A stretch of 64,000 nt of DNA, taken from NCBI GenBank assembly GCA_950022495.1, contig CATLLJ010000002.1:62001-126000 (forward strand). The letters run 5' to 3'. The position numbers and the translations under genes were made by a program. Numbering within the stretch: position 1 is the stretch's first letter; each line of letters opens with the position of its first letter. The notes below the pieces were generated by a model that had not been told where the DNA came from, ran no database searches, and saw nothing but the letters and a program-made list of their open reading frames with translations. Below are positions 1-64,000 of this stretch, in pieces. This DNA is from an uncultured bacterium (lineage in GTDB: Bacteria; Cyanobacteriota; Vampirovibrionia; Gastranaerophilales; Gastranaerophilaceae).

Positions 1-1247
1 TTAAAAACATCGTTATCGTTATTATAAATTCGTTCCAAATCTGCAAGAGCAAGTTCACTTGATTGAAGTTTATTATATGCAAGAGCTCTTAAATATAAAA
101 CAGAATTGGAATTTGAAACCCGTTTATTTAATAATTTTGTAGCCCCTGATATTACTGAACCGTAATCCCCATCCATATATTGGGCAATAATTTTGTAATA
201 TGCACTGTTATAATCATTAGTTTTCAAGCGGATAGCGTTGTCAAAATTAGAAACAGCTAAACTAATATCACCCATCTGCAAATAATTTAAACCAATATAA
301 AAATAGTATAAATGACAGTTAGGATTAAGCTCTAATGCATCTTTAAAATATTCAATAGACTTTTTAGCATCCTCTGCAGAAAAACTTTTTTCAGCTCTGT
401 CATAATATATCTGCCCGATGCTTGCAAGAGATTCAAAATCTTGCGGATTATGTTTAAGAGATTTTGCAAAGGCAACTATTGCATCATTTTCCTGTTCCAA
501 ACCAACAAGAGCAACTCCGTTCAAATAATATCCAAGATAATATTCAGGATAATTTGAAATTAAATATTGGCTTTTAAATATTGAATCTCTGTAATTACCT
601 TTTTCAATATCTTCAATAGCACCATAAATATAAGAATCCACACCCTGCGGATTGAGAACTTTGCCATATTTTTGCGGACAATTTATTTGAGCAATTTCAT
701 TTTTCTTCGGCTGCGGCAAATAAATATGTGAGTTATATTCTACAGCTTTTGAATAAGAGGTTTCATATTCGGGTTTATTCTGGGCTTTTTGAGCGTACAT
801 TAAAGCTGCATACAAATTTCCAAGTTCCGGATTTTGAAGCTGTTCCTGTTTATCAGCACCAAGAACCATTGCACTCAAAACTTTTGTTCCGGTAATAAAT
901 TTATCATCATCTGTTTTTAAATTCACTGCAGTCTGGTAATCGTTTTCAGCAAGAGCATATTTTCTTAATGCATAATACGCATCACCGCGAAGTTTATATC
1001 CTTCATATTTTTTAGGTTTAGATTGAATAAAAGCGTCCAAATACACTATCGCAGAATTATAATCTTTATTGGCAATAAGTTCCTCTGCCTTTTCAAAAGC
1101 TTCTTTATTACCTTTTATTTCATCAATAACAGGTGCAGAAAGCTCAACTGATTGAACATCGTCTGCCGCATAAGTTCTATTAGATATACTGCAGGTACCT
1201 AAAACCATCAGCATCATTAATACACATATCTTTTTATTGCTCTTCAT
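1..1247 (-). CDS. Secreted TPR-repeat protein, partial (3' end outside window)
   Basis: The frame is open from an ATG at 1247 to the left edge, giving about 415 residues of an unfinished protein. It begins with a short basic stretch and a hydrophobic segment followed by TYA-AD, a plausible signal peptidase I site (a lipoprotein reading at LGTC is weaker because Thr is unusual before the Cys). The rest is a series of TPR-like helix pairs, for example the stretch around 'GYKLRGDAYYALRKYALAE' and later 'YFYIGLNYLQMGDISLAV'. A GGGG ribosome site lies just upstream of the start. TPR arrays act as protein-binding scaffolds; the partner cannot be read from the sequence. It is divergent from tag. Confidence 0.8.
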   Translation of the reverse strand, partial: MKSNKKICVLMMLMVLGTCSISNRTYAADDVQSVELSAPVIDEIKGNKEAFEKAEELIANKDYNSAIVYLDAFIQSKPKKYEGYKLRGDAYYALRKYALAENDYQTAVNLKTDDDKFITGTKVLSAMVLGADKQEQLQNPELGNLYAALMYAQKAQNKPEYETSYSKAVEYNSHIYLPQPKKNEIAQINCPQKYGKVLNPQGVDSYIYGAIEDIEKGNYRDSIFKSQYLISNYPEYYLGYYLNGVALVGLEQENDAIVAFAKSLKHNPQDFESLASIGQIYYDRAEKSFSAEDAKKSIEYFKDALELNPNCHLYYFYIGLNYLQMGDISLAVSNFDNAIRLKTNDYNSAYYKIIAQYMDGDYGSVISGATKLLNKRVSNSNSVLYLRALAYNKLQSSELALADLERIYNNDNDVF

Positions 1248-1312
1248 ATTTACCCCGTTTAAAACCTAAATCTAACAAAATTATACAATAGAAATATCAA
1301 AATTTGAAGATA

Positions 1313-1341
1313 TTACAAAGTTTTCATATTTAAGCTATTAT
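1313..1341 (+). promoter_or_regulatory. Predicted tag promoter, leaderless geometry
   Basis: TTACAA (1313-1318), a 17-bp spacer and TATTAT (1336-1341) end six bases before the tag ATG. No Shine-Dalgarno sequence lies between, so transcription would start at or next to the start codon. Inferred from spacing only. Confidence 0.5.
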
Positions 1342-1347
1342 AAAAAC

Positions 1348-1890
1348 ATGAAAAGATGCAGCTGGGTAGATGAAAAATCAGAATTATATATAAAATACCA
1401 TGACGAAGAGTGGGGCGTACCAAAATTTGACGACCACGAACTATTTGAACTACTTATTCTCGAAGGGTTTCAAGCCGGATTGTCATGGATTACCGTACTA
1501 AAGAAAAGAGAAGCTTTCCGAAAAGCTTTTGATAATTTTGATGTGCAGAAAGTTGCAGAATATAACGACTCAAAAGTACAAGAATTATTACTGAACAAAG
1601 ATATTATCAGATGCAAAAATAAAATAATTTCAGCAATTAAAAATGCTCAAATTTTCATTAAAATTCAACAGGAATACGGAAGTTTTTCAAAATATATCTG
1701 GAGTTTCACGGATAATAAAATAATAAAAAATACAACCGGAATAACCCCTGTATCAACTCCGTTATCTGATAAAATATCTAAAGATTTGAAAAAACGCGGA
1801 ATGAAATACGTTGGAACTGTAATAATTTATTCCTATCTGCAGGCAGTCGGCATTGTTGATGACCACGAAACTGATTGTTTCCGGTATTAA
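1348..1890 (+). CDS. tag: DNA-3-methyladenine glycosylase I
   Basis: Removes 3-methyladenine from alkylated DNA as the first step of base excision repair in the cytoplasm. The 180 residues match the usual length of the Tag family, and the family pattern is clear: 'RCSWV' at the N-terminus, 'YHDEEWGVP', the helix-hairpin-helix-like 'FQAGLSWITVLKKREAF', and the closing 'DDHETDCFRY'. The four zinc ligands known for Tag correspond here to Cys4, His18, His173 and Cys177, all present. The gene stands alone, divergent from the TPR gene, and has no ribosome binding site; its -10 box is so close that the mRNA is probably leaderless. Confidence 0.95.
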   Translation: MKRCSWVDEKSELYIKYHDEEWGVPKFDDHELFELLILEGFQAGLSWITVLKKREAFRKAFDNFDVQKVAEYNDSKVQELLLNKDIIRCKNKIISAIKNAQIFIKIQQEYGSFSKYIWSFTDNKIIKNTTGITPVSTPLSDKISKDLKKRGMKYVGTVIIYSYLQAVGIVDDHETDCFRY

Positions 1891-2006
1891 TTTGTAAATA
1901 TTGTAAAATTTTGAAATTTAATAGCAAAATTATTTTTCTTTTGATTTAAAATAAACAATGGATATATTCTACGAAATATAAATGTATATAAGAGGAAAAT
2001 CTTTAA

Positions 2007-2546
2007 ATGTCACTAGAAAGTACATTAAAATATATAGGAAAAAATGTTAAACCTTACTGGCCGACTGTAGCAGTAGCTTCCGCAGAACTAGTTTTCCGTC
2101 CTTTATTTACTATGATGGACAAAAAATCTCCGGAAGAAACTAAAAAATATACTGCACTTAGAGAAGGTATTACAGAACTTATCGCAGCACCTACATATCT
2201 TGCATTACCTGTTCTTGCTGCAAAAGCCAGCGGATTATTAAAAATAAAAGATGCAAAAGCTGAAAAAATGGCAAAACACAACTTGCAAATTCTTGGAACA
2301 TGGGTTGCAGCTTTAGTTGTAATTCCGGGTTTATGTTCTGCAGTTGTAAAACCTTTTATGGACAAAATTTATGATAAAAAAGACAAACCGGAAGATAAAA
2401 AATTAGATATTACCTCTAAAACAATAGAAATTGAAACTCCAAAAGTACAAATTTCTCAAACCGGCAATAATGAAATATATCCAAGAAGTGCTCATCAAGT
2501 TAGTATTGCAAACTTTGCCAATACAGGCATGAAGGTAGGAGGTTAA
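2007..2546 (+). CDS. Lineage-type membrane protein, paralogue A
   Basis: A 179-residue protein of unknown function. It has hydrophobic segments near residues 17-37, 58-78 and 95-115 and a polar, lysine-rich C-terminal tail. Around residues 30-55 it reads 'FRPLFTMMDKKSPEETKKY' followed by a second helix. The same layout, R-P-x-F/W then M-D/Y and a KKY/KKF stretch before the next helix, appears in the next gene and more loosely in the 311-residue protein at 39.8 kb, so I treat the three as one family. It has an AGAGGA ribosome site and the following gene starts two bases after its stop, so the two are co-transcribed. No named domain is recognised. Confidence 0.8.
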   Translation: MSLESTLKYIGKNVKPYWPTVAVASAELVFRPLFTMMDKKSPEETKKYTALREGITELIAAPTYLALPVLAAKASGLLKIKDAKAEKMAKHNLQILGTWVAALVVIPGLCSAVVKPFMDKIYDKKDKPEDKKLDITSKTIEIETPKVQISQTGNNEIYPRSAHQVSIANFANTGMKVGG

Positions 2547-2547
2547 T

Positions 2548-3231
2548 ATGAGTATACAAAATATTATATCAAATCCTACATTCTATAATATGACACAGGG
2601 TACTGCAACTCAAATGGGTATCAAAACAGGCTTGAACTCTGTTGCCCGTCCCGGATTTATTTTAATGGACGGAGATATTGACCCGCATACTAAGAAATTC
2701 TCAGCATCAAAAGAATTTTTATATCAAGCAATAAGTTTAGCAATGTATTTGGGAATCATTATTCCTGTTTTCCAAAAAGGTGCTTACTCTTTAGCTCAAA
2801 AACATTTTAAAGATTCTGCGGTATTAAAAGCATTTAACAATCCTGAACAATTTAAAGCCTTCAAAAAATTAACAGATAGCGAAAAAATTCAAAGACTTGC
2901 TGAACTAAGTAAAAAAGTTATAAGCAATCCTGAAGAATTCCGTGCATTTAAAAAATTAACACCGGAACAAAGAACAGAAGAAATTGCTAAATTAAAAGCA
3001 AAATCACAATCTTCAGACGTATTTACACGTAAAAACATAACTGAAGAAGATGAAGCTCTAGCAAACGGAATTGTTGAAACAAGTTCATTACTGGGAACAG
3101 TTATTGGACTTGCAATTGTTGCTCCGTTGACAGCTACAAAACTTATCCACCCGATACTAAAAGGAATTGGATTGGATAAAGATAAAAAAGCACCGGAACA
3201 ACCTGTTCAGCAGCTTAATCAGCAGGCATAA
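2548..3231 (+). CDS. Lineage-type membrane protein, paralogue B, with internal repeat
   Basis: A 227-residue relative of the gene just upstream: 'VARPGFILMD' and 'TKKFSASKEF' are followed by a hydrophobic helix, and a second hydrophobic segment lies near residues 175-200. Between them is an insert of about 70 charged residues absent from paralogue A. The insert holds two copies of a roughly 28-residue unit (NPEQFKAFKKLTDSEKIQRL and NPEEFRAFKKLTPEQRTEEI), an obvious tandem duplication. A TAGGAGG ribosome site overlaps the end of the preceding gene, consistent with one operon. Function is unknown. It ends two bases from the convergent pilin-like gene. Confidence 0.8.
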   Translation: MSIQNIISNPTFYNMTQGTATQMGIKTGLNSVARPGFILMDGDIDPHTKKFSASKEFLYQAISLAMYLGIIIPVFQKGAYSLAQKHFKDSAVLKAFNNPEQFKAFKKLTDSEKIQRLAELSKKVISNPEEFRAFKKLTPEQRTEEIAKLKAKSQSSDVFTRKNITEEDEALANGIVETSSLLGTVIGLAIVAPLTATKLIHPILKGIGLDKDKKAPEQPVQQLNQQA

Positions 3232-3233
3232 AT

Positions 3234-4039
3234 TTATTTTAGATAATTAAACCAGTAACTTCCTGCACCTTCCGGATTTTTATCGTTCAATGCGAAATGA
3301 GCACAGGTATGAGTAACACCTGTAGTCTCATAACTGCAATATTTAGCGATTTCTTCATCATCTGTCAGTTGTCTGGTCAAAGTATTCCAAGATGAACCTT
3401 TATATGGAACAACAGCATTTGTTTCGGTAAATACAAAAACAAACCTATCATAACCCCACCTATTAGGTTTATCTATCCCGTTTGTATCAATACAGATTTT
3501 TGGACCGAAATCAAAACCATAAACTGCAGCCATATCATCTAATGAATACAATCTTCCGACCATATCCGTATAAATAACAGATTGATCGCAAGGATATTGT
3601 CCCGTAGTAAGACCGGCCAAATTTAGATTTATTATATTGTTATTTCTATCAAAAACTGAAGGAGTTAAATTGCTATCGGTCGCACCTTTATAATAAGACA
3701 TAAACTTATGTAAGGATGCTGTCGAATTCCATGTACCAGAATATAATGTATCTTGATAATCCTTAAACGGAATATCCTCATAGGCGTAGAATGCTCTGGC
3801 TGCCCTGTTTAATTCCGCATAAGCTTTAAAAAATTGTGATTTTAATTTCTGCTTAGTCAAATGAGACATCAAATTCGGCATTGTTATAGCCGCAACAACT
3901 CCAATAATTCCAAGAGTAATCAACACTTCTGCAAGAGTAAAACCTGCTGCAGAAAAATTAAATCGTCCAAAAGCAAGAGAGAGAAGCTTTAAAGGGTTAC
4001 CCCCCCCCCGAATTTCACGTTATTCTTGAATTTCAACAT
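3234..4039 (-). pseudogene. Type IV pilin-like gene, out of frame at a poly-G tract (possible phase-OFF allele)
   Basis: The body of a type IV prepilin. After the leader comes G|FTLAEVLITLGIIG, the prepilin peptidase site with Glu5, then the hydrophobic helix 'VVAAITMPNL' and a soluble domain with several cysteines. The only good start is the ATG at 4039, which has AGAGGAG seven bases upstream. Translation from it passes through a run of ten G and stops after 16 codons. With eight or eleven G the frame continues through '...NPLKLLSLAFGRFNFSAAG' into the pilin, giving about 267-268 residues. So this copy is either switched off by slipped-strand mispairing or carries a sequencing error. The pilin segment alone could only start at a TTG at 3926, inside the conserved helix and past the cleavage site, which is implausible. 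Confidence 0.75.
4000..4009 (-). repeat. Poly-G tract of ten in pilin leader codons
   Basis: Ten consecutive G on the coding strand, placed between the start codon and the prepilin cleavage site. It is the only long G/C homopolymer I saw in this AT-rich window. Its length sets the reading frame of the pilin gene: 8 or 11 is in frame, 10 is not. Confidence 0.95.
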
Positions 4040-4101
4040 AATTCATCTCCTCTTATAACTTATAAAAAGTATAATATATTTTTCATATCTTTGCAAATAG
4101 T

Positions 4102-5667
4102 TTAATTATTTTTTACGTGTTTTTTAATAATTCTGCCGCGTTCTTCAATACGTTTTTGATGATAACCATACAATGCGTAAATCAACACACCAACCACAAG
4201 CCATAATAAGAAATATATTGAAGAAGTTTTTAAAGTCTTTAATGAGAATATAATCAATACGCCGCAGATTGAAATTCCCGCAATAGGGAACCACGGGCAG
4301 AACGGAACTTTAAACGGTCTATGTCTATTAGGTTCAGTTTCTCTCAAAATCAGAACAGCTAGACAAATAATTACAAACGATGTAAATGTTCCGAAATTAC
4401 AAAGTGCAGCTGAAATGTTCAAGTCCATAAACAATCCGCACAAAATTACAACTAAACCTGAAATCCATGTCATTACATGCGGAGTTTTAAATTTTTTATG
4501 AATTGCTCTCCAGGATCTTGGCAAAAATCTGTCACGGCTGATTGCATATAAAATTCTTGTTGTTCCTAACTGATAAATTAAAAGAACAGAAGTCAATGCA
4601 CACAATGCACCAATTGCAATAAATTTTGCAAACCAATCCCACTTTTCACCAATAGAACTCATAGCATCAGCAATAGGAGCATTAACATTTATCATATCAA
4701 CCGGAACAATCCCCGTCAATACAAGAGCAACACAAACATACATAACTGTACAAATGATAAGTGTCCCAATAATTGCAATAGGCAAATCCCTTTGAGGATT
4801 TTCAGTTTCTTCTGCAGTTGTAGATATCGCATCAAAACCTACATAAGCAAAGAAAATTAAAAATGCACCCATCATAATTCCCTGAATAGGATGAGCAACA
4901 GGAATAAACGGATGCCAATTACCTTGATCAACATAATGAGAACCTACTAATATGAATGACAAAATCATAAACATATTAACACCAACCATAATGGTTGCAA
5001 CTTTTGTAGATTCCTTAACTCCACGAACTAGCAGCATAGTTAATACAAGAACAATTGCAATCGCAGGTACGTTTATTGAAATCGGAATATGCCCGAATAA
5101 ATACGGGATTTTATCGTGAATATCCCAGCCGTAAGCTTTACACATTTCAGACATAGTTTTATAGTCATATCTTAGCCACAGAGGGAAATTACAAACCCAA
5201 GCAGGAAGAACATGTTTAAATCCACCTACAAAATGAATAAAATAACCTGACCACGCACTTGCAACAGTAATATTACCGATAGCATACTCAAGCATCAGAA
5301 TCCATCCGACCATCCATGCCATAAATTCACCCATTGTAGCATAGGTATAAGTATATGCACTACCCGCAACAGGTATCATTGCGGCAATTTCAGAGTAACA
5401 TAAAGCAGGTACAATACACGCAACCGCAGCTAAAACCATTGAAATTACAATAGCCGGACCCGCACCTACACTTTCAGAACTTCCGACAATGGCTGTTCCG
5501 ATAATAGTAAAGATTCCTGTACCAACAACGGCACCAATACCAATTACAATAAGGTCAAATACGTTTAATGTTTTTTTTAATTCAGAACGTTTGCTTGTAG
5601 CTAGCAAATCATCCATACTTCTTCTCTTAAATATATTCCGGCAAATTTGTTGTAAATCAATACTCAT
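4102..5667 (-). CDS. APC-family amino acid permease (CAT-like), second of a tandem pair
   Basis: A 521-residue inner-membrane transporter of the APC superfamily, most like the bacterial cationic-amino-acid-transporter group (YfnA type). Family marks include 'LIVIGIGAVVGTGIFTIIG' in the first helix (the backbone-binding G-x-G region), 'YSEIAAMIPVAGSAYTYTY', and 'FFAYVGFDAISTTAEETENP', followed by about a dozen hydrophobic segments. Substrate cannot be fixed from sequence. It starts two bases after the stop of its upstream paralogue, without a clear ribosome site of its own, so it is probably translated by coupling. The pair looks like a tandem duplication with strong similarity throughout. Confidence 0.9.
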   Translation of the reverse strand: MSIDLQQICRNIFKRRSMDDLLATSKRSELKKTLNVFDLIVIGIGAVVGTGIFTIIGTAIVGSSESVGAGPAIVISMVLAAVACIVPALCYSEIAAMIPVAGSAYTYTYATMGEFMAWMVGWILMLEYAIGNITVASAWSGYFIHFVGGFKHVLPAWVCNFPLWLRYDYKTMSEMCKAYGWDIHDKIPYLFGHIPISINVPAIAIVLVLTMLLVRGVKESTKVATIMVGVNMFMILSFILVGSHYVDQGNWHPFIPVAHPIQGIMMGAFLIFFAYVGFDAISTTAEETENPQRDLPIAIIGTLIICTVMYVCVALVLTGIVPVDMINVNAPIADAMSSIGEKWDWFAKFIAIGALCALTSVLLIYQLGTTRILYAISRDRFLPRSWRAIHKKFKTPHVMTWISGLVVILCGLFMDLNISAALCNFGTFTSFVIICLAVLILRETEPNRHRPFKVPFCPWFPIAGISICGVLIIFSLKTLKTSSIYFLLWLVVGVLIYALYGYHQKRIEERGRIIKKHVKNN

Positions 5668-5669
5668 CT

Positions 5670-7268
5670 TTATTTAATTACTTCCTGTTCAATATCTTTT
5701 CCATGCACAAGTTCTTTGTGAATTCTGTTTTCGTTATTTCTATTTTTGATAAATCCATATAGTAAGTAAATTACCGCACCAATTCCAAGCCATACAGGAA
5801 ATAACAATGCTGAACTGCCGGCCTGTGCTGATTTATAAATCATTAAACCACCGCAACATAATATACCTAAAGAAGGCAATAAAGGTGAAAATGGAACTCT
5901 AAATGGTCTAGGTCTATCAGGATCAGTATGTCTTAAGATAAGAACCGCAACACATACAATTATAAAAGATGTGAATGTTCCATAGTTACAAAGTTCAGCC
6001 GCAACATCCAAATTTAGAGTTAAAATACCAACAACTGCAAGTATTCCAACAGTCCATGTTAATAATGCAGGAGTGTGGAATTTTGGATGTAGTTTTTGAA
6101 ATCTTTTTGATATGAAATGGTCACGGCTCATTGCAAACAATATTCTTGTTGCAGCCATTTCCAAAACCAATAGTACAGATGTCAAACCAGCCAACGAACC
6201 AATAGAAATCAAACCTGCTGCCCAATTTTGTTTTGCCATCATCATACAATAAGCCATTGGGGCTTTTAAAAAGTCTAAAGGCACCGGACCGCTTGTTTTC
6301 TGCATACCCGTTAAAACTAAGGCTACAAGTACATAAACAATCGTAGTTATTAATAAAGAACCAATAATACCAACCGGCAAATCTTTTTGAGGATTTTTAC
6401 ATTCTTCGGCAGCTGTAGCCAGAGCATCAAAACCAATGTATGCAAAGAATATTAAAAATGCACCTGCAAAAATTCCCTCAGCACCATGAGGTGCAAAAGG
6501 TGTCCAGTTAGAAGGGGTAACAAAAAATGCACCTGCAATAATGAATAATGCGATAACTGCAAGTTTTATAAATACCATCACACCTGCCATTTTTGTTGAA
6601 TCTTTAGTACCTTTAACCAAAATTGCAGTTGTTAACAATACCATAATAATAGCCGGCAAATTTATACATATTGGAACACCGAAAAGTGTTGGAACATGTA
6701 TACTTGGATCTTCTGCAACCAATTTTGATACTGTGAATACATCGTTTGATAACCAAACCGGAGGATGAGCAAGCCATGCCGGAAGAACTTTATCAAACCC
6801 TGCCATAAATTGCACAAAATGATTTGACCATGCACATGCAACAGCAATAAAACCGATTGCATATTCAAGCATCAAAACCCATCCTACCATCCACGCAGCA
6901 AATTCACCAAGTGTTGCAAATGTGTATGTATAAGCACCACCTGCAACAGGTATCATTGTTGCAAATTCTGAATAGCATAATGCTGAAAAAATACAAGCAA
7001 TAGCCGCAATTACCATTGAGACAACCAGTGCAGGTCCGGCACCGACACTTGAACCGTCAGCACTGCCTGCTGCCGCGATACCAACAACTGCAAAAATACC
7101 CGATCCGATAATTGCACCTACACCTAAAATAATTAAATCCCAGACTCCAAGAGTTTTTTCCAAACCTTGTTCTTTTGCTTCTGCAAGCATTTCGTCAGGA
7201 GCTTTAATTCTTGTGATGTGTCTTAAAAAACTTCTGGTAAAAGTTGCTCTGTTAAATTTTTCAGCCAT
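5670..7268 (-). CDS. APC-family amino acid permease (CAT-like), first of a tandem pair
   Basis: A 532-residue APC permease with the same signatures as its downstream neighbour: 'LGVGAIIGSGIFAVVG', 'YSEFATMIPVAGGAYTYTF' and 'FFAYIGFDALATAAEECKNP'. It is predicted to import amino acids or polyamines by ion coupling in the inner membrane. An AAGGAAATTAA stretch precedes the ATG at 7268. Compared with the second copy it has a longer N-terminal cytoplasmic tail and a longer charged C-terminus. It lies 125 bases downstream of glyQ in the same direction, so the three may share a transcript, although the gap could hold its own promoter. Confidence 0.9.
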   Translation of the reverse strand: MAEKFNRATFTRSFLRHITRIKAPDEMLAEAKEQGLEKTLGVWDLIILGVGAIIGSGIFAVVGIAAAGSADGSSVGAGPALVVSMVIAAIACIFSALCYSEFATMIPVAGGAYTYTFATLGEFAAWMVGWVLMLEYAIGFIAVACAWSNHFVQFMAGFDKVLPAWLAHPPVWLSNDVFTVSKLVAEDPSIHVPTLFGVPICINLPAIIMVLLTTAILVKGTKDSTKMAGVMVFIKLAVIALFIIAGAFFVTPSNWTPFAPHGAEGIFAGAFLIFFAYIGFDALATAAEECKNPQKDLPVGIIGSLLITTIVYVLVALVLTGMQKTSGPVPLDFLKAPMAYCMMMAKQNWAAGLISIGSLAGLTSVLLVLEMAATRILFAMSRDHFISKRFQKLHPKFHTPALLTWTVGILAVVGILTLNLDVAAELCNYGTFTSFIIVCVAVLILRHTDPDRPRPFRVPFSPLLPSLGILCCGGLMIYKSAQAGSSALLFPVWLGIGAVIYLLYGFIKNRNNENRIHKELVHGKDIEQEVIK

Positions 7269-7393
7269 TTAATTTCCTTATATTTTTAGGGCTTTCACCC
7301 ACGTACAATTTTATATCTACAGTCATTATGAGCCTATTGGGTAAAAATCTATTAATTAGACTCACACATGACTACATATTATTATTTACCCCT

Positions 7394-8272
7394 TTATCCC
7401 TTTTTGCAAAGAGGGAAACCTAAGGCTTCACGCTGCTCAACATAAAGTCTTGCAACAGCAGATGCCATAGTTCTAACTCTGCCAATAAAGTTGTTCCTTT
7501 CGTCTTTACTGATTACACCGTGTGCATCCAGCAGGTTAAATGTATGTGAACATTTCAAAACATAATCATAAGCCGGCAATACTAATTTTGCTTCTAAACA
7601 ATTGTCAACTTCTTTTTGATACAAATCAAACATTTTAAATAATGATTCGGTATCAGAAACTTCAAAATTATATTTTGATTGTTCGATTTCATTCTGAAGG
7701 TAAATGTCGCCATATTTCAATTCATCATTCCAAAGAATATCATATACAGATTCTTTATTTTGAAGATACATTGCAATACGTTCCAAACCGTAAGTAAGTT
7801 CTAATGCTACAGGTTTAACTTCAACACCGCCGACTTGTTGGAAATAAGTAAATTGTGTGATTTCCATACCATCAAGCCAAACTTCCCAGCCCACACCTGC
7901 AGCACCGAGAGTTGGAGATTCCCAGTTGTCTTCAACAAAACGAACATCATGTTCTTTTAAATTAATACCCATTGCTTCCAAACTTTTCAAATAAAGTTCC
8001 TGAGCATTATCAGGTGACGGCTTCAAGATAACTTGAAACTGAAAATAATGTCCCAATCTATTCGGGTTTTCACCATATCTTGCATCGGTCGGTCTTCTGC
8101 AAGGTTCAATCATTGCAGTATTCCAAGGTTCCGGACCTAATGAACGCAAGAAGGTTGCAGGGTTCATTGTTGAAGCCCCTTTTTCTATATCGTACGGTTG
8201 TTGAATTATACATCCGTAATCTGACCAAAATTTTTGTAAATTAAAAACTAGTTCTTGAAAATTTAATGCCAT
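7394..8272 (-). CDS. glyQ: Glycyl-tRNA synthetase alpha subunit
   Basis: The catalytic subunit of the bacterial alpha2beta2-type glycyl-tRNA synthetase, which charges tRNA-Gly. Characteristic stretches are '[20 protein letters not shown]', '[15 protein letters not shown]', '[15 protein letters not shown]' and '[16 protein letters not shown]', in the order and overall length (about 292 residues) usual for GlyQ. I start at the internal ATG at 8272 (MALNFQEL), which has GGA seven bases upstream, rather than the ATG at 8284, which has none. The beta subunit gene glyS, often adjacent, is not in the window, so it must lie elsewhere. Confidence 0.95.
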
Positions 8273-8351
8273 AACATATTCCAATATTGTACTAACTACA
8301 CTCGTTTCTTTATAGTATTACCAACATAGTACAATTTCAAGAATTTTGTAA

Positions 8352-8381
8352 ATATTGTTAAATTTATATTTGTAACAATAT
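8352..8381. repeat. Inverted repeat in glyQ / 629-aa gene divergent region
   Basis: ATATTGTTA (8352-8360) and TAACAATAT (8373-8381) form a perfect 9-bp inverted repeat with a 12-base spacer between two divergent genes. It could be an operator or a chance AT-rich hairpin. Confidence 0.35.
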
Positions 8382-8477
8382 CTTAACAAAGCTAACCTTA
8401 AACCTAAAGTTTAAACACATAAATGCCGACAAAAGAAGTAAGCAAGGAAAACCATAACTGAAAGGATTACGAAAACA

Positions 8478-10367
8478 ATGGGAATGGCAGCATCACAAGC
8501 TAGATTTTTAGGCATAACGGCCAGGAAGGCTAGTTGTGAATTTAAATCAACTGAAATTGCCCAACAAAAACTTGAGATAACAAATCAGTTATCTGATATT
8601 TCTGTTGATTATGCCAATGCCATGAATTCTACAAAATTAATTTGGCAGAATGAAGCTGCAACTTATGATTATGGTGCATCTTACGGTCTGCTTATGACCC
8701 CTTCAGCTATGAATAATTATAATGCATACATGGTAACTACTAATACCGGTGCAATTGTATTAAATTCAGCTTATGCAGCTGCTGCAAAAACTGCAGGCAT
8801 ATCTAAAGCCGGCGGAATCGGTTCACAAGATTCAAGAGATAGATTTATTGCAGCACTTGTTCCTGAAGGCATTATCACTCAGGATTCAGCTAACGCAATT
8901 ACTCTGACCGATAGACAATTAACAACAAAAAATGCAAATGGCGGATACGTAACTAAAGATACAGAAATTACAAATACAGATAAAACCCAAAATAATGGAA
9001 TTGTAAATAACCCTTCTTCTGTTGGGTGGAATCCTGTAACCGGCATGGGTGCAGCTCCAATGGATAAAGAATCAGTAGATATGATGGATTTATCTGCAAT
9101 GATTTTGAGCGAATCAATCGGTCAACAGACTATTGACTGGGCACAGTTATACCTAAGTTCAGCTACAAATAGTGATGGTACTGCTATTGCAAACCCAATA
9201 TCTAAAACAGAATATGATAGAGTAATGAATCAGTATTCAAAACTAATTGAAGCTAAAGCAGCAGATGTAGATAGAGAAACAGATACCACCAGAAAAGAAC
9301 AATTAAAAAACGAATTAAACGAATTAAAAGATAAAAAAGAAGCCTATAGAAAAGAACATTCCGGAAAGATTGTTCAATTTGACACAACTAAGATGAACAC
9401 TGAATCTGGTAAAGTTGTGAATGGTAAATTTACCATTGTTACAAGCGGAGTAATTGATAATGACATACAAGATATGACCTTAGGAGATATTTTAGCAAGA
9501 GATATCGTTTTAATGCAAAAAGGTAGCGATAAAAAAGATTTTGCCAAATCTGCCGAAAAGTTATTAGAATCCTTTGCCAGAATTTTAGGATATGGACAAG
9601 AACTTGGAACGGGGTTATATGTTGATGAAGATTCACAAAAAGCACTACAATATGCAATGAATATGACTAAAAGCCAAGTATTAAAACCGGGTAATTCAGT
9701 TCGAATTGGAGGCAAAAAAAGTGATACAGCAATGGTTGATAATAGTGCCTATATGGGTGCTAGCCAATACAACAGAATTGGTAGTTCTGAAGGATATAAT
9801 GCCATAAGTCTTTCTAACATGATGTCCGCATTCTTAACTTACTACGATAACTATTTAAGACAGGGAGATTCTCCTTATGTAGTTGGACGAAGCGTCGAAA
9901 CCAGTTCTTACGTAACTGATGATTCCAGCTACATGTATGTTGGAAGATCTACAAACAACGAAGTTACCCGCAGTCAAAAATTAGCAGATTTCTTTGACCA
10001 GATTTATAACAGCATCTGCGAACACGGCTGGAGAGAAGACGCAGCGATTGACGATGGCGAATACTTTGAATCTATGTTGAAAAACAGTAAATATTGTTTA
10101 ACTTCACTAAACAATGACGGTTATTTCTATCAAACCAGATATAACGAAACAGGTTATATGGTTGAAGTCAAAGATGAAGACGCTATCGCAAGAGCCGAAG
10201 CTGAATTCACCCAGAAAAAAGCCGAATTAACATACAAAGAAGATTCTATTGATATGAAATCTAAGAAACTTGATGCTGAAATTTCAATGTTATCAAATGA
10301 GTACGAAGCTGTTAAAAACCTTATTTCAAAAAATATCGAAAAAACATTCACAATGTTCTCAAATTAA
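8478..10367 (+). CDS. Large lineage-type protein with helical termini, unknown function
   Basis: A 629-residue protein with no domain I can name. It opens with 'MGMAASQARFLGITARKASC' and a long helix to about residue 60, with no signal peptide. The middle is Ser/Asn/Thr-rich and probably beta or disordered, with a charged coiled coil near residues 250-300 (KAADVDRETDTTRKEQLKNE). It closes with another long charged helix (residues about 565-625) ending in 'KNIEKTFTMFSN'. Conserved helices at both ends enclosing a variable middle is the layout of flagellin-like and other axial filament subunits, but I see no flagellin signature and no flagellar genes nearby, so this is only a structural analogy. 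It is preceded by GAAAGGATTACGAAAACA. Confidence 0.75.
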   Translation: MGMAASQARFLGITARKASCEFKSTEIAQQKLEITNQLSDISVDYANAMNSTKLIWQNEAATYDYGASYGLLMTPSAMNNYNAYMVTTNTGAIVLNSAYAAAAKTAGISKAGGIGSQDSRDRFIAALVPEGIITQDSANAITLTDRQLTTKNANGGYVTKDTEITNTDKTQNNGIVNNPSSVGWNPVTGMGAAPMDKESVDMMDLSAMILSESIGQQTIDWAQLYLSSATNSDGTAIANPISKTEYDRVMNQYSKLIEAKAADVDRETDTTRKEQLKNELNELKDKKEAYRKEHSGKIVQFDTTKMNTESGKVVNGKFTIVTSGVIDNDIQDMTLGDILARDIVLMQKGSDKKDFAKSAEKLLESFARILGYGQELGTGLYVDEDSQKALQYAMNMTKSQVLKPGNSVRIGGKKSDTAMVDNSAYMGASQYNRIGSSEGYNAISLSNMMSAFLTYYDNYLRQGDSPYVVGRSVETSSYVTDDSSYMYVGRSTNNEVTRSQKLADFFDQIYNSICEHGWREDAAIDDGEYFESMLKNSKYCLTSLNNDGYFYQTRYNETGYMVEVKDEDAIARAEAEFTQKKAELTYKEDSIDMKSKKLDAEISMLSNEYEAVKNLISKNIEKTFTMFSN

Positions 10368-10377
10368 GGCTGAATAA

Positions 10378-11760
10378 TTAACCCAGATATTTTTGCAGGG
10401 TTTCTTTATTGAAAACTTCAACACTGTTTTTAGAGTGGATAAATATCATACAGGATATTATTGATTTTAAGGTGTCAAAATCTGAAAATGACATTTTATT
10501 TCTCAAGTCTTCCATATTATTGGCAAGAAATTCCATAATAATGGTCTTATCGTTATAGACAAGATTTGAAAAATAATCAAAAGATTCTTTTGATTTAATA
10601 CCTTCTAAATAAATAACATCCGGAGATTGAAATTCAATAAACCTTGCAGCTTTATCCATATTAAAGCCCACATTTTCATTAAATTCACACTGATTTACAC
10701 CTTTAAGCTCATATTTTGAAATACTTTCAAGTGTCATAATATTTTTATTTGTTTTTTTAGCTGCTTCTAAAAGAAGTGAATATATCACATGGGTTTTACC
10801 GCTCAAAGAAGAGCCGCAAACAAGAATGATACCGGAATTATCAAGGGCTGATTTAACAATTGAAAGATCACCCTTGTCAGTTATTATAAGGTTTAAATCT
10901 TTTGGAGCCTTATATATTTTCAAGAAAATTCTCTCGCCCATAATTGTCGGGAAGGTTGATACACTTGCAATAACAATAATATTATCAACTTTAAAACATA
11001 ATTTGCCCAGCTGAGGAACCTCAGACACAGACGGGTCTAATTCTGAAAGAGTTTTCAATTTTGCAACAAATGAAGATACCAGCACGGTAGGAATAAAACC
11101 TCTGTTAAATAATTCGCCGCGGGTTTTAAAATTAACACCCAAACCTTCGTCTTCACCCTGAAATGTAACTTCATGAATATCTTCAACAATTGCCTGTTTT
11201 AAAATTGCACGGATAATTTTCTGAATATGGTTGTCGCTCAAATCTTCTTTGTGTAATTCATCACGCCAATCATATCCGGAATTGTATTCAGTTGAAATAT
11301 TTCCGACTGCTACATCAATTTTGTATGATTCATCAATTTTCTTTAAAATACTTTCTTCTGAGGCAAGAACCGGTTCAATTTCACATTCCGCAGTTTCCAT
11401 AATTTTATCAATAGCAAATAAATCTCTAGGGTCAGCCATTGCTACTGTTAAAGTATTTTCAATTTTAAATAACGGTATAATTTTGTATCTTCTTGCATCT
11501 GAATAATTTATAAATTTTAAACACTTTGTATCCAGTTGATAATCATTCAAATTTACAAACGGAGTATGCAGCTTAGATTCTAAAAACTTGATTAATCTTT
11601 CTTCTGATAAAAAGCCTGAATTAATTAGAGCCTGCCCAATATTGATATTTTGAGCAGCAGCAATTTCTTCAGCCTGCTCAACAACTTCATATTGAACCAA
11701 TCCTTCTCTAACTAAATCATATTTTAAAGTTTCCAGTGTTTTGTTAGTTATAATATTCAT
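10378..11760 (-). CDS. Divergent PilB/GspE-like ATPase with altered motor motifs
   Basis: A 460-residue member of the type II secretion / type IV pilus assembly ATPase family. Residues 1-145 form the N-terminal MshEN-type region (NIGQALINSGFLSEERLIKF). The ATPase region keeps 'SEVPQLGKL', 'STFPTIMGERIFLKI' and a Walker A 'GSSLSGKT' at about 316-323. Several key positions are changed: the Asp box is poor ('EDIHEVTFQG'); the Walker B region reads 'DVIYLEGIKS' where the family has a GEIRD-like sequence; and the CxxC zinc motif of the C-terminal part is missing. It may be a regulatory or partly inactive paralogue. It begins one base after the stop of a response regulator, so the two form an operon. 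Confidence 0.75.
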   Translation of the reverse strand: MNIITNKTLETLKYDLVREGLVQYEVVEQAEEIAAAQNINIGQALINSGFLSEERLIKFLESKLHTPFVNLNDYQLDTKCLKFINYSDARRYKIIPLFKIENTLTVAMADPRDLFAIDKIMETAECEIEPVLASEESILKKIDESYKIDVAVGNISTEYNSGYDWRDELHKEDLSDNHIQKIIRAILKQAIVEDIHEVTFQGEDEGLGVNFKTRGELFNRGFIPTVLVSSFVAKLKTLSELDPSVSEVPQLGKLCFKVDNIIVIASVSTFPTIMGERIFLKIYKAPKDLNLIITDKGDLSIVKSALDNSGIILVCGSSLSGKTHVIYSLLLEAAKKTNKNIMTLESISKYELKGVNQCEFNENVGFNMDKAARFIEFQSPDVIYLEGIKSKESFDYFSNLVYNDKTIIMEFLANNMEDLRNKMSFSDFDTLKSIISCMIFIHSKNSVEVFNKETLQKYLG

Positions 11761-11761
11761 T

Positions 11762-12133
11762 TTATGCTTCTTGTTCCAAATATTTTTGAACTGTTTTCAC
11801 CACATCATCAAGGTCAAATGGTTTTGTAATATACTCATCAGCACCGGTTTCTTCACCGATTAGTTTATCCTCTTCCTGAGAACGGGCAGTTATCATTAAA
11901 ATAGGGATATTTTTATATTTGTTATCAAATTTTAATAATCTGCTTATCTTAAACCCGTTAATTCTAGGCATCATAACATCAAGAATGATTAAATCAGGAA
12001 TAATTTCTCTGGCGAGCTTCAAACCATCTTCCCCATTATAAGCACAATAGCACGTATAATTGTAATTTTCTAATACAAATTTTAAGCTTTCAACAATATC
12101 CTGCTCATCATCTACAATAAGAATCTTCTTCAT
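11762..12133 (-). CDS. Single-domain response regulator (CheY-like)
   Basis: A stand-alone receiver domain of about 123 residues. The acidic pair is Asp8-Asp9 (ILIVDDEQD), the phosphorylated aspartate is Asp52 (LIILDVMMP), the switch Thr is Thr82 (MITARS) and the conserved Lys is Lys104 (YITKPFDLDD). All catalytic residues are therefore present. I start at the internal ATG at 12133, directly before KKILIVDD, because the upstream extension to 12178 is not receiver-like. There is no output domain; the adjacent downstream PilB/GspE-like ATPase is the obvious candidate target, an inference from operon structure. Confidence 0.9.
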   Translation of the reverse strand: MKKILIVDDEQDIVESLKFVLENYNYTCYCAYNGEDGLKLAREIIPDLIILDVMMPRINGFKISRLLKFDNKYKNIPILMITARSQEEDKLIGEETGADEYITKPFDLDDVVKTVQKYLEQEA

Positions 12134-12250
12134 ATTGTCCCCTAATCCTTTACTAATAATGTAATGACAGTATAACATGTTTTTTTTAGTTATTCATCAT
12201 TATTACAATATGTAAAATCATATTATATCAATAAATCAATTTATTATAAA

Positions 12251-12286
12251 AAACTTCTGCAGCTAATTATAAAACTGCAGAAGTTT
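12251..12286 (-). terminator. Hairpin terminator after SIMPL gene
   Basis: AAACTTCTGCAG and CTGCAGAAGTTT form a perfect 12-bp stem. On the minus strand it is followed by a T-rich stretch, fitting termination of the SIMPL gene. Confidence 0.75.
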
Positions 12287-12310
12287 ATATTAGAATAATA
12301 CAATTAAAAT

Positions 12311-13036
12311 TTATTTAATTCCAAAAGTCACATTAGCAACTGATGTTATTTTCTTTTCAATAGTAGTGGTATCGCTTATGCCCATATCAGAAACATCTGT
12401 TGAATTAACCGGAGTTACCTGAAAAACACCCATTCTTACTGATTGAATTTTACCCACCCTGTTATGAGTAGCTTTTAACATTGCAGAAGCTCGATGTTTT
12501 GCATCTTTTGTAGCTTCTTCTAGCATTTTTACCTTTAAATCAGACAATTTTGAATAAAAATAAGACGGGTCATAAACATTAATATCTATACCTTGTTCTG
12601 TTAAATTAGTTATTTCTGTCGAAACTTTTTTAATTTTCTTAACATCTTCAGATTTTACAAGGACAGTTTGACTTGCATTAAAACCAATAACTTTATTTGT
12701 TGAATTTCCATTATAATTTAGTTCATATACATCATAACCATGTAAAGCTTTTGCTTCTATATTTTTAACATCAAACCCCTGTTCGTTTAAATATTTTACA
12801 ACTAAAGGTCTTTGTTTATTAATAATACTATAAGCTGCAGCCTTATTTGCCGCGTGTGCTTTTATTTCAAATTCAAATGAACCGTTATCAGATATAACAT
12901 TTTGTGAAGATGATCCTGTAACAGAAATAACATCCTTTGACATTGCAGAAGTTATAATTGTAGTTGCAATAATTCCGCCAATTGCAATTATCAAACCTAA
13001 CAATAAAACTTGAAATTTTTCTAATTTTTCTAACAT
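12311..13036 (-). CDS. SIMPL (DUF541) domain protein, membrane-anchored
   Basis: A 241-residue protein with an N-terminal transmembrane anchor (residues about 10-32) and an extracytoplasmic SIMPL/DUF541 domain. The family pattern is visible as 'ISVTGSSSQNVISDNGSFEF', then helices with 'AAAYSIINKQRPLVVKYLNE', and a late 'ATKDAKHRASAMLKATHNRV', matching the conserved A-x-x-D-A-x-x-x-A region of the family. Members of this group (for example E. coli YggE) have been linked to oxidative stress, but the molecular role is unclear. GGAGGTAATT precedes the ATG. It is divergent from the M48-like gene, with about 130 bases between them that hold both promoters. Confidence 0.85.
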   Translation of the reverse strand: MLEKLEKFQVLLLGLIIAIGGIIATTIITSAMSKDVISVTGSSSQNVISDNGSFEFEIKAHAANKAAAYSIINKQRPLVVKYLNEQGFDVKNIEAKALHGYDVYELNYNGNSTNKVIGFNASQTVLVKSEDVKKIKKVSTEITNLTEQGIDINVYDPSYFYSKLSDLKVKMLEEATKDAKHRASAMLKATHNRVGKIQSVRMGVFQVTPVNSTDVSDMGISDTTTIEKKITSVANVTFGIK

Positions 13037-13167
13037 AATTACCTCCGACTAAAATAGGACAGAATAATATTAAACCGAAAATTTTAAAAAGCAATAGACA
13101 AAATATTATTTACAAAAACTTATTTTTTGATGTAAAATGTAGTTGTCGATTAGGAAAGGAGAAGGTT

Positions 13168-13971
13168 ATGAAAAAGGTTTTAATATCACTATTTGCAGCG
13201 ATTATAATTACGATACCTGCAACAGCAGCAACATTTAAACCTGCTGATAGAGTTCAAACTCTAGGACAGACATTATTGACAAAAAATGGAATAACAGTAA
13301 GTAATGTTAAATTTACAGTAGTATCAGGCGATGTAGATAATTCAAATTATGCAACAAATAAAGTTGTTAACATTTCAAGCTCAGACTTGGCATACACAGG
13401 CAATGATAATGAAGTTGCAGCCGTTGTTGCAAACGAATTAGGACATATAATCAGCGGTCATTCATCAAAAGGTAAAGTTGTATCACTGTTAACTGCAGGT
13501 TCTAACACAAACACATCTGCGAACAATTCAACAGCATCAACTTTAGCTCAAAATTATCAAACTACAAAAGAAGAAAAAGAAGCTGATGTTTTTGCAGTTA
13601 ATTTAATGGCTAATGCAGGATACAATCCGTTAGCAATCATTGTAGTTTTAACAAAACAAACAGGCACATACTGGGAAACCCTTCAAGGTAAACCGGCAAA
13701 TGCTGATAGAGCAATGAATGTTTACGATTATACGTCTTACGCATATCCTGCAAAATTAAAAGCCGGCTATTCATGCAATGAGTATAAAAATTTCTTAACT
13801 TATGCAAACACTGTTCTTGCAGAAAGAAAAAATAATAAAAAAGCTCAAACTAAACTTAATAAAGAAATGCAAAAATACAGAAAAAACAGTGTTTCTCAAA
13901 TTACAAAATTCAAAACCCGCGGCGGATTAAGCGGCTGGGACGCAGCATACGGAATTTTAAACGCTCAATAG
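13168..13971 (+). CDS. Secreted M48-like protein with degenerate zinc motif (NELGH)
   Basis: A 267-residue exported protein with a clear signal peptide ending at ATA-ATF. The fold is that of a periplasmic M48 peptidase: 'NEVAAVVANELGHIISGHS' at residues 81-99 and, after about 40 residues, 'EEKEADVFAVNLMANAGYNP', which supplies the third zinc ligand in active members. The HExxH motif reads NELGH (Asn89, Glu90, His93): the first zinc histidine is replaced by Asn through an AAC codon, one base away from CAC. Unless this is a sequence error, zinc binding and proteolysis should be strongly impaired. The gene has a strong AAAGGAGAAGG ribosome site and its own terminator. It may be a non-catalytic chaperone-like member. 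Confidence 0.85.
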   Translation: MKKVLISLFAAIIITIPATAATFKPADRVQTLGQTLLTKNGITVSNVKFTVVSGDVDNSNYATNKVVNISSSDLAYTGNDNEVAAVVANELGHIISGHSSKGKVVSLLTAGSNTNTSANNSTASTLAQNYQTTKEEKEADVFAVNLMANAGYNPLAIIVVLTKQTGTYWETLQGKPANADRAMNVYDYTSYAYPAKLKAGYSCNEYKNFLTYANTVLAERKNNKKAQTKLNKEMQKYRKNSVSQITKFKTRGGLSGWDAAYGILNAQ

Positions 13972-13995
13972 CAGATAAAATTACATATACAACAT

Positions 13996-14028
13996 AAAAG
14001 GAATAACTTTACTATGTTATTCCTTTTT
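13996..14028 (+). terminator. Rho-independent terminator after M48-like gene
   Basis: AAAAGGAATAAC pairs with GTTATTCCTTTT (12 bp) across an eight-base loop and runs into a T tract. Confidence 0.85.
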
Positions 14029-14129
14029 GTTATTTTAGAAATATAACAATATGTAAAAATTTCATATTATTTCTTATTTTTTTATCAAAAAATTTTATTA
14101 CCCTATTTATATATACTGGAAAACTTATT

Positions 14130-16520
14130 ATGAAAATCACATCAACAATTTACCCGAAAATTAATAATTACTCATTAGATTTAAATCAAAAATCAAAAAA
14201 TAAAACGGAAGTTAAACAAAAGAATTCATCCAAATTTATTTCAGAACTTCCATATTTTGTTGATTATTCAAGAGTTTCGTTCACAGGTATAAAAGCACCT
14301 AAGAAGTTAAATATTGAAAACGAAACCAGAAAATTATTACGTGAAATAAATGATATCTTGAGTTCTGATATTGGAGAAACAGATTTTGAAGATTTACTTG
14401 CAAGTATGGTCAGAAGAACTATAAGCTTTTATAGAAGAAAAACCCAAAGAATGCAGGAACTAACTCAAAAACTTAAAGATATTCCTAACCGAAGATTTGC
14501 ATCTCTGCAACAAAAATTTGATGCAGCTCAACGATTAGACAAAGAATTCAAAGCCTTGCAAAAGTCTAAACCTCCAAAATTACAACAAACCCAAAAATCA
14601 GAAAAAAATGAAAAATTTGATTTTGCATTAATAAACAGATTTAAATCTGCAATTGCAGCTGAAGATTTTAACTTACTAAAAATCTTTAAAGAATATTACT
14701 CTCGACTTAGCGACATTAGCACAATAGAAGAATTAAGAAAGGTTTATCCTAAAATTAATATTCCGGAAAGACCTGATACTATTATCGGCAGAAAAATCGA
14801 AAGAAATTTCACAAGAGATTTTTACCAAACATTACATGATAACTATGATAATCCTGAACACGTATGCAAATTAGCAGATGATAGAATTAAAGAAGAAATA
14901 GCCAAAATTGCGGATAAATACGAATTAAATCCTCAAATTTTATATGACAGGTTAGCACCTGGAGCTCATGATGCGGTTCTGGAAAGATTAACCAGTATAG
15001 CTTCAAGCAAAACAGGATTGGCAGGAGTTCCTCAAGTCAAAAAATCTCAATTACCGCAGGTTACTGAAACAGATATTGATTTATTAAGCATAGATTATGA
15101 TGATTTTGTACTAACAACCATCCGCAGACAATATCTTGGGTTAGAAAAATTAAACGATATACATTATAAAGACAATCTTACAGGTATAGAAGTTTCACCT
15201 TACAACTTACGTAGTACCGAATATAAGTTTGAAAAATTTCCTGAAAAAATTAGAGCAATGCTTCGCACAGGAGAACAGCTTCAAACTGCCCAGCGTGATT
15301 ATGATAACTTTGACACTAAAGAATTGCGTGCAAGACTAAGCTCATTTTTAAATAATGAATTGACAGATAATGATGAATTATTTGAGCATATTGTAAACTT
15401 TGACGTATGCAGATTTGAAAATGATGATCTTCCTCAAATAAGAAGATTTCTAAGAGAATTAGATTCTATTCATGATGGTGAAAAATCTTGCGACGAAGTT
15501 CTTAGCACAATAGAAAAAGAAGAAATAAGACCAAAAGGAACTGAAAAAGCAAACGATGCAGAAAAAGCTGAACGACTTAGAGCATTAAAAATTGAACAGC
15601 AGAATGCATTCAGACTAACCCGTCAACAACAAATTTTTGATGATGCAATTAACCTATTATATGAAAATAATATGAATAATCTTGCATTAACCTGTACAAA
15701 ATATAGACCTGAAGACATTACTCCTGCGTCAATAGAAAGAACAAAATCAATTATTGAAATTATAAATAAATGCCTAAAACCTAAAGATGGTGAAATAAAC
15801 AAAGTATTATTAGAAAATTCAATAACAAGAATTGATACATTTTATGATTATCAAAAAACACAACCAAATAATCCTATATTAAAAAAAGCTGTACAAATAG
15901 CAACTGATGAAAATGGAGTTCTAGATATTCAACGTGCTGGACAGTATCTTTTCAATACGGAGATTGCACAAAGTTATCCAACAAGTCTGCAATTTATAAA
16001 AAATCCGGAAATACTTCAAACCATTATGAACAGATGCGGTTCAGATATAGAAAGTGCGGCAAAATATTTATCAAAATTTGATACATATACTGAGCTTTTT
16101 ACTGCAGACAAATCCAAAATATCAAAAATTTTAGAAATATTTGATGAAAAAGATTCTGTTGATAAAATGCTTGTAAAATACATTTTAGAAAATGATTACT
16201 CTAAAGCTGACACACAGGTAAGAGTGTTTTTAAATGATAACAATGAAGAATTCATAACCGCAACATTCGCAGCTGCAGCCAAAGAACAAATTATGGAAAA
16301 ATATAAATTCCCGTTATGTATTAAATATCTGGAATCTTTTGAAAGTGCACTGTCAACATTTGCACCTGCAAAAAATGCCTCTGGCATAAAAAGATTCGGA
16401 ACAAACAATAAAGCTCTGGAATATAGTGCCGAAGTAAAAGTAACAGGAATGGACGACAGATTATTTGCGAAAAACGATACCTACTACTTTGATATCTTTT
16501 CTGACCGCGGACTTCACTAA
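14130..16520 (+). CDS. Large helical protein with N-terminal F-x-G motif, unknown function
   Basis: A 796-residue protein, hydrophilic and almost entirely predicted helical, with many Lys, Glu and Asp residues. No signal peptide or transmembrane segment is visible. Near residues 49-54 it carries 'RVSFTGIKAP', an instance of the short hydrophobic-x-F-x-G motif found near the N-terminus of several other unrelated proteins in this window. A coiled-coil-like segment lies at about residues 90-150 ('YRRKTQRMQELTQKLKDIPN'). I recognise no enzymatic motif. It ends four bases from the convergent WG-repeat gene. The ribosome site is weak. Confidence 0.75.
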   Translation: MKITSTIYPKINNYSLDLNQKSKNKTEVKQKNSSKFISELPYFVDYSRVSFTGIKAPKKLNIENETRKLLREINDILSSDIGETDFEDLLASMVRRTISFYRRKTQRMQELTQKLKDIPNRRFASLQQKFDAAQRLDKEFKALQKSKPPKLQQTQKSEKNEKFDFALINRFKSAIAAEDFNLLKIFKEYYSRLSDISTIEELRKVYPKINIPERPDTIIGRKIERNFTRDFYQTLHDNYDNPEHVCKLADDRIKEEIAKIADKYELNPQILYDRLAPGAHDAVLERLTSIASSKTGLAGVPQVKKSQLPQVTETDIDLLSIDYDDFVLTTIRRQYLGLEKLNDIHYKDNLTGIEVSPYNLRSTEYKFEKFPEKIRAMLRTGEQLQTAQRDYDNFDTKELRARLSSFLNNELTDNDELFEHIVNFDVCRFENDDLPQIRRFLRELDSIHDGEKSCDEVLSTIEKEEIRPKGTEKANDAEKAERLRALKIEQQNAFRLTRQQQIFDDAINLLYENNMNNLALTCTKYRPEDITPASIERTKSIIEIINKCLKPKDGEINKVLLENSITRIDTFYDYQKTQPNNPILKKAVQIATDENGVLDIQRAGQYLFNTEIAQSYPTSLQFIKNPEILQTIMNRCGSDIESAAKYLSKFDTYTELFTADKSKISKILEIFDEKDSVDKMLVKYILENDYSKADTQVRVFLNDNNEEFITATFAAAAKEQIMEKYKFPLCIKYLESFESALSTFAPAKNASGIKRFGTNNKALEYSAEVKVTGMDDRLFAKNDTYYFDIFSDRGLH

Positions 16521-16524
16521 AGAA

Positions 16525-17436
16525 TTATTTCATCTGTTTTTTTAATTCAGTTTTAACCCCTGACAAAGGTCCGTTATTAGGGTTACGAACATTGCGGTAA
16601 TAATGTTTAATATAAGTAACAGGGTATTTAGGAATCCAGGTAAGTTTCATAAAAATTGATACAGTTTCAGCTCCCTGAGATAACATCAATTCATCAATAG
16701 TATCTTCATGTGCAGGGGAAATTGATGAGAATATTTTTATCAAATAATCGGAAAAAGTTACTACAGAATATCCTGAAACCACACCGGTTTTTACTACTAT
16801 ATTGTGCAAATTTAAATCTTCTTGTGTTGCAAGATTTTCTTTAGCCGCAGCAGGAAGTGTTAAAGTATCAGCTTTCACCTGTTCCAACTCATACCACTCG
16901 CCTTTATAACAAATTCGCATGATATTTGGTTTTGGCATATATATATCATCAAATTCGTTTTCAAGAATTACTTTTCCATCATAGCCAACAAGTCCATACT
17001 TGTATTTTTTATAAGTTAAAAACATACCGCCGAATAGAATATCAACTTTTGAAAATTCAGGTTTAACAACAACATCACCGTATTCATCATAAATACCAAA
17101 ATCATTATCATTGCCAAACTTTGCAAATTTACTTACTACTCTGTCTGCATGGCGATATTTTACAGGGACAAGAACATTACCTTCAGAATCAATCAAACCG
17201 AATTTATTTTTCTTATTTTGAACAATCCAAGAATGAGTTCCGACTCGTATCATTTTTTTATAGATTGGCAAAACAAGAGTGTTTCCTGATTTATCTTTCA
17301 AACCCCATTTACAGTCTTCAGAAAAAGTTATTACATCAGAGGTCTTTAACATTTGGTCTTTATTCACTGATAAATCACCGGCAAATACTATTTGCGGCAG
17401 CAAAATTAAACTTAATATAACCAATAACTTTTTCAT
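16525..17436 (-). CDS. Exported WG-repeat protein
   Basis: A 303-residue protein with a signal peptide (LLPQIVFA-GD) and about four or five WG repeats: 'CKWGLKDKSGNTLVLPIY', 'NKFGLIDSEGNVLVPVKY', 'NDFGIYDEYGDVVVKPEF' and 'YKYGLVGYDGKVILENEF'. Each shows the family pattern of W/F-G-L/I-x-D-x-x-G followed by a V-x-P-x-Y/F-like ending. WG repeats form small beta units that probably bind proteins or polysaccharides; the role here is unknown. The C-terminal 100 residues are non-repetitive. It is divergent from the AsmA-like gene with a shared promoter region, and a TATCAT box sits six bases before its ATG. Confidence 0.85.
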   Translation of the reverse strand: MKKLLVILSLILLPQIVFAGDLSVNKDQMLKTSDVITFSEDCKWGLKDKSGNTLVLPIYKKMIRVGTHSWIVQNKKNKFGLIDSEGNVLVPVKYRHADRVVSKFAKFGNDNDFGIYDEYGDVVVKPEFSKVDILFGGMFLTYKKYKYGLVGYDGKVILENEFDDIYMPKPNIMRICYKGEWYELEQVKADTLTLPAAAKENLATQEDLNLHNIVVKTGVVSGYSVVTFSDYLIKIFSSISPAHEDTIDELMLSQGAETVSIFMKLTWIPKYPVTYIKHYYRNVRNPNNGPLSGVKTELKKQMK

Positions 17437-17442
17437 AATTTA

Positions 17443-17448
17443 ATGATA
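17443..17448 (-). promoter_or_regulatory. Candidate -10 box of WG-repeat gene, leaderless spacing
   Basis: TATCAT on the minus strand ends six bases before the ATG at 17436, with no ribosome site between. The -35 region is not clear. Confidence 0.35.
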
Positions 17449-17463
17449 GCATAAAATTTATTA

Positions 17464-17472
17464 TGATATAAT
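17464..17472 (+). promoter_or_regulatory. Extended -10 promoter of AsmA-like gene
   Basis: TGATATAAT is a perfect extended -10 element. It lies 21 bases before the ATG and is followed by the ribosome site AGGGA. Confidence 0.6.
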
Positions 17473-17493
17473 TTTTGTAGGGAATTCATACTT

Positions 17494-20310
17494 ATGGAAA
17501 AGAAGAGAATAAAATCATCAATAAAATTTTTAACCGGCACCTTAACCATTGCCACAATATTATCAGCTCCATTTTTCTTATATTTAAAAGTTTTACCCTG
17601 GGCTGTATCAAATGATAAAGTTATTAATTATATAGAAAATATTGCACAAAAAGCTTATTACGTAGACTTAGATATAAAAAATCCTGTCTTAAAAACTAAT
17701 TTATCACCTGATTTATCATTTAGCGTTGACAAGATTTCAGTAGATTGCAACAAAAAGTCTCTTGTTGATATAAATAAACTTGATATAAATATTTCATTAG
17801 CAAAACTTTTACAAAAGAAAATCATTTTAAAGAAAGCAAATATTGATTATTTTTATGCTGATGTAAATAAAATTATGGAACTGCCTGCTTTCAAACAACA
17901 GCAGCCACAGCAAAAATGCGAATGGAATCTTGATGTATTCCAATCTGTTCTTGGTATTAATAACGCAAAAATTATTTATAGTATTGATAAAAATACAATC
18001 GTAAAAATCAATGCTAAAGATTTAAAAATTGACGACAATATTAATAAAAAACATGTTAATTACACAATTAACACTGATATTACCAAGGGGAAAAACAATA
18101 TCAATATTCAAACTTCAGATAACGGCGGAGTTTACCTGCTCAATAAAGATAAGTTTGTTATTGAAAATTCTCCGATAATTATAAATAAAAATCAAAAAAT
18201 TACATTAAACGGGCAGGTTGACAGCAAATCAAATTATAATATAAATCTGTCCTCAAAAAACTTTTCAATTCCGTATGTTATAGATTTACTAAATTCTCAA
18301 ATTATAGAAAACGACTTACAAACACAGCTTGTTTATTTTAAAGACATAGACGGAACTTTTGACTTTAATATAAAAGCTGATAACAAAAATCTTGACGGTA
18401 AAATCAATTTGAATAAATTATCATTCAAACTTGTTCCGTTTTTGGATTTACCTGTATTGCTAAACAGCGGAAATGTGTCATTTGATTATAATAAAGTCCA
18501 TCTAAAAGGTTTTAAAGGATATTATAACAACAAGAAAACCAACAAGATGGATTTTGAAGGCACAATCACGGATTACCTGAAATCTGTAGATACAGACCTT
18601 GTTGGAAATGCAATTGTCACCAATGACTTTGCGAAAAACTATCTTTCAAAAATGGCAGGAACCAATATTGAGATGGAAGGTAGTGCTGATACAAGAGTAA
18701 AACTAAAATCCAAATATAACAAAATTGATTTAACCTGGCTATACCGATTCAAAAAAGGAAACGGGTTCATAATTGACGGTGAAGAATCAACAATGAACGA
18801 TTTAGCAAACCGTGTGCTTGTTGCAAAAATGCATTTTGAAGATACATTATTAACTATAAAATCACTTGACTATTATGCAGGAAACCCTGAAGATAAAAAT
18901 CCAAATGCAAGAATTCCAATAATAAGTTTCAATAGTAATATTGATTTTGCAGATAATAAAACATTTGTAAAAGATTTTGAACTGGAACTTCCAAAACCAA
19001 TGCCGTCAGGCTTTATAAATATGCTAATAAAGCAAAAATTATTCAAAGGCGGCACTTTCACAGGTAAAATGCGAGTTTTAAATACCGGCAAATATCCCGT
19101 TCTAAAAGGTAAAATGCAACTCCACGATGTTAGGATACCAAGCCAGCGTCTATATATAAGAAATGGACAGATGGAAGCAAAAAACGGGCTAATTCGATTA
19201 AGTTCGGATGGACGCTATAGACGTTCTGAATATAAGGCTTTCGGAGATATTGTTAATGAAATCAAGTTTCCGATAATAGTTAAGGATGCAGAACTTGCAA
19301 TAGACTGTATTGACGTAGAAAAATATTTAAGAATATTCAATAATCAGATGCCGTCAGAACAAGCCGCACAGAATGTACAAACTGCCGTAGCTGAATCTAT
19401 TGAAAAGAATTCAAATCTAACAGAAGATGATGACAGCGATATCCAAACATTTGACCTTGCCAACCTTATTATTGAAAAATGCACATTAAAAGCGGATAAA
19501 GGGTTTTATAAGGATATAAATTTTGCAAATGTTGTCGGAAATCTTACCCTTGATAAAAACAGTCTGCTGAAAATTGAATCCAATAAATTTGATATCGCAG
19601 AGGGTACATCTTCGGCAAAAATCAATTGTGATTTAAAAAATCATAAATATAATATCTGGCTTGCACTTGTTCAGGTTAATTCCGATTTAATTGCCTCAAC
19701 TATTCTAAATTTACCTAACGAAATTAACGGAAAAGCCAGCGGTTTAATGGAACTTGATACCGATGATTCTCTAAAATTAAACGGTAGAATTCAATTCAGA
19801 GTATATGAAGGAATTATTGCTAAAATCGGTTTAGTAGAATATGCAATGAAAGTTGCAGCTCTATTTAGAAACCCATTAACAATGGTAACGCCAACAGTAA
19901 TTTCTGATTTGGTATCAATTCCGGAAGGTAAATTTGACCAGATTGACGGAGATTTAAGATTAAAAAACAATGTTGTTATGCCAATGATGATTAAATCATC
20001 ATCCCCACAATTAAGCTCATTTATAATTGGAACCTATGACTTAGAAGCTCAAGATGCAGCACTTAGAATTTATACTAAATTTTCAAATAGAAAAAAAGGA
20101 ATGTACGGATTTTTGAGAAACCTTTCACTGAACAGTCTTGCTAACAGAATTCCGCTAAGCAGCAGGAATGACAGTGATTACTACGCTGCTGAAATCTCTC
20201 AATTACCAGAGATTGATGCTGACGAAAAAGATTGCCAGATATTTTTGACAAAAGTTGACGGAGATATTGTTCAGAACAATTTCTTATCATCATTAAAAAA
20301 GATTAAATAA
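17494..20310 (+). CDS. AsmA-like / TamB-superfamily envelope protein
   Basis: A 938-residue protein with one N-terminal transmembrane anchor (residues about 10-32) and a long periplasmic part made of repeating beta strands. The start resembles AsmA ('VLPWAVSNDKVINYIE', then 'ITVD/ISVD'-type strands and 'INISLAKLLQKKIILKKANI'), and the last 250 residues resemble the AsmA C-terminal region ('RIQFRVYEGIIAKIGLVEYA', 'GKFDQIDGDLRLKNNVVMPM'). Proteins of this superfamily form hydrophobic grooves that carry phospholipids between the membranes of diderm bacteria, so the cell is probably diderm. The exact subfamily (AsmA, YhdP or YicH type) cannot be settled by eye. It is encoded singly. Confidence 0.75.
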   Translation: MEKKRIKSSIKFLTGTLTIATILSAPFFLYLKVLPWAVSNDKVINYIENIAQKAYYVDLDIKNPVLKTNLSPDLSFSVDKISVDCNKKSLVDINKLDINISLAKLLQKKIILKKANIDYFYADVNKIMELPAFKQQQPQQKCEWNLDVFQSVLGINNAKIIYSIDKNTIVKINAKDLKIDDNINKKHVNYTINTDITKGKNNINIQTSDNGGVYLLNKDKFVIENSPIIINKNQKITLNGQVDSKSNYNINLSSKNFSIPYVIDLLNSQIIENDLQTQLVYFKDIDGTFDFNIKADNKNLDGKINLNKLSFKLVPFLDLPVLLNSGNVSFDYNKVHLKGFKGYYNNKKTNKMDFEGTITDYLKSVDTDLVGNAIVTNDFAKNYLSKMAGTNIEMEGSADTRVKLKSKYNKIDLTWLYRFKKGNGFIIDGEESTMNDLANRVLVAKMHFEDTLLTIKSLDYYAGNPEDKNPNARIPIISFNSNIDFADNKTFVKDFELELPKPMPSGFINMLIKQKLFKGGTFTGKMRVLNTGKYPVLKGKMQLHDVRIPSQRLYIRNGQMEAKNGLIRLSSDGRYRRSEYKAFGDIVNEIKFPIIVKDAELAIDCIDVEKYLRIFNNQMPSEQAAQNVQTAVAESIEKNSNLTEDDDSDIQTFDLANLIIEKCTLKADKGFYKDINFANVVGNLTLDKNSLLKIESNKFDIAEGTSSAKINCDLKNHKYNIWLALVQVNSDLIASTILNLPNEINGKASGLMELDTDDSLKLNGRIQFRVYEGIIAKIGLVEYAMKVAALFRNPLTMVTPTVISDLVSIPEGKFDQIDGDLRLKNNVVMPMMIKSSSPQLSSFIIGTYDLEAQDAALRIYTKFSNRKKGMYGFLRNLSLNSLANRIPLSSRNDSDYYAAEISQLPEIDADEKDCQIFLTKVDGDIVQNNFLSSLKKIK

Positions 20311-20466
20311 TAATTTATATTCTTGAAAAAATTTGTACTTTATAAGATAATCTTTCTGTGTAGCTTTTGGAAGTAAGAATATAAAAGTATATGCATAAGA
20401 AATTGTACAAACATATTATTCTGAAAATATTATCAGAATTTTAATAAAATATAGTGGAGATAAAGT

Positions 20467-22224
20467 ATGGATATTTTTTCAATATTTACCTTATGCGGAG
20501 GATTGGCGTTTTTCTTATACGGGATGATTGTTATGTCCGCCGGATTGGAAAAGATATCCGGTGGAAAGTTAGAACAACTGCTGGCACAACTTACATCCAA
20601 CCCTTTTAAAGGCTTCTTATTAGGGGTAGGAATGACTATAGCAGTACAGAGTTCTTCTGCAGTTTCAGTTATGCTTGTTGGTTTTGTAAACTCCGGAATA
20701 ATGCATTTATCTCAAACTATTGCGATTACTCTTGGTTCTAATATTGGTACAACTGCAACTTCCTGGATTTTGAGTTTATCAGGTATACAAAGTACTAATT
20801 TTGTCTTAAGACTTCTAAAACCTGAATCTTTTTCACCAATACTAGCATTAATAGGTGTAATCCTATTAATGACAACTAAAAATAATTATTCCAGAAGAAA
20901 ACCTGTTGGGGCGTTTTTAATAGGTTTTGCTATTTTGATGTTCGGAATGGGATTGATGTCTTCATCAATGGCACCATTGGCACATGACCCGAATTTCGCA
21001 AATATATTGACCATCTTTAAAAATCCATTCCTTGGACTTCTTGTTGGTTTAATCGTTACTGCTGTTATTCAAAGCTCCGCAGCTTCAGTTGGGATGCTTC
21101 AAGCTCTATCATTGACAGGCAGTATTCCTTATTCAGTAGCGGCACCTATTGTCGCAGGTCAAAATATAGGAACCTGTATAACGGCAATGCTGTCAAGCAT
21201 TGGAGTTAATACAAATGCTAAAAAAGTTGCAGCAATGCATATTATATTTAATATAACAGGAGCAATTGCATTTATCCTTTTATATGAATTTTGCATTCAT
21301 TTTGTAAACAAACTTGATATGATGTCCAATCCGTTTGGAATTGCACTTGTTCATACTGTTTATAACGTTGTAACTGTAATTGTTTGTTTCCCACTAAGCA
21401 AAGCACTTCAAAAAGTTGTTGATAAATTAGTTAAAGAAAACAAAGAAGATCAGGAAGTTATTCTCGACGAACGCTTGTTATTAACTCCGTCAATTGCAGT
21501 TGCTCAATGCTACAAAACAACAGGAACTATGGCAAAAATTACCAGAGATTCACTTGTAATGTCAGTTAGAATGTTAAAACAATACAATCCGAAAGTTGCT
21601 GAAGTTATTAACAAAAACGAAGTTTTAATTGATAAATATCAAGATACATTAGAAGCATTCTTACAAAAACTTTCAGCCAAAGAATTAACGGATGAAGACA
21701 GTAATAAAATATCACAGCTTATTCTATCAATTTCAGATTTTGAAAAAATCGCAGACCACGCATTACATATCTTAAATGTAGCTGATAAAATTCATAGAAA
21801 AGAATGGAAATTATTCCCTGAAACCGTTCAAGAATTAAAACATGTTGTCAATGCAGTGAAAGAAGTTTACGATTTGACTGTCAGAGCTTTTATCAATTCA
21901 GATTTACAAACAGCATATCATGTTGAACCATTTGAACAGGTTGTTGATGACATTGCTTATGTTGCAAAGAAAAACCACATCAAACGTGTAAAAAAAGAAA
22001 AATCACATATCAAACGCGGTTTCGTTTATGTTGAAGTTCTAAACGATTTAGAAAGAATTTCAGACCACTGTTCAAATATTGCAACGAATATAATTCAATC
22101 TATTCATTCTTCAATTCCTAAACATGTTCTTAAAAACAAATTAAAAGAATTCAACAATGAAGATTTAGCAAAAGAAGTTTCAGAATTCAAATCATCTTAT
22201 GCGATTGAAGCAATGATAAAATAA
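20467..22224 (+). CDS. Na+/phosphate cotransporter with C-terminal PhoU-like domain
   Basis: A 585-residue NptA/YjbB-type transporter. Two inverted Na/Pi-cotransporter repeats are visible: 'GMTIAVQSSSAVSVMLVGFV' near residue 58 and 'IVTAVIQSSAASVGMLQAL' near residue 195, each with the QSSSA/QSSAA signature. Then come 'GSNIGTTATSW' and 'GQNIGTCITAM'. Residues 340-580 form a helical PhoU-like domain ('ISDFEKIADHALHILNVADK', 'LNDLERISDHCSNIATNI') with the E-x-x-x-D-H metal-binding pattern twice. It imports phosphate using the sodium gradient. The thioesterase gene starts ten bases after its stop, so the two are co-transcribed. Confidence 0.9.
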   Translation: MDIFSIFTLCGGLAFFLYGMIVMSAGLEKISGGKLEQLLAQLTSNPFKGFLLGVGMTIAVQSSSAVSVMLVGFVNSGIMHLSQTIAITLGSNIGTTATSWILSLSGIQSTNFVLRLLKPESFSPILALIGVILLMTTKNNYSRRKPVGAFLIGFAILMFGMGLMSSSMAPLAHDPNFANILTIFKNPFLGLLVGLIVTAVIQSSAASVGMLQALSLTGSIPYSVAAPIVAGQNIGTCITAMLSSIGVNTNAKKVAAMHIIFNITGAIAFILLYEFCIHFVNKLDMMSNPFGIALVHTVYNVVTVIVCFPLSKALQKVVDKLVKENKEDQEVILDERLLLTPSIAVAQCYKTTGTMAKITRDSLVMSVRMLKQYNPKVAEVINKNEVLIDKYQDTLEAFLQKLSAKELTDEDSNKISQLILSISDFEKIADHALHILNVADKIHRKEWKLFPETVQELKHVVNAVKEVYDLTVRAFINSDLQTAYHVEPFEQVVDDIAYVAKKNHIKRVKKEKSHIKRGFVYVEVLNDLERISDHCSNIATNIIQSIHSSIPKHVLKNKLKEFNNEDLAKEVSEFKSSYAIEAMIK

Positions 22225-22234
22225 GAGGAAAACA

Positions 22235-22999
22235 ATGACTGGTTGCTTAACAAAATACACATTATCAGATACATATCAAGTATCTATGTCAGAAGTAGAT
22301 ACTAAAGGGGCAATCAAACCCGCAGTATTACTAAACTATATGCAAGACTTAGCCGCTAAATCCATTGATAAAATCGGACACGAATTATCCTGCGAAGGTT
22401 TAGCCGAAAAAGGATTAGGCTGGTTTTTAATTCGTTACAGAATTGAATTTGATGATTATCCAATAAATGCATCAGAAATTTCTGTAAAAACAGAATGCCG
22501 CGGTGCACATAAAATGACAACTTACAGAGATTTTGAATGTTGTAATAAAACTTCCGGAGAACGGATCTTAAGAGCTGTAACATCATGGTTTCTTGTTGAT
22601 TTAAACAACAAATCAGTTATTAACATTCAAAAAGAATATCCTGACTTCTTACAATTTGAGAAAAGAGAAAATGATTTAGAATTAAGAAAACTCAAACCAA
22701 TTGAAGCCTCTGATTCTGAAAAACTTTTCCACGTAAGATATGATGACTTAGACTTGAACGGACATGTTAACAATACAGTATACATAACATGGGCTATGGA
22801 AGCTTTAGATTACGAATTCCGTTCAAAACATAAATTAAAAACATTAGATATATATTTCAAACACGAAGTAAAATATGGAGAAGATATTTTATCACTTGTA
22901 AAAATTTATAAAGAAGACAAAACAACAGAACACTTAATAAAAAATGCAAAAACAGGGGAAGAAGTCTGCCTGCTAAAAGCAGAATTTGTTGAAATATAG
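22235..22999 (+). CDS. Acyl-ACP thioesterase
   Basis: A 254-residue double-hotdog enzyme of the FatA/FatB-like acyl-ACP thioesterase family, which releases free fatty acids from acyl carrier protein. The N-terminal hotdog holds 'VDTKGAIKPAVLLNYMQDLA' with its long helix. The C-terminal hotdog has 'VRYDDLDLNGHVNNTVY', in which Asp173, Asn175 and His177 correspond to the known active-site residues. The length is typical of bacterial members. It lies ten bases after the phosphate transporter gene and 69 bases before an acyl-CoA ligase gene, which could reactivate the released fatty acids. AGAGGAAAACA precedes the ATG. Confidence 0.9.
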   Translation: MTGCLTKYTLSDTYQVSMSEVDTKGAIKPAVLLNYMQDLAAKSIDKIGHELSCEGLAEKGLGWFLIRYRIEFDDYPINASEISVKTECRGAHKMTTYRDFECCNKTSGERILRAVTSWFLVDLNNKSVINIQKEYPDFLQFEKRENDLELRKLKPIEASDSEKLFHVRYDDLDLNGHVNNTVYITWAMEALDYEFRSKHKLKTLDIYFKHEVKYGEDILSLVKIYKEDKTTEHLIKNAKTGEEVCLLKAEFVEI

Positions 23000-23068
23000 C
23001 CAAATTGAGAAATTTATGCTATAATCCATCTTAGATAAATATTTTAGTTAAATACGGGGAGTATCATA

Positions 23069-24739
23069 ATGAGAGAAAATGTTTTATCATTATTAGACCA
23101 AAATACAAAACTATATGGTGAAAGAATAGCATTAGGCAAAAGAAATAAATATGGTTGGAAAGAACTGACTTATAAAGGTTTAGGATTGCTTACAAAACAA
23201 TTTGCAAGTTACTTAATAACCGATTTGCAAATGCAAAAAGGTGAAAAACTTGCAATATTATCAGAATCAATACCCGAAATCGGTGCTTGCTTATTCGCAT
23301 CAGTAATTTCTGGAATGATTACAGTTCCTTTAGATAATAAATTGACAATTTATGAATTAGAGTCCATATTAACAAGCTGTCAGCCTTCTGTTTTAGCTTT
23401 TTCTCAAGCTAATTATGAAAAAGCACTTGAATTAAAAAAACGTATACCATCTATTAAACACTTAATATTAATGGATGAACCTATTTACAATTCTGATATT
23501 CCAAGCCTATACACATTACCAACAGGCAGAGAATGCAAATGGAGACACCGTTCATTACGTGATACAGCTCTAATTATTTATACATCAGGTACAACAGGAG
23601 CTCCAAAAGGGGTACAGACAACTTTTGGAAACATGACAACACAAGTTATTGAAATGAACAAAATTTTACCTGAAATTTTACCGCATGAAACAGTTAACTT
23701 GCTGTCAATCTTACCGATGAACCATTTATTTGAATTAACGGTAGGATTTTCATCATTCTTAAATAGAGGTTCTTCTATCTTTTATCCGCAAAGCTTAAAA
23801 CCAAAAGATGTTCTTGCAGATATGAGAGAAAAACACATTGACTTTATGATTGTTGTTCCTGCGTTTTTAAAATTATTAAAAACAACAATTGAAGCAGATA
23901 TAAAATCCTGGTCAACAGAAGAAAAACTTCTATTTGAACGCTCTTACGCTGCAGCTGAATATATCACAGACTATGATATTAAACGTCAGTTATTTAGAAG
24001 TATCTTAGCTAAATTTGGCGGAAACTTCTATGGATTTATCACAGGCGGAGCACCATTAGATCCTACAGTTGGCGAATTCTTTGAAAGAATTGGTATAAAA
24101 ATATTCCAGGGATACGGTTTGTCTGAAACAAGCCCTATTATTTCAATGGATAGAGGAGATGACAGAAAATTATTATCTGTTGGACCGGTATTAAGCTCTT
24201 ATGATGCAAAAATCGACCCTGATACAGGAGAATTACTTGTAAAAGGACCATCAGTTATGAAAGGTTATTATAACAACCCTGAAAAAACAGCCGAAGTTCT
24301 GGAACCGGACGGATGGCTTCACACAGGTGATATCGGAGAATTCGACGAAGACGGAAGATTATATATTACAGGTCGTATTAAGAATATGATTGTACTTTCC
24401 GGCGGTAAAAAAGTATTTCCTGAAGAAGTAGAAGCTGTATTAGAAAACAATCCTCACTTTGCAGAAATTTGTGTATTCGGAGCAACAAGAACATCCGGAG
24501 CAAAAGATGGGACTGAAGAAATTATGACTGTAATTGTTCCAACTGAAGATATTATTGCAAAATATCCAAATGAAGATGAATTACAAAAATTCATCGGTCA
24601 AGAAGTTAAAGATTTGTCAGTACAGCTTGCACCATACAAACGTCCGGTAAATATTGTTGTAAGAAAAGAACCACTTCCAAGAACTTCAACAAGAAAAGTT
24701 AAAAGAAATGTTGTAAAAGAAGAAACAATGGCATTATAG
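23069..24739 (+). CDS. Long-chain acyl-CoA/acyl-ACP ligase (AMP-binding, FadD-like)
   Basis: A 556-residue adenylate-forming enzyme. The P-loop-like motif 'YTSGTTGAPKGV' lies near residues 171-182, 'GFITGGAPLDP' and 'GYGLSETSPIIS' form the acyl-adenylate site, and 'LHTGDIGEFDEDGRLYITGR' leads to the hinge before the C-terminal domain with its catalytic Lys ('TSTRKVKR'). It activates fatty acids with ATP and a thiol acceptor. With the thioesterase directly upstream it can form a release-and-reactivate pair. A TATAAT box at about 23020 suggests its own promoter in the intergenic gap. A long inverted repeat follows the stop codon. Confidence 0.9.
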   Translation: MRENVLSLLDQNTKLYGERIALGKRNKYGWKELTYKGLGLLTKQFASYLITDLQMQKGEKLAILSESIPEIGACLFASVISGMITVPLDNKLTIYELESILTSCQPSVLAFSQANYEKALELKKRIPSIKHLILMDEPIYNSDIPSLYTLPTGRECKWRHRSLRDTALIIYTSGTTGAPKGVQTTFGNMTTQVIEMNKILPEILPHETVNLLSILPMNHLFELTVGFSSFLNRGSSIFYPQSLKPKDVLADMREKHIDFMIVVPAFLKLLKTTIEADIKSWSTEEKLLFERSYAAAEYITDYDIKRQLFRSILAKFGGNFYGFITGGAPLDPTVGEFFERIGIKIFQGYGLSETSPIISMDRGDDRKLLSVGPVLSSYDAKIDPDTGELLVKGPSVMKGYYNNPEKTAEVLEPDGWLHTGDIGEFDEDGRLYITGRIKNMIVLSGGKKVFPEEVEAVLENNPHFAEICVFGATRTSGAKDGTEEIMTVIVPTEDIIAKYPNEDELQKFIGQEVKDLSVQLAPYKRPVNIVVRKEPLPRTSTRKVKRNVVKEETMAL

Positions 24740-24746
24740 ACAATTC

Positions 24747-24776
24747 AGCAAAGCCAATAGTATTATTGGCTTTGCT
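24747..24776 (+). terminator. Perfect hairpin after acyl-CoA ligase gene
   Basis: AGCAAAGCCAATA pairs with TATTGGCTTTGCT (13 bp, four-base loop). No proper T run follows, so it may stabilise the 3' end rather than terminate fully. Confidence 0.6.
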
Positions 24777-24823
24777 TATACTTAAAGGAACAATATGTTA
24801 AATACTAATCTTCAGCATATCGA

Positions 24824-25447
24824 ATGGAGGATAGAAACCCTTTCTATACAAGAATTTTAGTCAGTTTTAGTAAATTTAAAAATTTAAAAGAAAGTTTCAG
24901 TATTGTCCAACAAGCATTAAGAATGTCGGAAATGTATAACGGCGGAGTTGATTCGTGGGATACATCATTAAACGGCAGTCAATTCTTTCATACATACATT
25001 GCCGAATACGTTAAATACACGGATGAATACACAACAGCAGAATTAAAAAGAAAAGTAAACCGAAAAAACTTAAACGGCTCCAGTTATTATGGCACAACAT
25101 ACACCGGTGGAAATGCCTATCATTTTACTCTTTTAAATGGAGTTATGATAACAACTAACCTAAATAGTTCAGGCGAAAAAGGCATGTGGGTAGGAATTGA
25201 TGTAAATGGAATATCTAAACCTAATAGAATAGGAAAAGATACCTTCTTATTCTTTTTATCAGCATCAGACGGGTTTCAACCGCTTGGCGGTAAAGGAACT
25301 CCTGCCAGCTGGTCTTATGGAGGATATGACAGGGCAAAAATAAAAGGAACAAATACAAACTCTTGCAATAAATCTAAAACGGGTTACTGGTGTGCAGCAT
25401 TGATTATTCAAGACGGATGGATTATGGCAGATGATTATCCTTGGTAA
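24824..25447 (+). pseudogene. Type IV pilin-like protein lacking its N-terminal helix
   Basis: The 207 residues match the soluble part of the prepilin-like proteins of this lineage: 'ILVSFSKFKNLKESFSIVQQ' would follow the hydrophobic helix in an intact pilin, and 'MWVGIDVNGISKPNRIGKD' resembles 'ICIDTNGIDKPNRWGYD' of the pilin at 3.2 kb. No prepilin peptidase site or hydrophobic helix is encoded: the frame is closed by a TAA shortly upstream, and no ribosome site fits the ATG at 24824. It is therefore either a truncated remnant or a silent donor cassette for pilin recombination; the second is speculative. It abuts the convergent HAD gene with no gap. Confidence 0.65.
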
Positions 25448-26140
25448 TTAGAATTTGCAGGAAACATCAAAAAGCGTTTTATCAAACTCTTTAAAACTAC
25501 TAATGATTTCACTGACACAAGGAACTGATTTATACAATTCAGGACTTTCTGCAGAGCATATTGCAACAATCTTGCCAATGCCTGCAGCCCTTGCTGATTC
25601 AATACCTGATAATGCATCTTCTACAACAATACAATCTTCAGGATTGAGATTTAAATTTTTTGCTGCAATCTGATAAATATCAGGAGCTGGTTTTCCCGGG
25701 ATAATCCCATCAGAATACACAATTTTATCTAAATCAAACCATTTTTCCAAATGAAAATGTTCTATATAAAAATCTACATTTAATTTGTCCGACATTGTAG
25801 CTATCGTCATAGGAACATCATTTTCTTTTAAGAAATCTAAGAATTCCTCAACACCTTCAGCCAGATGAAAATTATCCTTATCTTCCAAACTCATTTTTCT
25901 ATATAAAGCTTCTTTTTCCTGACCATATTTTTCAACCATTTCAGGAGTCGGCTGCTTTCCAATGGCATACCTGATAATTTGTTCATTCGTTCTGCCAAAC
26001 ATATATTTTAGCATCTCTTCATCTGAGAATGGGGTGCCTCTAAGTTTTTTGGAATATTCTCTCCATGTCAGCTTATGTAATTCGGAATCCCAGTATAATG
26101 TCCCGTTAAAATCAAAAATAATGCCTTTAAATGTCTTCAT
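25448..26140 (-). CDS. HAD-superfamily hydrolase (beta-phosphoglucomutase-like)
   Basis: A 230-residue cytoplasmic HAD subfamily IA enzyme. Motif I is 'GIIFDFNGTLYWDSELH' with the nucleophile Asp in D-F-N-G-T, motif II is 'MTIATMSDKLNVDF', and motif III/IV is 'GKPAPDIYQIAAKNLNLNPE' followed by 'CIVVEDALSGIESARAAGIG', the usual HAD-IA ending. The helical cap inserted after motif I fits beta-phosphoglucomutase or phosphoglycolate-phosphatase-type enzymes; the substrate is not determined. The Asn in D-F-N-G-T replaces the Asp common in phosphatases. It starts four bases after the stop of the TPR gene, so the two are co-transcribed. Confidence 0.85.
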   Translation of the reverse strand: MKTFKGIIFDFNGTLYWDSELHKLTWREYSKKLRGTPFSDEEMLKYMFGRTNEQIIRYAIGKQPTPEMVEKYGQEKEALYRKMSLEDKDNFHLAEGVEEFLDFLKENDVPMTIATMSDKLNVDFYIEHFHLEKWFDLDKIVYSDGIIPGKPAPDIYQIAAKNLNLNPEDCIVVEDALSGIESARAAGIGKIVAICSAESPELYKSVPCVSEIISSFKEFDKTLFDVSCKF

Positions 26141-26144
26141 TTAC

Positions 26145-26756
26145 TTATATTCTTTCCATCATTTTATTATATATATCTAAATATGTTTGAGCCTGCTTTT
26201 CTTTATTAAGCATTTTGAATGAATAAGCTAAATTATAATATATATCAGGGTCTGCTGCATTTAAATCCATTGCTCTAAAAAAATTATATCGAGCATTTCT
26301 GTAATCTTTCAACTTCAAATATGCACATCCCATATTGTAATACCCGTAAGAAAAATCATCTTTGTACTTTACAGCTTTTTTAAATTCTGCAAGTGCCATA
26401 TTTGGTTTTTCTTGAATTAAATAAATATAACCAAGATTATAATGAGCTTTATAATATTTAGGATCCTTTAATATAGCTTGATTAAACATAAAAACAGCTT
26501 CATTAATCTTGTCTTTGTCCTGCAAGATATTCCCCATCAAAAGCCAGTCTTCAGCACTTCTGTCATCAACCAGTTTTGCTTGCAAAATATCTAACGCAGC
26601 ATCAATACTATTTTGAGCATATAAAACTTTAGCCTGTTCAGTAACAGGATCAACAGTTTTTTCCTGAACTTCTTTTTTCCAAGGAATTGTTGCAGCAGAA
26701 ACCGAATTACAAAATACTCCGGTTAATAGCAAAAATATAATAATAAATCTCTTCAT
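26145..26756 (-). CDS. Exported TPR protein
   Basis: About 203 residues. It opens with MKRFIIIFLLLTGVFCNSVSA, a signal peptide, so I place the start at 26756 and not at the upstream in-frame ATG at 26792. After it come four or five TPR units, for example 'WLLMGNILQDKDKINEAVFM', 'YKAHYNLGYIYLIQEKPNMA', 'SYGYYNMGCAYLKLKDYRNA' and 'PDIYYNLAYSFKMLNKEKQA'. A TATAAT box ends exactly six bases before the ATG and there is no ribosome site, so the mRNA is probably leaderless. The HAD hydrolase gene follows after four bases. The role is probably protein binding in the periplasm. Confidence 0.85.
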   Translation of the reverse strand: MKRFIIIFLLLTGVFCNSVSAATIPWKKEVQEKTVDPVTEQAKVLYAQNSIDAALDILQAKLVDDRSAEDWLLMGNILQDKDKINEAVFMFNQAILKDPKYYKAHYNLGYIYLIQEKPNMALAEFKKAVKYKDDFSYGYYNMGCAYLKLKDYRNARYNFFRAMDLNAADPDIYYNLAYSFKMLNKEKQAQTYLDIYNKMMERI

Positions 26757-26762
26757 GACAAA

Positions 26763-26792
26763 ATTATAAAACAAATCCAAAATTTTTGCCAA
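26763..26792 (-). promoter_or_regulatory. Leaderless promoter of exported TPR gene
   Basis: On the minus strand TTGGCA, an 18-base spacer and a perfect TATAAT end six bases before the ATG at 26756. Confidence 0.5.
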
Positions 26793-26855
26793 TACTTAAG
26801 TTTTGGACTTATATAGGATTTTCCATCAAATATGTTGAAATGAAGTCATAATGTC

Positions 26856-26912
26856 ATGCTGAACTTGTTTCAGCATCTCGAACAAATAGAGACCCTGAAA
26901 CGAGTTCAGGGT
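26856..26912. repeat. Two adjacent palindromic repeats (REP-like)
   Basis: ATGCTGAA-CTTGT-TTCAGCAT (26856-26876) and ACCCTGAA-ACGAG-TTCAGGGT (26892-26912) are 8-bp stems with 5-base loops, sharing the TGAA/TTCA core in opposite arrangement. A third member lies at 54473. They form a dispersed intergenic palindrome family. Confidence 0.8.
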
Positions 26913-26923
26913 GACATTTTATA

Positions 26924-28246
26924 TTATGCAATATCTTGATAAGCCTCAGGATGATTTAAAAGCTTGTAATCAATTTCGTTTTCATTATCTGCAATCGCAG
27001 CCACAACAACAGCATCTGAAGTTACGCTGACCATTGTACCCATCATGTCTGTAATACGCTCGATTGTATACAAGAAAGCAAATCCTATGGTCAATTGTTC
27101 TGGACTTAATCCCATACCATTCAAAATCAACGCTATAGTGATTAAATTTCCGCCGGTGATTCCGGCACATGTAGAAGATGCGATAATAGCAAGCAATGCT
27201 ATTTTAATGACTAAAAACGGAGTCAATGCTATACCGTAAGCTTGAGCTAAAAATATAACCGCAACAGTTTGAAGCAAAGCTGTTCCGTCCATATTCAAAG
27301 TTGCACCTAACGGAAGTACTAACCTTGAAATTCTGTGAGAAATTCCTCGTTTTTCACAGCAAGCCATTGTTAATGGTAATGTTGCAGCAGAACTTGCGGT
27401 ACCAAAAGCCACAAGCATTGCTTCTGCAACCGCAGAATATAATATACCAATATTTACTTTAGAAAATAATCTTAAAAATATAGGATATACCGCACAAAGC
27501 TGAATCATAAAACCTAATAACAATACAAGAAAATATTTTGAAATGCTTACAAAAATATCCATTCCGAAATTAGAAACAGAACTTGCAGTTAAAGCAAAAA
27601 CACCCGGAGCCGCAAATACCATAATCCAATCTGTAATTTTCATTGTTGCAGCAAATATAGATTCAAAAAACGAAACTATCGGACGGTTAACTTCTCCAAC
27701 TCTTGCCAGTGCAACTGAAAACAGTAAGACAAAAACAATAATAGGAACCATATCTCCGGCCGCAAACGAATGAATTGCATTACTTGGTATAAACTCTAAA
27801 AAATTATTTAACAAATTACCTTGCTGTTCAGCCATAGCAGAAGCTACAGTTGCTTGAACTTCAGCCGCAGTATTATGTGCAATATAACTTGCCGCACCTA
27901 ACCCCGGTTTAAAAATAAGAGCCAGAGTTGAACCAATAGTAACCGCAGCAACAGAAATTATACCGTAATATATAATCATTTTTTTACCAAATTTTCCAAG
28001 CTGCTTATTATCCCCAACACTGGTTACACCAATAACAATAGCTGAAACCACAAGAGGAATAACAACCATTTGAAGCAATCTTATAAAAATTTTTCCTATA
28101 AATATCAAAATATTAGAAACAAATACCGATGGGTGGCTATGCAGAAAAATCCCTGTAATTAAACCTAAAATAATACCTAAAAATATATGCCAATTTCGTT
28201 TTAGACCTAAAGCTATTCCTGTAAGAATCTGCATGTATATGCCCAT
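26924..28246 (-). CDS. Dicarboxylate/amino acid:cation symporter (DAACS family)
   Basis: A 440-residue secondary transporter of the GltP/DctA family, importing glutamate, aspartate or C4-dicarboxylates with protons or sodium. Family marks include 'LLQMVVIPLVVSAIVIGV' in TM3, the serine-rich re-entrant loop 'AFGTASSAATLPLTMAC' (HP1), 'LPLGATLNMDGTALLQ' in TM7 with the N-M-D-G-T motif, and the second re-entrant region 'ITGGNLITIALILNGMG'. AGGAGA precedes the ATG at 28246. It is encoded alone; a pair of palindromic repeats lies just downstream. The substrate cannot be decided from sequence. Confidence 0.9.
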   Translation of the reverse strand: MGIYMQILTGIALGLKRNWHIFLGIILGLITGIFLHSHPSVFVSNILIFIGKIFIRLLQMVVIPLVVSAIVIGVTSVGDNKQLGKFGKKMIIYYGIISVAAVTIGSTLALIFKPGLGAASYIAHNTAAEVQATVASAMAEQQGNLLNNFLEFIPSNAIHSFAAGDMVPIIVFVLLFSVALARVGEVNRPIVSFFESIFAATMKITDWIMVFAAPGVFALTASSVSNFGMDIFVSISKYFLVLLLGFMIQLCAVYPIFLRLFSKVNIGILYSAVAEAMLVAFGTASSAATLPLTMACCEKRGISHRISRLVLPLGATLNMDGTALLQTVAVIFLAQAYGIALTPFLVIKIALLAIIASSTCAGITGGNLITIALILNGMGLSPEQLTIGFAFLYTIERITDMMGTMVSVTSDAVVVAAIADNENEIDYKLLNHPEAYQDIA

Positions 28247-28405
28247 ATCATTCTCCTATTCTATATTTCCTTACAATAATTATATAAATACAATTTAAAA
28301 TTCTCAATAAAATCAAAAAAAAATCATCCAAAAAATATAGAATAAAAATTTGACGATTATAAAAATGAGGTAATAATATTATTGATGTCTCTTTTACTGA
28401 ACTAT

Positions 28406-28443
28406 ATTCCTGCTATTACTCCTTTTAGCAGGAATTTCTTTTT
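28406..28443 (+). terminator. Rho-independent terminator ending a possible short transcript
   Basis: ATTCCTGCTA pairs perfectly with TAGCAGGAAT and is followed by TTCTTTTT. No plus-strand gene precedes it; a TTGACG/TAATAT pair at 28350-28379 could start an RNA of about 60 nt that ends here. Confidence 0.7.
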
Positions 28444-28492
28444 AGTAGCTAAATATTATTATTTATAATACAATCGAGAAAAGGAGAATAAA

Positions 28493-28981
28493 ATGAATAT
28501 AACACCGGTATCATATCAAAATAATCCTCAAATAAATTTTAATGGTTATGTAGGACCATCAATGACAAAATACGTTAATTCACAGTTAGAAAAAGAATTA
28601 AATCGACTATCAAAAAACGACAAAAAATTCGGACCTTTTGCAAATACCCATATTTTAGTTGATAGAGTAAAAAAGGCACACGCACAAGCCCTAAACAAAC
28701 TTAATGGTTTTATGGCTCAATTAGACCCAAAAAGTTCAATGGAATATGAATTAGGAACCGTAAAAATCCACAATAAAAATTCAGGAAAAACCCTGAACTG
28801 CATAAAAAAAGATAGAAGAATGGGCAGTACAGGTGAAATTTATGGTCAAAATATAGATATTTACAGTCCTTCACACGTTTCTGATTCTGGAGAAATAACA
28901 TTGTACTATATAGAAAATTTTGCAAATATTTTAAACCACAATGTTGATATAGAAAAAGCAAATAAAGTATTATCAAAATAA
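28493..28981 (+). CDS. Small lineage protein with N-terminal F-x-G motif
   Basis: A 162-residue protein of unknown function. Its N-terminus 'NNPQINFNGYVGPSM' carries the hydrophobic-x-F-x-G motif at residues 14-18. It has no signal peptide or transmembrane helix. The rest is mixed helix and strand with many Lys and Asn residues. It has a good AAGGAG ribosome site and its own TATAAT box at 28464-28469, just downstream of the terminator of an upstream short transcript. A perfect hairpin separates it from the convergent dapL. Confidence 0.7.
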   Translation: MNITPVSYQNNPQINFNGYVGPSMTKYVNSQLEKELNRLSKNDKKFGPFANTHILVDRVKKAHAQALNKLNGFMAQLDPKSSMEYELGTVKIHNKNSGKTLNCIKKDRRMGSTGEIYGQNIDIYSPSHVSDSGEITLYYIENFANILNHNVDIEKANKVLSK

Positions 28982-28991
28982 TTTGCTACTA

Positions 28992-29027
28992 AAATAACAG
29001 GAAACTTATATAAGTTTCCTGTTATTT
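28992..29027. terminator. Bidirectional terminator between convergent genes
   Basis: AAATAACAGGAAACTTA and TAAGTTTCCTGTTATTT are perfectly complementary with almost no loop. Flanking A and T runs suit termination of both the 28.5-kb gene and dapL. Confidence 0.8.
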
Positions 29028-29043
29028 CTATATCTTTTACAAT

Positions 29044-30225
29044 TTATCCTAGAAATTCATCTAATCTTTTAACTGCTTCTAAAGTATTTTCTCTGCTGCC
29101 AAAGGATGTTAATCGGAAATAACCTTCGCCGTTTTTGCCAAATCCTGATCCAGGAGTTCCTACAATTTGAACATTATTTAACAGGTAATCGAAAAACTCC
29201 CACGAAGTCATATTATTCGGACATTTTAACCAGATATACGGAGAATGTTTACCGCCAATATGCCAGATGTTGTGTTTTTTTAATGTATCAGAAATAATTT
29301 TAGCATTTTCTTTATAGTAATTTAAATTTTCCTGAATTTCTTTTTGCCCTTCTTCTGTAAACACAGCTTCAGCTCCGCGTTGAATAATATAAGGCACACC
29401 ATTAAATTTAGTTGTTTGACGTCTAAGCCACATTTTATTCAATACAACATCTCCGCTTGTAATTGATTTTGGAACAACCGTATATCCGCATCTTGTTCCT
29501 GTAAATCCTGCCATTTTTGACAATGAACAAAATTCAATTGCACAGGTTTTAGCACCTTCGATTTCATAAATACTTCTAGGAAGATTTTCATCGGTAATAA
29601 AACATTCATAGGCTGAATCAAATAAAATCACAGCATTATTTTCATTTGCATAATCAACCCATGCTTTTAATTGTTCTTTATTATAAACAGCACCTGTAGG
29701 ATTGTTAGGCGAACATAAATATATAATATCAGCTTTTACAGATTTATCAGGAAGCGGAAGAAAATCATTTTCTGCATTTGCATCAATATAAATAATTTTT
29801 CTGCCGGCCATTGTATTTGTATCAACATATACAGGATAAACAGGATCCGGAACCAGAACCGTATTATCTTGAGCAAATAAATCAAGAATATTACCTAAAT
29901 CAGATTTTGCACCATCGGATATAAAAATTTCATCCAAATCAAGTTGAACACCATTATTTTTATAATAACTTTGAATTTTTGTTTTCAAAAAGTCATAACC
30001 CTGCTCAGGTCCATAACCTCTAAAAGTTTCTTGAACACCCATTTCATCAGAAGCTGATTTTAAAGCATTTACAACAACTTTGCATAAAGGTAATGTTACA
30101 TCACCAATACCAAGTCTTATAATTTTTTTATCAGGATTTGCAGCTGCAAATTCGTTTACTTTTTTAGCAATTGTTGAAAACAAATAACTGTCTGAAATAT
30201 TTTGATAATTAGTATTTATATTCAT
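29044..30225 (-). CDS. dapL: LL-diaminopimelate aminotransferase
   Basis: A PLP-dependent class I/II aminotransferase that converts tetrahydrodipicolinate directly to LL-diaminopimelate with glutamate, the lysine/peptidoglycan shortcut used by plants, cyanobacteria, chlamydiae and some anaerobes. The 393 residues include 'KIIRLGIGDVTLPLCKVVV', 'TFRGYGPEQGYDFLK', 'VPDPVYPVYVDTNTMAG' and 'YLCSPNNPTGAVYNKEQL'. The lysine that carries PLP lies in 'CSLSKMAGFTGTRCGY', and 'LTSFGSRENTLEAVKR' closes the protein. All are typical of DapL rather than general aspartate aminotransferases. AGGGAG lies before the ATG at 30225. It is monocistronic, with a terminator downstream. Confidence 0.93.
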   Translation of the reverse strand: MNINTNYQNISDSYLFSTIAKKVNEFAAANPDKKIIRLGIGDVTLPLCKVVVNALKSASDEMGVQETFRGYGPEQGYDFLKTKIQSYYKNNGVQLDLDEIFISDGAKSDLGNILDLFAQDNTVLVPDPVYPVYVDTNTMAGRKIIYIDANAENDFLPLPDKSVKADIIYLCSPNNPTGAVYNKEQLKAWVDYANENNAVILFDSAYECFITDENLPRSIYEIEGAKTCAIEFCSLSKMAGFTGTRCGYTVVPKSITSGDVVLNKMWLRRQTTKFNGVPYIIQRGAEAVFTEEGQKEIQENLNYYKENAKIISDTLKKHNIWHIGGKHSPYIWLKCPNNMTSWEFFDYLLNNVQIVGTPGSGFGKNGEGYFRLTSFGSRENTLEAVKRLDEFLG

Positions 30226-30422
30226 AAACTTTTACTCCCTATACTATATCCTTCTCACTCGAAATTATACCAGAAACACTTCTATCTGTATTCATAAATT
30301 TTAATTGTTAATTTATATTTACGTAAGTTAATATTTTGACAAAAAATATTTTTTTTTTAACTTAATTCTGCTATAGTCAATACAAAGACTATGGAAGTAG
30401 TAATAACTTAAAAAGGATTGAA

Positions 30423-31301
30423 ATGGTAGATATCATAAATAAAATCAAAGAAACATCAATTAAAACAAGAAAAATGTATGTTTCAACCCCTTTCAACAGA
30501 CTTCAATCAATAGAAAGTCAATTAGAACGAATTTTTAAAGAAGAGCTTAATTCAAAAGATTCAATTTTAGTAAGTTATAAACGAGAAATAATTTCTAAAT
30601 TAGCAAGATATCTATCAGGACAAATAAACCGTCCTGCATCAATCGGAATTGCAGGAGAAACTGCCAGTGGCAAATCAACAATTACACTTGATATAATTGA
30701 CACAATTAAGTCATTTGCGACAGAATTTGAAATCGAAAACGCAATTACCAGAGTAAATACAGACGATTATTACTATGACCGTTCAGAAATGGTTAAAGCC
30801 GCAGGAAGTTTTGCAGAATTCGCTAAAAACTACGATTTAGATGTACCGCAAGCTCTTGAATTAGAATTAATGAGCAAACATATTAAGGAATTATTGGCAG
30901 GAAATTCTGTTCGTCTTCCTAAATATGACATGTCAGGTACAGCAAAAAGATTTGATAATTTTACATTGGCTAATCCTTCCCAAATTGTTATTTCGGAAGG
31001 ATTATTCACGCTTACAGAAAAAATCAAAGATGCATTTGATTTTAAAATTTATGTTGATGTAAGAGAACATGTTCAAAAAGACAGATTTTATATCCGTGCA
31101 GCCGAAAGAGACTTAGGTGCATCCGCCGACGGAATTTACCAAAACGCTTCTGAAAAAGCCGAAATTTATATAAGACCATGCAAAGCCCAAGCTGATATTG
31201 TACTTTCAGGAGAAGCACAAAGAGCACGATACAAAGCATTTTTAAATAAATTGATTTCAATAGTCCAGCAAGAAAATTTTAAAAATAAAGAAATAGTTTA
31301 A
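30423..31301 (+). CDS. Uridine kinase-like P-loop NTPase
   Basis: A 292-residue protein of the uridine kinase/phosphoribulokinase superfamily with about 80 extra N-terminal residues. Walker A is 'GIAGETASGKSTITLD', followed by 'VNTDDYYYDRSEM' (the uridine-kinase D-x-F/Y-Y segment), 'VRLPKYDMSG' and 'QIVISEGLFTLTEKI' (Walker B). The lid region has 'DRFYIRAAERD'. It probably phosphorylates a nucleoside or related small molecule; the altered lid and the extra N-terminal helix leave the substrate open. It overlaps by four bases the 3' end of the convergent receiver-domain gene. Confidence 0.8.
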   Translation: MVDIINKIKETSIKTRKMYVSTPFNRLQSIESQLERIFKEELNSKDSILVSYKREIISKLARYLSGQINRPASIGIAGETASGKSTITLDIIDTIKSFATEFEIENAITRVNTDDYYYDRSEMVKAAGSFAEFAKNYDLDVPQALELELMSKHIKELLAGNSVRLPKYDMSGTAKRFDNFTLANPSQIVISEGLFTLTEKIKDAFDFKIYVDVREHVQKDRFYIRAAERDLGASADGIYQNASEKAEIYIRPCKAQADIVLSGEAQRARYKAFLNKLISIVQQENFKNKEIV

Positions 31302-31687
31302 TTAATTAAAAATTTTCTATAGACTTCAGCATCGGAATTTCTTGCTGCAATTTTGGGTAGGAATAAAACCCCATGCCGTTTTGCAATTCTCTCTATTGCA
31401 GGAGATGCCGATACAATCACAAGTCTTGAATTGCAGTATTCTTTATATGTTTTAATTTGTTCAATCAGCCATTCGCCTGCATATTTAGGCAAAAAATTGC
31501 TTTCCATTTGTAAATCAGTAAAAATAACAGAATAAGGATTATCAATTGAAGCTTCAACTTTTGCTAATCCTGATAATGCACTTTCTGCAGTATCAATTTC
31601 TATATCTTCAATACCCAGATATTCAATGTTATTTTTATGAAATCTAATCCAACCGGGAACATCATCTACTATTAAAATTTTATTCAT
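31298..31687 (-). CDS. Stand-alone receiver-like domain
   Basis: About 129 residues starting at the ATG at 31687 (MNKILIVDDVPG); the upstream in-frame extension is not conserved-looking. Acidic residues 'VDD' and a phosphorylatable Asp in 'VIFTDLQMES' are present, as are the switch-region Ser ('VIVSASPA') and the Lys in 'FLPKIAA'. The loop after the acceptor Asp is longer than usual ('ESNFLPKYAGEWLIEQIK'), so this is a divergent receiver. It has no output domain and no adjacent kinase. A TAGAAT box sits seven bases before the ATG. Confidence 0.75.
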   Translation of the reverse strand: MNKILIVDDVPGWIRFHKNNIEYLGIEDIEIDTAESALSGLAKVEASIDNPYSVIFTDLQMESNFLPKYAGEWLIEQIKTYKEYCNSRLVIVSASPAIERIAKRHGVLFLPKIAARNSDAEVYRKFLIN

Positions 31688-31694
31688 AATACAT

Positions 31695-31700
31695 ATTCTA
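31695..31700 (-). promoter_or_regulatory. Candidate -10 box of receiver gene, near-leaderless spacing
   Basis: TAGAAT on the minus strand ends seven bases before the ATG at 31687, and no ribosome site is present. The -35 region is weak. Confidence 0.35.
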
Positions 31701-31784
31701 CAAAAAACATAAAATAATTTCGTCCTGTCGGGCATTAAAAAAACTCAAAATATTTTCTACCCTTAAACAAAAAGGATATAATTT

Positions 31785-32261
31785 ATGAAAAATTTAAAAA
31801 TTTTATTACCTATAATCGGATTGATATTTTCATTTTCAGATGTTTACGCCTTCACAACACAGGAAGGATTGTTATTTTTTGACAAATACAAAAACTTTGC
31901 AAATTCATACGACGAGAAACTTTTGGACATGTATTCGCCTAACGTAAAAATAATTAGAGAAGTCGTTAAACCATCAGGTACAACAGAAGCCGTAAATATT
32001 CCATCAAAAAGATTTTTTCAAGAATTGAAAATCGGACAAAAAACTGCTAAACTAAGAAGGTATAAAAATTCATACAAAAATGTAACAGTTCAAGAGATTC
32101 CAAACGGTATAAAAATAAGTGCAGAACGCCAGCCATCAAAAGAAACTTACTGGCTGAAAATGTACCAGATTATACAAAATACGGATTCAGGACCTAAAAT
32201 CACAGAAGAAATGATGCAGACAAAAGTTCAATCTTTTCTAAAACATAAGGATAGAAAATAA
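31785..32261 (+). CDS. Exported small protein, unknown function
   Basis: A 158-residue protein with a signal peptide (FSFSDVYA-FTT). The mature part starts with 'FFDKYKNFANSYDEKLLDMY', a pattern seen in NTF2/SnoaL-like cone folds, followed by beta-rich segments; this fold suggestion is tentative and no catalytic residues stand out. AAAGGATATAATTT lies before the ATG. Its stop codon overlaps the aroC start by one base (TAATG), so the two genes are translationally coupled although no functional link is apparent. Confidence 0.7.
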   Translation: MKNLKILLPIIGLIFSFSDVYAFTTQEGLLFFDKYKNFANSYDEKLLDMYSPNVKIIREVVKPSGTTEAVNIPSKRFFQELKIGQKTAKLRRYKNSYKNVTVQEIPNGIKISAERQPSKETYWLKMYQIIQNTDSGPKITEEMMQTKVQSFLKHKDRK

Positions 32262-33316
32262 TGGAAAAATTCAGATTTTTGACAGCAGGAGAAAGCCACG
32301 GTAAATGTTTAACCGCAATTATTGAAGGATTGCCTGCAGGAATCGATATCGATATTAACTTTATAAATAACGAACTCAAACGACGCCAGCAGGGTTATGG
32401 CAGAGGAGCCAGAATGGATATCGAAAACGATACTGTTGAAATCACATCAGGAGTAAGATTTGGAAAAACTCTGGGTTCTCCAATAACACTTGTTGTCAAA
32501 AATAAAGATTTTGAAAGCTGGAAAAAAATAATGAGTGTGGCACCCGAAGATGTCACAGATGAAAAATCATTTTCAACCTTCCGCCCAGGACACGCAGATT
32601 ATGCAGGCAGCGTAAAATATAATCAAACCGACCTGCGTAATATATTAGAACGTTCCAGTGCCAGAAAGACAGCCATTGAAGTAGCTGTCGGAGCTATAGC
32701 AAAACTTGTTTTAAAACAATTAGATATTGAATGCGGTTCTGAAATCACTCAAATCGGCTCATCCTGCTGCTGTAATGAATTTCCTGCAGAAATTGATTTA
32801 ACAAAAGAAAACGGAGATACAGTGGGTGGAAAATTTGTAGTTGTATACAAAAATTTACCTGTGGGATTAGGTTCTCATGTTCACTGGGACAGGGGAATTG
32901 ACGGCAGAATTGCACAGGCTGTAATGAGTATTCCTGCAGTAAAAGCAATTGAAATCGGAGAAAACCCCTTAGGATATTATGGCAGCAATTACCACGACGA
33001 ATTTGTACTGGATAATGGCGAAATCGGCAGAACAACAAACCATGCCGGCGGAGTTGAAGGCGGAATGACTAACGGACAGGATTTAGTTATTTCAGCCGTT
33101 ATGAAACCTATTCCGACAATGAAAAAGCCATTAAAATCAGTAGATTCAAAAACACATGAACCAACCGAAGCTCATTTTGAACGCTCTGATGTTTGTGCGG
33201 TCGAAGCCTGCTCTGTTGTTGCAGAATCACGAATTGCGTGGGTTCTGGTCAATGAAATCCTTCTAAAATTTGGCGGAGACAGCATTGAAGAATTGAAAAA
33301 AAATTACCATAAATAG
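32261..33316 (+). CDS. aroC: Chorismate synthase
   Basis: Catalyses the last shikimate-pathway step, EPSP to chorismate, with reduced FMN. The 351 residues carry the family signatures in order: 'GESHGKCLTAIIEGLPAG' at the N-terminus, 'RRQQGYGRGARM', 'FRPGHADYAGSVKY', 'SSARKTAIEVAVGAIAK' and 'NHAGGVEGGMTNGQDLV'. The length is normal. It is translationally coupled to the exported protein upstream by a TAATG overlap. Another shikimate gene, aroA, begins at the right end of the window, so the pathway genes are dispersed. Confidence 0.96.
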   Translation: MEKFRFLTAGESHGKCLTAIIEGLPAGIDIDINFINNELKRRQQGYGRGARMDIENDTVEITSGVRFGKTLGSPITLVVKNKDFESWKKIMSVAPEDVTDEKSFSTFRPGHADYAGSVKYNQTDLRNILERSSARKTAIEVAVGAIAKLVLKQLDIECGSEITQIGSSCCCNEFPAEIDLTKENGDTVGGKFVVVYKNLPVGLGSHVHWDRGIDGRIAQAVMSIPAVKAIEIGENPLGYYGSNYHDEFVLDNGEIGRTTNHAGGVEGGMTNGQDLVISAVMKPIPTMKKPLKSVDSKTHEPTEAHFERSDVCAVEACSVVAESRIAWVLVNEILLKFGGDSIEELKKNYHK

Positions 33317-33371
33317 CAAAATATTCTACTTTTATTTTTTTTATTTATAATTAAAGAAAAAGGAGTAGATT

Positions 33372-34616
33372 ATGCCAATTGATTTTAATCCGCACATAAT
33401 GTTCAACACAAACAACAATTTACCGCAAAGAATTGTACAGCAATCTGTTGCAATGAACCAACTTGAAAAAGACACATTTACAAAAAGTGTAAAAATTAAT
33501 AGTGATGTAGATGCGATTTATGAAGGGATTAAAATCGAGAAAAAATCCTTTGGAACACTAAAAAAATCAGGCGAAGAAGCAACACTTTACACAATTACAA
33601 ATAAAAATGGAGCAAGCGTTGACCTATCAAGCTTTGGTGCAACAATTACATCAATTAAAGTTCCTGATAAAGACGGAAAAATAAAAGATGTTACTCAAGG
33701 TTATGATAACGTAACCCCTTATGAAGAATCTCCTGTTGGACATGCCGGCGGAACAATCGGACCTTGTGCAAATAAAATCAGTGACGGGAAATTCACGATA
33801 AACAATGAAGAATACTCTTTAGAATGCAACAAAGATAACGGTAAAACCCATTCTCATGGTGGCACTCAAGGATTTGATACCAAAAATTGGAAAGCAAATA
33901 TCTTAAAAGACGGCATTGAATTTACATACGAAAAACCTGATATGGAAAACGGCTATCCCGGAAATGTAAAAGCAAGTGTTATCTATAAATTTGATAATGA
34001 AAACAATTTACATATCCAATACAAGGCATCTTCTGACAAAGACACCTTGATAAATATGACAAATCACACATATTTTAATCTCGACGGAGCCGAAAACACA
34101 CAAGAAAATGCAGTTTTAGAGCATATTGTGACACTGCCGAATTCTTCAACAATAACCGAAAACAGCGAAATTGCTGTTCCGACAGGTAAAATTTTGCAAG
34201 TAGAAGGGACTCCTTTTGATTTCAAAACACCTCATAAAATTGGAGATGTGATAAATTCTGACAACGAACAAATTAAAATCGGTTCAGGCTTTGACCAGAA
34301 TTATTGTATAGATGGTTATGACGGACAGAAATTAATTGAAGCTGCTGATGTAAAATCAACTAAAACAGGTATCCGCTTAAAAGTTTCAACAAATTTACCG
34401 GGATTTCAATTCTACACCGCAAACCATCTTGGTAAAGCTGCACAGCCAAACGGAAAAAGCGGAAGCAGATATGAAAAACATTCTTCATTTTGCGTTGAAC
34501 CACAGTTCTACCCGAATGCAATCAATACAAAGGAATTTGCAGATAAAGGCATTTTGAAAAAGGGCGAAGAATACAATAGAGAAATTATTTATTCTTTCTC
34601 AACAGTAAATGATTAA
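33372..34616 (+). CDS. galM: Galactose mutarotase with N-terminal extension
   Basis: Aldose 1-epimerase, interconverting alpha- and beta-anomers of hexoses. The catalytic core starts at about residue 58 ('FGTLKKSGEEATLYTITNKN') and includes 'SFGATITSIKVPDKDG', 'GGTIGPCANKISDGKF', 'THSHGGTQGFDTKNW', 'NMTNHTYFNLDGAEN' (catalytic His in N-H-T-Y-F-N-L), 'GSGFDQNYCIDG' and 'FCVEPQFYPNAIN' with the catalytic Glu. Ahead of the core are about 57 residues not present in ordinary GalM, starting 'DFNPHIMFNTNN', similar in style to the F-x-G N-termini of other proteins in the window. AAGGAGTAGATT precedes the ATG. Confidence 0.88.
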   Translation: MPIDFNPHIMFNTNNNLPQRIVQQSVAMNQLEKDTFTKSVKINSDVDAIYEGIKIEKKSFGTLKKSGEEATLYTITNKNGASVDLSSFGATITSIKVPDKDGKIKDVTQGYDNVTPYEESPVGHAGGTIGPCANKISDGKFTINNEEYSLECNKDNGKTHSHGGTQGFDTKNWKANILKDGIEFTYEKPDMENGYPGNVKASVIYKFDNENNLHIQYKASSDKDTLINMTNHTYFNLDGAENTQENAVLEHIVTLPNSSTITENSEIAVPTGKILQVEGTPFDFKTPHKIGDVINSDNEQIKIGSGFDQNYCIDGYDGQKLIEAADVKSTKTGIRLKVSTNLPGFQFYTANHLGKAAQPNGKSGSRYEKHSSFCVEPQFYPNAINTKEFADKGILKKGEEYNREIIYSFSTVND

Positions 34617-34623
34617 ATAAGAC

Positions 34624-35181
34624 TTATTGTTCTATTGTCTTTATAACTTTACAAGGGTTACCGACAGCAACAACATTAGCAGGAATGTCTTTTGTTACAA
34701 CAGAACCGGCACCAATAACTGCACCGTCACCAATAGTTACCCCCGGAAGAATTGTAACACTTCCGCCAATCCAAACATTTTTACCTATAGTAATCGGTTT
34801 CGCAAATTCTAAACCCTTGATTCTTTCTTCTGCATTAATAGGGTGAATTGCTGTATAAAAACCGCAATTTGGTCCAATATAAGTATCTGAACCAATTGAT
34901 ATTTTTGCACAATCGAGAAAGACACTGTTATGATTGATATAGACAAAGCCATTAAAATTAATATTATAACCGTAATCACAGAAAAAATTAGGTTCAATAA
35001 CACTATTTTCTCCTGCATTACCTAATAGTGAAATTAAAAGTTCCTGTTTTTCCTGCTGTTGATTTGGTGATAAAGCATTATACTTCTGGCATAAAGATTT
35101 TGCATCCAACCTATCCTGTAATAACTGATTATCATTTGGATTATATAATTCTCCTGCAATCATTTTAGCTTTTTCTGTCAT
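34624..35181 (-). CDS. Sugar O-acetyltransferase (Maa/LacA type)
   Basis: An acetyl-CoA-dependent O-acetyltransferase with a left-handed beta-helix. An N-terminal helical cap ('MTEKAKMIAGELYNPNDNQL') is followed by hexapeptide repeats ('IGSDTYIGPNCGFYTAIHPI', 'ITIGKNVWIGGSVTILPGV' and 'IGDGAVIGAGSVVTKDIP'). The catalytic His lies in 'YTAIHPINAEER', as in maltose and galactoside acetyltransferases. I start at the ATG at 35181, which has GGAG seven to eight bases upstream; the ATG at 35199 overlaps that ribosome site. It ends eight bases from the convergent mutarotase gene. Confidence 0.9.
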   Translation of the reverse strand: MTEKAKMIAGELYNPNDNQLLQDRLDAKSLCQKYNALSPNQQQEKQELLISLLGNAGENSVIEPNFFCDYGYNINFNGFVYINHNSVFLDCAKISIGSDTYIGPNCGFYTAIHPINAEERIKGLEFAKPITIGKNVWIGGSVTILPGVTIGDGAVIGAGSVVTKDIPANVVAVGNPCKVIKTIEQ

Positions 35182-35295
35182 AAAAACTCTCCTATTCAAA
35201 AAAATTTTATCAGAGTATCAAATAAAAATAAAGTTGTTAACATTTGATTTTTAGCTAAAAATAAATTATAATCAGGCTGAAAGGATTATAAACAA

Positions 35296-35850
35296 ATGAA
35301 AAAGATTATTTTTGGAATACTTGCTGTATTTGTATTTATTTTCGGGTTATGCACTATTAATAAGTCATTCGCTTACCCTGTAACAGGTCCTCACTGGAAC
35401 AAATCGCCAATAAATGTTTATATTCCAAATGATGCCAAAGCTGTATCTATGAAACATGCATTCCAAAAATGGCAGAATTCCAGTTACGGAAAATTGAAAT
35501 TTAATTTTGTACAAAAAGGTCCTGCAGATATAGACGTTGTTTTCGTTGAAAAAGTTACCGGTGCAGACGGTCCAATCGGAGAATACAAAATCAATATTAA
35601 AAATGGATTTATTGATAAAGCAGAAATTAAAATTGCGACCAGAAGTAAAAATAAATATTCTAATGATTTAATTTATACAACAATGCTTCATGAAGTTGGA
35701 CACGCACTTGGATTACCGGATTACGATAGAAAAAGAACAAGCATTATGCACATGCCGATAAGTGAATCTCAGGATATTTTAAAACTGGATATCATGAATC
35801 TTTATAAATTAAATAACTGGACATGGATGGATAGAAACTTATCTCATTAG
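35296..35850 (+). CDS. Secreted matrixin-like metalloprotease 1
   Basis: A 184-residue exported protein with a signal peptide ending near INKSFA-YP. The peptidase signature is 'MLHEVGHALGLPDYD' with His132, Glu133, His136 and an Asp142 where most matrixins have the third histidine, followed by the Met-turn 'SIMHMP' at about Met151. HExxHxxGxxD is the form known from snapalysin-type metzincins, so the protein may still bind zinc. There is no propeptide cysteine switch. It is the plus-strand member of a three-gene cluster and overlaps the 3' end of the next gene by four bases. Confidence 0.85.
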   Translation: MKKIIFGILAVFVFIFGLCTINKSFAYPVTGPHWNKSPINVYIPNDAKAVSMKHAFQKWQNSSYGKLKFNFVQKGPADIDVVFVEKVTGADGPIGEYKINIKNGFIDKAEIKIATRSKNKYSNDLIYTTMLHEVGHALGLPDYDRKRTSIMHMPISESQDILKLDIMNLYKLNNWTWMDRNLSH

Positions 35851-36392
35851 AGATCCCATTTCCAGCCATAGGTTCTATATAATTCGCCTAAATCATATTT
35901 TGTAATTTCGCGTTTAACATCTATAACCGGATACATAATATTCTTCGGATTTTTAGAATGATCAGCAATCCCAATTGCATGGCCAATTTCATGAAGCATT
36001 GAAGTATAAACGTCGTCTTTTGATAGTGTCATACCACCGGAAGTTTTTAGGGGTATATAAATTACAGCCTTGAGCATTTGGTGCTGTGAGTTATATTTAA
36101 TATCAGTTAAACCTGCAACTCCAGCAGGCAAGCCCGGAAGAATATCGACAAATCTAGCTTCAATATCTGCTTTTTTAGGGTCATTAACATAATAAAAAAT
36201 AACTTTGTTTTTAGTTAATTGAGACCACTCTGCAAACGCATGTTTCATCATTGAGCTTCTGCCAAATCCTGGCTGCACATAAGTATTAAGATGTTTTGGA
36301 TTTGCCCAAGTTTTTTGAACTGCATAAACACAAGAAGCACTGCTAAAAACAATTGTCATTATTACTGTACAAAATATAATAAATCTTTTCAT
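35847..36392 (-). CDS. Secreted matrixin-like metalloprotease 2
   Basis: About 181 residues from the ATG at 36392 (MKRFIIFCTVIMTIVF), which has GGA seven bases upstream, with a signal peptide. The zinc site is 'MLHEIGHAIGIADHSKN': the residue at the third-ligand position is Asp, directly followed by His. The Met-turn is 'NIMYPV'. The body shares 'SMMKHAFAEWSQLTKNKVIF' with the other two copies, a helix before the active-site region. It starts two bases after the stop of the third copy, so the two minus-strand copies are one operon. Confidence 0.85.
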   Translation of the reverse strand: MKRFIIFCTVIMTIVFSSASCVYAVQKTWANPKHLNTYVQPGFGRSSMMKHAFAEWSQLTKNKVIFYYVNDPKKADIEARFVDILPGLPAGVAGLTDIKYNSQHQMLKAVIYIPLKTSGGMTLSKDDVYTSMLHEIGHAIGIADHSKNPKNIMYPVIDVKREITKYDLGELYRTYGWKWDL

Positions 36393-36394
36393 AT

Positions 36395-36949
36395 TTAGTT
36401 CCATCCGTATAATTTTGCAAGATTTTGCAAATCCTGTTTTGTTATTTCTTGTATTTCATCCGCACTCGGATACATAATACTTCTATAATCATTAGAATGA
36501 TTTAAACCTACAGCATGTCCAATCTCATGCAGCATAACCGTGTAAACGATATTGTGGCTTAAAGGTCTGCCATTTTGATCAAAATCTGCAATCCAAATAT
36601 TAGCCCTGTTTACCCCCTTACCGCCGCCATAAGTACTACGGTGCTGAGCCAGCCCGATTGCTCTTTGCAAATCAGCCTTATTGTGGGTGTCAACCTTATC
36701 TACAAAATTAACTTTTATTTTAGCAGTATTCGGAGTATTAACATACCGAAATATTAGTTTGTTATTAGTAACTCTTGACCACTCTGCAAATGCACGTTTC
36801 ATCATTGCTGTCCGTTTATAATTTGGCGGAATATATGTAGTTATATTTTTAGGAGAATAAAACCTTGCAGTTAATTCACCATAAGTTACTTGACTTCCTG
36901 TAAATATAGAAAATATACAAAATAAAAATAGTATAATTATTCTTTTCAT
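36395..36949 (-). CDS. Secreted matrixin-like metalloprotease 3
   Basis: About 184 residues from the ATG at 36949 (MKRIIILFLFCIFSIFTG), with a signal peptide. It has the full metzincin motif HExxHxxGxxH in 'MLHEIGHAVGLNHSNDYRS', and the Met-turn 'SIMYPS'. The helix 'AMMKRAFAEWSRVTNNKLIF' matches the other two members. This copy is therefore the most canonical of the three and the best candidate for an active enzyme. It lacks a recognisable propeptide, which in matrixins usually keeps the enzyme silent. Predicted to be released or surface-attached and to cut extracellular protein. Confidence 0.87.
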   Translation of the reverse strand: MKRIIILFLFCIFSIFTGSQVTYGELTARFYSPKNITTYIPPNYKRTAMMKRAFAEWSRVTNNKLIFRYVNTPNTAKIKVNFVDKVDTHNKADLQRAIGLAQHRSTYGGGKGVNRANIWIADFDQNGRPLSHNIVYTVMLHEIGHAVGLNHSNDYRSIMYPSADEIQEITKQDLQNLAKLYGWN

Positions 36950-37053
36950 AAAATAACTTTCTATAATCTCTCTACACATTTAAAATTATCGACACACTGT
37001 AAAAAAACTTTAGAATAAAATCTTAACACTTATAAAAAGTTTACAAATACAGA

Positions 37054-37083
37054 TTGAAAATATACCTAAAATCGGATTATAAT
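37054..37083 (+). promoter_or_regulatory. Promoter of UvrD-type helicase gene
   Basis: TTGAAA (37054-37059), an 18-base spacer and TATAAT (37078-37083), with the ribosome site GGGAG before the ATG at 37103. Confidence 0.6.
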
Positions 37084-37102
37084 TACACTGGGAGAAAATT
37101 TT

Positions 37103-39106
37103 ATGGCTGATGAAATGATAAAGGCGGAAGAGAATAAGCCGGCACGTAAAAAATACGTGTTAAAAAAACGTGATGCCGTAAAAACAAATTACAAAGTTAA
37201 TTATGAATCTGACCTTAATGATGCACAGTTAGAAGCCGTAAAATCTACAGACGGTCCAATTCTTGTAATCGCCGGAGCCGGCTCAGGTAAAACAAAGACT
37301 TTGACCTATCGTGTTGCACGACTAATTGAAGACGGAACACCTCCGGAAAACATTTTACTGCTAACCTTCACCAAAAAAGCTGCGGCTGAAATGTTATCAA
37401 GGGCGTCCCTTGTTCTGGACAGCCGTTGTGAAAAAGTTGCCGGCGGAACATTCCATTCGTTTTCTAATATAATCTTGCGTAAGTATTCAAAACTTTTAGG
37501 ATTAAAAAACAACTTTACAATTATGGATAGAGCTGACTGCGAAGATATAATCAACCATATTGTCGGGCAGATGTTTCCTAAAAAAGAAAAACGTTTTCCT
37601 AAAAAATCCACAATTCTGGATATGTATTCAAAAAGCATAAACAAAGTTACACCAACAAGACAGATTATTGAAGAAGAGTTTCCGCAATTCCAGCATTGTG
37701 AAGATAAAATTATTGAAATTCACAAGGCTTATGTTGCATATAAAAGAGAGAATTCTGTTTTAGACTATGATGACTTGCTTTTGTATGTAAAATTATTACT
37801 GGAAAATAATGAAGATTTGCGAAAAAGATTATCCAACGAATACAAATATATTATGGTGGATGAATATCAGGATACAAATACTCTGCAAGCTGATGTAATA
37901 AGACTTCTGGCTTCCGAGCATAATAATATTATGGCGGTGGGTGATGACGCACAGAGCATTTATTCATTCCGCGGGGCAAATTACAGAAATATTCTTGATT
38001 TCCCTAAACTATTTAAAAATACAAGAATAATAAAACTTGAACAAAACTACAGAAGTACGCAGAATATTTTAAAATTCACAAATACAATTATTGACCGTGC
38101 ACAAGAAAAATATACAAAAAAATTGTTTTCAAATATTGTATCACCGCAGGTTCCGGCATTGATTTGTGCAAAAGACACCCAGATGGAAGCTGACTTTATA
38201 TGCCAGAGAATACTTGAACTCTTGGATGAAGACGTCAACTTGTCTGACATTTGTGTACTTGCCCGCAATGCAAGAATGTCATATAACCTTGAAATTGAAC
38301 TTTCAAAACGTGCAATTCCATATCAAAAATTCGGCGGTCCAAAGTTTATGGAAACCGCACATATTAAAGATGTGGTAGCCCATTTACGGGTGCTTATAAA
38401 CCCTGATGATGTTATAAGTTTAACCAGAATTTTACTTCTTTTAAGAGGTGTCGGAGCATCTACCGTGAATAATATCATGCCGGTAATAAAAGGACAGCTT
38501 AATCCTGATATCAAACTTCTTCCATCTAACAAAATGCAAAGTTTAAGTCCGCTTTTAAATACTCTTGGCAAAACAAGAGCCAACCTGCCAAAGAAAAAGC
38601 CGTCAGAAATTGTTGAAGAAATAATCAGGTATTATCGTCCGATTTTGAAAGATAAATATGATGATTTTAATAAGCGAGAAAAGGATTTAGACCATTTTGA
38701 ATATCTTTCTACGCAGTATTCAAATCTGGAAGACTTTATAAGCGACTTAGCTCTTGAACCGCCTGATGCAAGTGTTGAAGGTATGTACAAAAACAATTCT
38801 GACGATGAAGCACTTACGATTTCAACAATTCATTCGGCTAAAGGTTTAGAGTGGGACAGTGTATTTATAATCGGTGCTGTTGACGGGCGTTTCCCTAGTG
38901 CATATTCATTTAATTCTCCGGAAGAAATGGATGAAGAGCTTCGATTGATGTACGTCGCAGCAACAAGAGCAAAAAATAATTTATACATAACATATCCCGT
39001 GGATATGTACGATTATTCTATGAACATGGTATTATCAAAACCATCAAGATTTTTAGATAATATTCCTGATGATGTTCTGGAAATTTGGGATATAACAGAA
39101 GAATAA
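37103..39106 (+). CDS. UvrD/PcrA-family ATP-dependent DNA helicase
   Basis: A 667-residue superfamily 1A helicase that unwinds DNA 3' to 5' in repair and replication restart. After a basic N-terminus of about 35 residues come '[20 protein letters not shown]' and Walker A 'GAGSGKT' (58-64), '[11 protein letters not shown]' (motif Ia), 'VDEYQDTN' (motif II), '[14 protein letters not shown]' (motif III), '[12 protein letters not shown]' (motif IV), '[16 protein letters not shown]' (motif V) and '[16 protein letters not shown]' (motif VI). It is shorter than typical PcrA and lacks the C-terminal RNA-polymerase-binding extension. The RNase HI gene follows after 29 bases. Confidence 0.92.
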
Positions 39107-39135
39107 GTTGTAATAATAAAGTAAAAGGACAAAAT

Positions 39136-39618
39136 ATGCTAATTAAAATTTATACAGACGGAGCCTGCTCAGGCAACCCTGGAAAAGGCGGATACGGAAC
39201 AATCCTTATTGCAGAGGATGATAACGGTACCGTACATAAAAAAGAATTAACTCAAGGCTTCAAAGTTACCACTAACAACAGAATGGAACTACTGGCTGCA
39301 ATTGTAGGTTTAGAAGCCTTAAAAAAACCTTGTGACGTTGAATTAACATCAGATTCAAAGTATCTTGTTGATGCATTTAATCAAAAATGGGTTGACGGCT
39401 GGATAAAAAAAGGCTGGAAAGGGGCAAATAAACAGCCTGTAAAAAATCAAGATTTATGGAAAAGACTTTTAAAAGCAAAAGAACCCCACAACGTCAAATT
39501 TATCTGGGTGAAAGGGCATGCAGGACATGAATTTAATGAAAGATGCGACCAATTAGCCGTACAATCAGCTAATAGCGACAATCTTCTGGATGATACAGGG
39601 TGTTTAACCGCTAATTAA
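39136..39618 (+). CDS. rnhA: Ribonuclease HI
   Basis: Degrades the RNA strand of RNA-DNA hybrids. About 160 residues, starting at 39136 ([20 protein letters not shown]), where AAAGGACA lies upstream; a longer frame from 39085 would run into the helicase gene and is rejected. The four metal-binding acidic residues are Asp8 (YTDGAC), Glu51 (NRMELLAA), Asp73 (TSDSKYL) and Asp138 (ERCDQLA), and the basic '[18 protein letters not shown]' region is the handle typical of the E. coli type. Placed behind a helicase gene, it fits a role in R-loop or repair metabolism. Confidence 0.95.
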
Positions 39619-39753
39619 GTGGATTTTAAGGATAAAATTATAACGAATTGTTACAGTTGTAGGAAATAACTTTGAAATATTATTATGTTTGTTTTAAGAT
39701 AAAATCCCATAATGAATTGTAAGATATACAAATAATAGACCTCGGGAGATTAA

Positions 39754-40689
39754 ATGAAGATTAATACAAACTTAGCAATGTTAAGTTTCACTAGCAAGAA
39801 ACCTAACCAGGATAGTACGACAAAACCACAACAAGAACAAAAAAAATACGTAGACCCCCTTACAACCTGGCCAATAAGAGGTCTAGGGTACACTAACGAC
39901 GTAGGTATAGCAATTAATGAACTTGCACCTGCTACAGCACGTCTTTTCTGGATTCCAGCATTGATGTACTTTGGTGCAGATATTTATGATAAATATAAAA
40001 ACAAAGGTGATAAATATAAACCAAATCCTGAGCGAGCACTATCACAAGCGGTATTTCAGGCTTGTGCAAGTATTATCTTCCCAGCAATTTTCGGTCACAT
40101 GGGCATGAGTGCATTTTCTCATATTGATAAGATGCGTGGAGAAAAATTGTCAACTAATGCTAAAGAACAGACAATGCGTTTTATAAAAAGCCATACTGCT
40201 TTACATGAAGTACTTGAAGAAGGCAAAGATAGAGATGAAACTCTGAAAAAATTCACTGAAACATTTGATAAATTATTCAAAGCCCACCAAAAAAGTTACA
40301 AAAAGAAAAATGTTCTGGTAAAACTTTATGACACATTATTAGCAAACAGCAAACACGGAGCAATCCCAACATCTAATCACGATGCACTAAGAGAATATGC
40401 AAAAACTGAATTTACAAAAATTCTTGATACCTGCAAAGATACCGAAGTTGCAAAAAATGTTATTGATAAAAAAATATTCAGACTCAAAGCATGGAAATCG
40501 CTTGGTGCATTTACCGCAATTATTTTAGCAGCACAACCGGTTGACCATTTTGTAGAATATGTGGTTAAAAAATTCGTACGTCCTCAAATGGCACGTATAG
40601 TTAACATTACAACTAATAATTCCCATCAAATTAGAATGGATAAATTCGCACAACAACAAGCTGAAGAAAAATCACAAAAAATTATCTAA
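39754..40689 (+). CDS. Lineage-type membrane protein, paralogue C, with F-x-G-like N-terminus
   Basis: A 311-residue protein of unknown function. The N-terminus 'NLAMLSFTSKKPNQ' resembles the hydrophobic-x-F-x-G/S motif of other proteins here, followed by a Gln/Lys-rich linker. Hydrophobic segments lie near residues 60-82, 100-125 and 245-265, separated by a long charged helical region ('ETFDKLFKAHQKSYKKKNVL'). The arrangement of a hydrophobic hairpin, charged middle and C-terminal membrane segment matches the two genes at 2.0-3.2 kb. GGGAG lies before the ATG. Confidence 0.75.
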   Translation: MKINTNLAMLSFTSKKPNQDSTTKPQQEQKKYVDPLTTWPIRGLGYTNDVGIAINELAPATARLFWIPALMYFGADIYDKYKNKGDKYKPNPERALSQAVFQACASIIFPAIFGHMGMSAFSHIDKMRGEKLSTNAKEQTMRFIKSHTALHEVLEEGKDRDETLKKFTETFDKLFKAHQKSYKKKNVLVKLYDTLLANSKHGAIPTSNHDALREYAKTEFTKILDTCKDTEVAKNVIDKKIFRLKAWKSLGAFTAIILAAQPVDHFVEYVVKKFVRPQMARIVNITTNNSHQIRMDKFAQQQAEEKSQKII

Positions 40690-40747
40690 TGATGTTCACA
40701 AAAATGTTTGATAATGTTATTATAAATTTCATATAAGGATAGCGTGT

Positions 40748-41863
40748 ATGAAATTTATGCATTTGGCTGATTTACATATCGGGAGAAGACTCAACGAATT
40801 CTCAATGATAGAAGATCAGAAACATATATTAAACCGGATTATAAATATTGCGGCAGAACAGGAAGTTGAAGGCATAATTATAGCCGGAGATGTATATGAC
40901 AGATCAATTCCTTCAATTGAAGCTATTGAAATCTTTGAAAACTTCATTGAAGAACTGGTCAAATTAAAAATACCTGCTTACATAGTAAGCGGTAACCACG
41001 ATAGCGGCGAAAGATTATCCGCATTTTCAAATTTAATATCACACTCCGGTATACATATCAGCAAAACATACAATGGTAAACTTGAACCGATAATATACAA
41101 GAATACAGCTATCTGGCTTCTACCATTTATACGCCCTGCGGATGTTAGACGTTACCATCCTGATATTGAAATCGGCAATTATGAATATGCAGTGAAAAAA
41201 GTAATTGACACATTAGATATTGATGAGTCTATGACAAACATTATAGTTGCACATCAATTTGTCACAGCAAACGGGAAAGCCCCTGAATTGAGCGACTCTG
41301 AAGTTAGTTCTCTAGGAACACTTGATAACGTAGATTTCAGAGTATTTGATAAATTCGACTATGCAGCACTCGGCCATATTCACAAACCCCAATCCATGGG
41401 CAGAAAAGAAGTGAGATACAGCGGTTCTCCATTAAAATATTCGTTCTCCGAAGTTAATCAAAAAAAATCAGCATCAATTATTGAAATAAATAAAAAACAC
41501 AAAATTAATATTGAGACATATCCGCTTGAACCTCTTCATGATATGCGTGAAATTAAGGGTTCCCTTATTGAACTTTTAAAAGAAGATAAAACCGAAGATT
41601 ATATACATATAACATTAACAGACATGGGGATAATTGATGCAAAAAGCAAACTTGAAACAGTATTTCCCAACATTATGAAACTTGATTTTGAAGAATATGA
41701 CAGCATATTAGACGACAGCAAATCTTTAGAAAAAATAAAAGAAAAAAATATAATAGAATATTTTTGCGAATTCTATAAAAAACAAACAGGGCAAGAAATA
41801 TCAGCACAAAATTTGGAAATGATATCAGAACTATTGGAAAGCAGTCAAGGAGATAACAAATGA
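40748..41863 (+). CDS. sbcD: Exonuclease SbcD
   Basis: The nuclease subunit of the SbcCD (Mre11-Rad50-like) complex, which opens hairpin and protein-blocked DNA ends. The 371 residues contain the metallophosphoesterase motifs in order: 'MHLADLHIGRRLNE' (D-x-H), 'IAGDVYDRSIP' (G-D-x-x-D), 'VSGNHDSGERL' (G-N-H-D), 'IVAHQFV' and 'ALGHIHKPQ' (G-H-x-H). AAGGATAGCGTGT precedes the ATG. Its stop overlaps the sbcC start as ATGA, showing translational coupling of the two subunits. Confidence 0.95.
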   Translation: MKFMHLADLHIGRRLNEFSMIEDQKHILNRIINIAAEQEVEGIIIAGDVYDRSIPSIEAIEIFENFIEELVKLKIPAYIVSGNHDSGERLSAFSNLISHSGIHISKTYNGKLEPIIYKNTAIWLLPFIRPADVRRYHPDIEIGNYEYAVKKVIDTLDIDESMTNIIVAHQFVTANGKAPELSDSEVSSLGTLDNVDFRVFDKFDYAALGHIHKPQSMGRKEVRYSGSPLKYSFSEVNQKKSASIIEINKKHKINIETYPLEPLHDMREIKGSLIELLKEDKTEDYIHITLTDMGIIDAKSKLETVFPNIMKLDFEEYDSILDDSKSLEKIKEKNIIEYFCEFYKKQTGQEISAQNLEMISELLESSQGDNK

Positions 41864-44601
41864 AACCACTAAATATCACAATGAATGCTTTCGGTCCATA
41901 CGCAGGAAAAATTGAAATACCATTTGAAACTCTTGGCGACAACGGCTTATATCTAATAACAGGCGATACCGGAGCCGGCAAAACAACTATTTTTGACGCA
42001 ATAACATTTGCCCTGTACGGAGAAGCCAGCGGAGAATACAGAAAATCTAAATCTTTAAGAAGTGATTTTGCAGAAAAGAAAAATAAAACCTACGTAATTT
42101 TCACATTTTTATGCAAAGGTGAAATCTACACAATTAAACGTATACCGGGCTGTGATGATCATAATGCAGACGTAGAACTTACATTTCCAAACGGAAAAAC
42201 TTTTTCAAAAGAAAAAGAAGTCAAAGAAGAAATAGAAAAACTTATTGGCTTAAATAAAAAACAATTTTCGCAAATTGTTATGATTGCACAGGGCGAATTC
42301 CAGAAATTGCTTAATGCAAAAACCGACGACCGTGTAGAAATTTTCAGAAATATTTTTTCAACAAAACACCTGCAGATTTTTCAGACAAAAATTTACGAAA
42401 AATTTATGAGTATAAATTCTCAATTTACAAAACTCAAAGACAGTCTAAAACAATACATCGGAGAAATTGAATACTCATATAATGCTTCTTTGCAAAATGA
42501 AATTGAAAAATTCAATAAAAACAGCAACATTTACGACATTAAATCTCTAACGGACGAATTAAAAAATCAAATAAAAGAAGATGAAAAATCCAGAAAAAAT
42601 CTGGATAAAGAAAAATCAAAAGTAAAAAAACATTTAGATAAACTAAATAAAGAATCAGGAATTGCAGAGGGTATAGAAAAAACAAAAGCTGAGATAATAA
42701 ATCTTGAAGCTAATATTATTCCGCAGCTCCAACTGGAAGTTAAAATTTCCGAAGAGCATCTCGAAAAATACCAAAAACAAAAACCTCAACAGGACAAACT
42801 AAGTCTTGAAATATCAAAATTAGAAGAAGATTTACCAAAATATCTTGAATTGGAAAATTTAACTAAAGATTTTTCACACATACAAACAACAAAAACCGAA
42901 AATGATTTAAACTTAAAAAACATTGCAGATAAGCTATCCCAAAACAAGTCCGACTTGCTAAAAATTAAAACCCATTTGGAACAGTTGAAAAACATAGAAG
43001 TCGAGCTGGAAAAAGAACAAAACTACAATAAACAAATTCAAGACAGAATAGAAAAAATTAATAATATTTCAGAAGTTTTAGACAAAAAAAATCAAAATGA
43101 AAAAGAACAAGAAAATCTAAAATCTATAACCAATCAAATTAAAAACAATTGGGAAGGAAAAAATAACGAATATACGAGAACCTATAAACTATTTATTGAA
43201 GAACAAGCCGGAATAATTGCACACAATGACCTGCAAACAGGCAAACCGTGCCCCGTGTGCGGTTCAACGGAACACCCTCATCCTGCGAAATTGAAAGACG
43301 AAAGTATTACCCGTGAATACATTACCGCAGTTCAAAAAGAAGAACAAACCCTCAAACAACAGCTGGAATCCAAATTAACAGAAATAGCAAAATTACAAAG
43401 CAAAATTGAACTTCAAGAAAATCTGCTAAAGGAAAATATCACTAAAATATTTTCTGAATATGATGCAGAAAATATCAATGAATTTATAGAAAATAACAAA
43501 CAACTAGAAATTTCTAAACTTGAAATTTCTATGAAAAAACTTGCTGAGCTTGAAAAAGAAAACAATACAAAAAAATCGGAAGAAAAAGAATTAAAAATAC
43601 TAGAAAAAGACATTGATAAAAATGAAACTAAACAAAAAAATCTTCAGCAAGATAATCTAAAATTAGAAAAAGAGATTACAGAATCAAAAACAAAGATAGA
43701 ACTGATAATTTCTAAACTGCAATACAAAGAAGCTCAAACCGCAAAAAATATCTTAAAAGAAAAACGTCTTTTGAAAAAATCATTTGAAGATGAATTTGAA
43801 AAAATTCAAAAAACACAAGTTGAAAATACAAACAAACTTAACACCGCAATAGGCAACCTTGCAGCCTTCAAAAAACAGGCTGAAAATAGTCCTGAATTAG
43901 ACATTGAAGAGATTAAGGCTGACATTGAAAAAACTCAGCTTGAAGAAATTGAACTCCAAAATAAAATTGATGAAATTTTAGAAAGATTATCTCAAAACAC
44001 TCGAGTTAACAACAACATTCTTTCAGCAATCGACAAACTGAATGATACAGAGCAAGAACTTACTACATTGAAATTATTATCAGACACTGCAAACGGCAAA
44101 CTTAACGGTCAATTGAAAATAACTTTTGAACAATACATCCAAACAGCTTATTTTGATTTAATTATTCACGAAGCAAACAAACGATTTGTACCTATGACAA
44201 ATTCTCAATACCGGCTGGAACGAAAAGAAACCAAAAACGGCAACGCAAAAGTCGGACTTGATTTGAATGTATTTGATTATCATACAGGTAAACACCGCAG
44301 CGTAAGCACACTTTCAGGCGGTGAATCTTTTAAAGCATCTTTAGCTCTGGCACTAGGGCTTTCTGATGTTGTACAAAACTATTCCGGAGGTGTCAAAATT
44401 GAAGCGATGTTTATTGACGAAGGATTTGGTTCATTAGACGACAATTCACTTGATCAGGCAATGAATACCCTATATGGATTGACGCAGGGAAACCGCATAG
44501 TTGGAATAATTTCTCACGTCAATGAACTCCGAAACCGCATTGACAAAAAAATCGTCATAACTAAAGGTAAAAACGGAAGTACTGCAGAAATTCAACTGTA
44601 A
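41860..44601 (+). CDS. sbcC: Exonuclease SbcC (Rad50-like ATPase)
   Basis: The 913-residue SMC-like ATPase partner of SbcD. Walker A is 'ITGDTGAGKTTIFDAITFAL' near residues 32-51. Two long coiled coils flank the zinc hook 'GKPCPVCGSTEHPHP' with Cys464 and Cys467, and the C-terminal half carries 'STLSGGESFKASLALALGLS' (ABC signature) and 'MFIDEGFGSLDDNS' (Walker B). The Q-loop 'IAQGEFQKLL' is present. The coiled coils are shorter than in E. coli SbcC. It overlaps sbcD by four bases and ends one base from a convergent glycosyltransferase gene. Confidence 0.95.
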   Translation: MKPLNITMNAFGPYAGKIEIPFETLGDNGLYLITGDTGAGKTTIFDAITFALYGEASGEYRKSKSLRSDFAEKKNKTYVIFTFLCKGEIYTIKRIPGCDDHNADVELTFPNGKTFSKEKEVKEEIEKLIGLNKKQFSQIVMIAQGEFQKLLNAKTDDRVEIFRNIFSTKHLQIFQTKIYEKFMSINSQFTKLKDSLKQYIGEIEYSYNASLQNEIEKFNKNSNIYDIKSLTDELKNQIKEDEKSRKNLDKEKSKVKKHLDKLNKESGIAEGIEKTKAEIINLEANIIPQLQLEVKISEEHLEKYQKQKPQQDKLSLEISKLEEDLPKYLELENLTKDFSHIQTTKTENDLNLKNIADKLSQNKSDLLKIKTHLEQLKNIEVELEKEQNYNKQIQDRIEKINNISEVLDKKNQNEKEQENLKSITNQIKNNWEGKNNEYTRTYKLFIEEQAGIIAHNDLQTGKPCPVCGSTEHPHPAKLKDESITREYITAVQKEEQTLKQQLESKLTEIAKLQSKIELQENLLKENITKIFSEYDAENINEFIENNKQLEISKLEISMKKLAELEKENNTKKSEEKELKILEKDIDKNETKQKNLQQDNLKLEKEITESKTKIELIISKLQYKEAQTAKNILKEKRLLKKSFEDEFEKIQKTQVENTNKLNTAIGNLAAFKKQAENSPELDIEEIKADIEKTQLEEIELQNKIDEILERLSQNTRVNNNILSAIDKLNDTEQELTTLKLLSDTANGKLNGQLKITFEQYIQTAYFDLIIHEANKRFVPMTNSQYRLERKETKNGNAKVGLDLNVFDYHTGKHRSVSTLSGGESFKASLALALGLSDVVQNYSGGVKIEAMFIDEGFGSLDDNSLDQAMNTLYGLTQGNRIVGIISHVNELRNRIDKKIVITKGKNGSTAEIQL

Positions 44602-44602
44602 T

Positions 44603-46279
44603 TTATTTTGTTACAGGCTGAAGATTTCTCACTTCGGCAACCACATCTAGAATTGTATCTTCCCATGAATCAATTGCCTTATTCACAAATGGTTTTACTG
44701 TTGTATACCATACAACATTTTCACCGGTTAAATCAAACCATCTAAATTCAGTCTGCCAGTTAAATAAGCCAAAAGTCTTTTTACCTAAACCGCCGGCAAG
44801 ATTTAAAATACAATTATCGCTGGTTATAACTAAATCCAGACAGTCAATTACAGCGGCAGTATCTGCAAAATCTTTAAACTCTTTTGCAATATTTATAACT
44901 TTATTATTTTTAAATCCATCAAAGCTTGAATCCTCAACACCTTTTGTCAGGCAATATATTTCAACGTTTTCAAGTTCATCAAGCGGTAAAAATTTATCTA
45001 TGGAAATATCCCGGGTTCTATTTCCGTTTGCATTTCCGCTAAAAGAAATACCTATTTTCAATTTTTTCTTATCAAAATATTTTGCTTTAAATTCATCCTT
45101 AATTTCTTCACTGGCTTGAATATACCCGCTGCCTACAGAAAGATTTTCTCTGTTTAATTTTAAAGCCGTAGGAATAGACATTGAAGGAATATAATAATCA
45201 AATTTCAGTTTCTTCAAATCGCCAAGACATTCTGGATAAACTTCAACACCGTAAGGATTTTCTCTAAACAGTTCATACACAGAATCCTGAACCACAAAAA
45301 TAACATGTTTTGCAAGCTGGGTAAGCCTTGTCATATAACCCCACATCAAGAATGTATCGCCAAAGCCCTGCTCGTAATATACAAGCAGAGTTGATTTTGA
45401 AATATCTTTAATGCCATTCCATTCAGGTTTAGTTATCTTTGGAAATCTTGTTGCATTATGTTCTTTTTGAAATCTTGCACCAAAATACTTATGCCATCCT
45501 GCAAAATCTTCATGTTTTAAACAAAAAGCAGCATAATCATACTTATCATCATTATTTAAAACATCCATGTCCAGAATTCTATCCCAGTATTTTTTACCTG
45601 TTTCAAAATCTTCAGCCTTTGATGCCATAATAGTAACATTTTTAGCATACAATTTTACATAAGGTGCCATATCAGAAGCACTTTTAAAACTTTCCAGAGA
45701 TTTCAATAAATGAACCGGACTTCTGCTATTTGAAGAAAATAACTTATTATAATAACAGCCTAAAAAATTATAATCATTTGCATCCGGCGATGCACCTTTT
45801 AGTTCAAGATACTTTTCATAACATTCAACAGATTTGTAATTGTCATCTTTTTTGTCATAAACTTCTGCGAGCATTTTATAAATTTTATAATTATTAGGTG
45901 CGAGAGTTTCCAAATAAGAAACCAACTCGGCAGCCAATGTATACTGTTCAAGATGATTTAAACAATAATAATAATTTTCAATTATCTCTACATCCTGCTG
46001 AACATATTTAAACATTGAGGTATAACAGATTGCAGCATTCGCATAATCTTTTTCGTCATAAAAACTTTTAGCTTTCTGTCCCATTTTATTGAGGAAAAAA
46101 CTGGTAGAAAAAGCTATTTCTTCCTCAACCTGTTGTTTTAATTTTTTATCAGAAGAAAACATTGCCAGATTATTCATATATAGCTCATAATATTTTATAG
46201 CTTCCAAAATATCATCTTGAGCAAGCAGAGAAACCCATACTGTTCTGTTTAATTTTAATAATAAAAAATTATCTATCAT
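44603..46279 (-). CDS. TPR protein with GT41/GT9-like glycosyltransferase domain
   Basis: A 558-residue protein in two parts. Residues 20-280 are helical repeats of TPR type ('AICYTSMFKYVQQDVEIIEN', 'YKIYKMLAEVYDKKDDNYKS'). Residues 295-550 look like a GT-B glycosyltransferase: 'LVYYEQGFGDTFLMWGYMTR', 'KIGISFSGNANGNRTRDISI' and 'AAVIDCLDLVITSDNCILNL' followed by 'AGGLGKKTFGLFNW'. This combination occurs in bacterial TPR-GT proteins related to O-GlcNAc transferase (GT41) and heptosyltransferases (GT9). In 'SDNCILNLAGGLG' the usual T/A-V-x-H is replaced, so the catalytic His may be missing. It could glycosylate protein or cell-wall components; the acceptor is unknown. Confidence 0.75.
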   Translation of the reverse strand: MIDNFLLLKLNRTVWVSLLAQDDILEAIKYYELYMNNLAMFSSDKKLKQQVEEEIAFSTSFFLNKMGQKAKSFYDEKDYANAAICYTSMFKYVQQDVEIIENYYYCLNHLEQYTLAAELVSYLETLAPNNYKIYKMLAEVYDKKDDNYKSVECYEKYLELKGASPDANDYNFLGCYYNKLFSSNSRSPVHLLKSLESFKSASDMAPYVKLYAKNVTIMASKAEDFETGKKYWDRILDMDVLNNDDKYDYAAFCLKHEDFAGWHKYFGARFQKEHNATRFPKITKPEWNGIKDISKSTLLVYYEQGFGDTFLMWGYMTRLTQLAKHVIFVVQDSVYELFRENPYGVEVYPECLGDLKKLKFDYYIPSMSIPTALKLNRENLSVGSGYIQASEEIKDEFKAKYFDKKKLKIGISFSGNANGNRTRDISIDKFLPLDELENVEIYCLTKGVEDSSFDGFKNNKVINIAKEFKDFADTAAVIDCLDLVITSDNCILNLAGGLGKKTFGLFNWQTEFRWFDLTGENVVWYTTVKPFVNKAIDSWEDTILDVVAEVRNLQPVTK

Positions 46280-46351
46280 ATAATATACCTCATTACAATT
46301 GTATATTAATTGACAGATAATTTAGTCATTCAAATAATTGATTTAATAAAA

Positions 46352-46657
46352 TTAGTTAATATAAGCCATTAACCTGTTTAGAAGCTGTGATTTTTCGTGA
46401 AAACCTGCAAACTCGGCAACTTTCTGTCCGTCTTTCAAGAGTACAAAAGTAGGGAATCCATTCACTCTATACTTTTTCGCCAATTCAGGACATTCATCAG
46501 CATCAACAATACCAATCCACATGTCAGAATTCTCCAAATCTTGAAGTTCAATTCTTTGATTTCTGCAATATCCGCACCATGTAGTATAAAATTCAACTAA
46601 CTTAAGACCTTTTGAAGTTTCCTGATCAAAATTTTCATTATTTAATTCTACTATCAT
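46352..46657 (-). CDS. Thioredoxin-family protein
   Basis: About 101 residues starting at 46657, where GGAGAAATTATT precedes the ATG; the frame open to 46744 has no ribosome site. The active site is WCGYC (Cys28, Cys31), differing from the WCGPC of classical thioredoxin by Tyr for Pro, which usually changes redox potential. The cis-Pro is in 'VNGFPTFVLLKDG', and the fold is a normal thioredoxin ('KLVEFYTTW', 'GIVDADECPELAKKY'). No signal peptide is seen, so it is cytoplasmic. It is encoded between the glycosyltransferase and DUF2971 genes in the same direction. Confidence 0.9.
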   Translation of the reverse strand: MIVELNNENFDQETSKGLKLVEFYTTWCGYCRNQRIELQDLENSDMWIGIVDADECPELAKKYRVNGFPTFVLLKDGQKVAEFAGFHEKSQLLNRLMAYIN

Positions 46658-46759
46658 AATAATTTCTCCTATATCACTCTTATTATAACTAAATTCTAAA
46701 AATTTATAACTATTCAGGCGTTTAAACCGTTTGAATAAAAACAAAACTTAATAAATAAC

Positions 46760-46792
46760 AAAGAGCCGGCTGTAAAATACAGCCGGCTCTTT
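46760..46792. terminator. Strong terminator with 15-bp stem
   Basis: AAAGAGCCGGCTGTA and TACAGCCGGCTCTTT form a perfect GC-rich stem with a three-base loop, flanked by A and T. It follows the minus-strand DUF2971 gene directly. Confidence 0.9.
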
Positions 46793-46794
46793 TC

Positions 46795-47706
46795 TTAATA
46801 TCTTAACGGAATTTTAGACCTGTAAACTTCTTTATCCTGATATCCAAAATTCAAAAGCATTCTATTGGTACTTGTATAAAAAATATTTTCTTCAAATGTC
46901 GGACCAATATTTATTGATACAACCGAATCTTTTGAAAATTTATATTCCAAATATGGAACAAACAGTCCGTTCTTTTCTGCAATTCCGGTTGGTTTAGAAG
47001 TGTCGGTTCCAAAAACATTTACAATCACAATTCTGTATTCGTGTTCGTTTTTAAATTGCGGATTTTTGAAAAATATACTAACAATACTCAAAACATCAAT
47101 CAGTTCAAAAAGAATATCAAATAATTTCACTTTATTATTCTTTTTACATTTTAATGCCCGTTCAAAAAGCATATTCCATTTTTTAAAAATGGCACGAATA
47201 ATTTTAATCTGTTTCTGCTTATCATAAATTACACTGCCGTATATTGGCAAATAATCATTGGCAGTCATTTCAGTAATCAATTTTTTCTTATCAAAACCAA
47301 TATTATACCCTGTATAATTTTTACCCTTAGCATAATTATTCCACAAAGTAAGGTTATCACTCTCTGTAGAAAACGAAGTAGTAAAATATTCAAGTTTATT
47401 TACAAAATCATTATTACCGTCAACTATATGCTTATACTTATTACTAAAATGATTTTTGATTTTCTCAAACAAATCAGGATTAAGCCCTTCTGTTTCATCA
47501 ATCAAATGAACAATAAGTTTATAAGAATATGCAATCTCTTCCTTATCATTAAGATAAAGGGCATTTGAAAAACGTAATTCACCACACTGCAAGATACTCA
47601 AAAGCTTCTCGGGTTTTGTATAATGGTAAATAGTATAATTTGTATCGTTATCCAAAATCTTCTTTATTTTTGGAATTTTTTCCAGCAAATCATCATAATA
47701 AGACAT
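46795..47706 (-). CDS. DUF2971-domain protein
   Basis: About 303 residues, starting at the ATG at 47706, which has AGG eight bases upstream; an in-frame TTG lies just before it. The protein shows the DUF2971 pattern: 'IYHYTKPEKLLSILQCGELR' then 'FSNALYLNDKEEIAYSY', in the middle 'FTTSFSTESDNLTLWNNYAK' and 'GYNIGFDKKKLI', and near the end 'EHEYRIVIV'. The Y-H-Y-T, F-S, N-D and W-x-x-Y residues recall ADP-ribosyltransferase-like folds, though this link is tentative. Genes of this type are scattered among bacteria, often in accessory DNA. It has no partner gene here apart from the 52-residue ORF just upstream. Confidence 0.75.
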   Translation of the reverse strand: MSYYDDLLEKIPKIKKILDNDTNYTIYHYTKPEKLLSILQCGELRFSNALYLNDKEEIAYSYKLIVHLIDETEGLNPDLFEKIKNHFSNKYKHIVDGNNDFVNKLEYFTTSFSTESDNLTLWNNYAKGKNYTGYNIGFDKKKLITEMTANDYLPIYGSVIYDKQKQIKIIRAIFKKWNMLFERALKCKKNNKVKLFDILFELIDVLSIVSIFFKNPQFKNEHEYRIVIVNVFGTDTSKPTGIAEKNGLFVPYLEYKFSKDSVVSINIGPTFEENIFYTSTNRMLLNFGYQDKEVYRSKIPLRY

Positions 47707-47769
47707 CAAGAGACCTCGCAAACTATATAATTAATTATAACACATGTTTATATAATTTGCATTCAAAAA

Positions 47770-47928
47770 CTAATGTTTAATTGTAGAATTTAAACGTTTT
47801 TTGACGTGTTCCATATCTTCTTTAGTTAAGTATTTTGAAAAACTGCTAAATTCTTCCATAATATCCCAGGAAGAATAATTTTTTGTTTTAACTTTTTTAA
47901 TCCAGTCATTTACTTCTTTTGTAATCAT
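47770..47928 (-). CDS. Small 52-residue protein, unknown function
   Basis: A short frame with a good ribosome site (AGAAAGGGAAAA before the ATG). The 52 residues are charged and probably form two or three helices ('EVNDWIKKVKTKNYSSWDIM', 'KYLTKEDMEHVKKRLNSTIK'). It lies 63 bases upstream of the DUF2971 start in the same direction, so the two may be co-transcribed. I recognise no family. The pattern is not that of an obvious antitoxin, but an accessory role to DUF2971 is possible. Confidence 0.5.
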   Translation of the reverse strand: MITKEVNDWIKKVKTKNYSSWDIMEEFSSFSKYLTKEDMEHVKKRLNSTIKH

Positions 47929-48032
47929 TTTTCCCTTTCTAAATCCTTTTTATTTTAAAGAAACCAGTACCTATATAAATTATTATATATAAATTTATTT
48001 AACTTGTATACACTCTTAAGAATTATATTTTA

Positions 48033-48884
48033 CTAACCCTTAACAGCACCTTCATTCTCTCCGGAAATAAAATATTTTTGCATAGCAAGGAAAAAGATTA
48101 TAATAGGGATTGTAGAAATAATTGAGCCGGCAGCAATAAAACGCCAGTTAGAAGAAAACATTCCCTGCAGGTTATTAACCCCGACAGGAAGAGTATACAT
48201 AGCTTCTTTTGTTAGAACAATACTCGGCCACAAGAATTCTCCCCATGAACCTATAAATGTAAATATTGCAAGAACTGCAAGAGAAGGTTTTACCATTGGC
48301 AAAAGCACCTTCCAAAAAACCTGAAAAACATTACATCCGTCAACAATTGCAGCTTCTTCCATTTCTCGAGGAATAGCAAGAAAAGCTTGACGCATTAAAA
48401 ATATTCCAAACGCACTGACTGCAAAAGGCATTATCAGCCCGATAAATCCCATAGTATCATTAACAGTGTCAACAAGATGGAGTTTTAATGTAATAAGATA
48501 AACAGGAAGCATAATCGCCTGAAATGGAACCATTATTGTTGCTAAAATTGAAAAGAATGCGATTTTTTTGCCTTTAAATTCCATACGTGCTAACGGATAT
48601 CCTGCAAGCGAAGACAATATCAAATTAAGTAAAACAGTTCCGCCTGCAACAATCATACTGTTTATAAAATATCTCATCAAATCAACTTTATGCCAGACTC
48701 CAACATAATTTGCCCACGTAAAATCTTTTGGGATAATCGCAGGAGGATAAGCAAAAATATTTTCACCGGCACCTTTTAAAGATGTTGATAACAACCACAA
48801 AAAAGGAAATATTGATATAACAGATACAATTATAAGTATCAAATGAATCCAAAAATTCTTTGTATATTTGCTAAATTTATCCAT
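48033..48884 (-). CDS. Sugar ABC transporter permease, MalG type
   Basis: A 283-residue inner-membrane permease of the CUT1 carbohydrate-uptake family. It has six hydrophobic segments and the EAA loop that contacts the ATPase: 'EEAAIVDGCNVFQVFWKVLL' with the E-A-A-x-x-D-G pattern, followed by 'PMVKPSLAVLAIFTF'. The start is 'FPFLWLLSTSLKG' as in MalG/UgpE proteins. Its start overlaps the stop of the MalF-type gene by one base (TAATG). The substrate-binding protein and the ATPase are not adjacent, so they must be encoded elsewhere. Confidence 0.92.
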   Translation of the reverse strand: MDKFSKYTKNFWIHLILIIVSVISIFPFLWLLSTSLKGAGENIFAYPPAIIPKDFTWANYVGVWHKVDLMRYFINSMIVAGGTVLLNLILSSLAGYPLARMEFKGKKIAFFSILATIMVPFQAIMLPVYLITLKLHLVDTVNDTMGFIGLIMPFAVSAFGIFLMRQAFLAIPREMEEAAIVDGCNVFQVFWKVLLPMVKPSLAVLAIFTFIGSWGEFLWPSIVLTKEAMYTLPVGVNNLQGMFSSNWRFIAAGSIISTIPIIIFFLAMQKYFISGENEGAVKG

Positions 48885-49756
48885 TATAAATTATATTTCC
48901 CCCTTTCAAAGCAGAAAATATTTATCAATGAAAATATCATAACAATAACAAGTAAAATTACTGCCATTGCTGAAGCATAGCCTAAATCCAGATTTTCAAA
49001 AGCTTTTTCATAAATATAATAAACAATTGTTTTTGTCGAATTTAACGGACCGCCTTTTGTCATAACATAAATTTCTGCAAAAATTTTCATCGCAGAAATT
49101 GAACTTATGGTGGTCACAAGAGCTATTGTCGGCATAATATGCGGAACAGTAACAGTAAGATGTTTTATCCAAAAATTCGCCCCATCAATATCGCAAGCTT
49201 CGTATAATTCTTTTGGAACACTCATCAAAGCTGCAAGGTATATCATCATATAATACCCGATACCCTTCCATATCGTCACAATTATAACAGAATATATTGC
49301 GTATTTAGGATCTGTCAACCAGCCTATTGAATTTATATGCATTACATTCAATAAATAATTTAATATTCCCTGTTCGGCATAAAGCCACTTGAACGCAATT
49401 GCGGCAACAACGATGGATACAATAACAGGGAGATAAATTAAAATTTTGTAAAGTGTAATTCCCCGAATTTTTTGATTAATAAGAATTGCAAGAAACAACG
49501 GAAAAATAGCAAGAATTGGAACGGCAACTACTAGATAAAGCAAAGTATTAAACATGACCTTATAAAATATAGGATTGTGTAAAATATCAATGTAATTTTT
49601 TAACCCGGCAAAACCTGCGTGATAAATATTTGAAGAGTAATCCAAAAAACTTAGTCCAATTGTTTGAAAAAACGGAATAAAAAAGAATAAAATAAGTACA
49701 ACTGCCGCAGGGAGCAGAAACAAATATGGTGCTCTTTTTCCATAATACTTATACAT
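48884..49756 (-). CDS. Sugar ABC transporter permease, MalF/UgpA type
   Basis: A 290-residue partner of the MalG-type permease. Six hydrophobic segments are seen, and the EAA loop is 'ELYEACDIDGANFWIKHLTV' followed by 'PHIMPTIALV'. It starts directly with 'APYLFLLPAAVVLILFFFIP', as in UgpA/LacF-type permeases that lack the long MalF periplasmic loop. The promoter is excellent, and its -10 box lies only six bases before the ATG, so the transcript is probably leaderless. The pair is an orphan permease module for an unknown sugar or polyol. Confidence 0.92.
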   Translation of the reverse strand: MYKYYGKRAPYLFLLPAAVVLILFFFIPFFQTIGLSFLDYSSNIYHAGFAGLKNYIDILHNPIFYKVMFNTLLYLVVAVPILAIFPLFLAILINQKIRGITLYKILIYLPVIVSIVVAAIAFKWLYAEQGILNYLLNVMHINSIGWLTDPKYAIYSVIIVTIWKGIGYYMMIYLAALMSVPKELYEACDIDGANFWIKHLTVTVPHIMPTIALVTTISSISAMKIFAEIYVMTKGGPLNSTKTIVYYIYEKAFENLDLGYASAMAVILLVIVMIFSLINIFCFERGKYNL

Positions 49757-49762
49757 AAGATG

Positions 49763-49791
49763 ATTATCCCACTATATTTTAATATAGTCAA
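49763..49791 (-). promoter_or_regulatory. Strong leaderless promoter of the ABC permease pair
   Basis: On the minus strand TTGACT, a 17-base spacer and GATAAT are followed by six bases and the ATG at 49756. There is no ribosome site between. This is the clearest example of this arrangement in the window. Confidence 0.65.
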
Positions 49792-50109
49792 TTATTTTTT
49801 TAGAGTTTTAACAGCAGTCCTAACAGAATCAGCAACTAATTGCTCTCCGCGAAATCTAGCTTTTTTGGCAGCACTTTCAACAAGCAGAGAATCCTCAATC
49901 TTTTTTGCTTCTTCTGCCCAGATTTTATAATCATACACTTTTTCATTTCTTAGCTGGCGATATTTGGTAGGATTGTGTCTTTCAACTGTCATTTCATCCC
50001 AGAACATTTTCTGCGATCTCTCTTCTCTTACTCCGTTATAAATATACGTCCCGAAAGCTGCAGCTCCTGAAACTAAACACGTCACACCTAAAACTTTTAA
50101 AAACTTCAT
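49792..50109 (-). CDS. Small protein with N-terminal hydrophobic segment
   Basis: About 105 residues from the second of two adjacent ATGs (MKFLKVLGVTCLVSGAAAFG). Residues 6-24 are hydrophobic and could be a signal anchor; the remainder is charged and helical ('KIWAEEAKKIEDSLLVESAA'), ending in a basic tail. I recognise no family. It lies directly upstream of the ABC permease pair, whose promoter begins right after its stop codon, so they are separate units. It is divergent from the carbonic anhydrase gene. Confidence 0.65.
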   Translation of the reverse strand: MKFLKVLGVTCLVSGAAAFGTYIYNGVREERSQKMFWDEMTVERHNPTKYRQLRNEKVYDYKIWAEEAKKIEDSLLVESAAKKARFRGEQLVADSVRTAVKTLKK

Positions 50110-50187
50110 CACAAAACCCCAATTTTTGTAATATATAATTTAAACCACAAAAATATATTTTTTGCTATTTATTTAATTATTATAGAT

Positions 50188-50215
50188 TTGTAATTTTTAT
50201 CGAATATGATATAAT
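50188..50215 (+). promoter_or_regulatory. Leaderless promoter of carbonic anhydrase gene
   Basis: TTGTAA, a 16-base spacer and a perfect TATAAT (50210-50215) end six bases before the ATG at 50222. No ribosome site is present. Confidence 0.6.
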
Positions 50216-50221
50216 ACCTTT

Positions 50222-50830
50222 ATGAATAGAGAGTTTAACATACCTGAGAATATATTTCCTGAAGCTCAGCAGGAACTTAAAAGACTTTTACAGGGAAACA
50301 GAAATTTTGTAAACGGACAGCCTACAGCAAAAAATATGTGTCTTGAAACACTGAAAAAATTTGCATTCCATCAAGAGCCAAAAGCCGTAGTATTAAGCTG
50401 TTCAGATTCAAGAGTTGTTCCGGAAATCATTTTTGACTGCGGAATAGGAGAACTTTTTGTGGTTCGTGTTGCAGGAATTACAGCAGGTCCTAATGTTATT
50501 GAAAGTATTGAATATGCGGTTAAAAAACTTGAAACGCCTCTGCTAATTTTACTGGGACACGATGACTGCGGAGTGATGAAATACGCAAAAGACAATTATC
50601 CAAACGAAACTGAACATTTTAAATCAATTATCAATTGTGTTTATCCTGTCCTGGACAAAAATGAAGATATTACATGTCACAATTATTTTGCCCAACAGCA
50701 TACAATCTGGGTTGAAGATGTTTTGCTAGAAAAATCTTCTATTATAAAGAATGCAGTTGAAAACAACAGATTATATATTGCAAAATGCCACCTTGATCAC
50801 TCAACCGGTCTTGTTGATTTAATTGATTAG
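50222..50830 (+). CDS. Beta-class carbonic anhydrase
   Basis: Interconverts CO2 and bicarbonate with a zinc ion in the cytoplasm. The 202 residues carry the zinc ligands of the beta class: Cys60 in 'LSCSDSRVVPE', with the Asp62-Arg64 pair, and His113 with Cys116 in 'LLGHDDCGVMKY'. The segment 'VVRVAGITAGPNVIESIEYA' between them matches the family. It may supply bicarbonate to carboxylases in a cell without photosynthesis. The promoter is predicted to give a leaderless mRNA. The nucleotidyltransferase gene starts seven bases after its stop, with its ribosome site across the junction. Confidence 0.93.
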   Translation: MNREFNIPENIFPEAQQELKRLLQGNRNFVNGQPTAKNMCLETLKKFAFHQEPKAVVLSCSDSRVVPEIIFDCGIGELFVVRVAGITAGPNVIESIEYAVKKLETPLLILLGHDDCGVMKYAKDNYPNETEHFKSIINCVYPVLDKNEDITCHNYFAQQHTIWVEDVLLEKSSIIKNAVENNRLYIAKCHLDHSTGLVDLID

Positions 50831-50837
50831 AGGTGTT

Positions 50838-51500
50838 ATGAGTTTTAATGTTGACAACTGGCTATCTTCAATAACAGCAAAATTAAAAGAAGAATTCAAT
50901 GAAGAATTGCTTTTTATAGGTTTACAAGGCAGTTACAACAGGGGCGAAGCAACCCCGCAAAGCGATATTGATTTAATCGTAATTCTTGAAACTCTAGATT
51001 TTCAAAATTTAACAAAATACAAAAACATTTTGAATAATATGCCTTATAAAGAAAAAGCTTGCGGGTTTATTTCGGGTAAAAAAGAAATTCAAAATTGGTC
51101 AAAATCAGATTTGTTTCAATTTTACTATGACACAAAACCTTTATATGGAAAGCTTTCAGAAATTATAGAACCACCGGAAATAGAAGACATCAAAAAAGCA
51201 GTTAAATCCAGCTGCGAAACAATATACCATTCTGCGTCACACTCTTATTTGCACTCGCAAAACGCCCGCTCTGATTTAATTTCAATATATAAAATGTCAT
51301 TTTTTGTATTACAGGCAAAATATTTCATAAATAATAAAAAATATATTTCAACAAAAAGAGAATTAATAAACCTTATATATTGTGAAGATAAATCTATTCT
51401 GGAAATTTGCATGAATAATAACGAAATCAACAACAAATCAATAGATGAACTTGATTCCTATTATTCAAAAATAATCGAATGGAGCCAAAATAATATTTAA
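50838..51500 (+). CDS. Nucleotidyltransferase-domain protein
   Basis: A protein of about 220 residues with the minimal nucleotidyltransferase signature 'GLQGSYNRGEATPQSDIDLI' (G-S-x-x-R-G then S-D-I-D-L), which holds the catalytic aspartates. The C-terminal half is helical ('SHSYLHSQNARSDLISIYKM') and may act like the HEPN-type or substrate-binding part of related proteins. I start at 50838, with AGAGGTGTT in front. It could modify a small molecule, tRNA or protein; related domains appear in antibiotic-resistance and toxin-antitoxin proteins, but no partner is encoded here. It is coupled to the carbonic anhydrase gene. Confidence 0.8.
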   Translation: MSFNVDNWLSSITAKLKEEFNEELLFIGLQGSYNRGEATPQSDIDLIVILETLDFQNLTKYKNILNNMPYKEKACGFISGKKEIQNWSKSDLFQFYYDTKPLYGKLSEIIEPPEIEDIKKAVKSSCETIYHSASHSYLHSQNARSDLISIYKMSFFVLQAKYFINNKKYISTKRELINLIYCEDKSILEICMNNNEINNKSIDELDSYYSKIIEWSQNNI

Positions 51501-51501
51501 A

Positions 51502-51534
51502 AAGAATCCATATCAAATGTTGAGATGGATTCTT
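51502..51534. terminator. Bidirectional terminator, nucleotidyltransferase / recombinase
   Basis: AAGAATCCAT and ATGGATTCTT pair over a 13-base loop between two convergent genes. On the minus strand it is followed by TTTAAATATT. Confidence 0.65.
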
Positions 51535-51541
51535 AAAACAT

Positions 51542-52087
51542 TTACAACTCAAATGCTTTATAAGACTCATCGATTTCATCCTGATCAATTCCAATATAAC
51601 GCAATGTTATACTTGGTGATGAATGATTAAATATCATTTGCAGCATTGCCACATCTTTAAATTGTTTATAATGATGATACCCAAAAGTTTTTCTCATTGT
51701 ATGAGTGCCTACATTTGCGTCTACACCGGAAGCAGCACAGGCTTCATTCAAAAGACGATAAACCTGTGATCTGTCAAGTCTATTTTGTTTTTGAGATTCA
51801 AATAGCGGTCTTGAATCAGATTTTCCGACAATATATCCCCTCAAAAGATTTTCTAATTTTTGATTTATAGGAAATTTTTTAACTTTTCCTGTCTTTTTTT
51901 CACAAAGTTCAATATGCGTTTTTTCACGAACATCCCCGACATTTAAAGACAATATATCAGAGACCCTCAATCCTGAATTAATGCCAAGACAGAATAAAAC
52001 TCTATTCCTTAAACCTTTTTTGGCAAGGTAATCTTCTACAAGTTTTATTTTCTGTTTATCTCTAATTGGTTCTACTAAATGTTTCAT
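51542..52087 (-). CDS. Minimal tyrosine recombinase
   Basis: A 181-residue integrase-family protein consisting of only the catalytic domain. Catalytic residues are visible: Arg41 in 'GINSGLRVSDILSL', the H-x-x-R of 'GTHTMRKTFGYHHY' (His129, Arg132), His155 in 'IFNHSSPSITLRYIG' and the nucleophile Tyr164. The N-terminal core-binding domain of XerC/D-type enzymes is missing, as in small recombinases that invert or excise short segments. It has a strong AAAGGAGG ribosome site. I could not identify matching attachment or inverted sites near it. The start codon is well defined. Confidence 0.88.
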   Translation of the reverse strand: MKHLVEPIRDKQKIKLVEDYLAKKGLRNRVLFCLGINSGLRVSDILSLNVGDVREKTHIELCEKKTGKVKKFPINQKLENLLRGYIVGKSDSRPLFESQKQNRLDRSQVYRLLNEACAASGVDANVGTHTMRKTFGYHHYKQFKDVAMLQMIFNHSSPSITLRYIGIDQDEIDESYKAFEL

Positions 52088-52189
52088 GATACCCCTCCTT
52101 TACAGTACATAATATGTTCAGTTATATAATTACAAACCTGAACATACCTAAAAATACTATCTAGAAATGAGATAAAAAATATAAATTAT

Positions 52190-52924
52190 TTAAATTCTAC
52201 CCATGCCTTCTAAAATATAATTTCGAGCCTGAATAGCTTCATTTTTAGATAGTGGAGGGATATTTACAAGCGGATACTCTATTCCTAAATTTTCATATTT
52301 AGGAACTGCCATATTATGATACGGTAAGACATCCAGAGCTTTAATGTTCTTCAAATCCGCAAGAAAAACTCCTAATTCTTTTAAATATTTTTCATTATAA
52401 GTAACCTCTGGAACAACAACATGCCGAACCCACATAGGTTTCTCAATTTCTGAAAGATATTTTGCAAAATCTAAAATATTAGCGTTAGGTAAACCGGTAA
52501 GTTTCTTATGCTCATCATTATCAATATGTTTTATATCCAGAAGAACCAAATCCGTATATTTTAATAAGTTATCAATTTTTTCTGTATTTTTCCTGTTAAA
52601 TAAAATCCCCGAAGTATCCAGTGCGGTATGAATACCTCGCTCTTTAGCTTTTTCAAATAAATGAGTAACAAAATCCATTTGCAGCAATGGTTCACCGCCT
52701 GTAACAGTAATACCACCTTTACAAAATTCCTTGACTCCGTTATATTTTTCTAAAATTTCGGAAACTGACATTTTTTTATTAACATCAGTTGTCCAGGAAT
52801 CTGGATTGTGGCAATATTTGCACCTCAGAGGACACCCTTGTGTAAAAACAACAAATCTAATCCCCGGACCATCTACAGTTCCGCAGCTTTCGAGTGAATG
52901 TATATTTCCAGAAACTTCTAACAT
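52190..52924 (-). CDS. pflA: Pyruvate formate-lyase activating enzyme
   Basis: A radical SAM enzyme that installs the glycyl radical on pyruvate formate-lyase. In the 244 residues 'TQGCPLRCKYCHNPD' gives the CxxxCxxC cluster at Cys31, Cys35 and Cys38. 'VDGPGIRFVVFTQG' before it and 'GGITVTGGEPLLQMDFV' after it are typical, as is 'DTSGILFNRKNTEKIDNLLK' with its later 'LVLLDIKHID'. The length matches PflA. It lies 15 bases downstream of an unknown gene in the same direction, and the pfl genes follow on the same strand 1.3 kb upstream, with one plus-strand gene between. Confidence 0.95.
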   Translation of the reverse strand: MLEVSGNIHSLESCGTVDGPGIRFVVFTQGCPLRCKYCHNPDSWTTDVNKKMSVSEILEKYNGVKEFCKGGITVTGGEPLLQMDFVTHLFEKAKERGIHTALDTSGILFNRKNTEKIDNLLKYTDLVLLDIKHIDNDEHKKLTGLPNANILDFAKYLSEIEKPMWVRHVVVPEVTYNEKYLKELGVFLADLKNIKALDVLPYHNMAVPKYENLGIEYPLVNIPPLSKNEAIQARNYILEGMGRI

Positions 52925-52939
52925 AAAATTTCTCCGATA

Positions 52940-53632
52940 CTATCTTACCACAAAAGATATCATTAAATATTCAAAAGTTGAAACGATTGTCCTGACAACT
53001 TCTTTCATTGATTTCATTTTAAGATTCTTTTTGTTATTTATTTCTTCAAACTTCAAACTTTCACCATAATTATATTTCTCCAATAATTCCTTAAACCCTG
53101 CTAAATTTTGAAATTCCTTTGATTTTTTATAATATTCTCTTAAAGTATATTTCTTTTCTGGTTTGAAGTAAGGGGAAGAGGCAATATTATCACACAACAT
53201 GCTTGCAAGATTCATTACTTTGCCACTTTCGGTATGGTGATGTGAATGTTCACGATGAAATCTTGAAACAAAACTTCTAGGAAATCCAAAAATGTATAAA
53301 ATCATTTTATCCGCATCATGGGTAACACTATTCATAGAATTCTTGCCAAAAAGTTCTTTTTCCACAAGTGCATATACAATTTTATGTTCATAAGTATGAA
53401 TTATGTTCTTCTTATAATTGCTAAAATACTGTCTTACACTACGAAAAAGACCGGTTGCATCCACAGTCGCAACCGGTCTTTTCTCAAATTTATCCGCACC
53501 TATTCCCGCTTTCATACTTTTTACAACACGCGAACAAGAACTTCGTCCTTCAAATCGTATTGCATCAGCACACTGCGGGGTTTGATAAATATTTCTATTA
53601 TAATAAGGGTATGTATTACACTTTATATCCAT
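52940..53632 (-). CDS. Lineage protein with N-terminal F-x-G motif, upstream of pflA
   Basis: About 230 residues of unknown function. The N-terminus reads 'PQCADAIRFEGRSSCSRVVK', so it carries the hydrophobic-x-F-x-G motif at about residue 26-30. No signal peptide is seen. The C-terminal part is helical with Lys-rich stretches ('FKELLEKYNYGESLKFEEIN'), and the last 20 residues are hydrophobic. A His cluster 'HREHSHHHTESG' in the middle may bind metal. Start codon: an ATG at 53632 or a TTG six bases earlier; neither has a good ribosome site. It precedes pflA by 15 bases, so they are likely co-transcribed. Confidence 0.65.
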   Translation of the reverse strand: MDIKCNTYPYYNRNIYQTPQCADAIRFEGRSSCSRVVKSMKAGIGADKFEKRPVATVDATGLFRSVRQYFSNYKKNIIHTYEHKIVYALVEKELFGKNSMNSVTHDADKMILYIFGFPRSFVSRFHREHSHHHTESGKVMNLASMLCDNIASSPYFKPEKKYTLREYYKKSKEFQNLAGFKELLEKYNYGESLKFEEINNKKNLKMKSMKEVVRTIVSTFEYLMISFVVR

Positions 53633-53766
53633 AACCAATATTACTATAAACTTAATTTATCTGCAAGTAGTTATAATTTATCGTAAAATTTCTTCATATA
53701 GTATCAAATTATCTTTTTTCGAGTTATTGTAATATTGTCGTTAAAAACTATTATGAGGGGTATAAA

Positions 53767-54129
53767 ATGAAAATTAATGGTATTTCTGCAAGCAATTTAC
53801 AATTTAAAGGATTATGGGGAAAGTCTCATTACAGTCATTCTGAAACACTTTATGGCGGAGAGTTTAAATGTGATTATTATGAAAAAGCCTATCATCCTTG
53901 TGCTGATGAAACCTACGAACAAATACAAAAAGCACTGAACAAAAAACGAGAACAACTAAAAAGTGACAATGTTAAAGGCTCACAGGGTGCAAATGGTTAT
54001 TATATTTATGTAGTTGAAGGTACCCCGCTAAAAATAACTAATGCTCAACTAGCAGAATTAAAAAATAAATCAAAAAATATATTAGCAGGTAATCTGCCTG
54101 AAAAAGATAGTTTTAATTTATTTGGTTAG
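53767..54129 (+). CDS. Small lineage protein with N-terminal F-x-G motif
   Basis: A 120-residue protein of unknown function. The first residues 'ISASNLQFKGLWGKSHYSHS' carry the same hydrophobic-x-F-x-G motif at about positions 12-16. The rest is a mix of charged helix ('YEQIQKALNKKREQLKSDNV') and strand, without cysteines beyond two. GAGGGGTATAAA lies before the ATG, with a TATTAT box twelve bases upstream of it, giving a very short leader. It sits inside the pfl region but on the opposite strand, separated from the glycyl-radical gene by a strong terminator. Confidence 0.7.
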   Translation: MKINGISASNLQFKGLWGKSHYSHSETLYGGEFKCDYYEKAYHPCADETYEQIQKALNKKREQLKSDNVKGSQGANGYYIYVVEGTPLKITNAQLAELKNKSKNILAGNLPEKDSFNLFG

Positions 54130-54142
54130 TTTAATAAAATAT

Positions 54143-54182
54143 AAAAAGGGCGGATTGAGTATAAACTCAATCCGCCCTTTTT
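54143..54182. terminator. Strong bidirectional terminator, 18-bp stem
   Basis: AAAAAGGGCGGATTGAGT and ACTCAATCCGCCCTTTTT pair perfectly over a four-base loop, with T runs on both strands. It ends both the 53.8-kb gene and the glycyl-radical gene. Confidence 0.92.
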
Positions 54183-54196
54183 TAACATTATATTAC

Positions 54197-54436
54197 TTAC
54201 ATAGAACCGTGGAATGTTCTTGAAATAACATCATCTTGTTGTTCTTTTGTCAATTTGATGAAGTTAACTGCATATCCTGAAACTCTCACTGTTAATTGAG
54301 GATATTTTTCAGGATGAGCTTGAGCATCCAGTAGAGTATCTCTGTTGAATACGTTTACATTAAGGTGGTGACCGCCTTTTTCAACATATCCATCAAGTAA
54401 ATTTATTAAATTTTCTTCTTGCATTGTTGTTGTCAT
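54197..54436 (-). CDS. Stand-alone glycyl-radical domain of pyruvate formate-lyase
   Basis: A 79-residue protein corresponding to the last part of normal pyruvate formate-lyase. It contains '[20 protein letters not shown]' and '[19 protein letters not shown]' with the radical-bearing Gly54 in R-V-S-G-Y-A-V, and ends '[11 protein letters not shown]' as PFL does. A clear AAAGGA ribosome site and an ATG show it is a real gene, not the accidental end of a broken one. E. coli GrcA (YfiD) is a spare domain of the same kind, but there PFL is complete; here the neighbouring PFL lacks this domain, so the small protein should be an essential second subunit. Confidence 0.88.
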
Positions 54437-54472
54437 TTTTATTTTTCCTTTCGATTATAGGTATTTACATAG

Positions 54473-54493
54473 ATCCTGAAACGAGTTCAGGAT
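54473..54493. repeat. REP-like palindrome between the two pfl genes
   Basis: ATCCTGAA-ACGAG-TTCAGGAT: the same design as the palindromes at 26.9 kb (8-bp stem, five-base loop). It lies between the two pfl coding regions and could modulate their relative expression. Confidence 0.75.
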
Positions 54494-54531
54494 GACAATT
54501 TATATTTACCCCTGACCCGTCCAGCTGAGGA

Positions 54532-56619
54532 CTAATTTAAACTTGCTTCGCAGCATCCAGGGTCAAAACTTACACTGAAATCACCCATAAATACTTCATC
54601 TTTACCCAATGCGTTAGGGATAATAGAGAAAGTATTTGAAATACCATCTTGAGCGTCAGCAAACGGAAGTTTTGCAACAGATGCTAATGATGAAACTGCA
54701 CCGTTCATATCACGTCCGTGCATAGGGTTTGCACCAGGAGCCAGAGGAACACCCATTTTTCTTCCGTCAGGAGTGTTGCCTGTTTTCTTACCGTAAACAA
54801 CGTTTGAAGTGATTGTCAAAATAGACATTGTTGGAATTGAATTTCTGTAAGTATGGTGTTTTCTAATTTTGTTCATAAAGTTTTTAACCAAATCTACAGC
54901 CAATTGGTCAACTCTGTCATCGTTGTTGCCGTATTTAGGGAAATCACCTTCAACTTCGTAATCAACTACGATACCGTTTTCATCACGAATTGTCTTAACT
55001 TTAGCGTATTTGATTGCAGATAATGAGTCAGCAACGACTGAAAGACCTGCAATTCCAGTTGCAAAGTATCTTTTTACGTCTCTGTCATGAAGTGCCATTT
55101 GAGCTCTTTCATAGCAGTATTTATCGTGCATATAGTGAATTACGTTTAGTGTATTTACATACAAGCCAGCTAACCATTCCATCATAGAATCAAATCTTTC
55201 CATAACTTCATCATAGTTAAGGTATTCAGATGTAATTGGTCTGTATTGAGGTCCGATTTGTTCTTTTAATCTTTCGTCAACACCGCCGTTGATTGCGTAT
55301 AATAAACATTTAGCAAGGTTTGCACGTGCTCCGAAGAACTGCATTTCTTTACCAACAACCATTGAAGATACACAGCAGGCGATTGCGTAGTCATCGCCGT
55401 GAGTAACTCTCATTAAATCATCGTTTTCATATTGAATAGATGAAGTTGTAATAGAAATATGTGCTGCATATTGTTTAAAGTTGTGAGGTAATCTCTTTGA
55501 CCAAAGTACTGTTAAGTTTGGTTCCGGAGCTGTACCAAGGTTTTCTAAAGTGTGAAGGTATCTGAATGAGTTTTTAGTAACCAACGGACGACCGTCAATA
55601 CCAACACCACCGATAGATTCAGTTACCCATGTAGGGTCGCCTGAGAATAATGCATTGTATTCAGGGGTTCTTGCAAATTTTACAAGTCTTAATTTCATAA
55701 TGAAATGGTCAACCATTTCTTGAGCTTCAGATTCTGTTATGATACCTTCTTTTAAATCTCTTTCAATAAAGATATCTAAGAATGTAGAAGTTCTACCGAT
55801 ACTCATAGCGGCACCGTTTTGTTCTTTAACAGCTGACAAGTAACCGAAGTATAACCATTGAATAGCTTCTTTAGCGTTTCTAGCCGGTTTTCTAATATCA
55901 AAACCGTAGATTTCGCCCAATTGAGCCATTTCGTTTAATGCTCTGATTTGTTCAGCAATTTCTTCTTTCAATTGGATTTTTTCAGCATTCATTTCGCCAT
56001 CAATTGAAGCGTGCTGTTCTTTTTTATCTTCAATAAGTCTGTCGATACCGTAAAGAGCAATTCTTCTGTAGTCGCCTATGATACGTCCTCTGCCGTAAGC
56101 ATCAGGAAGACCTGTTAAAATAGCAGCATGACGTGCTTTTCTCATTTCCGGAGTGTAAGCATCAAATACACCCTGATTGTGAGTTTTTCTGTATTTTGTG
56201 AAGATTTCAGAAACTTCCGGATCAACTTCATATCCGTAAGATTTGCAAGCACCTTCAGCCATTCTGATACCGCCAAACGGCTGCATTGAACGTTTTAGAG
56301 GAGCATCTGTCTGCAAGCCTACAATAGTTTCCAAATCTTTATCAATATATCCGGCACCGTGAGAAGTGATAGAAGATACGATTTTTGTATCCATATCAAC
56401 AACACCGCCGTTTTCACGTTCTTTTTTGAATAAATCACAGCATTCCTGCCATAATTTAGTTGTTGCATCAGTTGGACCTGCTAAAAAGCTGGAATCACCT
56501 TCATACAATGTATAGTTACGTTGAATAAAATCCCTAACATTAATTTCCTGATTCCATTTACCTGAAATGAATTCAGCCGTAGGGTAAATTTTCTTTTTTT
56601 CTAATAATGCTTCTGTCAT
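54532..56619 (-). CDS. pflB: Pyruvate formate-lyase catalytic body, lacking the glycyl-radical domain
   Basis: Converts pyruvate and CoA to acetyl-CoA and formate in anaerobic metabolism. The 695 residues match the alpha/beta-barrel of PFL: '[20 protein letters not shown]', '[16 protein letters not shown]', '[19 protein letters not shown]' and the active-site cysteines Cys415-Cys416 in '[13 protein letters not shown]'. Near the end are '[20 protein letters not shown]' and '[14 protein letters not shown]'. Normal PFL then continues into the glycyl-radical domain, but this one has about 16 other residues ('[17 protein letters not shown]') and stops. The missing domain is encoded by the next gene, 95 bases downstream. 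GGAG lies before the ATG at 56619. Confidence 0.93.
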
Positions 56620-56783
56620 ATTTTTCTCCCATTTATAGTCTTATAAAATAATAATTGTATTTTAAACACGTATTATTTCACATTCATTACACATTATACA
56701 CAATAAACAGAAAAAAACTACATTTGTAACGAAAAACTTATAATTTATTAACAAATTAAAAATTTACACTTAAGATACCGGTA

Positions 56784-57403
56784 TTACCATTTGCCAAAAT
56801 GCATTTTTTGTTCCACTTTATATTGTACTTGTTCAACTTCAGGCTTATCATCCGCAGGATAACCAATTCCGATATAACAAGGTAATAAATAATTTTCAGG
56901 AGCACCTATAACATCTGCAATATTTTTACCTTCAGCTCCAACAGGTATTCTCATAGAACAAGCTAGTCCTTTTGCAGTTGCTGCAAGAAAAATATTTTCA
57001 ATAACACACCAAATTGATGAAATTGGATTTAATGAACTTACACAACTTGGTTTTAATACTCCTGAATTTGATTTAAAAAATAGCATAATAACATGAGATG
57101 CATTCATTAGCATTGAATACTGTCTTGGCATTGCAACTGCATACATTTTTGCTGTAGGGTTCCGTCTGTAAGAGTTTTCTTTAAAATTTCAAGAGTCGGT
57201 TCAACTCCTTGTCTTACAAATTGCAAAGCACGTTCTTTGTCTTCTTTGTCTTTTAAAATTACAAATTCCCAGTTTCTCAAATGGTCGTGAGTTGGTGCTT
57301 GCATACCGGCATCAATTATTCGTTTTAAAACTTCATCAGGTACAACTTTGTCTTTAAAATCTCGAACAACACGTCTATTGTAAATAGCTTCATACAAATC
57401 CAT
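56784..57403 (-). pseudogene. Nitroreductase-family gene with one-base frameshift
   Basis: Two overlapping reading frames together make one nitroreductase of the FMN-dependent family. The first (57403 to about 57150) gives 'NRRVVRDFKDKVVPDEVLKR' and 'PTHDHLRNWEFVILKD'; the second (about 57146 to 56784) gives 'MLMNASHVIMLFFKSNSGVL' and 'GKNIADVIGAPENYLLPCYI'. The join falls in a run of five A on the coding strand (57146-57150); six A would restore one frame reading '...TLQQKMYAVAMPRQY'. So it is a recent pseudogene, a sequencing error, or a site of slippage. Intact members reduce nitro compounds, quinones or flavins using NAD(P)H. Confidence 0.8.
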
Positions 57404-57410
57404 AATTGCT

Positions 57411-57872
57411 ATGAATTTAATATCTCACGAACTTAAGCATTGCGAACAATTTGGTAATATTTTAAGAACAGGAAATATTGGGGTAAGCGAATATGCAAGA
57501 GCAATAACCGAAAACAGTCTAAAACGGGCATTAGATAAATCATCCTTTGATATTATGCTAAAAAGCAGATATGAACAAGCATTGAAACAAGGAAAAGGAG
57601 AAGAATTTATCAAAAAAACAGTTGATAATTGGACTAAAAAGCTCATTCCTGAAATTGAAAATAATTTTTCAGAAGTATTAAAACTGCCTAAAATAAAAAC
57701 AAACTCGCCAGAAGGAATTAAAGCAGTTCAAGACTTGGAAGCTATGAAAAATTATGAAGGACTTAATGCGTTTGGTTTTGGTTCCGAAAAGTATAGAAAT
57801 AATCCATTGGAAGTTGAAGCATATGCCTTTGGTGATAATATAGAAAAATTATTCAAGGATTTTATATCTTAA
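57411..57872 (+). pseudogene. C-terminal fragment of a zincin-like protein
   Basis: The 153 residues begin abruptly with 'MNLISHELKHCEQFGNILRT', a zinc motif HELKH (HExxH), and near the end have 'NNPLEVEAYAFGDNIEKLF', whose Glu could be the third ligand as in eCIS-core/DUF4157-like zincins. Such proteins normally have a long region before the motif, absent here: the ATG lies only seven bases from the divergent nitroreductase start, with no promoter or ribosome site, and the frame is closed 27 bases upstream. It is most likely the remains of a larger gene after a deletion or rearrangement at the junction. Confidence 0.6.
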
Positions 57873-57921
57873 TAGTGAAAAATAATTTACAAATATGTTG
57901 TAAAGAGTCACATGGATTGTC

Positions 57922-57943
57922 TGTTGGGCAAGTATGCCCAACA
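57922..57943. repeat. Inverted repeat TGTTGGGCA / TGCCCAACA
   Basis: A nine-base perfect stem with AGTA loop. GC-rich for this genome; possibly a member of another dispersed repeat family. Confidence 0.75.
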
Positions 57944-58115
57944 AGTTTAAAATACTCAAACTGCTCTTTAATTACTCAGTGGCAAAATCGCCTTGAGGAG
58001 GAAAGATAAGGTAATTTTTTAGAAAAATAAAAATTTTAAGTGAGTAGAGAAAGAGTATAGTGAGTAATTTTAAATTGGAATGCTCAACAGACTTCCGACT
58101 GGCTCAAAGCCTGAT

Positions 58116-58142
58116 GGATTGCCACGCTTCGCTCGCAATGAC
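58116..58142. repeat. Palindromic repeat around GATTGCC...CGCAATGAC
   Basis: ATTGC (58118-58122) and GCAAT (58135-58139) bracket a GC-rich centre CACGCTTCGCTC. Short elements of this type occur as dispersed repeats in several bacterial lineages. ACTTCCGAC flanks it on both sides as a direct repeat. Confidence 0.55.
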
Positions 58143-58230
58143 TGACAAACACTTCCGACCAAATTACTCAAAAAAGTACAAGCAATTCTAATGTAATTTC
58201 AATATTATTCATTGTGTGTATTATTAAAAA

Positions 58231-58317
58231 CGGAGAAGGGGGGATTCGAACCCCCGGTGAAGTCGCCCCCACACAGACTTTCCAAGTCTGCACCTTAAGC
58301 CTCTCGGACACCTCTCC
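58231..58317 (-). tRNA. tRNA-Ser (anticodon GGA)
   Basis: The minus strand folds as a tRNA with a long variable arm. The acceptor stem is GGAGAGG / CTTCTCC with one G-T pair. The anticodon loop TTGGAAA gives anticodon GGA, reading UCU/UCC serine codons. The T loop is GGTTCGAATC, with its GGGGG stem. The discriminator is G at 58231; CCA is not encoded, so it is added afterwards. A T run follows directly. It lies 20 bases downstream of the DUF2997 gene on the same strand, so it may be the last gene of that transcript. Confidence 0.95.
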
Positions 58318-58336
58318 ATTTATTGCAGCTTTCCCC

Positions 58337-58540
58337 TTAATTATCCTTTAAATGTTGTGTTTCGTCAAGATGCAATATTTCTTCTTGATAATACTCTTCA
58401 GTTTTTTCCATACTATAAATCTTTGCATCCGCAAGGCGTGCAAACACCTTTGCATAATCCGTACACTTTTTACCTTTTATGCCTTCGGTCTCCATTTGTA
58501 TTGTTCCATCAGGAAATAATCTTATTTTCATTTTGCCCAT
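58337..58540 (-). CDS. DUF2997 protein
   Basis: A 67-residue cytoplasmic protein with the DUF2997 pattern: 'KIRLFPDGTIQMETEGIKGK' followed by a Cys ('KKCTDYAKVF') and a short helical ending. In cyanobacteria and other bacteria this small family is encoded next to DUF1257 proteins and Ycf46-like ATPases, as here. The single Cys in G-K-x-C is conserved in the family as I know it and may be a functional or modified residue. AGGAGATAAGAAA precedes the ATG. It is the last protein gene of a five-gene operon. Confidence 0.8.
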   Translation of the reverse strand: MGKMKIRLFPDGTIQMETEGIKGKKCTDYAKVFARLADAKIYSMEKTEEYYQEEILHLDETQHLKDN

Positions 58541-58551
58541 TTTCTTATCTC

Positions 58552-59817
58552 CTAAACCTCAATAGTTAAAACAATAGAATTATCTTCAAGCACGGATTCG
58601 CTTTCCAAACGCATATTTTCGCTATTTAAGCGTTCTTTTATTTTATTATATGTAACTTCTTGAATATTTAAGCCGTATTCTTCATTCAAATCATTTATAA
58701 GATCTTCACACTCACTTGAATCGGAAACCTGTGTAATATCAAGAGTATACGCTCCGGATGAATCTTTTTTATAATAAACCATTTCCATACCAAAGAGTTT
58801 ACATGAAATCTCATCACCTGTTTCAGAAAGTTCTTCGGCTCCGTGTTCTGTTAACGTATTTAATAGAATCCCTTTGTCAGTATAATTAGTATTATACGTA
58901 TAAACAGTTGTTGTTTTGTCGTTAATCTTACGCAAATCTCTGCCTGCGGCAATATTGAGTTTTCTGAAAATAATTTCTGCCTCTTTATTTATTGCTGCAT
59001 TATTCTGCCCTGAAAATTCAGCAACATAATAACCATTCTTCAATACCCAATTTAAAGTGGCATTACTGTTTTTTAACGGGGTCTGTGAATTCCCGCTATA
59101 GTACATATAATTTGCTTTTTGCAATAATCCTTTAAGTTCTTCGGGTTTTATATTTGTTTGAATTTTCAAATCAGTAAGCTGTCCGAATGAAACATTTATA
59201 CCTTGATAGTCGCCGGAAGTCCCGATATTCATAATTGTAACTTTCTGTTCAACTTCGAGAAGATAAAAATCTTCATTTTCAGGCTTATAATATTTTATAT
59301 TTTGCCCAGAAACTTCAGCAACAATTTCATTATCCGGAGTTGAGAAAATATTTTTTGCATTTTCTTCTTTTAATTTACTGTAAATATCTTTAATGTCAGT
59401 ATATTGTGTCTGGTAATTATAATAAAAATATTCAGCAGACTCAATTAACCGCACATTACGCCCCAGCGAGCTGTCAATATCCTGAAAATATTCTTCTGCA
59501 GACGATTGAAGTGCTGTAGAATTACCGCATCCTGAAAGATTTACAACCGCATATTTACCTCTGGTAATCCAGTGTGCAGTTAAGCCATTTGGATAGAGGT
59601 ACATATTTTTATGTTTTTCTTCACCGCCCAAACCATGAATAAAATTTCTTAATTCAAAACTTTCTATATTTGTTAAAACTCTTATGCTTCTTAAGTTTTG
59701 AGTTGCGACAGCTTGATTTAACTTCTGTGCCTCTGATGCTTTTTTTAACTTTTCATTTTTGGCTTCTTCCGGACTGATTAAAAAAGCCATAGGATAAGCC
59801 ATTAAAGTAATAGACAT
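58552..59817 (-). CDS. Duplicated DUF1257 (Ycf35-like) protein
   Basis: A 421-residue protein with two similar halves. The first (about 45-190) includes 'LTAHWITRGKYAVVNLSGCG' and 'SLGRNVRLIESAEYFYYNYQ'; the second (about 215-410) includes 'ATLNWVLKNGYYVAEFSGQN' and 'AAGRDLRKINDKTTTVYTYN'. Both then have 'E-V/C-x-G-x-x-I-K/M-Y-Y-K-P/K'-type strands. The end, 'LINDLNEEYGLNIQEVTYNK' and then 'ESVLEDNSIVLTIEV', fits the C-terminal end of DUF1257/Ycf35. Normal Ycf35 is only about 110-130 residues, so this is an enlarged, tandemly duplicated form. The assignment rests on the ending pattern and the operon, so it is moderately sure. Confidence 0.65.
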   Translation of the reverse strand: MSITLMAYPMAFLISPEEAKNEKLKKASEAQKLNQAVATQNLRSIRVLTNIESFELRNFIHGLGGEEKHKNMYLYPNGLTAHWITRGKYAVVNLSGCGNSTALQSSAEEYFQDIDSSLGRNVRLIESAEYFYYNYQTQYTDIKDIYSKLKEENAKNIFSTPDNEIVAEVSGQNIKYYKPENEDFYLLEVEQKVTIMNIGTSGDYQGINVSFGQLTDLKIQTNIKPEELKGLLQKANYMYYSGNSQTPLKNSNATLNWVLKNGYYVAEFSGQNNAAINKEAEIIFRKLNIAAGRDLRKINDKTTTVYTYNTNYTDKGILLNTLTEHGAEELSETGDEISCKLFGMEMVYYKKDSSGAYTLDITQVSDSSECEDLINDLNEEYGLNIQEVTYNKIKERLNSENMRLESESVLEDNSIVLTIEV

Positions 59818-59839
59818 TTACCTCAACTCCATCCTTCCT

Positions 59840-61459
59840 CTAAACATCCAGAGCTCTTCCGCCACGGGATGTATTAACATCATCATCGCCAGATTGAGAA
59901 GAGTATTCTGCCATATCATCTTTCTTTGTAGCCGCAACAGCTCTGATATTAGCCCATTGACGGATTGCTAAAATTTGTTCTTTTTGAGTAACTGACAAAG
60001 GCACAACATTTTTAATTGTACTTGTCAAATCAGAAAATTCCAGCGGACGCTTATTAAAGAAAGCTTCATACAGTGCAGTAATAACAACTTGTTCAATTTC
60101 TGCACCAACAAAACCTTCTGTCATTTGAGCCAATTGTTTATACAATTCGTCATTCAGTTGAAGCTTGCTAGATACATCTTTATCTTTTAATCTTTTTGAC
60201 AAGTGAAGTTTAAAAATTTCTTCTCTTTCTCTCATTGTAGGAAGATCTACAAAGAAAATTTCATCAAAACGACCTTTTCTAAGTAATTCGGCAGGCAGGC
60301 TGTTGATATTGTTTGCAGTTGCGATAACAAATACAGGAGCTGTTTTTTCCTGCATCCATGTTAAAAATGTTCCGAAAATTCTTGAAGATGTACCGCTGTC
60401 GCCGTTTGAATTTAAACCGCTTAAACTTTTTTCAATTTCATCAACCCAGAGAATTGATGGAGCAACAGCTTCCGCAGTTTTTATGGCTTTTCGCATATTT
60501 TCTTCTGAACTGCCGACAATACCGGAAAATATTTTACCGAAATCAAGTTTTAATAACGGCAACTGCCAAACGGCACTCATAGCTTTTGCTGTCAAACTTT
60601 TTCCGCAGCCAGGAACCCCTGTTATCAAAACCCCTTTTGGAGCTGGAAGACAGTATTGTTTGGCAGATTCAGACCATGAATTATTTCTTTTTTTAAGCCA
60701 ATTTTTAAGGTTTTCTAGCCCCCCGACATCTGCAATTTTTATATCGGTATTAATAAATTCCAAAATACCTGTTTTTTTAATAACCTGCATTTTTTCACTC
60801 AAAATAACGCTCAAATCCTGTCCGTCAATCTTTCCATCATTTACCATAGCAAGAGCAAATGCATTTTCAGCTTCCTGCAAAGTCAAACCTAACGCAGCCT
60901 TACAAAGACGTTCTTTTGCTTCTTCATTTAACTCTGATGTATCAATTTGTTTATTTTGAGTAATCATTTTATTTAATTTTGCCTTTATTTCTTCCAGCGT
61001 AGGCAAAGGCATATCAACAATAGTTATTTCTTTTTGCATAGTTTCAGGAATTAAAAGTTCTGAGGCTAGAAATATTACATTCTTACGAAACTTACTTGTT
61101 TTTAATTCACCTATGCTGTCTCTTAAACGTCTTACAACATTATAATCAACCTGACGACCTTTAACACCAAAATAAACATGAAAATCACACATCACAAAAA
61201 CCGCATTTTTACTGCAATCTCTAATAAAATCAATTGCTTTATCAGCACTGTTAGTGCCGTCAATTTTTTTACCATCAAGCATAAAACCGTTAGTCTGAGT
61301 CCAGATGTAAACTTCTCTTGGAACTCTGATTAATTTTTCGGAACCTGCAATCTTTTTTATTAAACCAATAGCACGATCTTCTTCCCATGTTGTCAAATAA
61401 ATATATGGAAATCTTGCTCTAAAAAGCCTTGATAATTGAGTTATAATCTTGTTATCCAT
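59840..61459 (-). CDS. Ycf46-like AAA+ ATPase
   Basis: About 539 residues from the ATG at 61459, with AGGG upstream; the codon before it is TTG. The N-terminal 230 residues have the Ycf46-type region: 'SRLFRARFPYIYLTTWEEDR', 'VFVMCDFHVYFGVKGRQVDY' and 'IVDMPLPTLEEI', which resembles a degenerate ATPase. The AAA+ core holds Walker A 'GVPGCGKSL' (about 282-290), Walker B 'ILWVDEIEKS' (337-346) and the second region of homology 'ATANNINSLPAELLRKGRFD' with the arginine fingers. The tail is acidic and disordered. Ycf46 of cyanobacteria has been linked to inorganic-carbon responses; its molecular function is unsettled. Confidence 0.85.
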   Translation of the reverse strand: MDNKIITQLSRLFRARFPYIYLTTWEEDRAIGLIKKIAGSEKLIRVPREVYIWTQTNGFMLDGKKIDGTNSADKAIDFIRDCSKNAVFVMCDFHVYFGVKGRQVDYNVVRRLRDSIGELKTSKFRKNVIFLASELLIPETMQKEITIVDMPLPTLEEIKAKLNKMITQNKQIDTSELNEEAKERLCKAALGLTLQEAENAFALAMVNDGKIDGQDLSVILSEKMQVIKKTGILEFINTDIKIADVGGLENLKNWLKKRNNSWSESAKQYCLPAPKGVLITGVPGCGKSLTAKAMSAVWQLPLLKLDFGKIFSGIVGSSEENMRKAIKTAEAVAPSILWVDEIEKSLSGLNSNGDSGTSSRIFGTFLTWMQEKTAPVFVIATANNINSLPAELLRKGRFDEIFFVDLPTMREREEIFKLHLSKRLKDKDVSSKLQLNDELYKQLAQMTEGFVGAEIEQVVITALYEAFFNKRPLEFSDLTSTIKNVVPLSVTQKEQILAIRQWANIRAVAATKKDDMAEYSSQSGDDDVNTSRGGRALDV

Positions 61460-61480
61460 CAAATAGCCCTCTTTTTACAA

Positions 61481-62086
61481 CTATTTTACCCTATTTTTGC
61501 CCAGTTGTAAACAAAAATTTTGTTTCAAAGTCGCAAAGTCGCCCATACCGTTAATTTCAGTCTTGCCATCCTGTGATATTCTGACTTCAATTTTATTTTT
61601 ATATTGATAAATTTGTTCCTCATTATACCTATCTGTTAGAAATATAAAACTTTGATTGCTTGAGCCAACCCACGGACGCGACAGATCATAATTTTCTTTT
61701 TCAAATCCTCCGTCAATCAACAAATCAATATTATCCAAAAAATTATTTATATCTTCATTATTTTTAGACTTTAATTCTTCCAGCGTATAGCCTGTAAAAC
61801 ACACAACCGACAAGCCAGAATTTTTAATCTTTTTTGAAAGAATTGCAAGCTCTTTTGGCTGTTCAAAAGGTTCACCGCCAAGAAAAGTAACACCCTCAAT
61901 TTGTTTTTCTTTTTCTATGAGAGAAAATAATTTGTCTACACTGTACTTTACACCGGTGCCAAATTCCCACGTATCCTTAGCCCAGCATCCCGAACAGTGT
62001 TTTTTACACCCCTGAACCCAGATACAAAACCTCATACCGGGACCTTCAACTGTTGTATTTGGTATTATTTTATAAACATCAATCAT
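61481..62086 (-). CDS. Radical SAM activase-like protein (NrdG-type, single 4Fe-4S cluster)
   Basis: A 201-residue radical SAM protein. CxxxCxxC is in 'VQGCKKHCSGCWAKDTWEFG' (Cys27, Cys31, Cys34), preceded by 'NTTVEGPGMRFCIW' and followed by 'IEGVTFLGGEPFEQPKELAI', the usual G-G-E-P motif. Size and sequence resemble NrdG, the activase of anaerobic ribonucleotide reductase, but no nrdD lies nearby. Instead it is in an operon with a Ycf46-like ATPase and DUF1257/DUF2997 proteins, so its target is probably one of these. Its start overlaps the stop of the HhH gene by one base (TAATG). Confidence 0.88.
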   Translation of the reverse strand: MIDVYKIIPNTTVEGPGMRFCIWVQGCKKHCSGCWAKDTWEFGTGVKYSVDKLFSLIEKEKQIEGVTFLGGEPFEQPKELAILSKKIKNSGLSVVCFTGYTLEELKSKNNEDINNFLDNIDLLIDGGFEKENYDLSRPWVGSSNQSFIFLTDRYNEEQIYQYKNKIEVRISQDGKTEINGMGDFATLKQNFCLQLGKNRVK

Positions 62087-63045
62087 TAAATATCTACAAT
62101 TCTACCTGCATCGCTATCATCATTACCTTTTTTAACTGAAGGTTTTTCTGCGACAATCATTGATTTAATTTTAGCTTCAAAATGCTGTTTTACACCGGAA
62201 TTCGCAATAAAATCATCTACAGAGTCAAACATTCTTGTTGTATCTCTAAATTCAACAATTTTTTTCGCCATAACAATATTTATACCCGGTAAAACAGCTA
62301 ACTCAGCAGCATTAGCTGTATTAACATTAATCTTATTTGGACCGACAGATAAAGCATCGCCAAAATCAACAAGCGGAGAATCTTCTTGCTCTTTTTCAAC
62401 TACCGGTTGTGATTTTTGCACACTATCAAGATTTACAAAATTATCGTCAGTTTTTCTTGAGTATTCTGTGCCTCTTGAATACGGATCAGGTGCTATATTA
62501 TCCATTTCAACAAATTTAGGACCAACATTAGATGCATCAATCTTAATTGATTTATCTTCTTTCTTAGGCTCTTCTTTTCTACGTGTAGTAGTTGGAATTA
62601 AAACGATATTCACATCAACATAAAGCCCGACAAAAGCAGCAAGAGAATCCAAAGAAGAATACTCATCAAAAACTTTACAAACTTGAGACCATGTTTTATT
62701 AATTTGTTTATCTGCTGATTTGGCGACTGTAAAAGTTCTCAAATCACGTTTCTGGCTTGAGCCCGCATTATCCATAACAACAATTTTTTCATCCGGAGTA
62801 TAACGTACAGTACACAAGCCGTTTCTAATAGTATAGTCATTAAAAACATACCGTTTATCTACATATTTTATAGCTTTTTTGTACATATTATCAGCATATA
62901 ACGGCAAACAAAGCAAATATACAACAACTGCAACTATTACAAGACATAACACAAAATTAGCCAGAGCTACTGATACTTGACTTAACATTGAATAAATCAA
63001 AAAAGGTAGTGCTAAATAGCCAATTATTGAATTTCTTCTTCTCAT
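62086..63045 (-). CDS. Membrane protein with C-terminal helix-hairpin-helix domain
   Basis: About 319 residues from the ATG at 63045 (MRRRNSIIGYLALPFLIYSM). Two hydrophobic helices (residues about 7-25 and 28-50) anchor it, followed by a soluble domain ('VFNDYTIRNGLCTVRYTPDE'), a polar linker and, at about 245-305, a ComEA-like helix-hairpin-helix: 'INVNTANAAELAVLPGINIV' and 'AKKIVEFRDTTRMFDSVDDF'. Such motifs bind DNA or mediate assembly. First gene of the operon, coupled to the radical SAM gene. It is divergent from aroA; a TATGCT box with TG upstream ends six bases before the ATG. Confidence 0.75.
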   Translation of the reverse strand: MRRRNSIIGYLALPFLIYSMLSQVSVALANFVLCLVIVAVVVYLLCLPLYADNMYKKAIKYVDKRYVFNDYTIRNGLCTVRYTPDEKIVVMDNAGSSQKRDLRTFTVAKSADKQINKTWSQVCKVFDEYSSLDSLAAFVGLYVDVNIVLIPTTTRRKEEPKKEDKSIKIDASNVGPKFVEMDNIAPDPYSRGTEYSRKTDDNFVNLDSVQKSQPVVEKEQEDSPLVDFGDALSVGPNKINVNTANAAELAVLPGINIVMAKKIVEFRDTTRMFDSVDDFIANSGVKQHFEAKIKSMIVAEKPSVKKGNDDSDAGRIVDI

Positions 63046-63051
63046 ATTTAC

Positions 63052-63060
63052 AGCATACCA
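63052..63060 (-). promoter_or_regulatory. Candidate extended -10 of the five-gene operon
   Basis: On the minus strand TGGTATGCT (TG-n plus a TATAAT-like box) ends six bases before the ATG at 63045. The box is imperfect, so support is moderate. Confidence 0.35.
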
Positions 63061-63102
63061 TATATATATTATTAGCAATGATATGAATAGACGATTTTAT
63101 GA

Positions 63103-63108
63103 TAAAAT
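63103..63108 (+). promoter_or_regulatory. Candidate -10 box of aroA, leaderless spacing
   Basis: TAAAAT ends six bases before the aroA ATG at 63115. There is no ribosome site and no clear -35. Confidence 0.4.
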
Positions 63109-63114
63109 ACTTGT

Positions 63115-64000
63115 ATGGAAAAGGTTGTAGATAAAAAAAATTTCAAAACATTAAAAGGTACTATATCCATTCCTTCTGACAAATCAATGTCACACAGGGC
63201 AGTGCTATTTTCATCACTGGCTGAAGGAACCTCAATTATAAAAAACTTTTCTACAGGAGACGATCCGCATTCATCTATAAAAGTTTGCAGTGCACTCGGT
63301 GCAGATATAAGCTTTGAGGATGAAACAACTGTTATCATAAATTCTGACGGCAAACTAAAACAACCTCAGACTGAATTATACTGCGGAAATTCAGGAACAA
63401 CAATGCGGCTTATGGCAGGAATTCTTGCCGGGCAGAAATTCAACTCTATATTAACCGGAGATGAAAGTCTTTCTAAAAGACCAATGAAACGCGTCACAGA
63501 ACCATTATCATTGATGGGTGCACAAATAAGTTCAGATGAAGGTAAATCACCGCTTTCAATTTGCGGTACAGATTTACATTCAATAAATTACACCTCCCAA
63601 ATAGCTTCAGCTCAGGTAAAATCCTGCATACTGCTTGCCGGAATGCAAACAAATGACAATAAAAAAACTATCTATACAGAACCTTATCTATCAAGAAATC
63701 ATACTGAAATATTGTTAAAACACATGGGTGCATCCATAGTAACGGATAACAATACTACAACTATTGAAAAATCCGAACTTAAGCCTATAAATATTGAAAT
63801 CTTTGGAGACATATCATCTGCCGCATATTTTATAACCGCAGCACTAATTATTCCAAATTCAAATATTATTATAAAAAATGTCGGATTGAACCCAACCAGA
63901 ACAGGAATCATTGAGGTTGCAAAAAAGATGGGCGGTCAAATTGACATTCTTGAACAACGAGAAATTTGTGGAGAAATTGTCGGGGACATACAGGTGAAGT
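63115..64000 (+). CDS. aroA: EPSP synthase (3-phosphoshikimate 1-carboxyvinyltransferase), partial
   Basis: Transfers enolpyruvyl from PEP to shikimate 3-phosphate in aromatic amino acid synthesis. The first 295 residues are present and the gene runs off the right edge. Clear family motifs: 'ISIPSDKSMSHRAVLFSSLA' (phosphate- and shikimate-binding), 'LYCGNSGTTMRLMAGILAGQ' (the PEP-site loop), 'SKRPMKRVTEPLSLMGAQI' and 'SAQVKSCILLAGMQTND'. The Gly-Asn-Ser-Gly-Thr-Thr loop has Ser where class I enzymes have Ala, pointing to a class II-like form. The ATG at 63115 directly follows a -10-like box, so the mRNA may be leaderless. Confidence 0.94.
   Translation, partial: MEKVVDKKNFKTLKGTISIPSDKSMSHRAVLFSSLAEGTSIIKNFSTGDDPHSSIKVCSALGADISFEDETTVIINSDGKLKQPQTELYCGNSGTTMRLMAGILAGQKFNSILTGDESLSKRPMKRVTEPLSLMGAQISSDEGKSPLSICGTDLHSINYTSQIASAQVKSCILLAGMQTNDNKKTIYTEPYLSRNHTEILLKHMGASIVTDNNTTTIEKSELKPINIEIFGDISSAAYFITAALIIPNSNIIIKNVGLNPTRTGIIEVAKKMGGQIDILEQREICGEIVGDIQVK

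Follow-up and report, generated by a model that had tools for sequence, protein, structure and literature searches.

In this locus a type IV pilin gene of an uncultured member of the Gastranaerophilaceae is cut off from its own start codon by a run of ten guanines, and the question it raises is whether the gene is switchable, is read in some other way, serves as a silent store or is a product of error. The window analysed, a stretch of 64,000 nucleotides, was compared with the rest of its genome and with related genomes, and the G10 tract is, with good confidence, a slippage-driven contingency (phase-variation) switch of the pilin.

Architecture of the tract-bearing pilin locus

The locus lies on the minus strand and comprises the following features, given in the order of transcription.

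4068..4097, minus strand: sigma-70-like promoter match TTGCAA-17-TATACT, 5' of the start; a consensus match only, the number of such matches being not above that in shuffled sequence
4047..4052, minus strand: Shine-Dalgarno (SD) sequence GAGGAG; the SD-ATG-C-G9 pattern recurs in 92 of 288 genomes of the family
4037..4039, minus strand: ATG, start codon of the switched frame
4010..4039, minus strand: ten leader codons, MLKFKNNVKF, 5' of the tract, the last being TTC; paralogous leaders have similar codons
4000..4009, minus strand: G10 tract (C10 on the plus strand); G8 and G11 place the pilin in frame, whereas G9, G10 and G12 do not
3989..3999, minus strand: two-frame stop module TAACCCTTTAA, read as GNPLK in the pilin frame
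3964..3999, minus strand: core conserved at the DNA level, TAACCnnTTAA[AG]GC...GnGTTTTnGCG, common to paralogous leaders
3942..3999, minus strand: remainder of the prepilin leader as read in the ON state (GNPLKLLSLAFGRFNFSAAG), as far as the site of the prepilin peptidase
3237..3941, minus strand: mature type IV pilin of 235 aa, FTLAEVLITLGIIGVV..., starting with FTLAEV (assigned by PF07963 and orthologues)
3234..3236, minus strand: pilin stop codon

Translation of length variants yielded a single ORF of 267 or 268 aa with G8 or G11, whereas translation with G9, G10 and G12 ended after 13, 16 and 14 codons, respectively, in exact agreement with the preliminary description, which had joined the start codon and its ribosome site to the pilin frame only at 8 or 11 G and let translation with 10 G end after 16 codons. 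The tract length in the genome is G10, and the pilin is therefore OFF. The earlier placement of the run in the leader, ahead of the prepilin peptidase site, also stands, with the tract at 4009-4000 and FTLAEV from 3941. The tract is followed by TAACCCTTTAAAGC and then by the prepilin FTLAEVLITLGIIGVV 58 nt past the tract, and within the stop module the TAA at 3999-3997 ends one wrong frame and the TAA at 3991-3989 the other.

The product is identified as a type IV prepilin by the Pfam N_methyl family (PF07963, 22.9 bits at a cut-off of 21.2, passed with the leader residues included), and orthologues within the genus share 55–66% identity. The AlphaFold2 model (pTM 0.71, pLDDT 70) contains an N-terminal helix of 53 residues (3–55) together with strands, and its top fold match in the PDB is a weak one to the Dichelobacter pilin FimA (E 0.038). 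The genome encodes four pilus ATPases of the T2SSE/PilB-T type over the cut-off and a prepilin peptidase match below it (22 vs. 26.5 bits). The pilin fragment previously reported elsewhere in the window was not recovered, as a six-frame motif scan of the window returned no second prepilin.

Abundance, frame and spread of the poly-G leaders

The G10 tract is the sole G-run of at least 8 in the window, where 0.21 matches were expected and 3 observed, a number reached in none of 100 shuffles. In the whole genome (1.93 Mb, 22 contigs), 14 distinct G-runs of at least 9 were found against 0.67 expected under a first-order model. Twelve of these 14 lie in prepilin leaders, at the same place ahead of FTLAEV (P about 1e-31, with about 52 prepilins in the genome), so that the search for tracts in other pilin leaders, suggested earlier as a check, was positive. 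Among the twelve, L015 is without a clear start and L020 has a pilin broken further downstream, and none of the 11 tract pilins with an assignable state is in frame. The other two runs belong to genes for a small secreted protein and a hexapeptide acetyltransferase, both in frame, and the other prepilins scanned in this genome have ordinary short leaders, in frame and free of a tract.

The pattern GGAG-N3-11-ATG-N20-40-C-G9 was detected in 92 of the family's 288 genomes, which span 21 of its 41 genera, with a maximum of 71 copies (G243), while the reversed pattern, used as a control, gave 0–3 per genome; the same class had one match in 79 genomes outside the family. These copy numbers count switch-bearing starts and not pilins alone, some loci lying in non-pilin genes or being ambiguous, and pilus subunits form the majority of the tract genes examined in the family. 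Poly-G runs per genome vary from 0 to 56 within the genus. Many of the loci fetched from other genera showed the same layout before FTLAEV (SD-ATG, about 30 nt, C and G9-13) with flanks that are no longer alike, so the G-run, rather than its surroundings, is the conserved part. The core G5TAACCnnTTAA[AG]GC was considered as an essential element and dropped, since it hardly occurs beyond a few species of a single genus, while the G-run with its SD-ATG is present in 21 genera whose flanks are unrelated. The congener G001 matches the koala-faeces MAG Zag_111 (PMC4040986). The record of G014 (JAMPCZ01) is titled Muribaculaceae, yet it groups with the present genus of Gastranaerophilaceae, and many of the 38 tract copies on its contigs (L105-L142) lie less than 200 bases from a contig end, as the near-identical leaders break the assembly. 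A search of IMG/VR returned non-pilin background only; related viral contigs (L457, L500 and L543; L449 and L542) carry SD-ATG, about 30 nt and G tracts that differ in length, G12 vs. G10 in one group and G11 vs. G14 in the other, suggesting that poly-G phase variation may possibly occur in phages as well.

The pilin frame behind the tract is kept open. Five leaders (L106, L112, L115, L116 and L007) are swollen between the tract and FTLAEV by dispersed palindromic repeats, such as GTCATTCTGAG... and CTGGATTGCTTCGC...CGCAATGAC, with the pilin frame open, and resemble the in-frame palindromic elements of Rickettsia. No stop occurs in the pilin frame of swollen leaders of 247, 424, 601 and 419 nt, while the other frames contain 5–7, 7–14, 15–17 and 4–23 stops, respectively; translation across the tract is thus under selection, as the pilin frame stays open for up to 601 nt while the two other frames are stopped. 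In 103 of 107 classified copies (the genus together with G165) neither wrong frame reaches FTLAEV without a stop, and the TAACCnnTTAA module stops both at once in 57 of 66 copies of the element, almost all of them from the genus. The wrong-frame stops are the two TAAs of this module in most copies and different stops in G001, and such two-frame stops would make for a tight OFF state. Leaders of up to 601 nt are unusually long for prepilins, which was counted against a switch. Two further kinds of leader were noted: those of L003, L054, L057 and L065 carry, ahead of the real FTLAEV, an additional degenerate copy, FTLAEG, which looks like a duplication of the junction, and the orphan leaders L361, L362 and L367 (G163) run from SD-ATG-G-tract directly into a terminator-like hairpin, with no pilin.

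Tract lengths differ between otherwise similar copies. Copies with near-identical flanks have unequal lengths in 23 of 155 pairs overall and in 3 of 4 between-species pairs. Among the copies with such flanks, the lengths are 11 vs. 9 for the G044/G045 orthologues, 9 vs. 8 for G010/G012 and 12 vs. 9 for copies of G101, and in G013 the in-frame L305 (G10) is near-identical to the out-of-frame L308 (G11). In-frame and out-of-frame copies co-exist in G044, G013, G101, G066 and G163, and a single subfamily can display both states, as with G10 ON and G9 OFF in G044, and likewise in G013 and G101.

In-frame copies are nevertheless scarce. Of the 142 tract pilins, from 13 genomes, for which both the start and the pilin frame are clear, 11 are in frame, against 25 expected when lengths were shuffled among the loci of each genome (P below 5e-5); when G001 was set aside, the 11 compare with 15.4 (P 0.02). 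Because the tract copies arose from one another by duplication, the P values overstate independence and are guides only. In G001 none of 45 loci is in frame against 10 from shuffled lengths, and length 10 is used at loci where it gives OFF and is missing where it would give ON, as are 11 and 12. Among the other poly-G genes 13 of 22 are in frame, a count that omits three pilin-like entries (Fisher P 1e-7 against the tract pilins). The tract lengths of the pilins specifically avoid the ON value, and for this shortage slippage alone would be insufficient, with selection for OFF or another mechanism needed.

The leader itself behaves as an exchangeable unit. The orthologous pilin has a tract leader in the present genome (G10) and in G001 (G11, OFF), and an in-frame leader free of a tract in G005, G014, G034, G039, G044 and G045. 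Absence of the tract from close relatives had been named as grounds for abandoning the switch; it is indeed absent in these six congeners and present in G001, a distribution read as a leader swap. As orthologous pilins carry the tract leader in some congeners and a plain one in six, the switch has been gained or lost through exchange of the leader as a swappable module, as would be expected of a contingency element, and recombination at the start of the mature pilin, where the first codons are strongly conserved, would make such exchange possible. The poly-G core was also seen at the 3' end of surface-glycan genes, L090 (1496) and L093 (1497) in G044 and L100 (1497) in G045, the contexts being a KdsB-like gene before a CMP-sugar synthetase-like gene and a tandem pair of related genes; the reading frame differs there, and tract length would alter the C-terminus or the coupling to the next gene. 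On account of these positions a mobile DNA element was considered for the core.

Probable slippage and the alternatives

The reading of the tract as a likely phase-variation switch, already offered in the preliminary description, is supported by the tracts in 12 prepilin leaders, the recurrence in 21 genera, the open pilin frame and the near-identical copies that differ in length. Slipped-strand mispairing in replication would alter the length of G10; at a length of 8 or 11 G a ribosome starting at 4039 would read through the leader into the pilin, and with any other length it would meet one of the two stops just past the tract within 16 codons. After translation in the ON state the leader would be cut off before FTLAEV, and the mature pilin would therefore be identical whatever the ON length. 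About a dozen prepilins would be switchable in this way in the present genome, related genomes would hold as many as about 70 genes with such a switch, and with each copy OFF in most genomes a cell would express few of many alternative pilins. A default-OFF, slippage-driven pilin repertoire is the most likely explanation for the family; we infer that replication slippage drives the length changes, that switching takes place within populations, and that the pilins are expressed, assembled into pili and directed towards the host.

The strongest competitor, itself unlikely, is recoding, in which the DNA length could stay constant, the OFF genes would be steadily expressed at a low level by RNA polymerase or the ribosome slipping on the G-run, and in-frame alleles would be selected against owing to pilin overproduction. 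It fits the avoidance of in-frame lengths, above all the empty in-frame class of G001, and the near fixation of G9 in G045 (17 of 17 scored tracts) and G014 (29 of 35), which is less spread than free slippage might give. Against it, in-frame alleles do exist in 11 of the 142 tract pilins, and long G-runs are not known as classic sites of transcript slippage in bacteria. The special case of a programmed ribosomal frameshift in one direction was rejected, as both offsets stand side by side in the same genomes: one G less or one more is needed at 34 and 11 loci in G001 and at 3 and 8 in G000 (0 and 17 in G045).

A silent archive, with the tract pilins as unexpressed donors recombined into an expressed locus as for Neisseria pilS and the tract either silencing them or marking the recombination site, is considerably less probable still. 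It would agree with nearly all copies being out of frame, with the exchange of tract and plain leaders between orthologous pilins and with the conserved DNA core around the tract, but each copy has its own SD, ATG and open frame to the pilin, needless for a promoterless archive, and the other scanned prepilins of the genome are in frame with plain leaders. That the gene is dead, or in frame and misread in a homopolymer, a class of sequence prone to sequencing and assembly error, is scarcely credible. Every one of the 11 scored tract pilins of this genome is out of frame, in contrast to its two non-pilin poly-G genes and to most other poly-G genes; the OFF majority returns in the separately assembled multi-copy genomes G001, G013, G044, G045, G066, G101, G163 and G174; and the 235-aa pilin frame is otherwise intact, with conserved orthologues.

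Related systems and significance

The proposed switch of the pilin has several known counterparts. In Neisseria pilC1/pilC2 a homo-guanine run also lies where a type IV pilus gene encodes its leader, sets the frame ON or OFF and leaves the mature protein unaffected (PMC5354566), but PilC is a pilus tip/assembly protein present in two copies, whereas here the prepilins themselves carry the run, about 12 of them, in an unrelated phylum. The opa genes of Neisseria are likewise a surface multigene family with a slippable leader repeat in each copy, none to several being expressed per cell (PMC5354566); they differ in using CTCTT pentamers and in encoding up to 12 outer-membrane proteins, in place of a homopolymer, pilins and scarce in-frame alleles. 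The poly-G loci of Campylobacter jejuni, also an AT-rich gut bacterium, range from G8 to G12 and are mostly 9–10 long, with 1e-4 to 1.6e-3 indels per division and insertion/deletion biases that hold the tracts at G9-G10 (PMC8355987), and the lengths of 9–12 seen in the present family are similar; its 18–39 poly-G genes per strain have their largest groups in flagellar and capsule loci, in contrast to the one paralogous pilin family with a common leader layout found here. The pilin itself is switched, as here, in Moraxella bovis by inversion and in Neisseria pilE/pilS by gene conversion, although these systems use DNA inversion or recombination and not tract length (PMC11868660). An incomplete literature search found no paper on this kind of phase variation in Gastranaerophilales/Melainabacteria, and the host lineage, the prepilins as target, the copy number, the exchangeable leader and the scarcity of in-frame alleles would be new.

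The broader picture, for which we give about even chances, is of up to about 70 switches per genome, mostly in prepilins, built on a transferable poly-G leader with wrong-frame stops, with ON kept rare by selection and one or a few pilins made per cell, similar to antigenic variation in a lineage not known as a pathogen. The rarity of ON alleles poses the question whether it stems from immune or phage pressure, from attached cells being lost to faecal sampling or from mutually exclusive expression. For annotation, many pilins per genome may carry wrong, downstream start codons. If the switch is real, tract length per locus, host and time would provide a cheap read-out of switching from existing metagenomes, the 50 or more prepilins in these small genomes would be accounted for, and a common, hardly cultured gut lineage related to cyanobacteria would possess one of the largest known phase-variable gene families, consisting mainly of pili.
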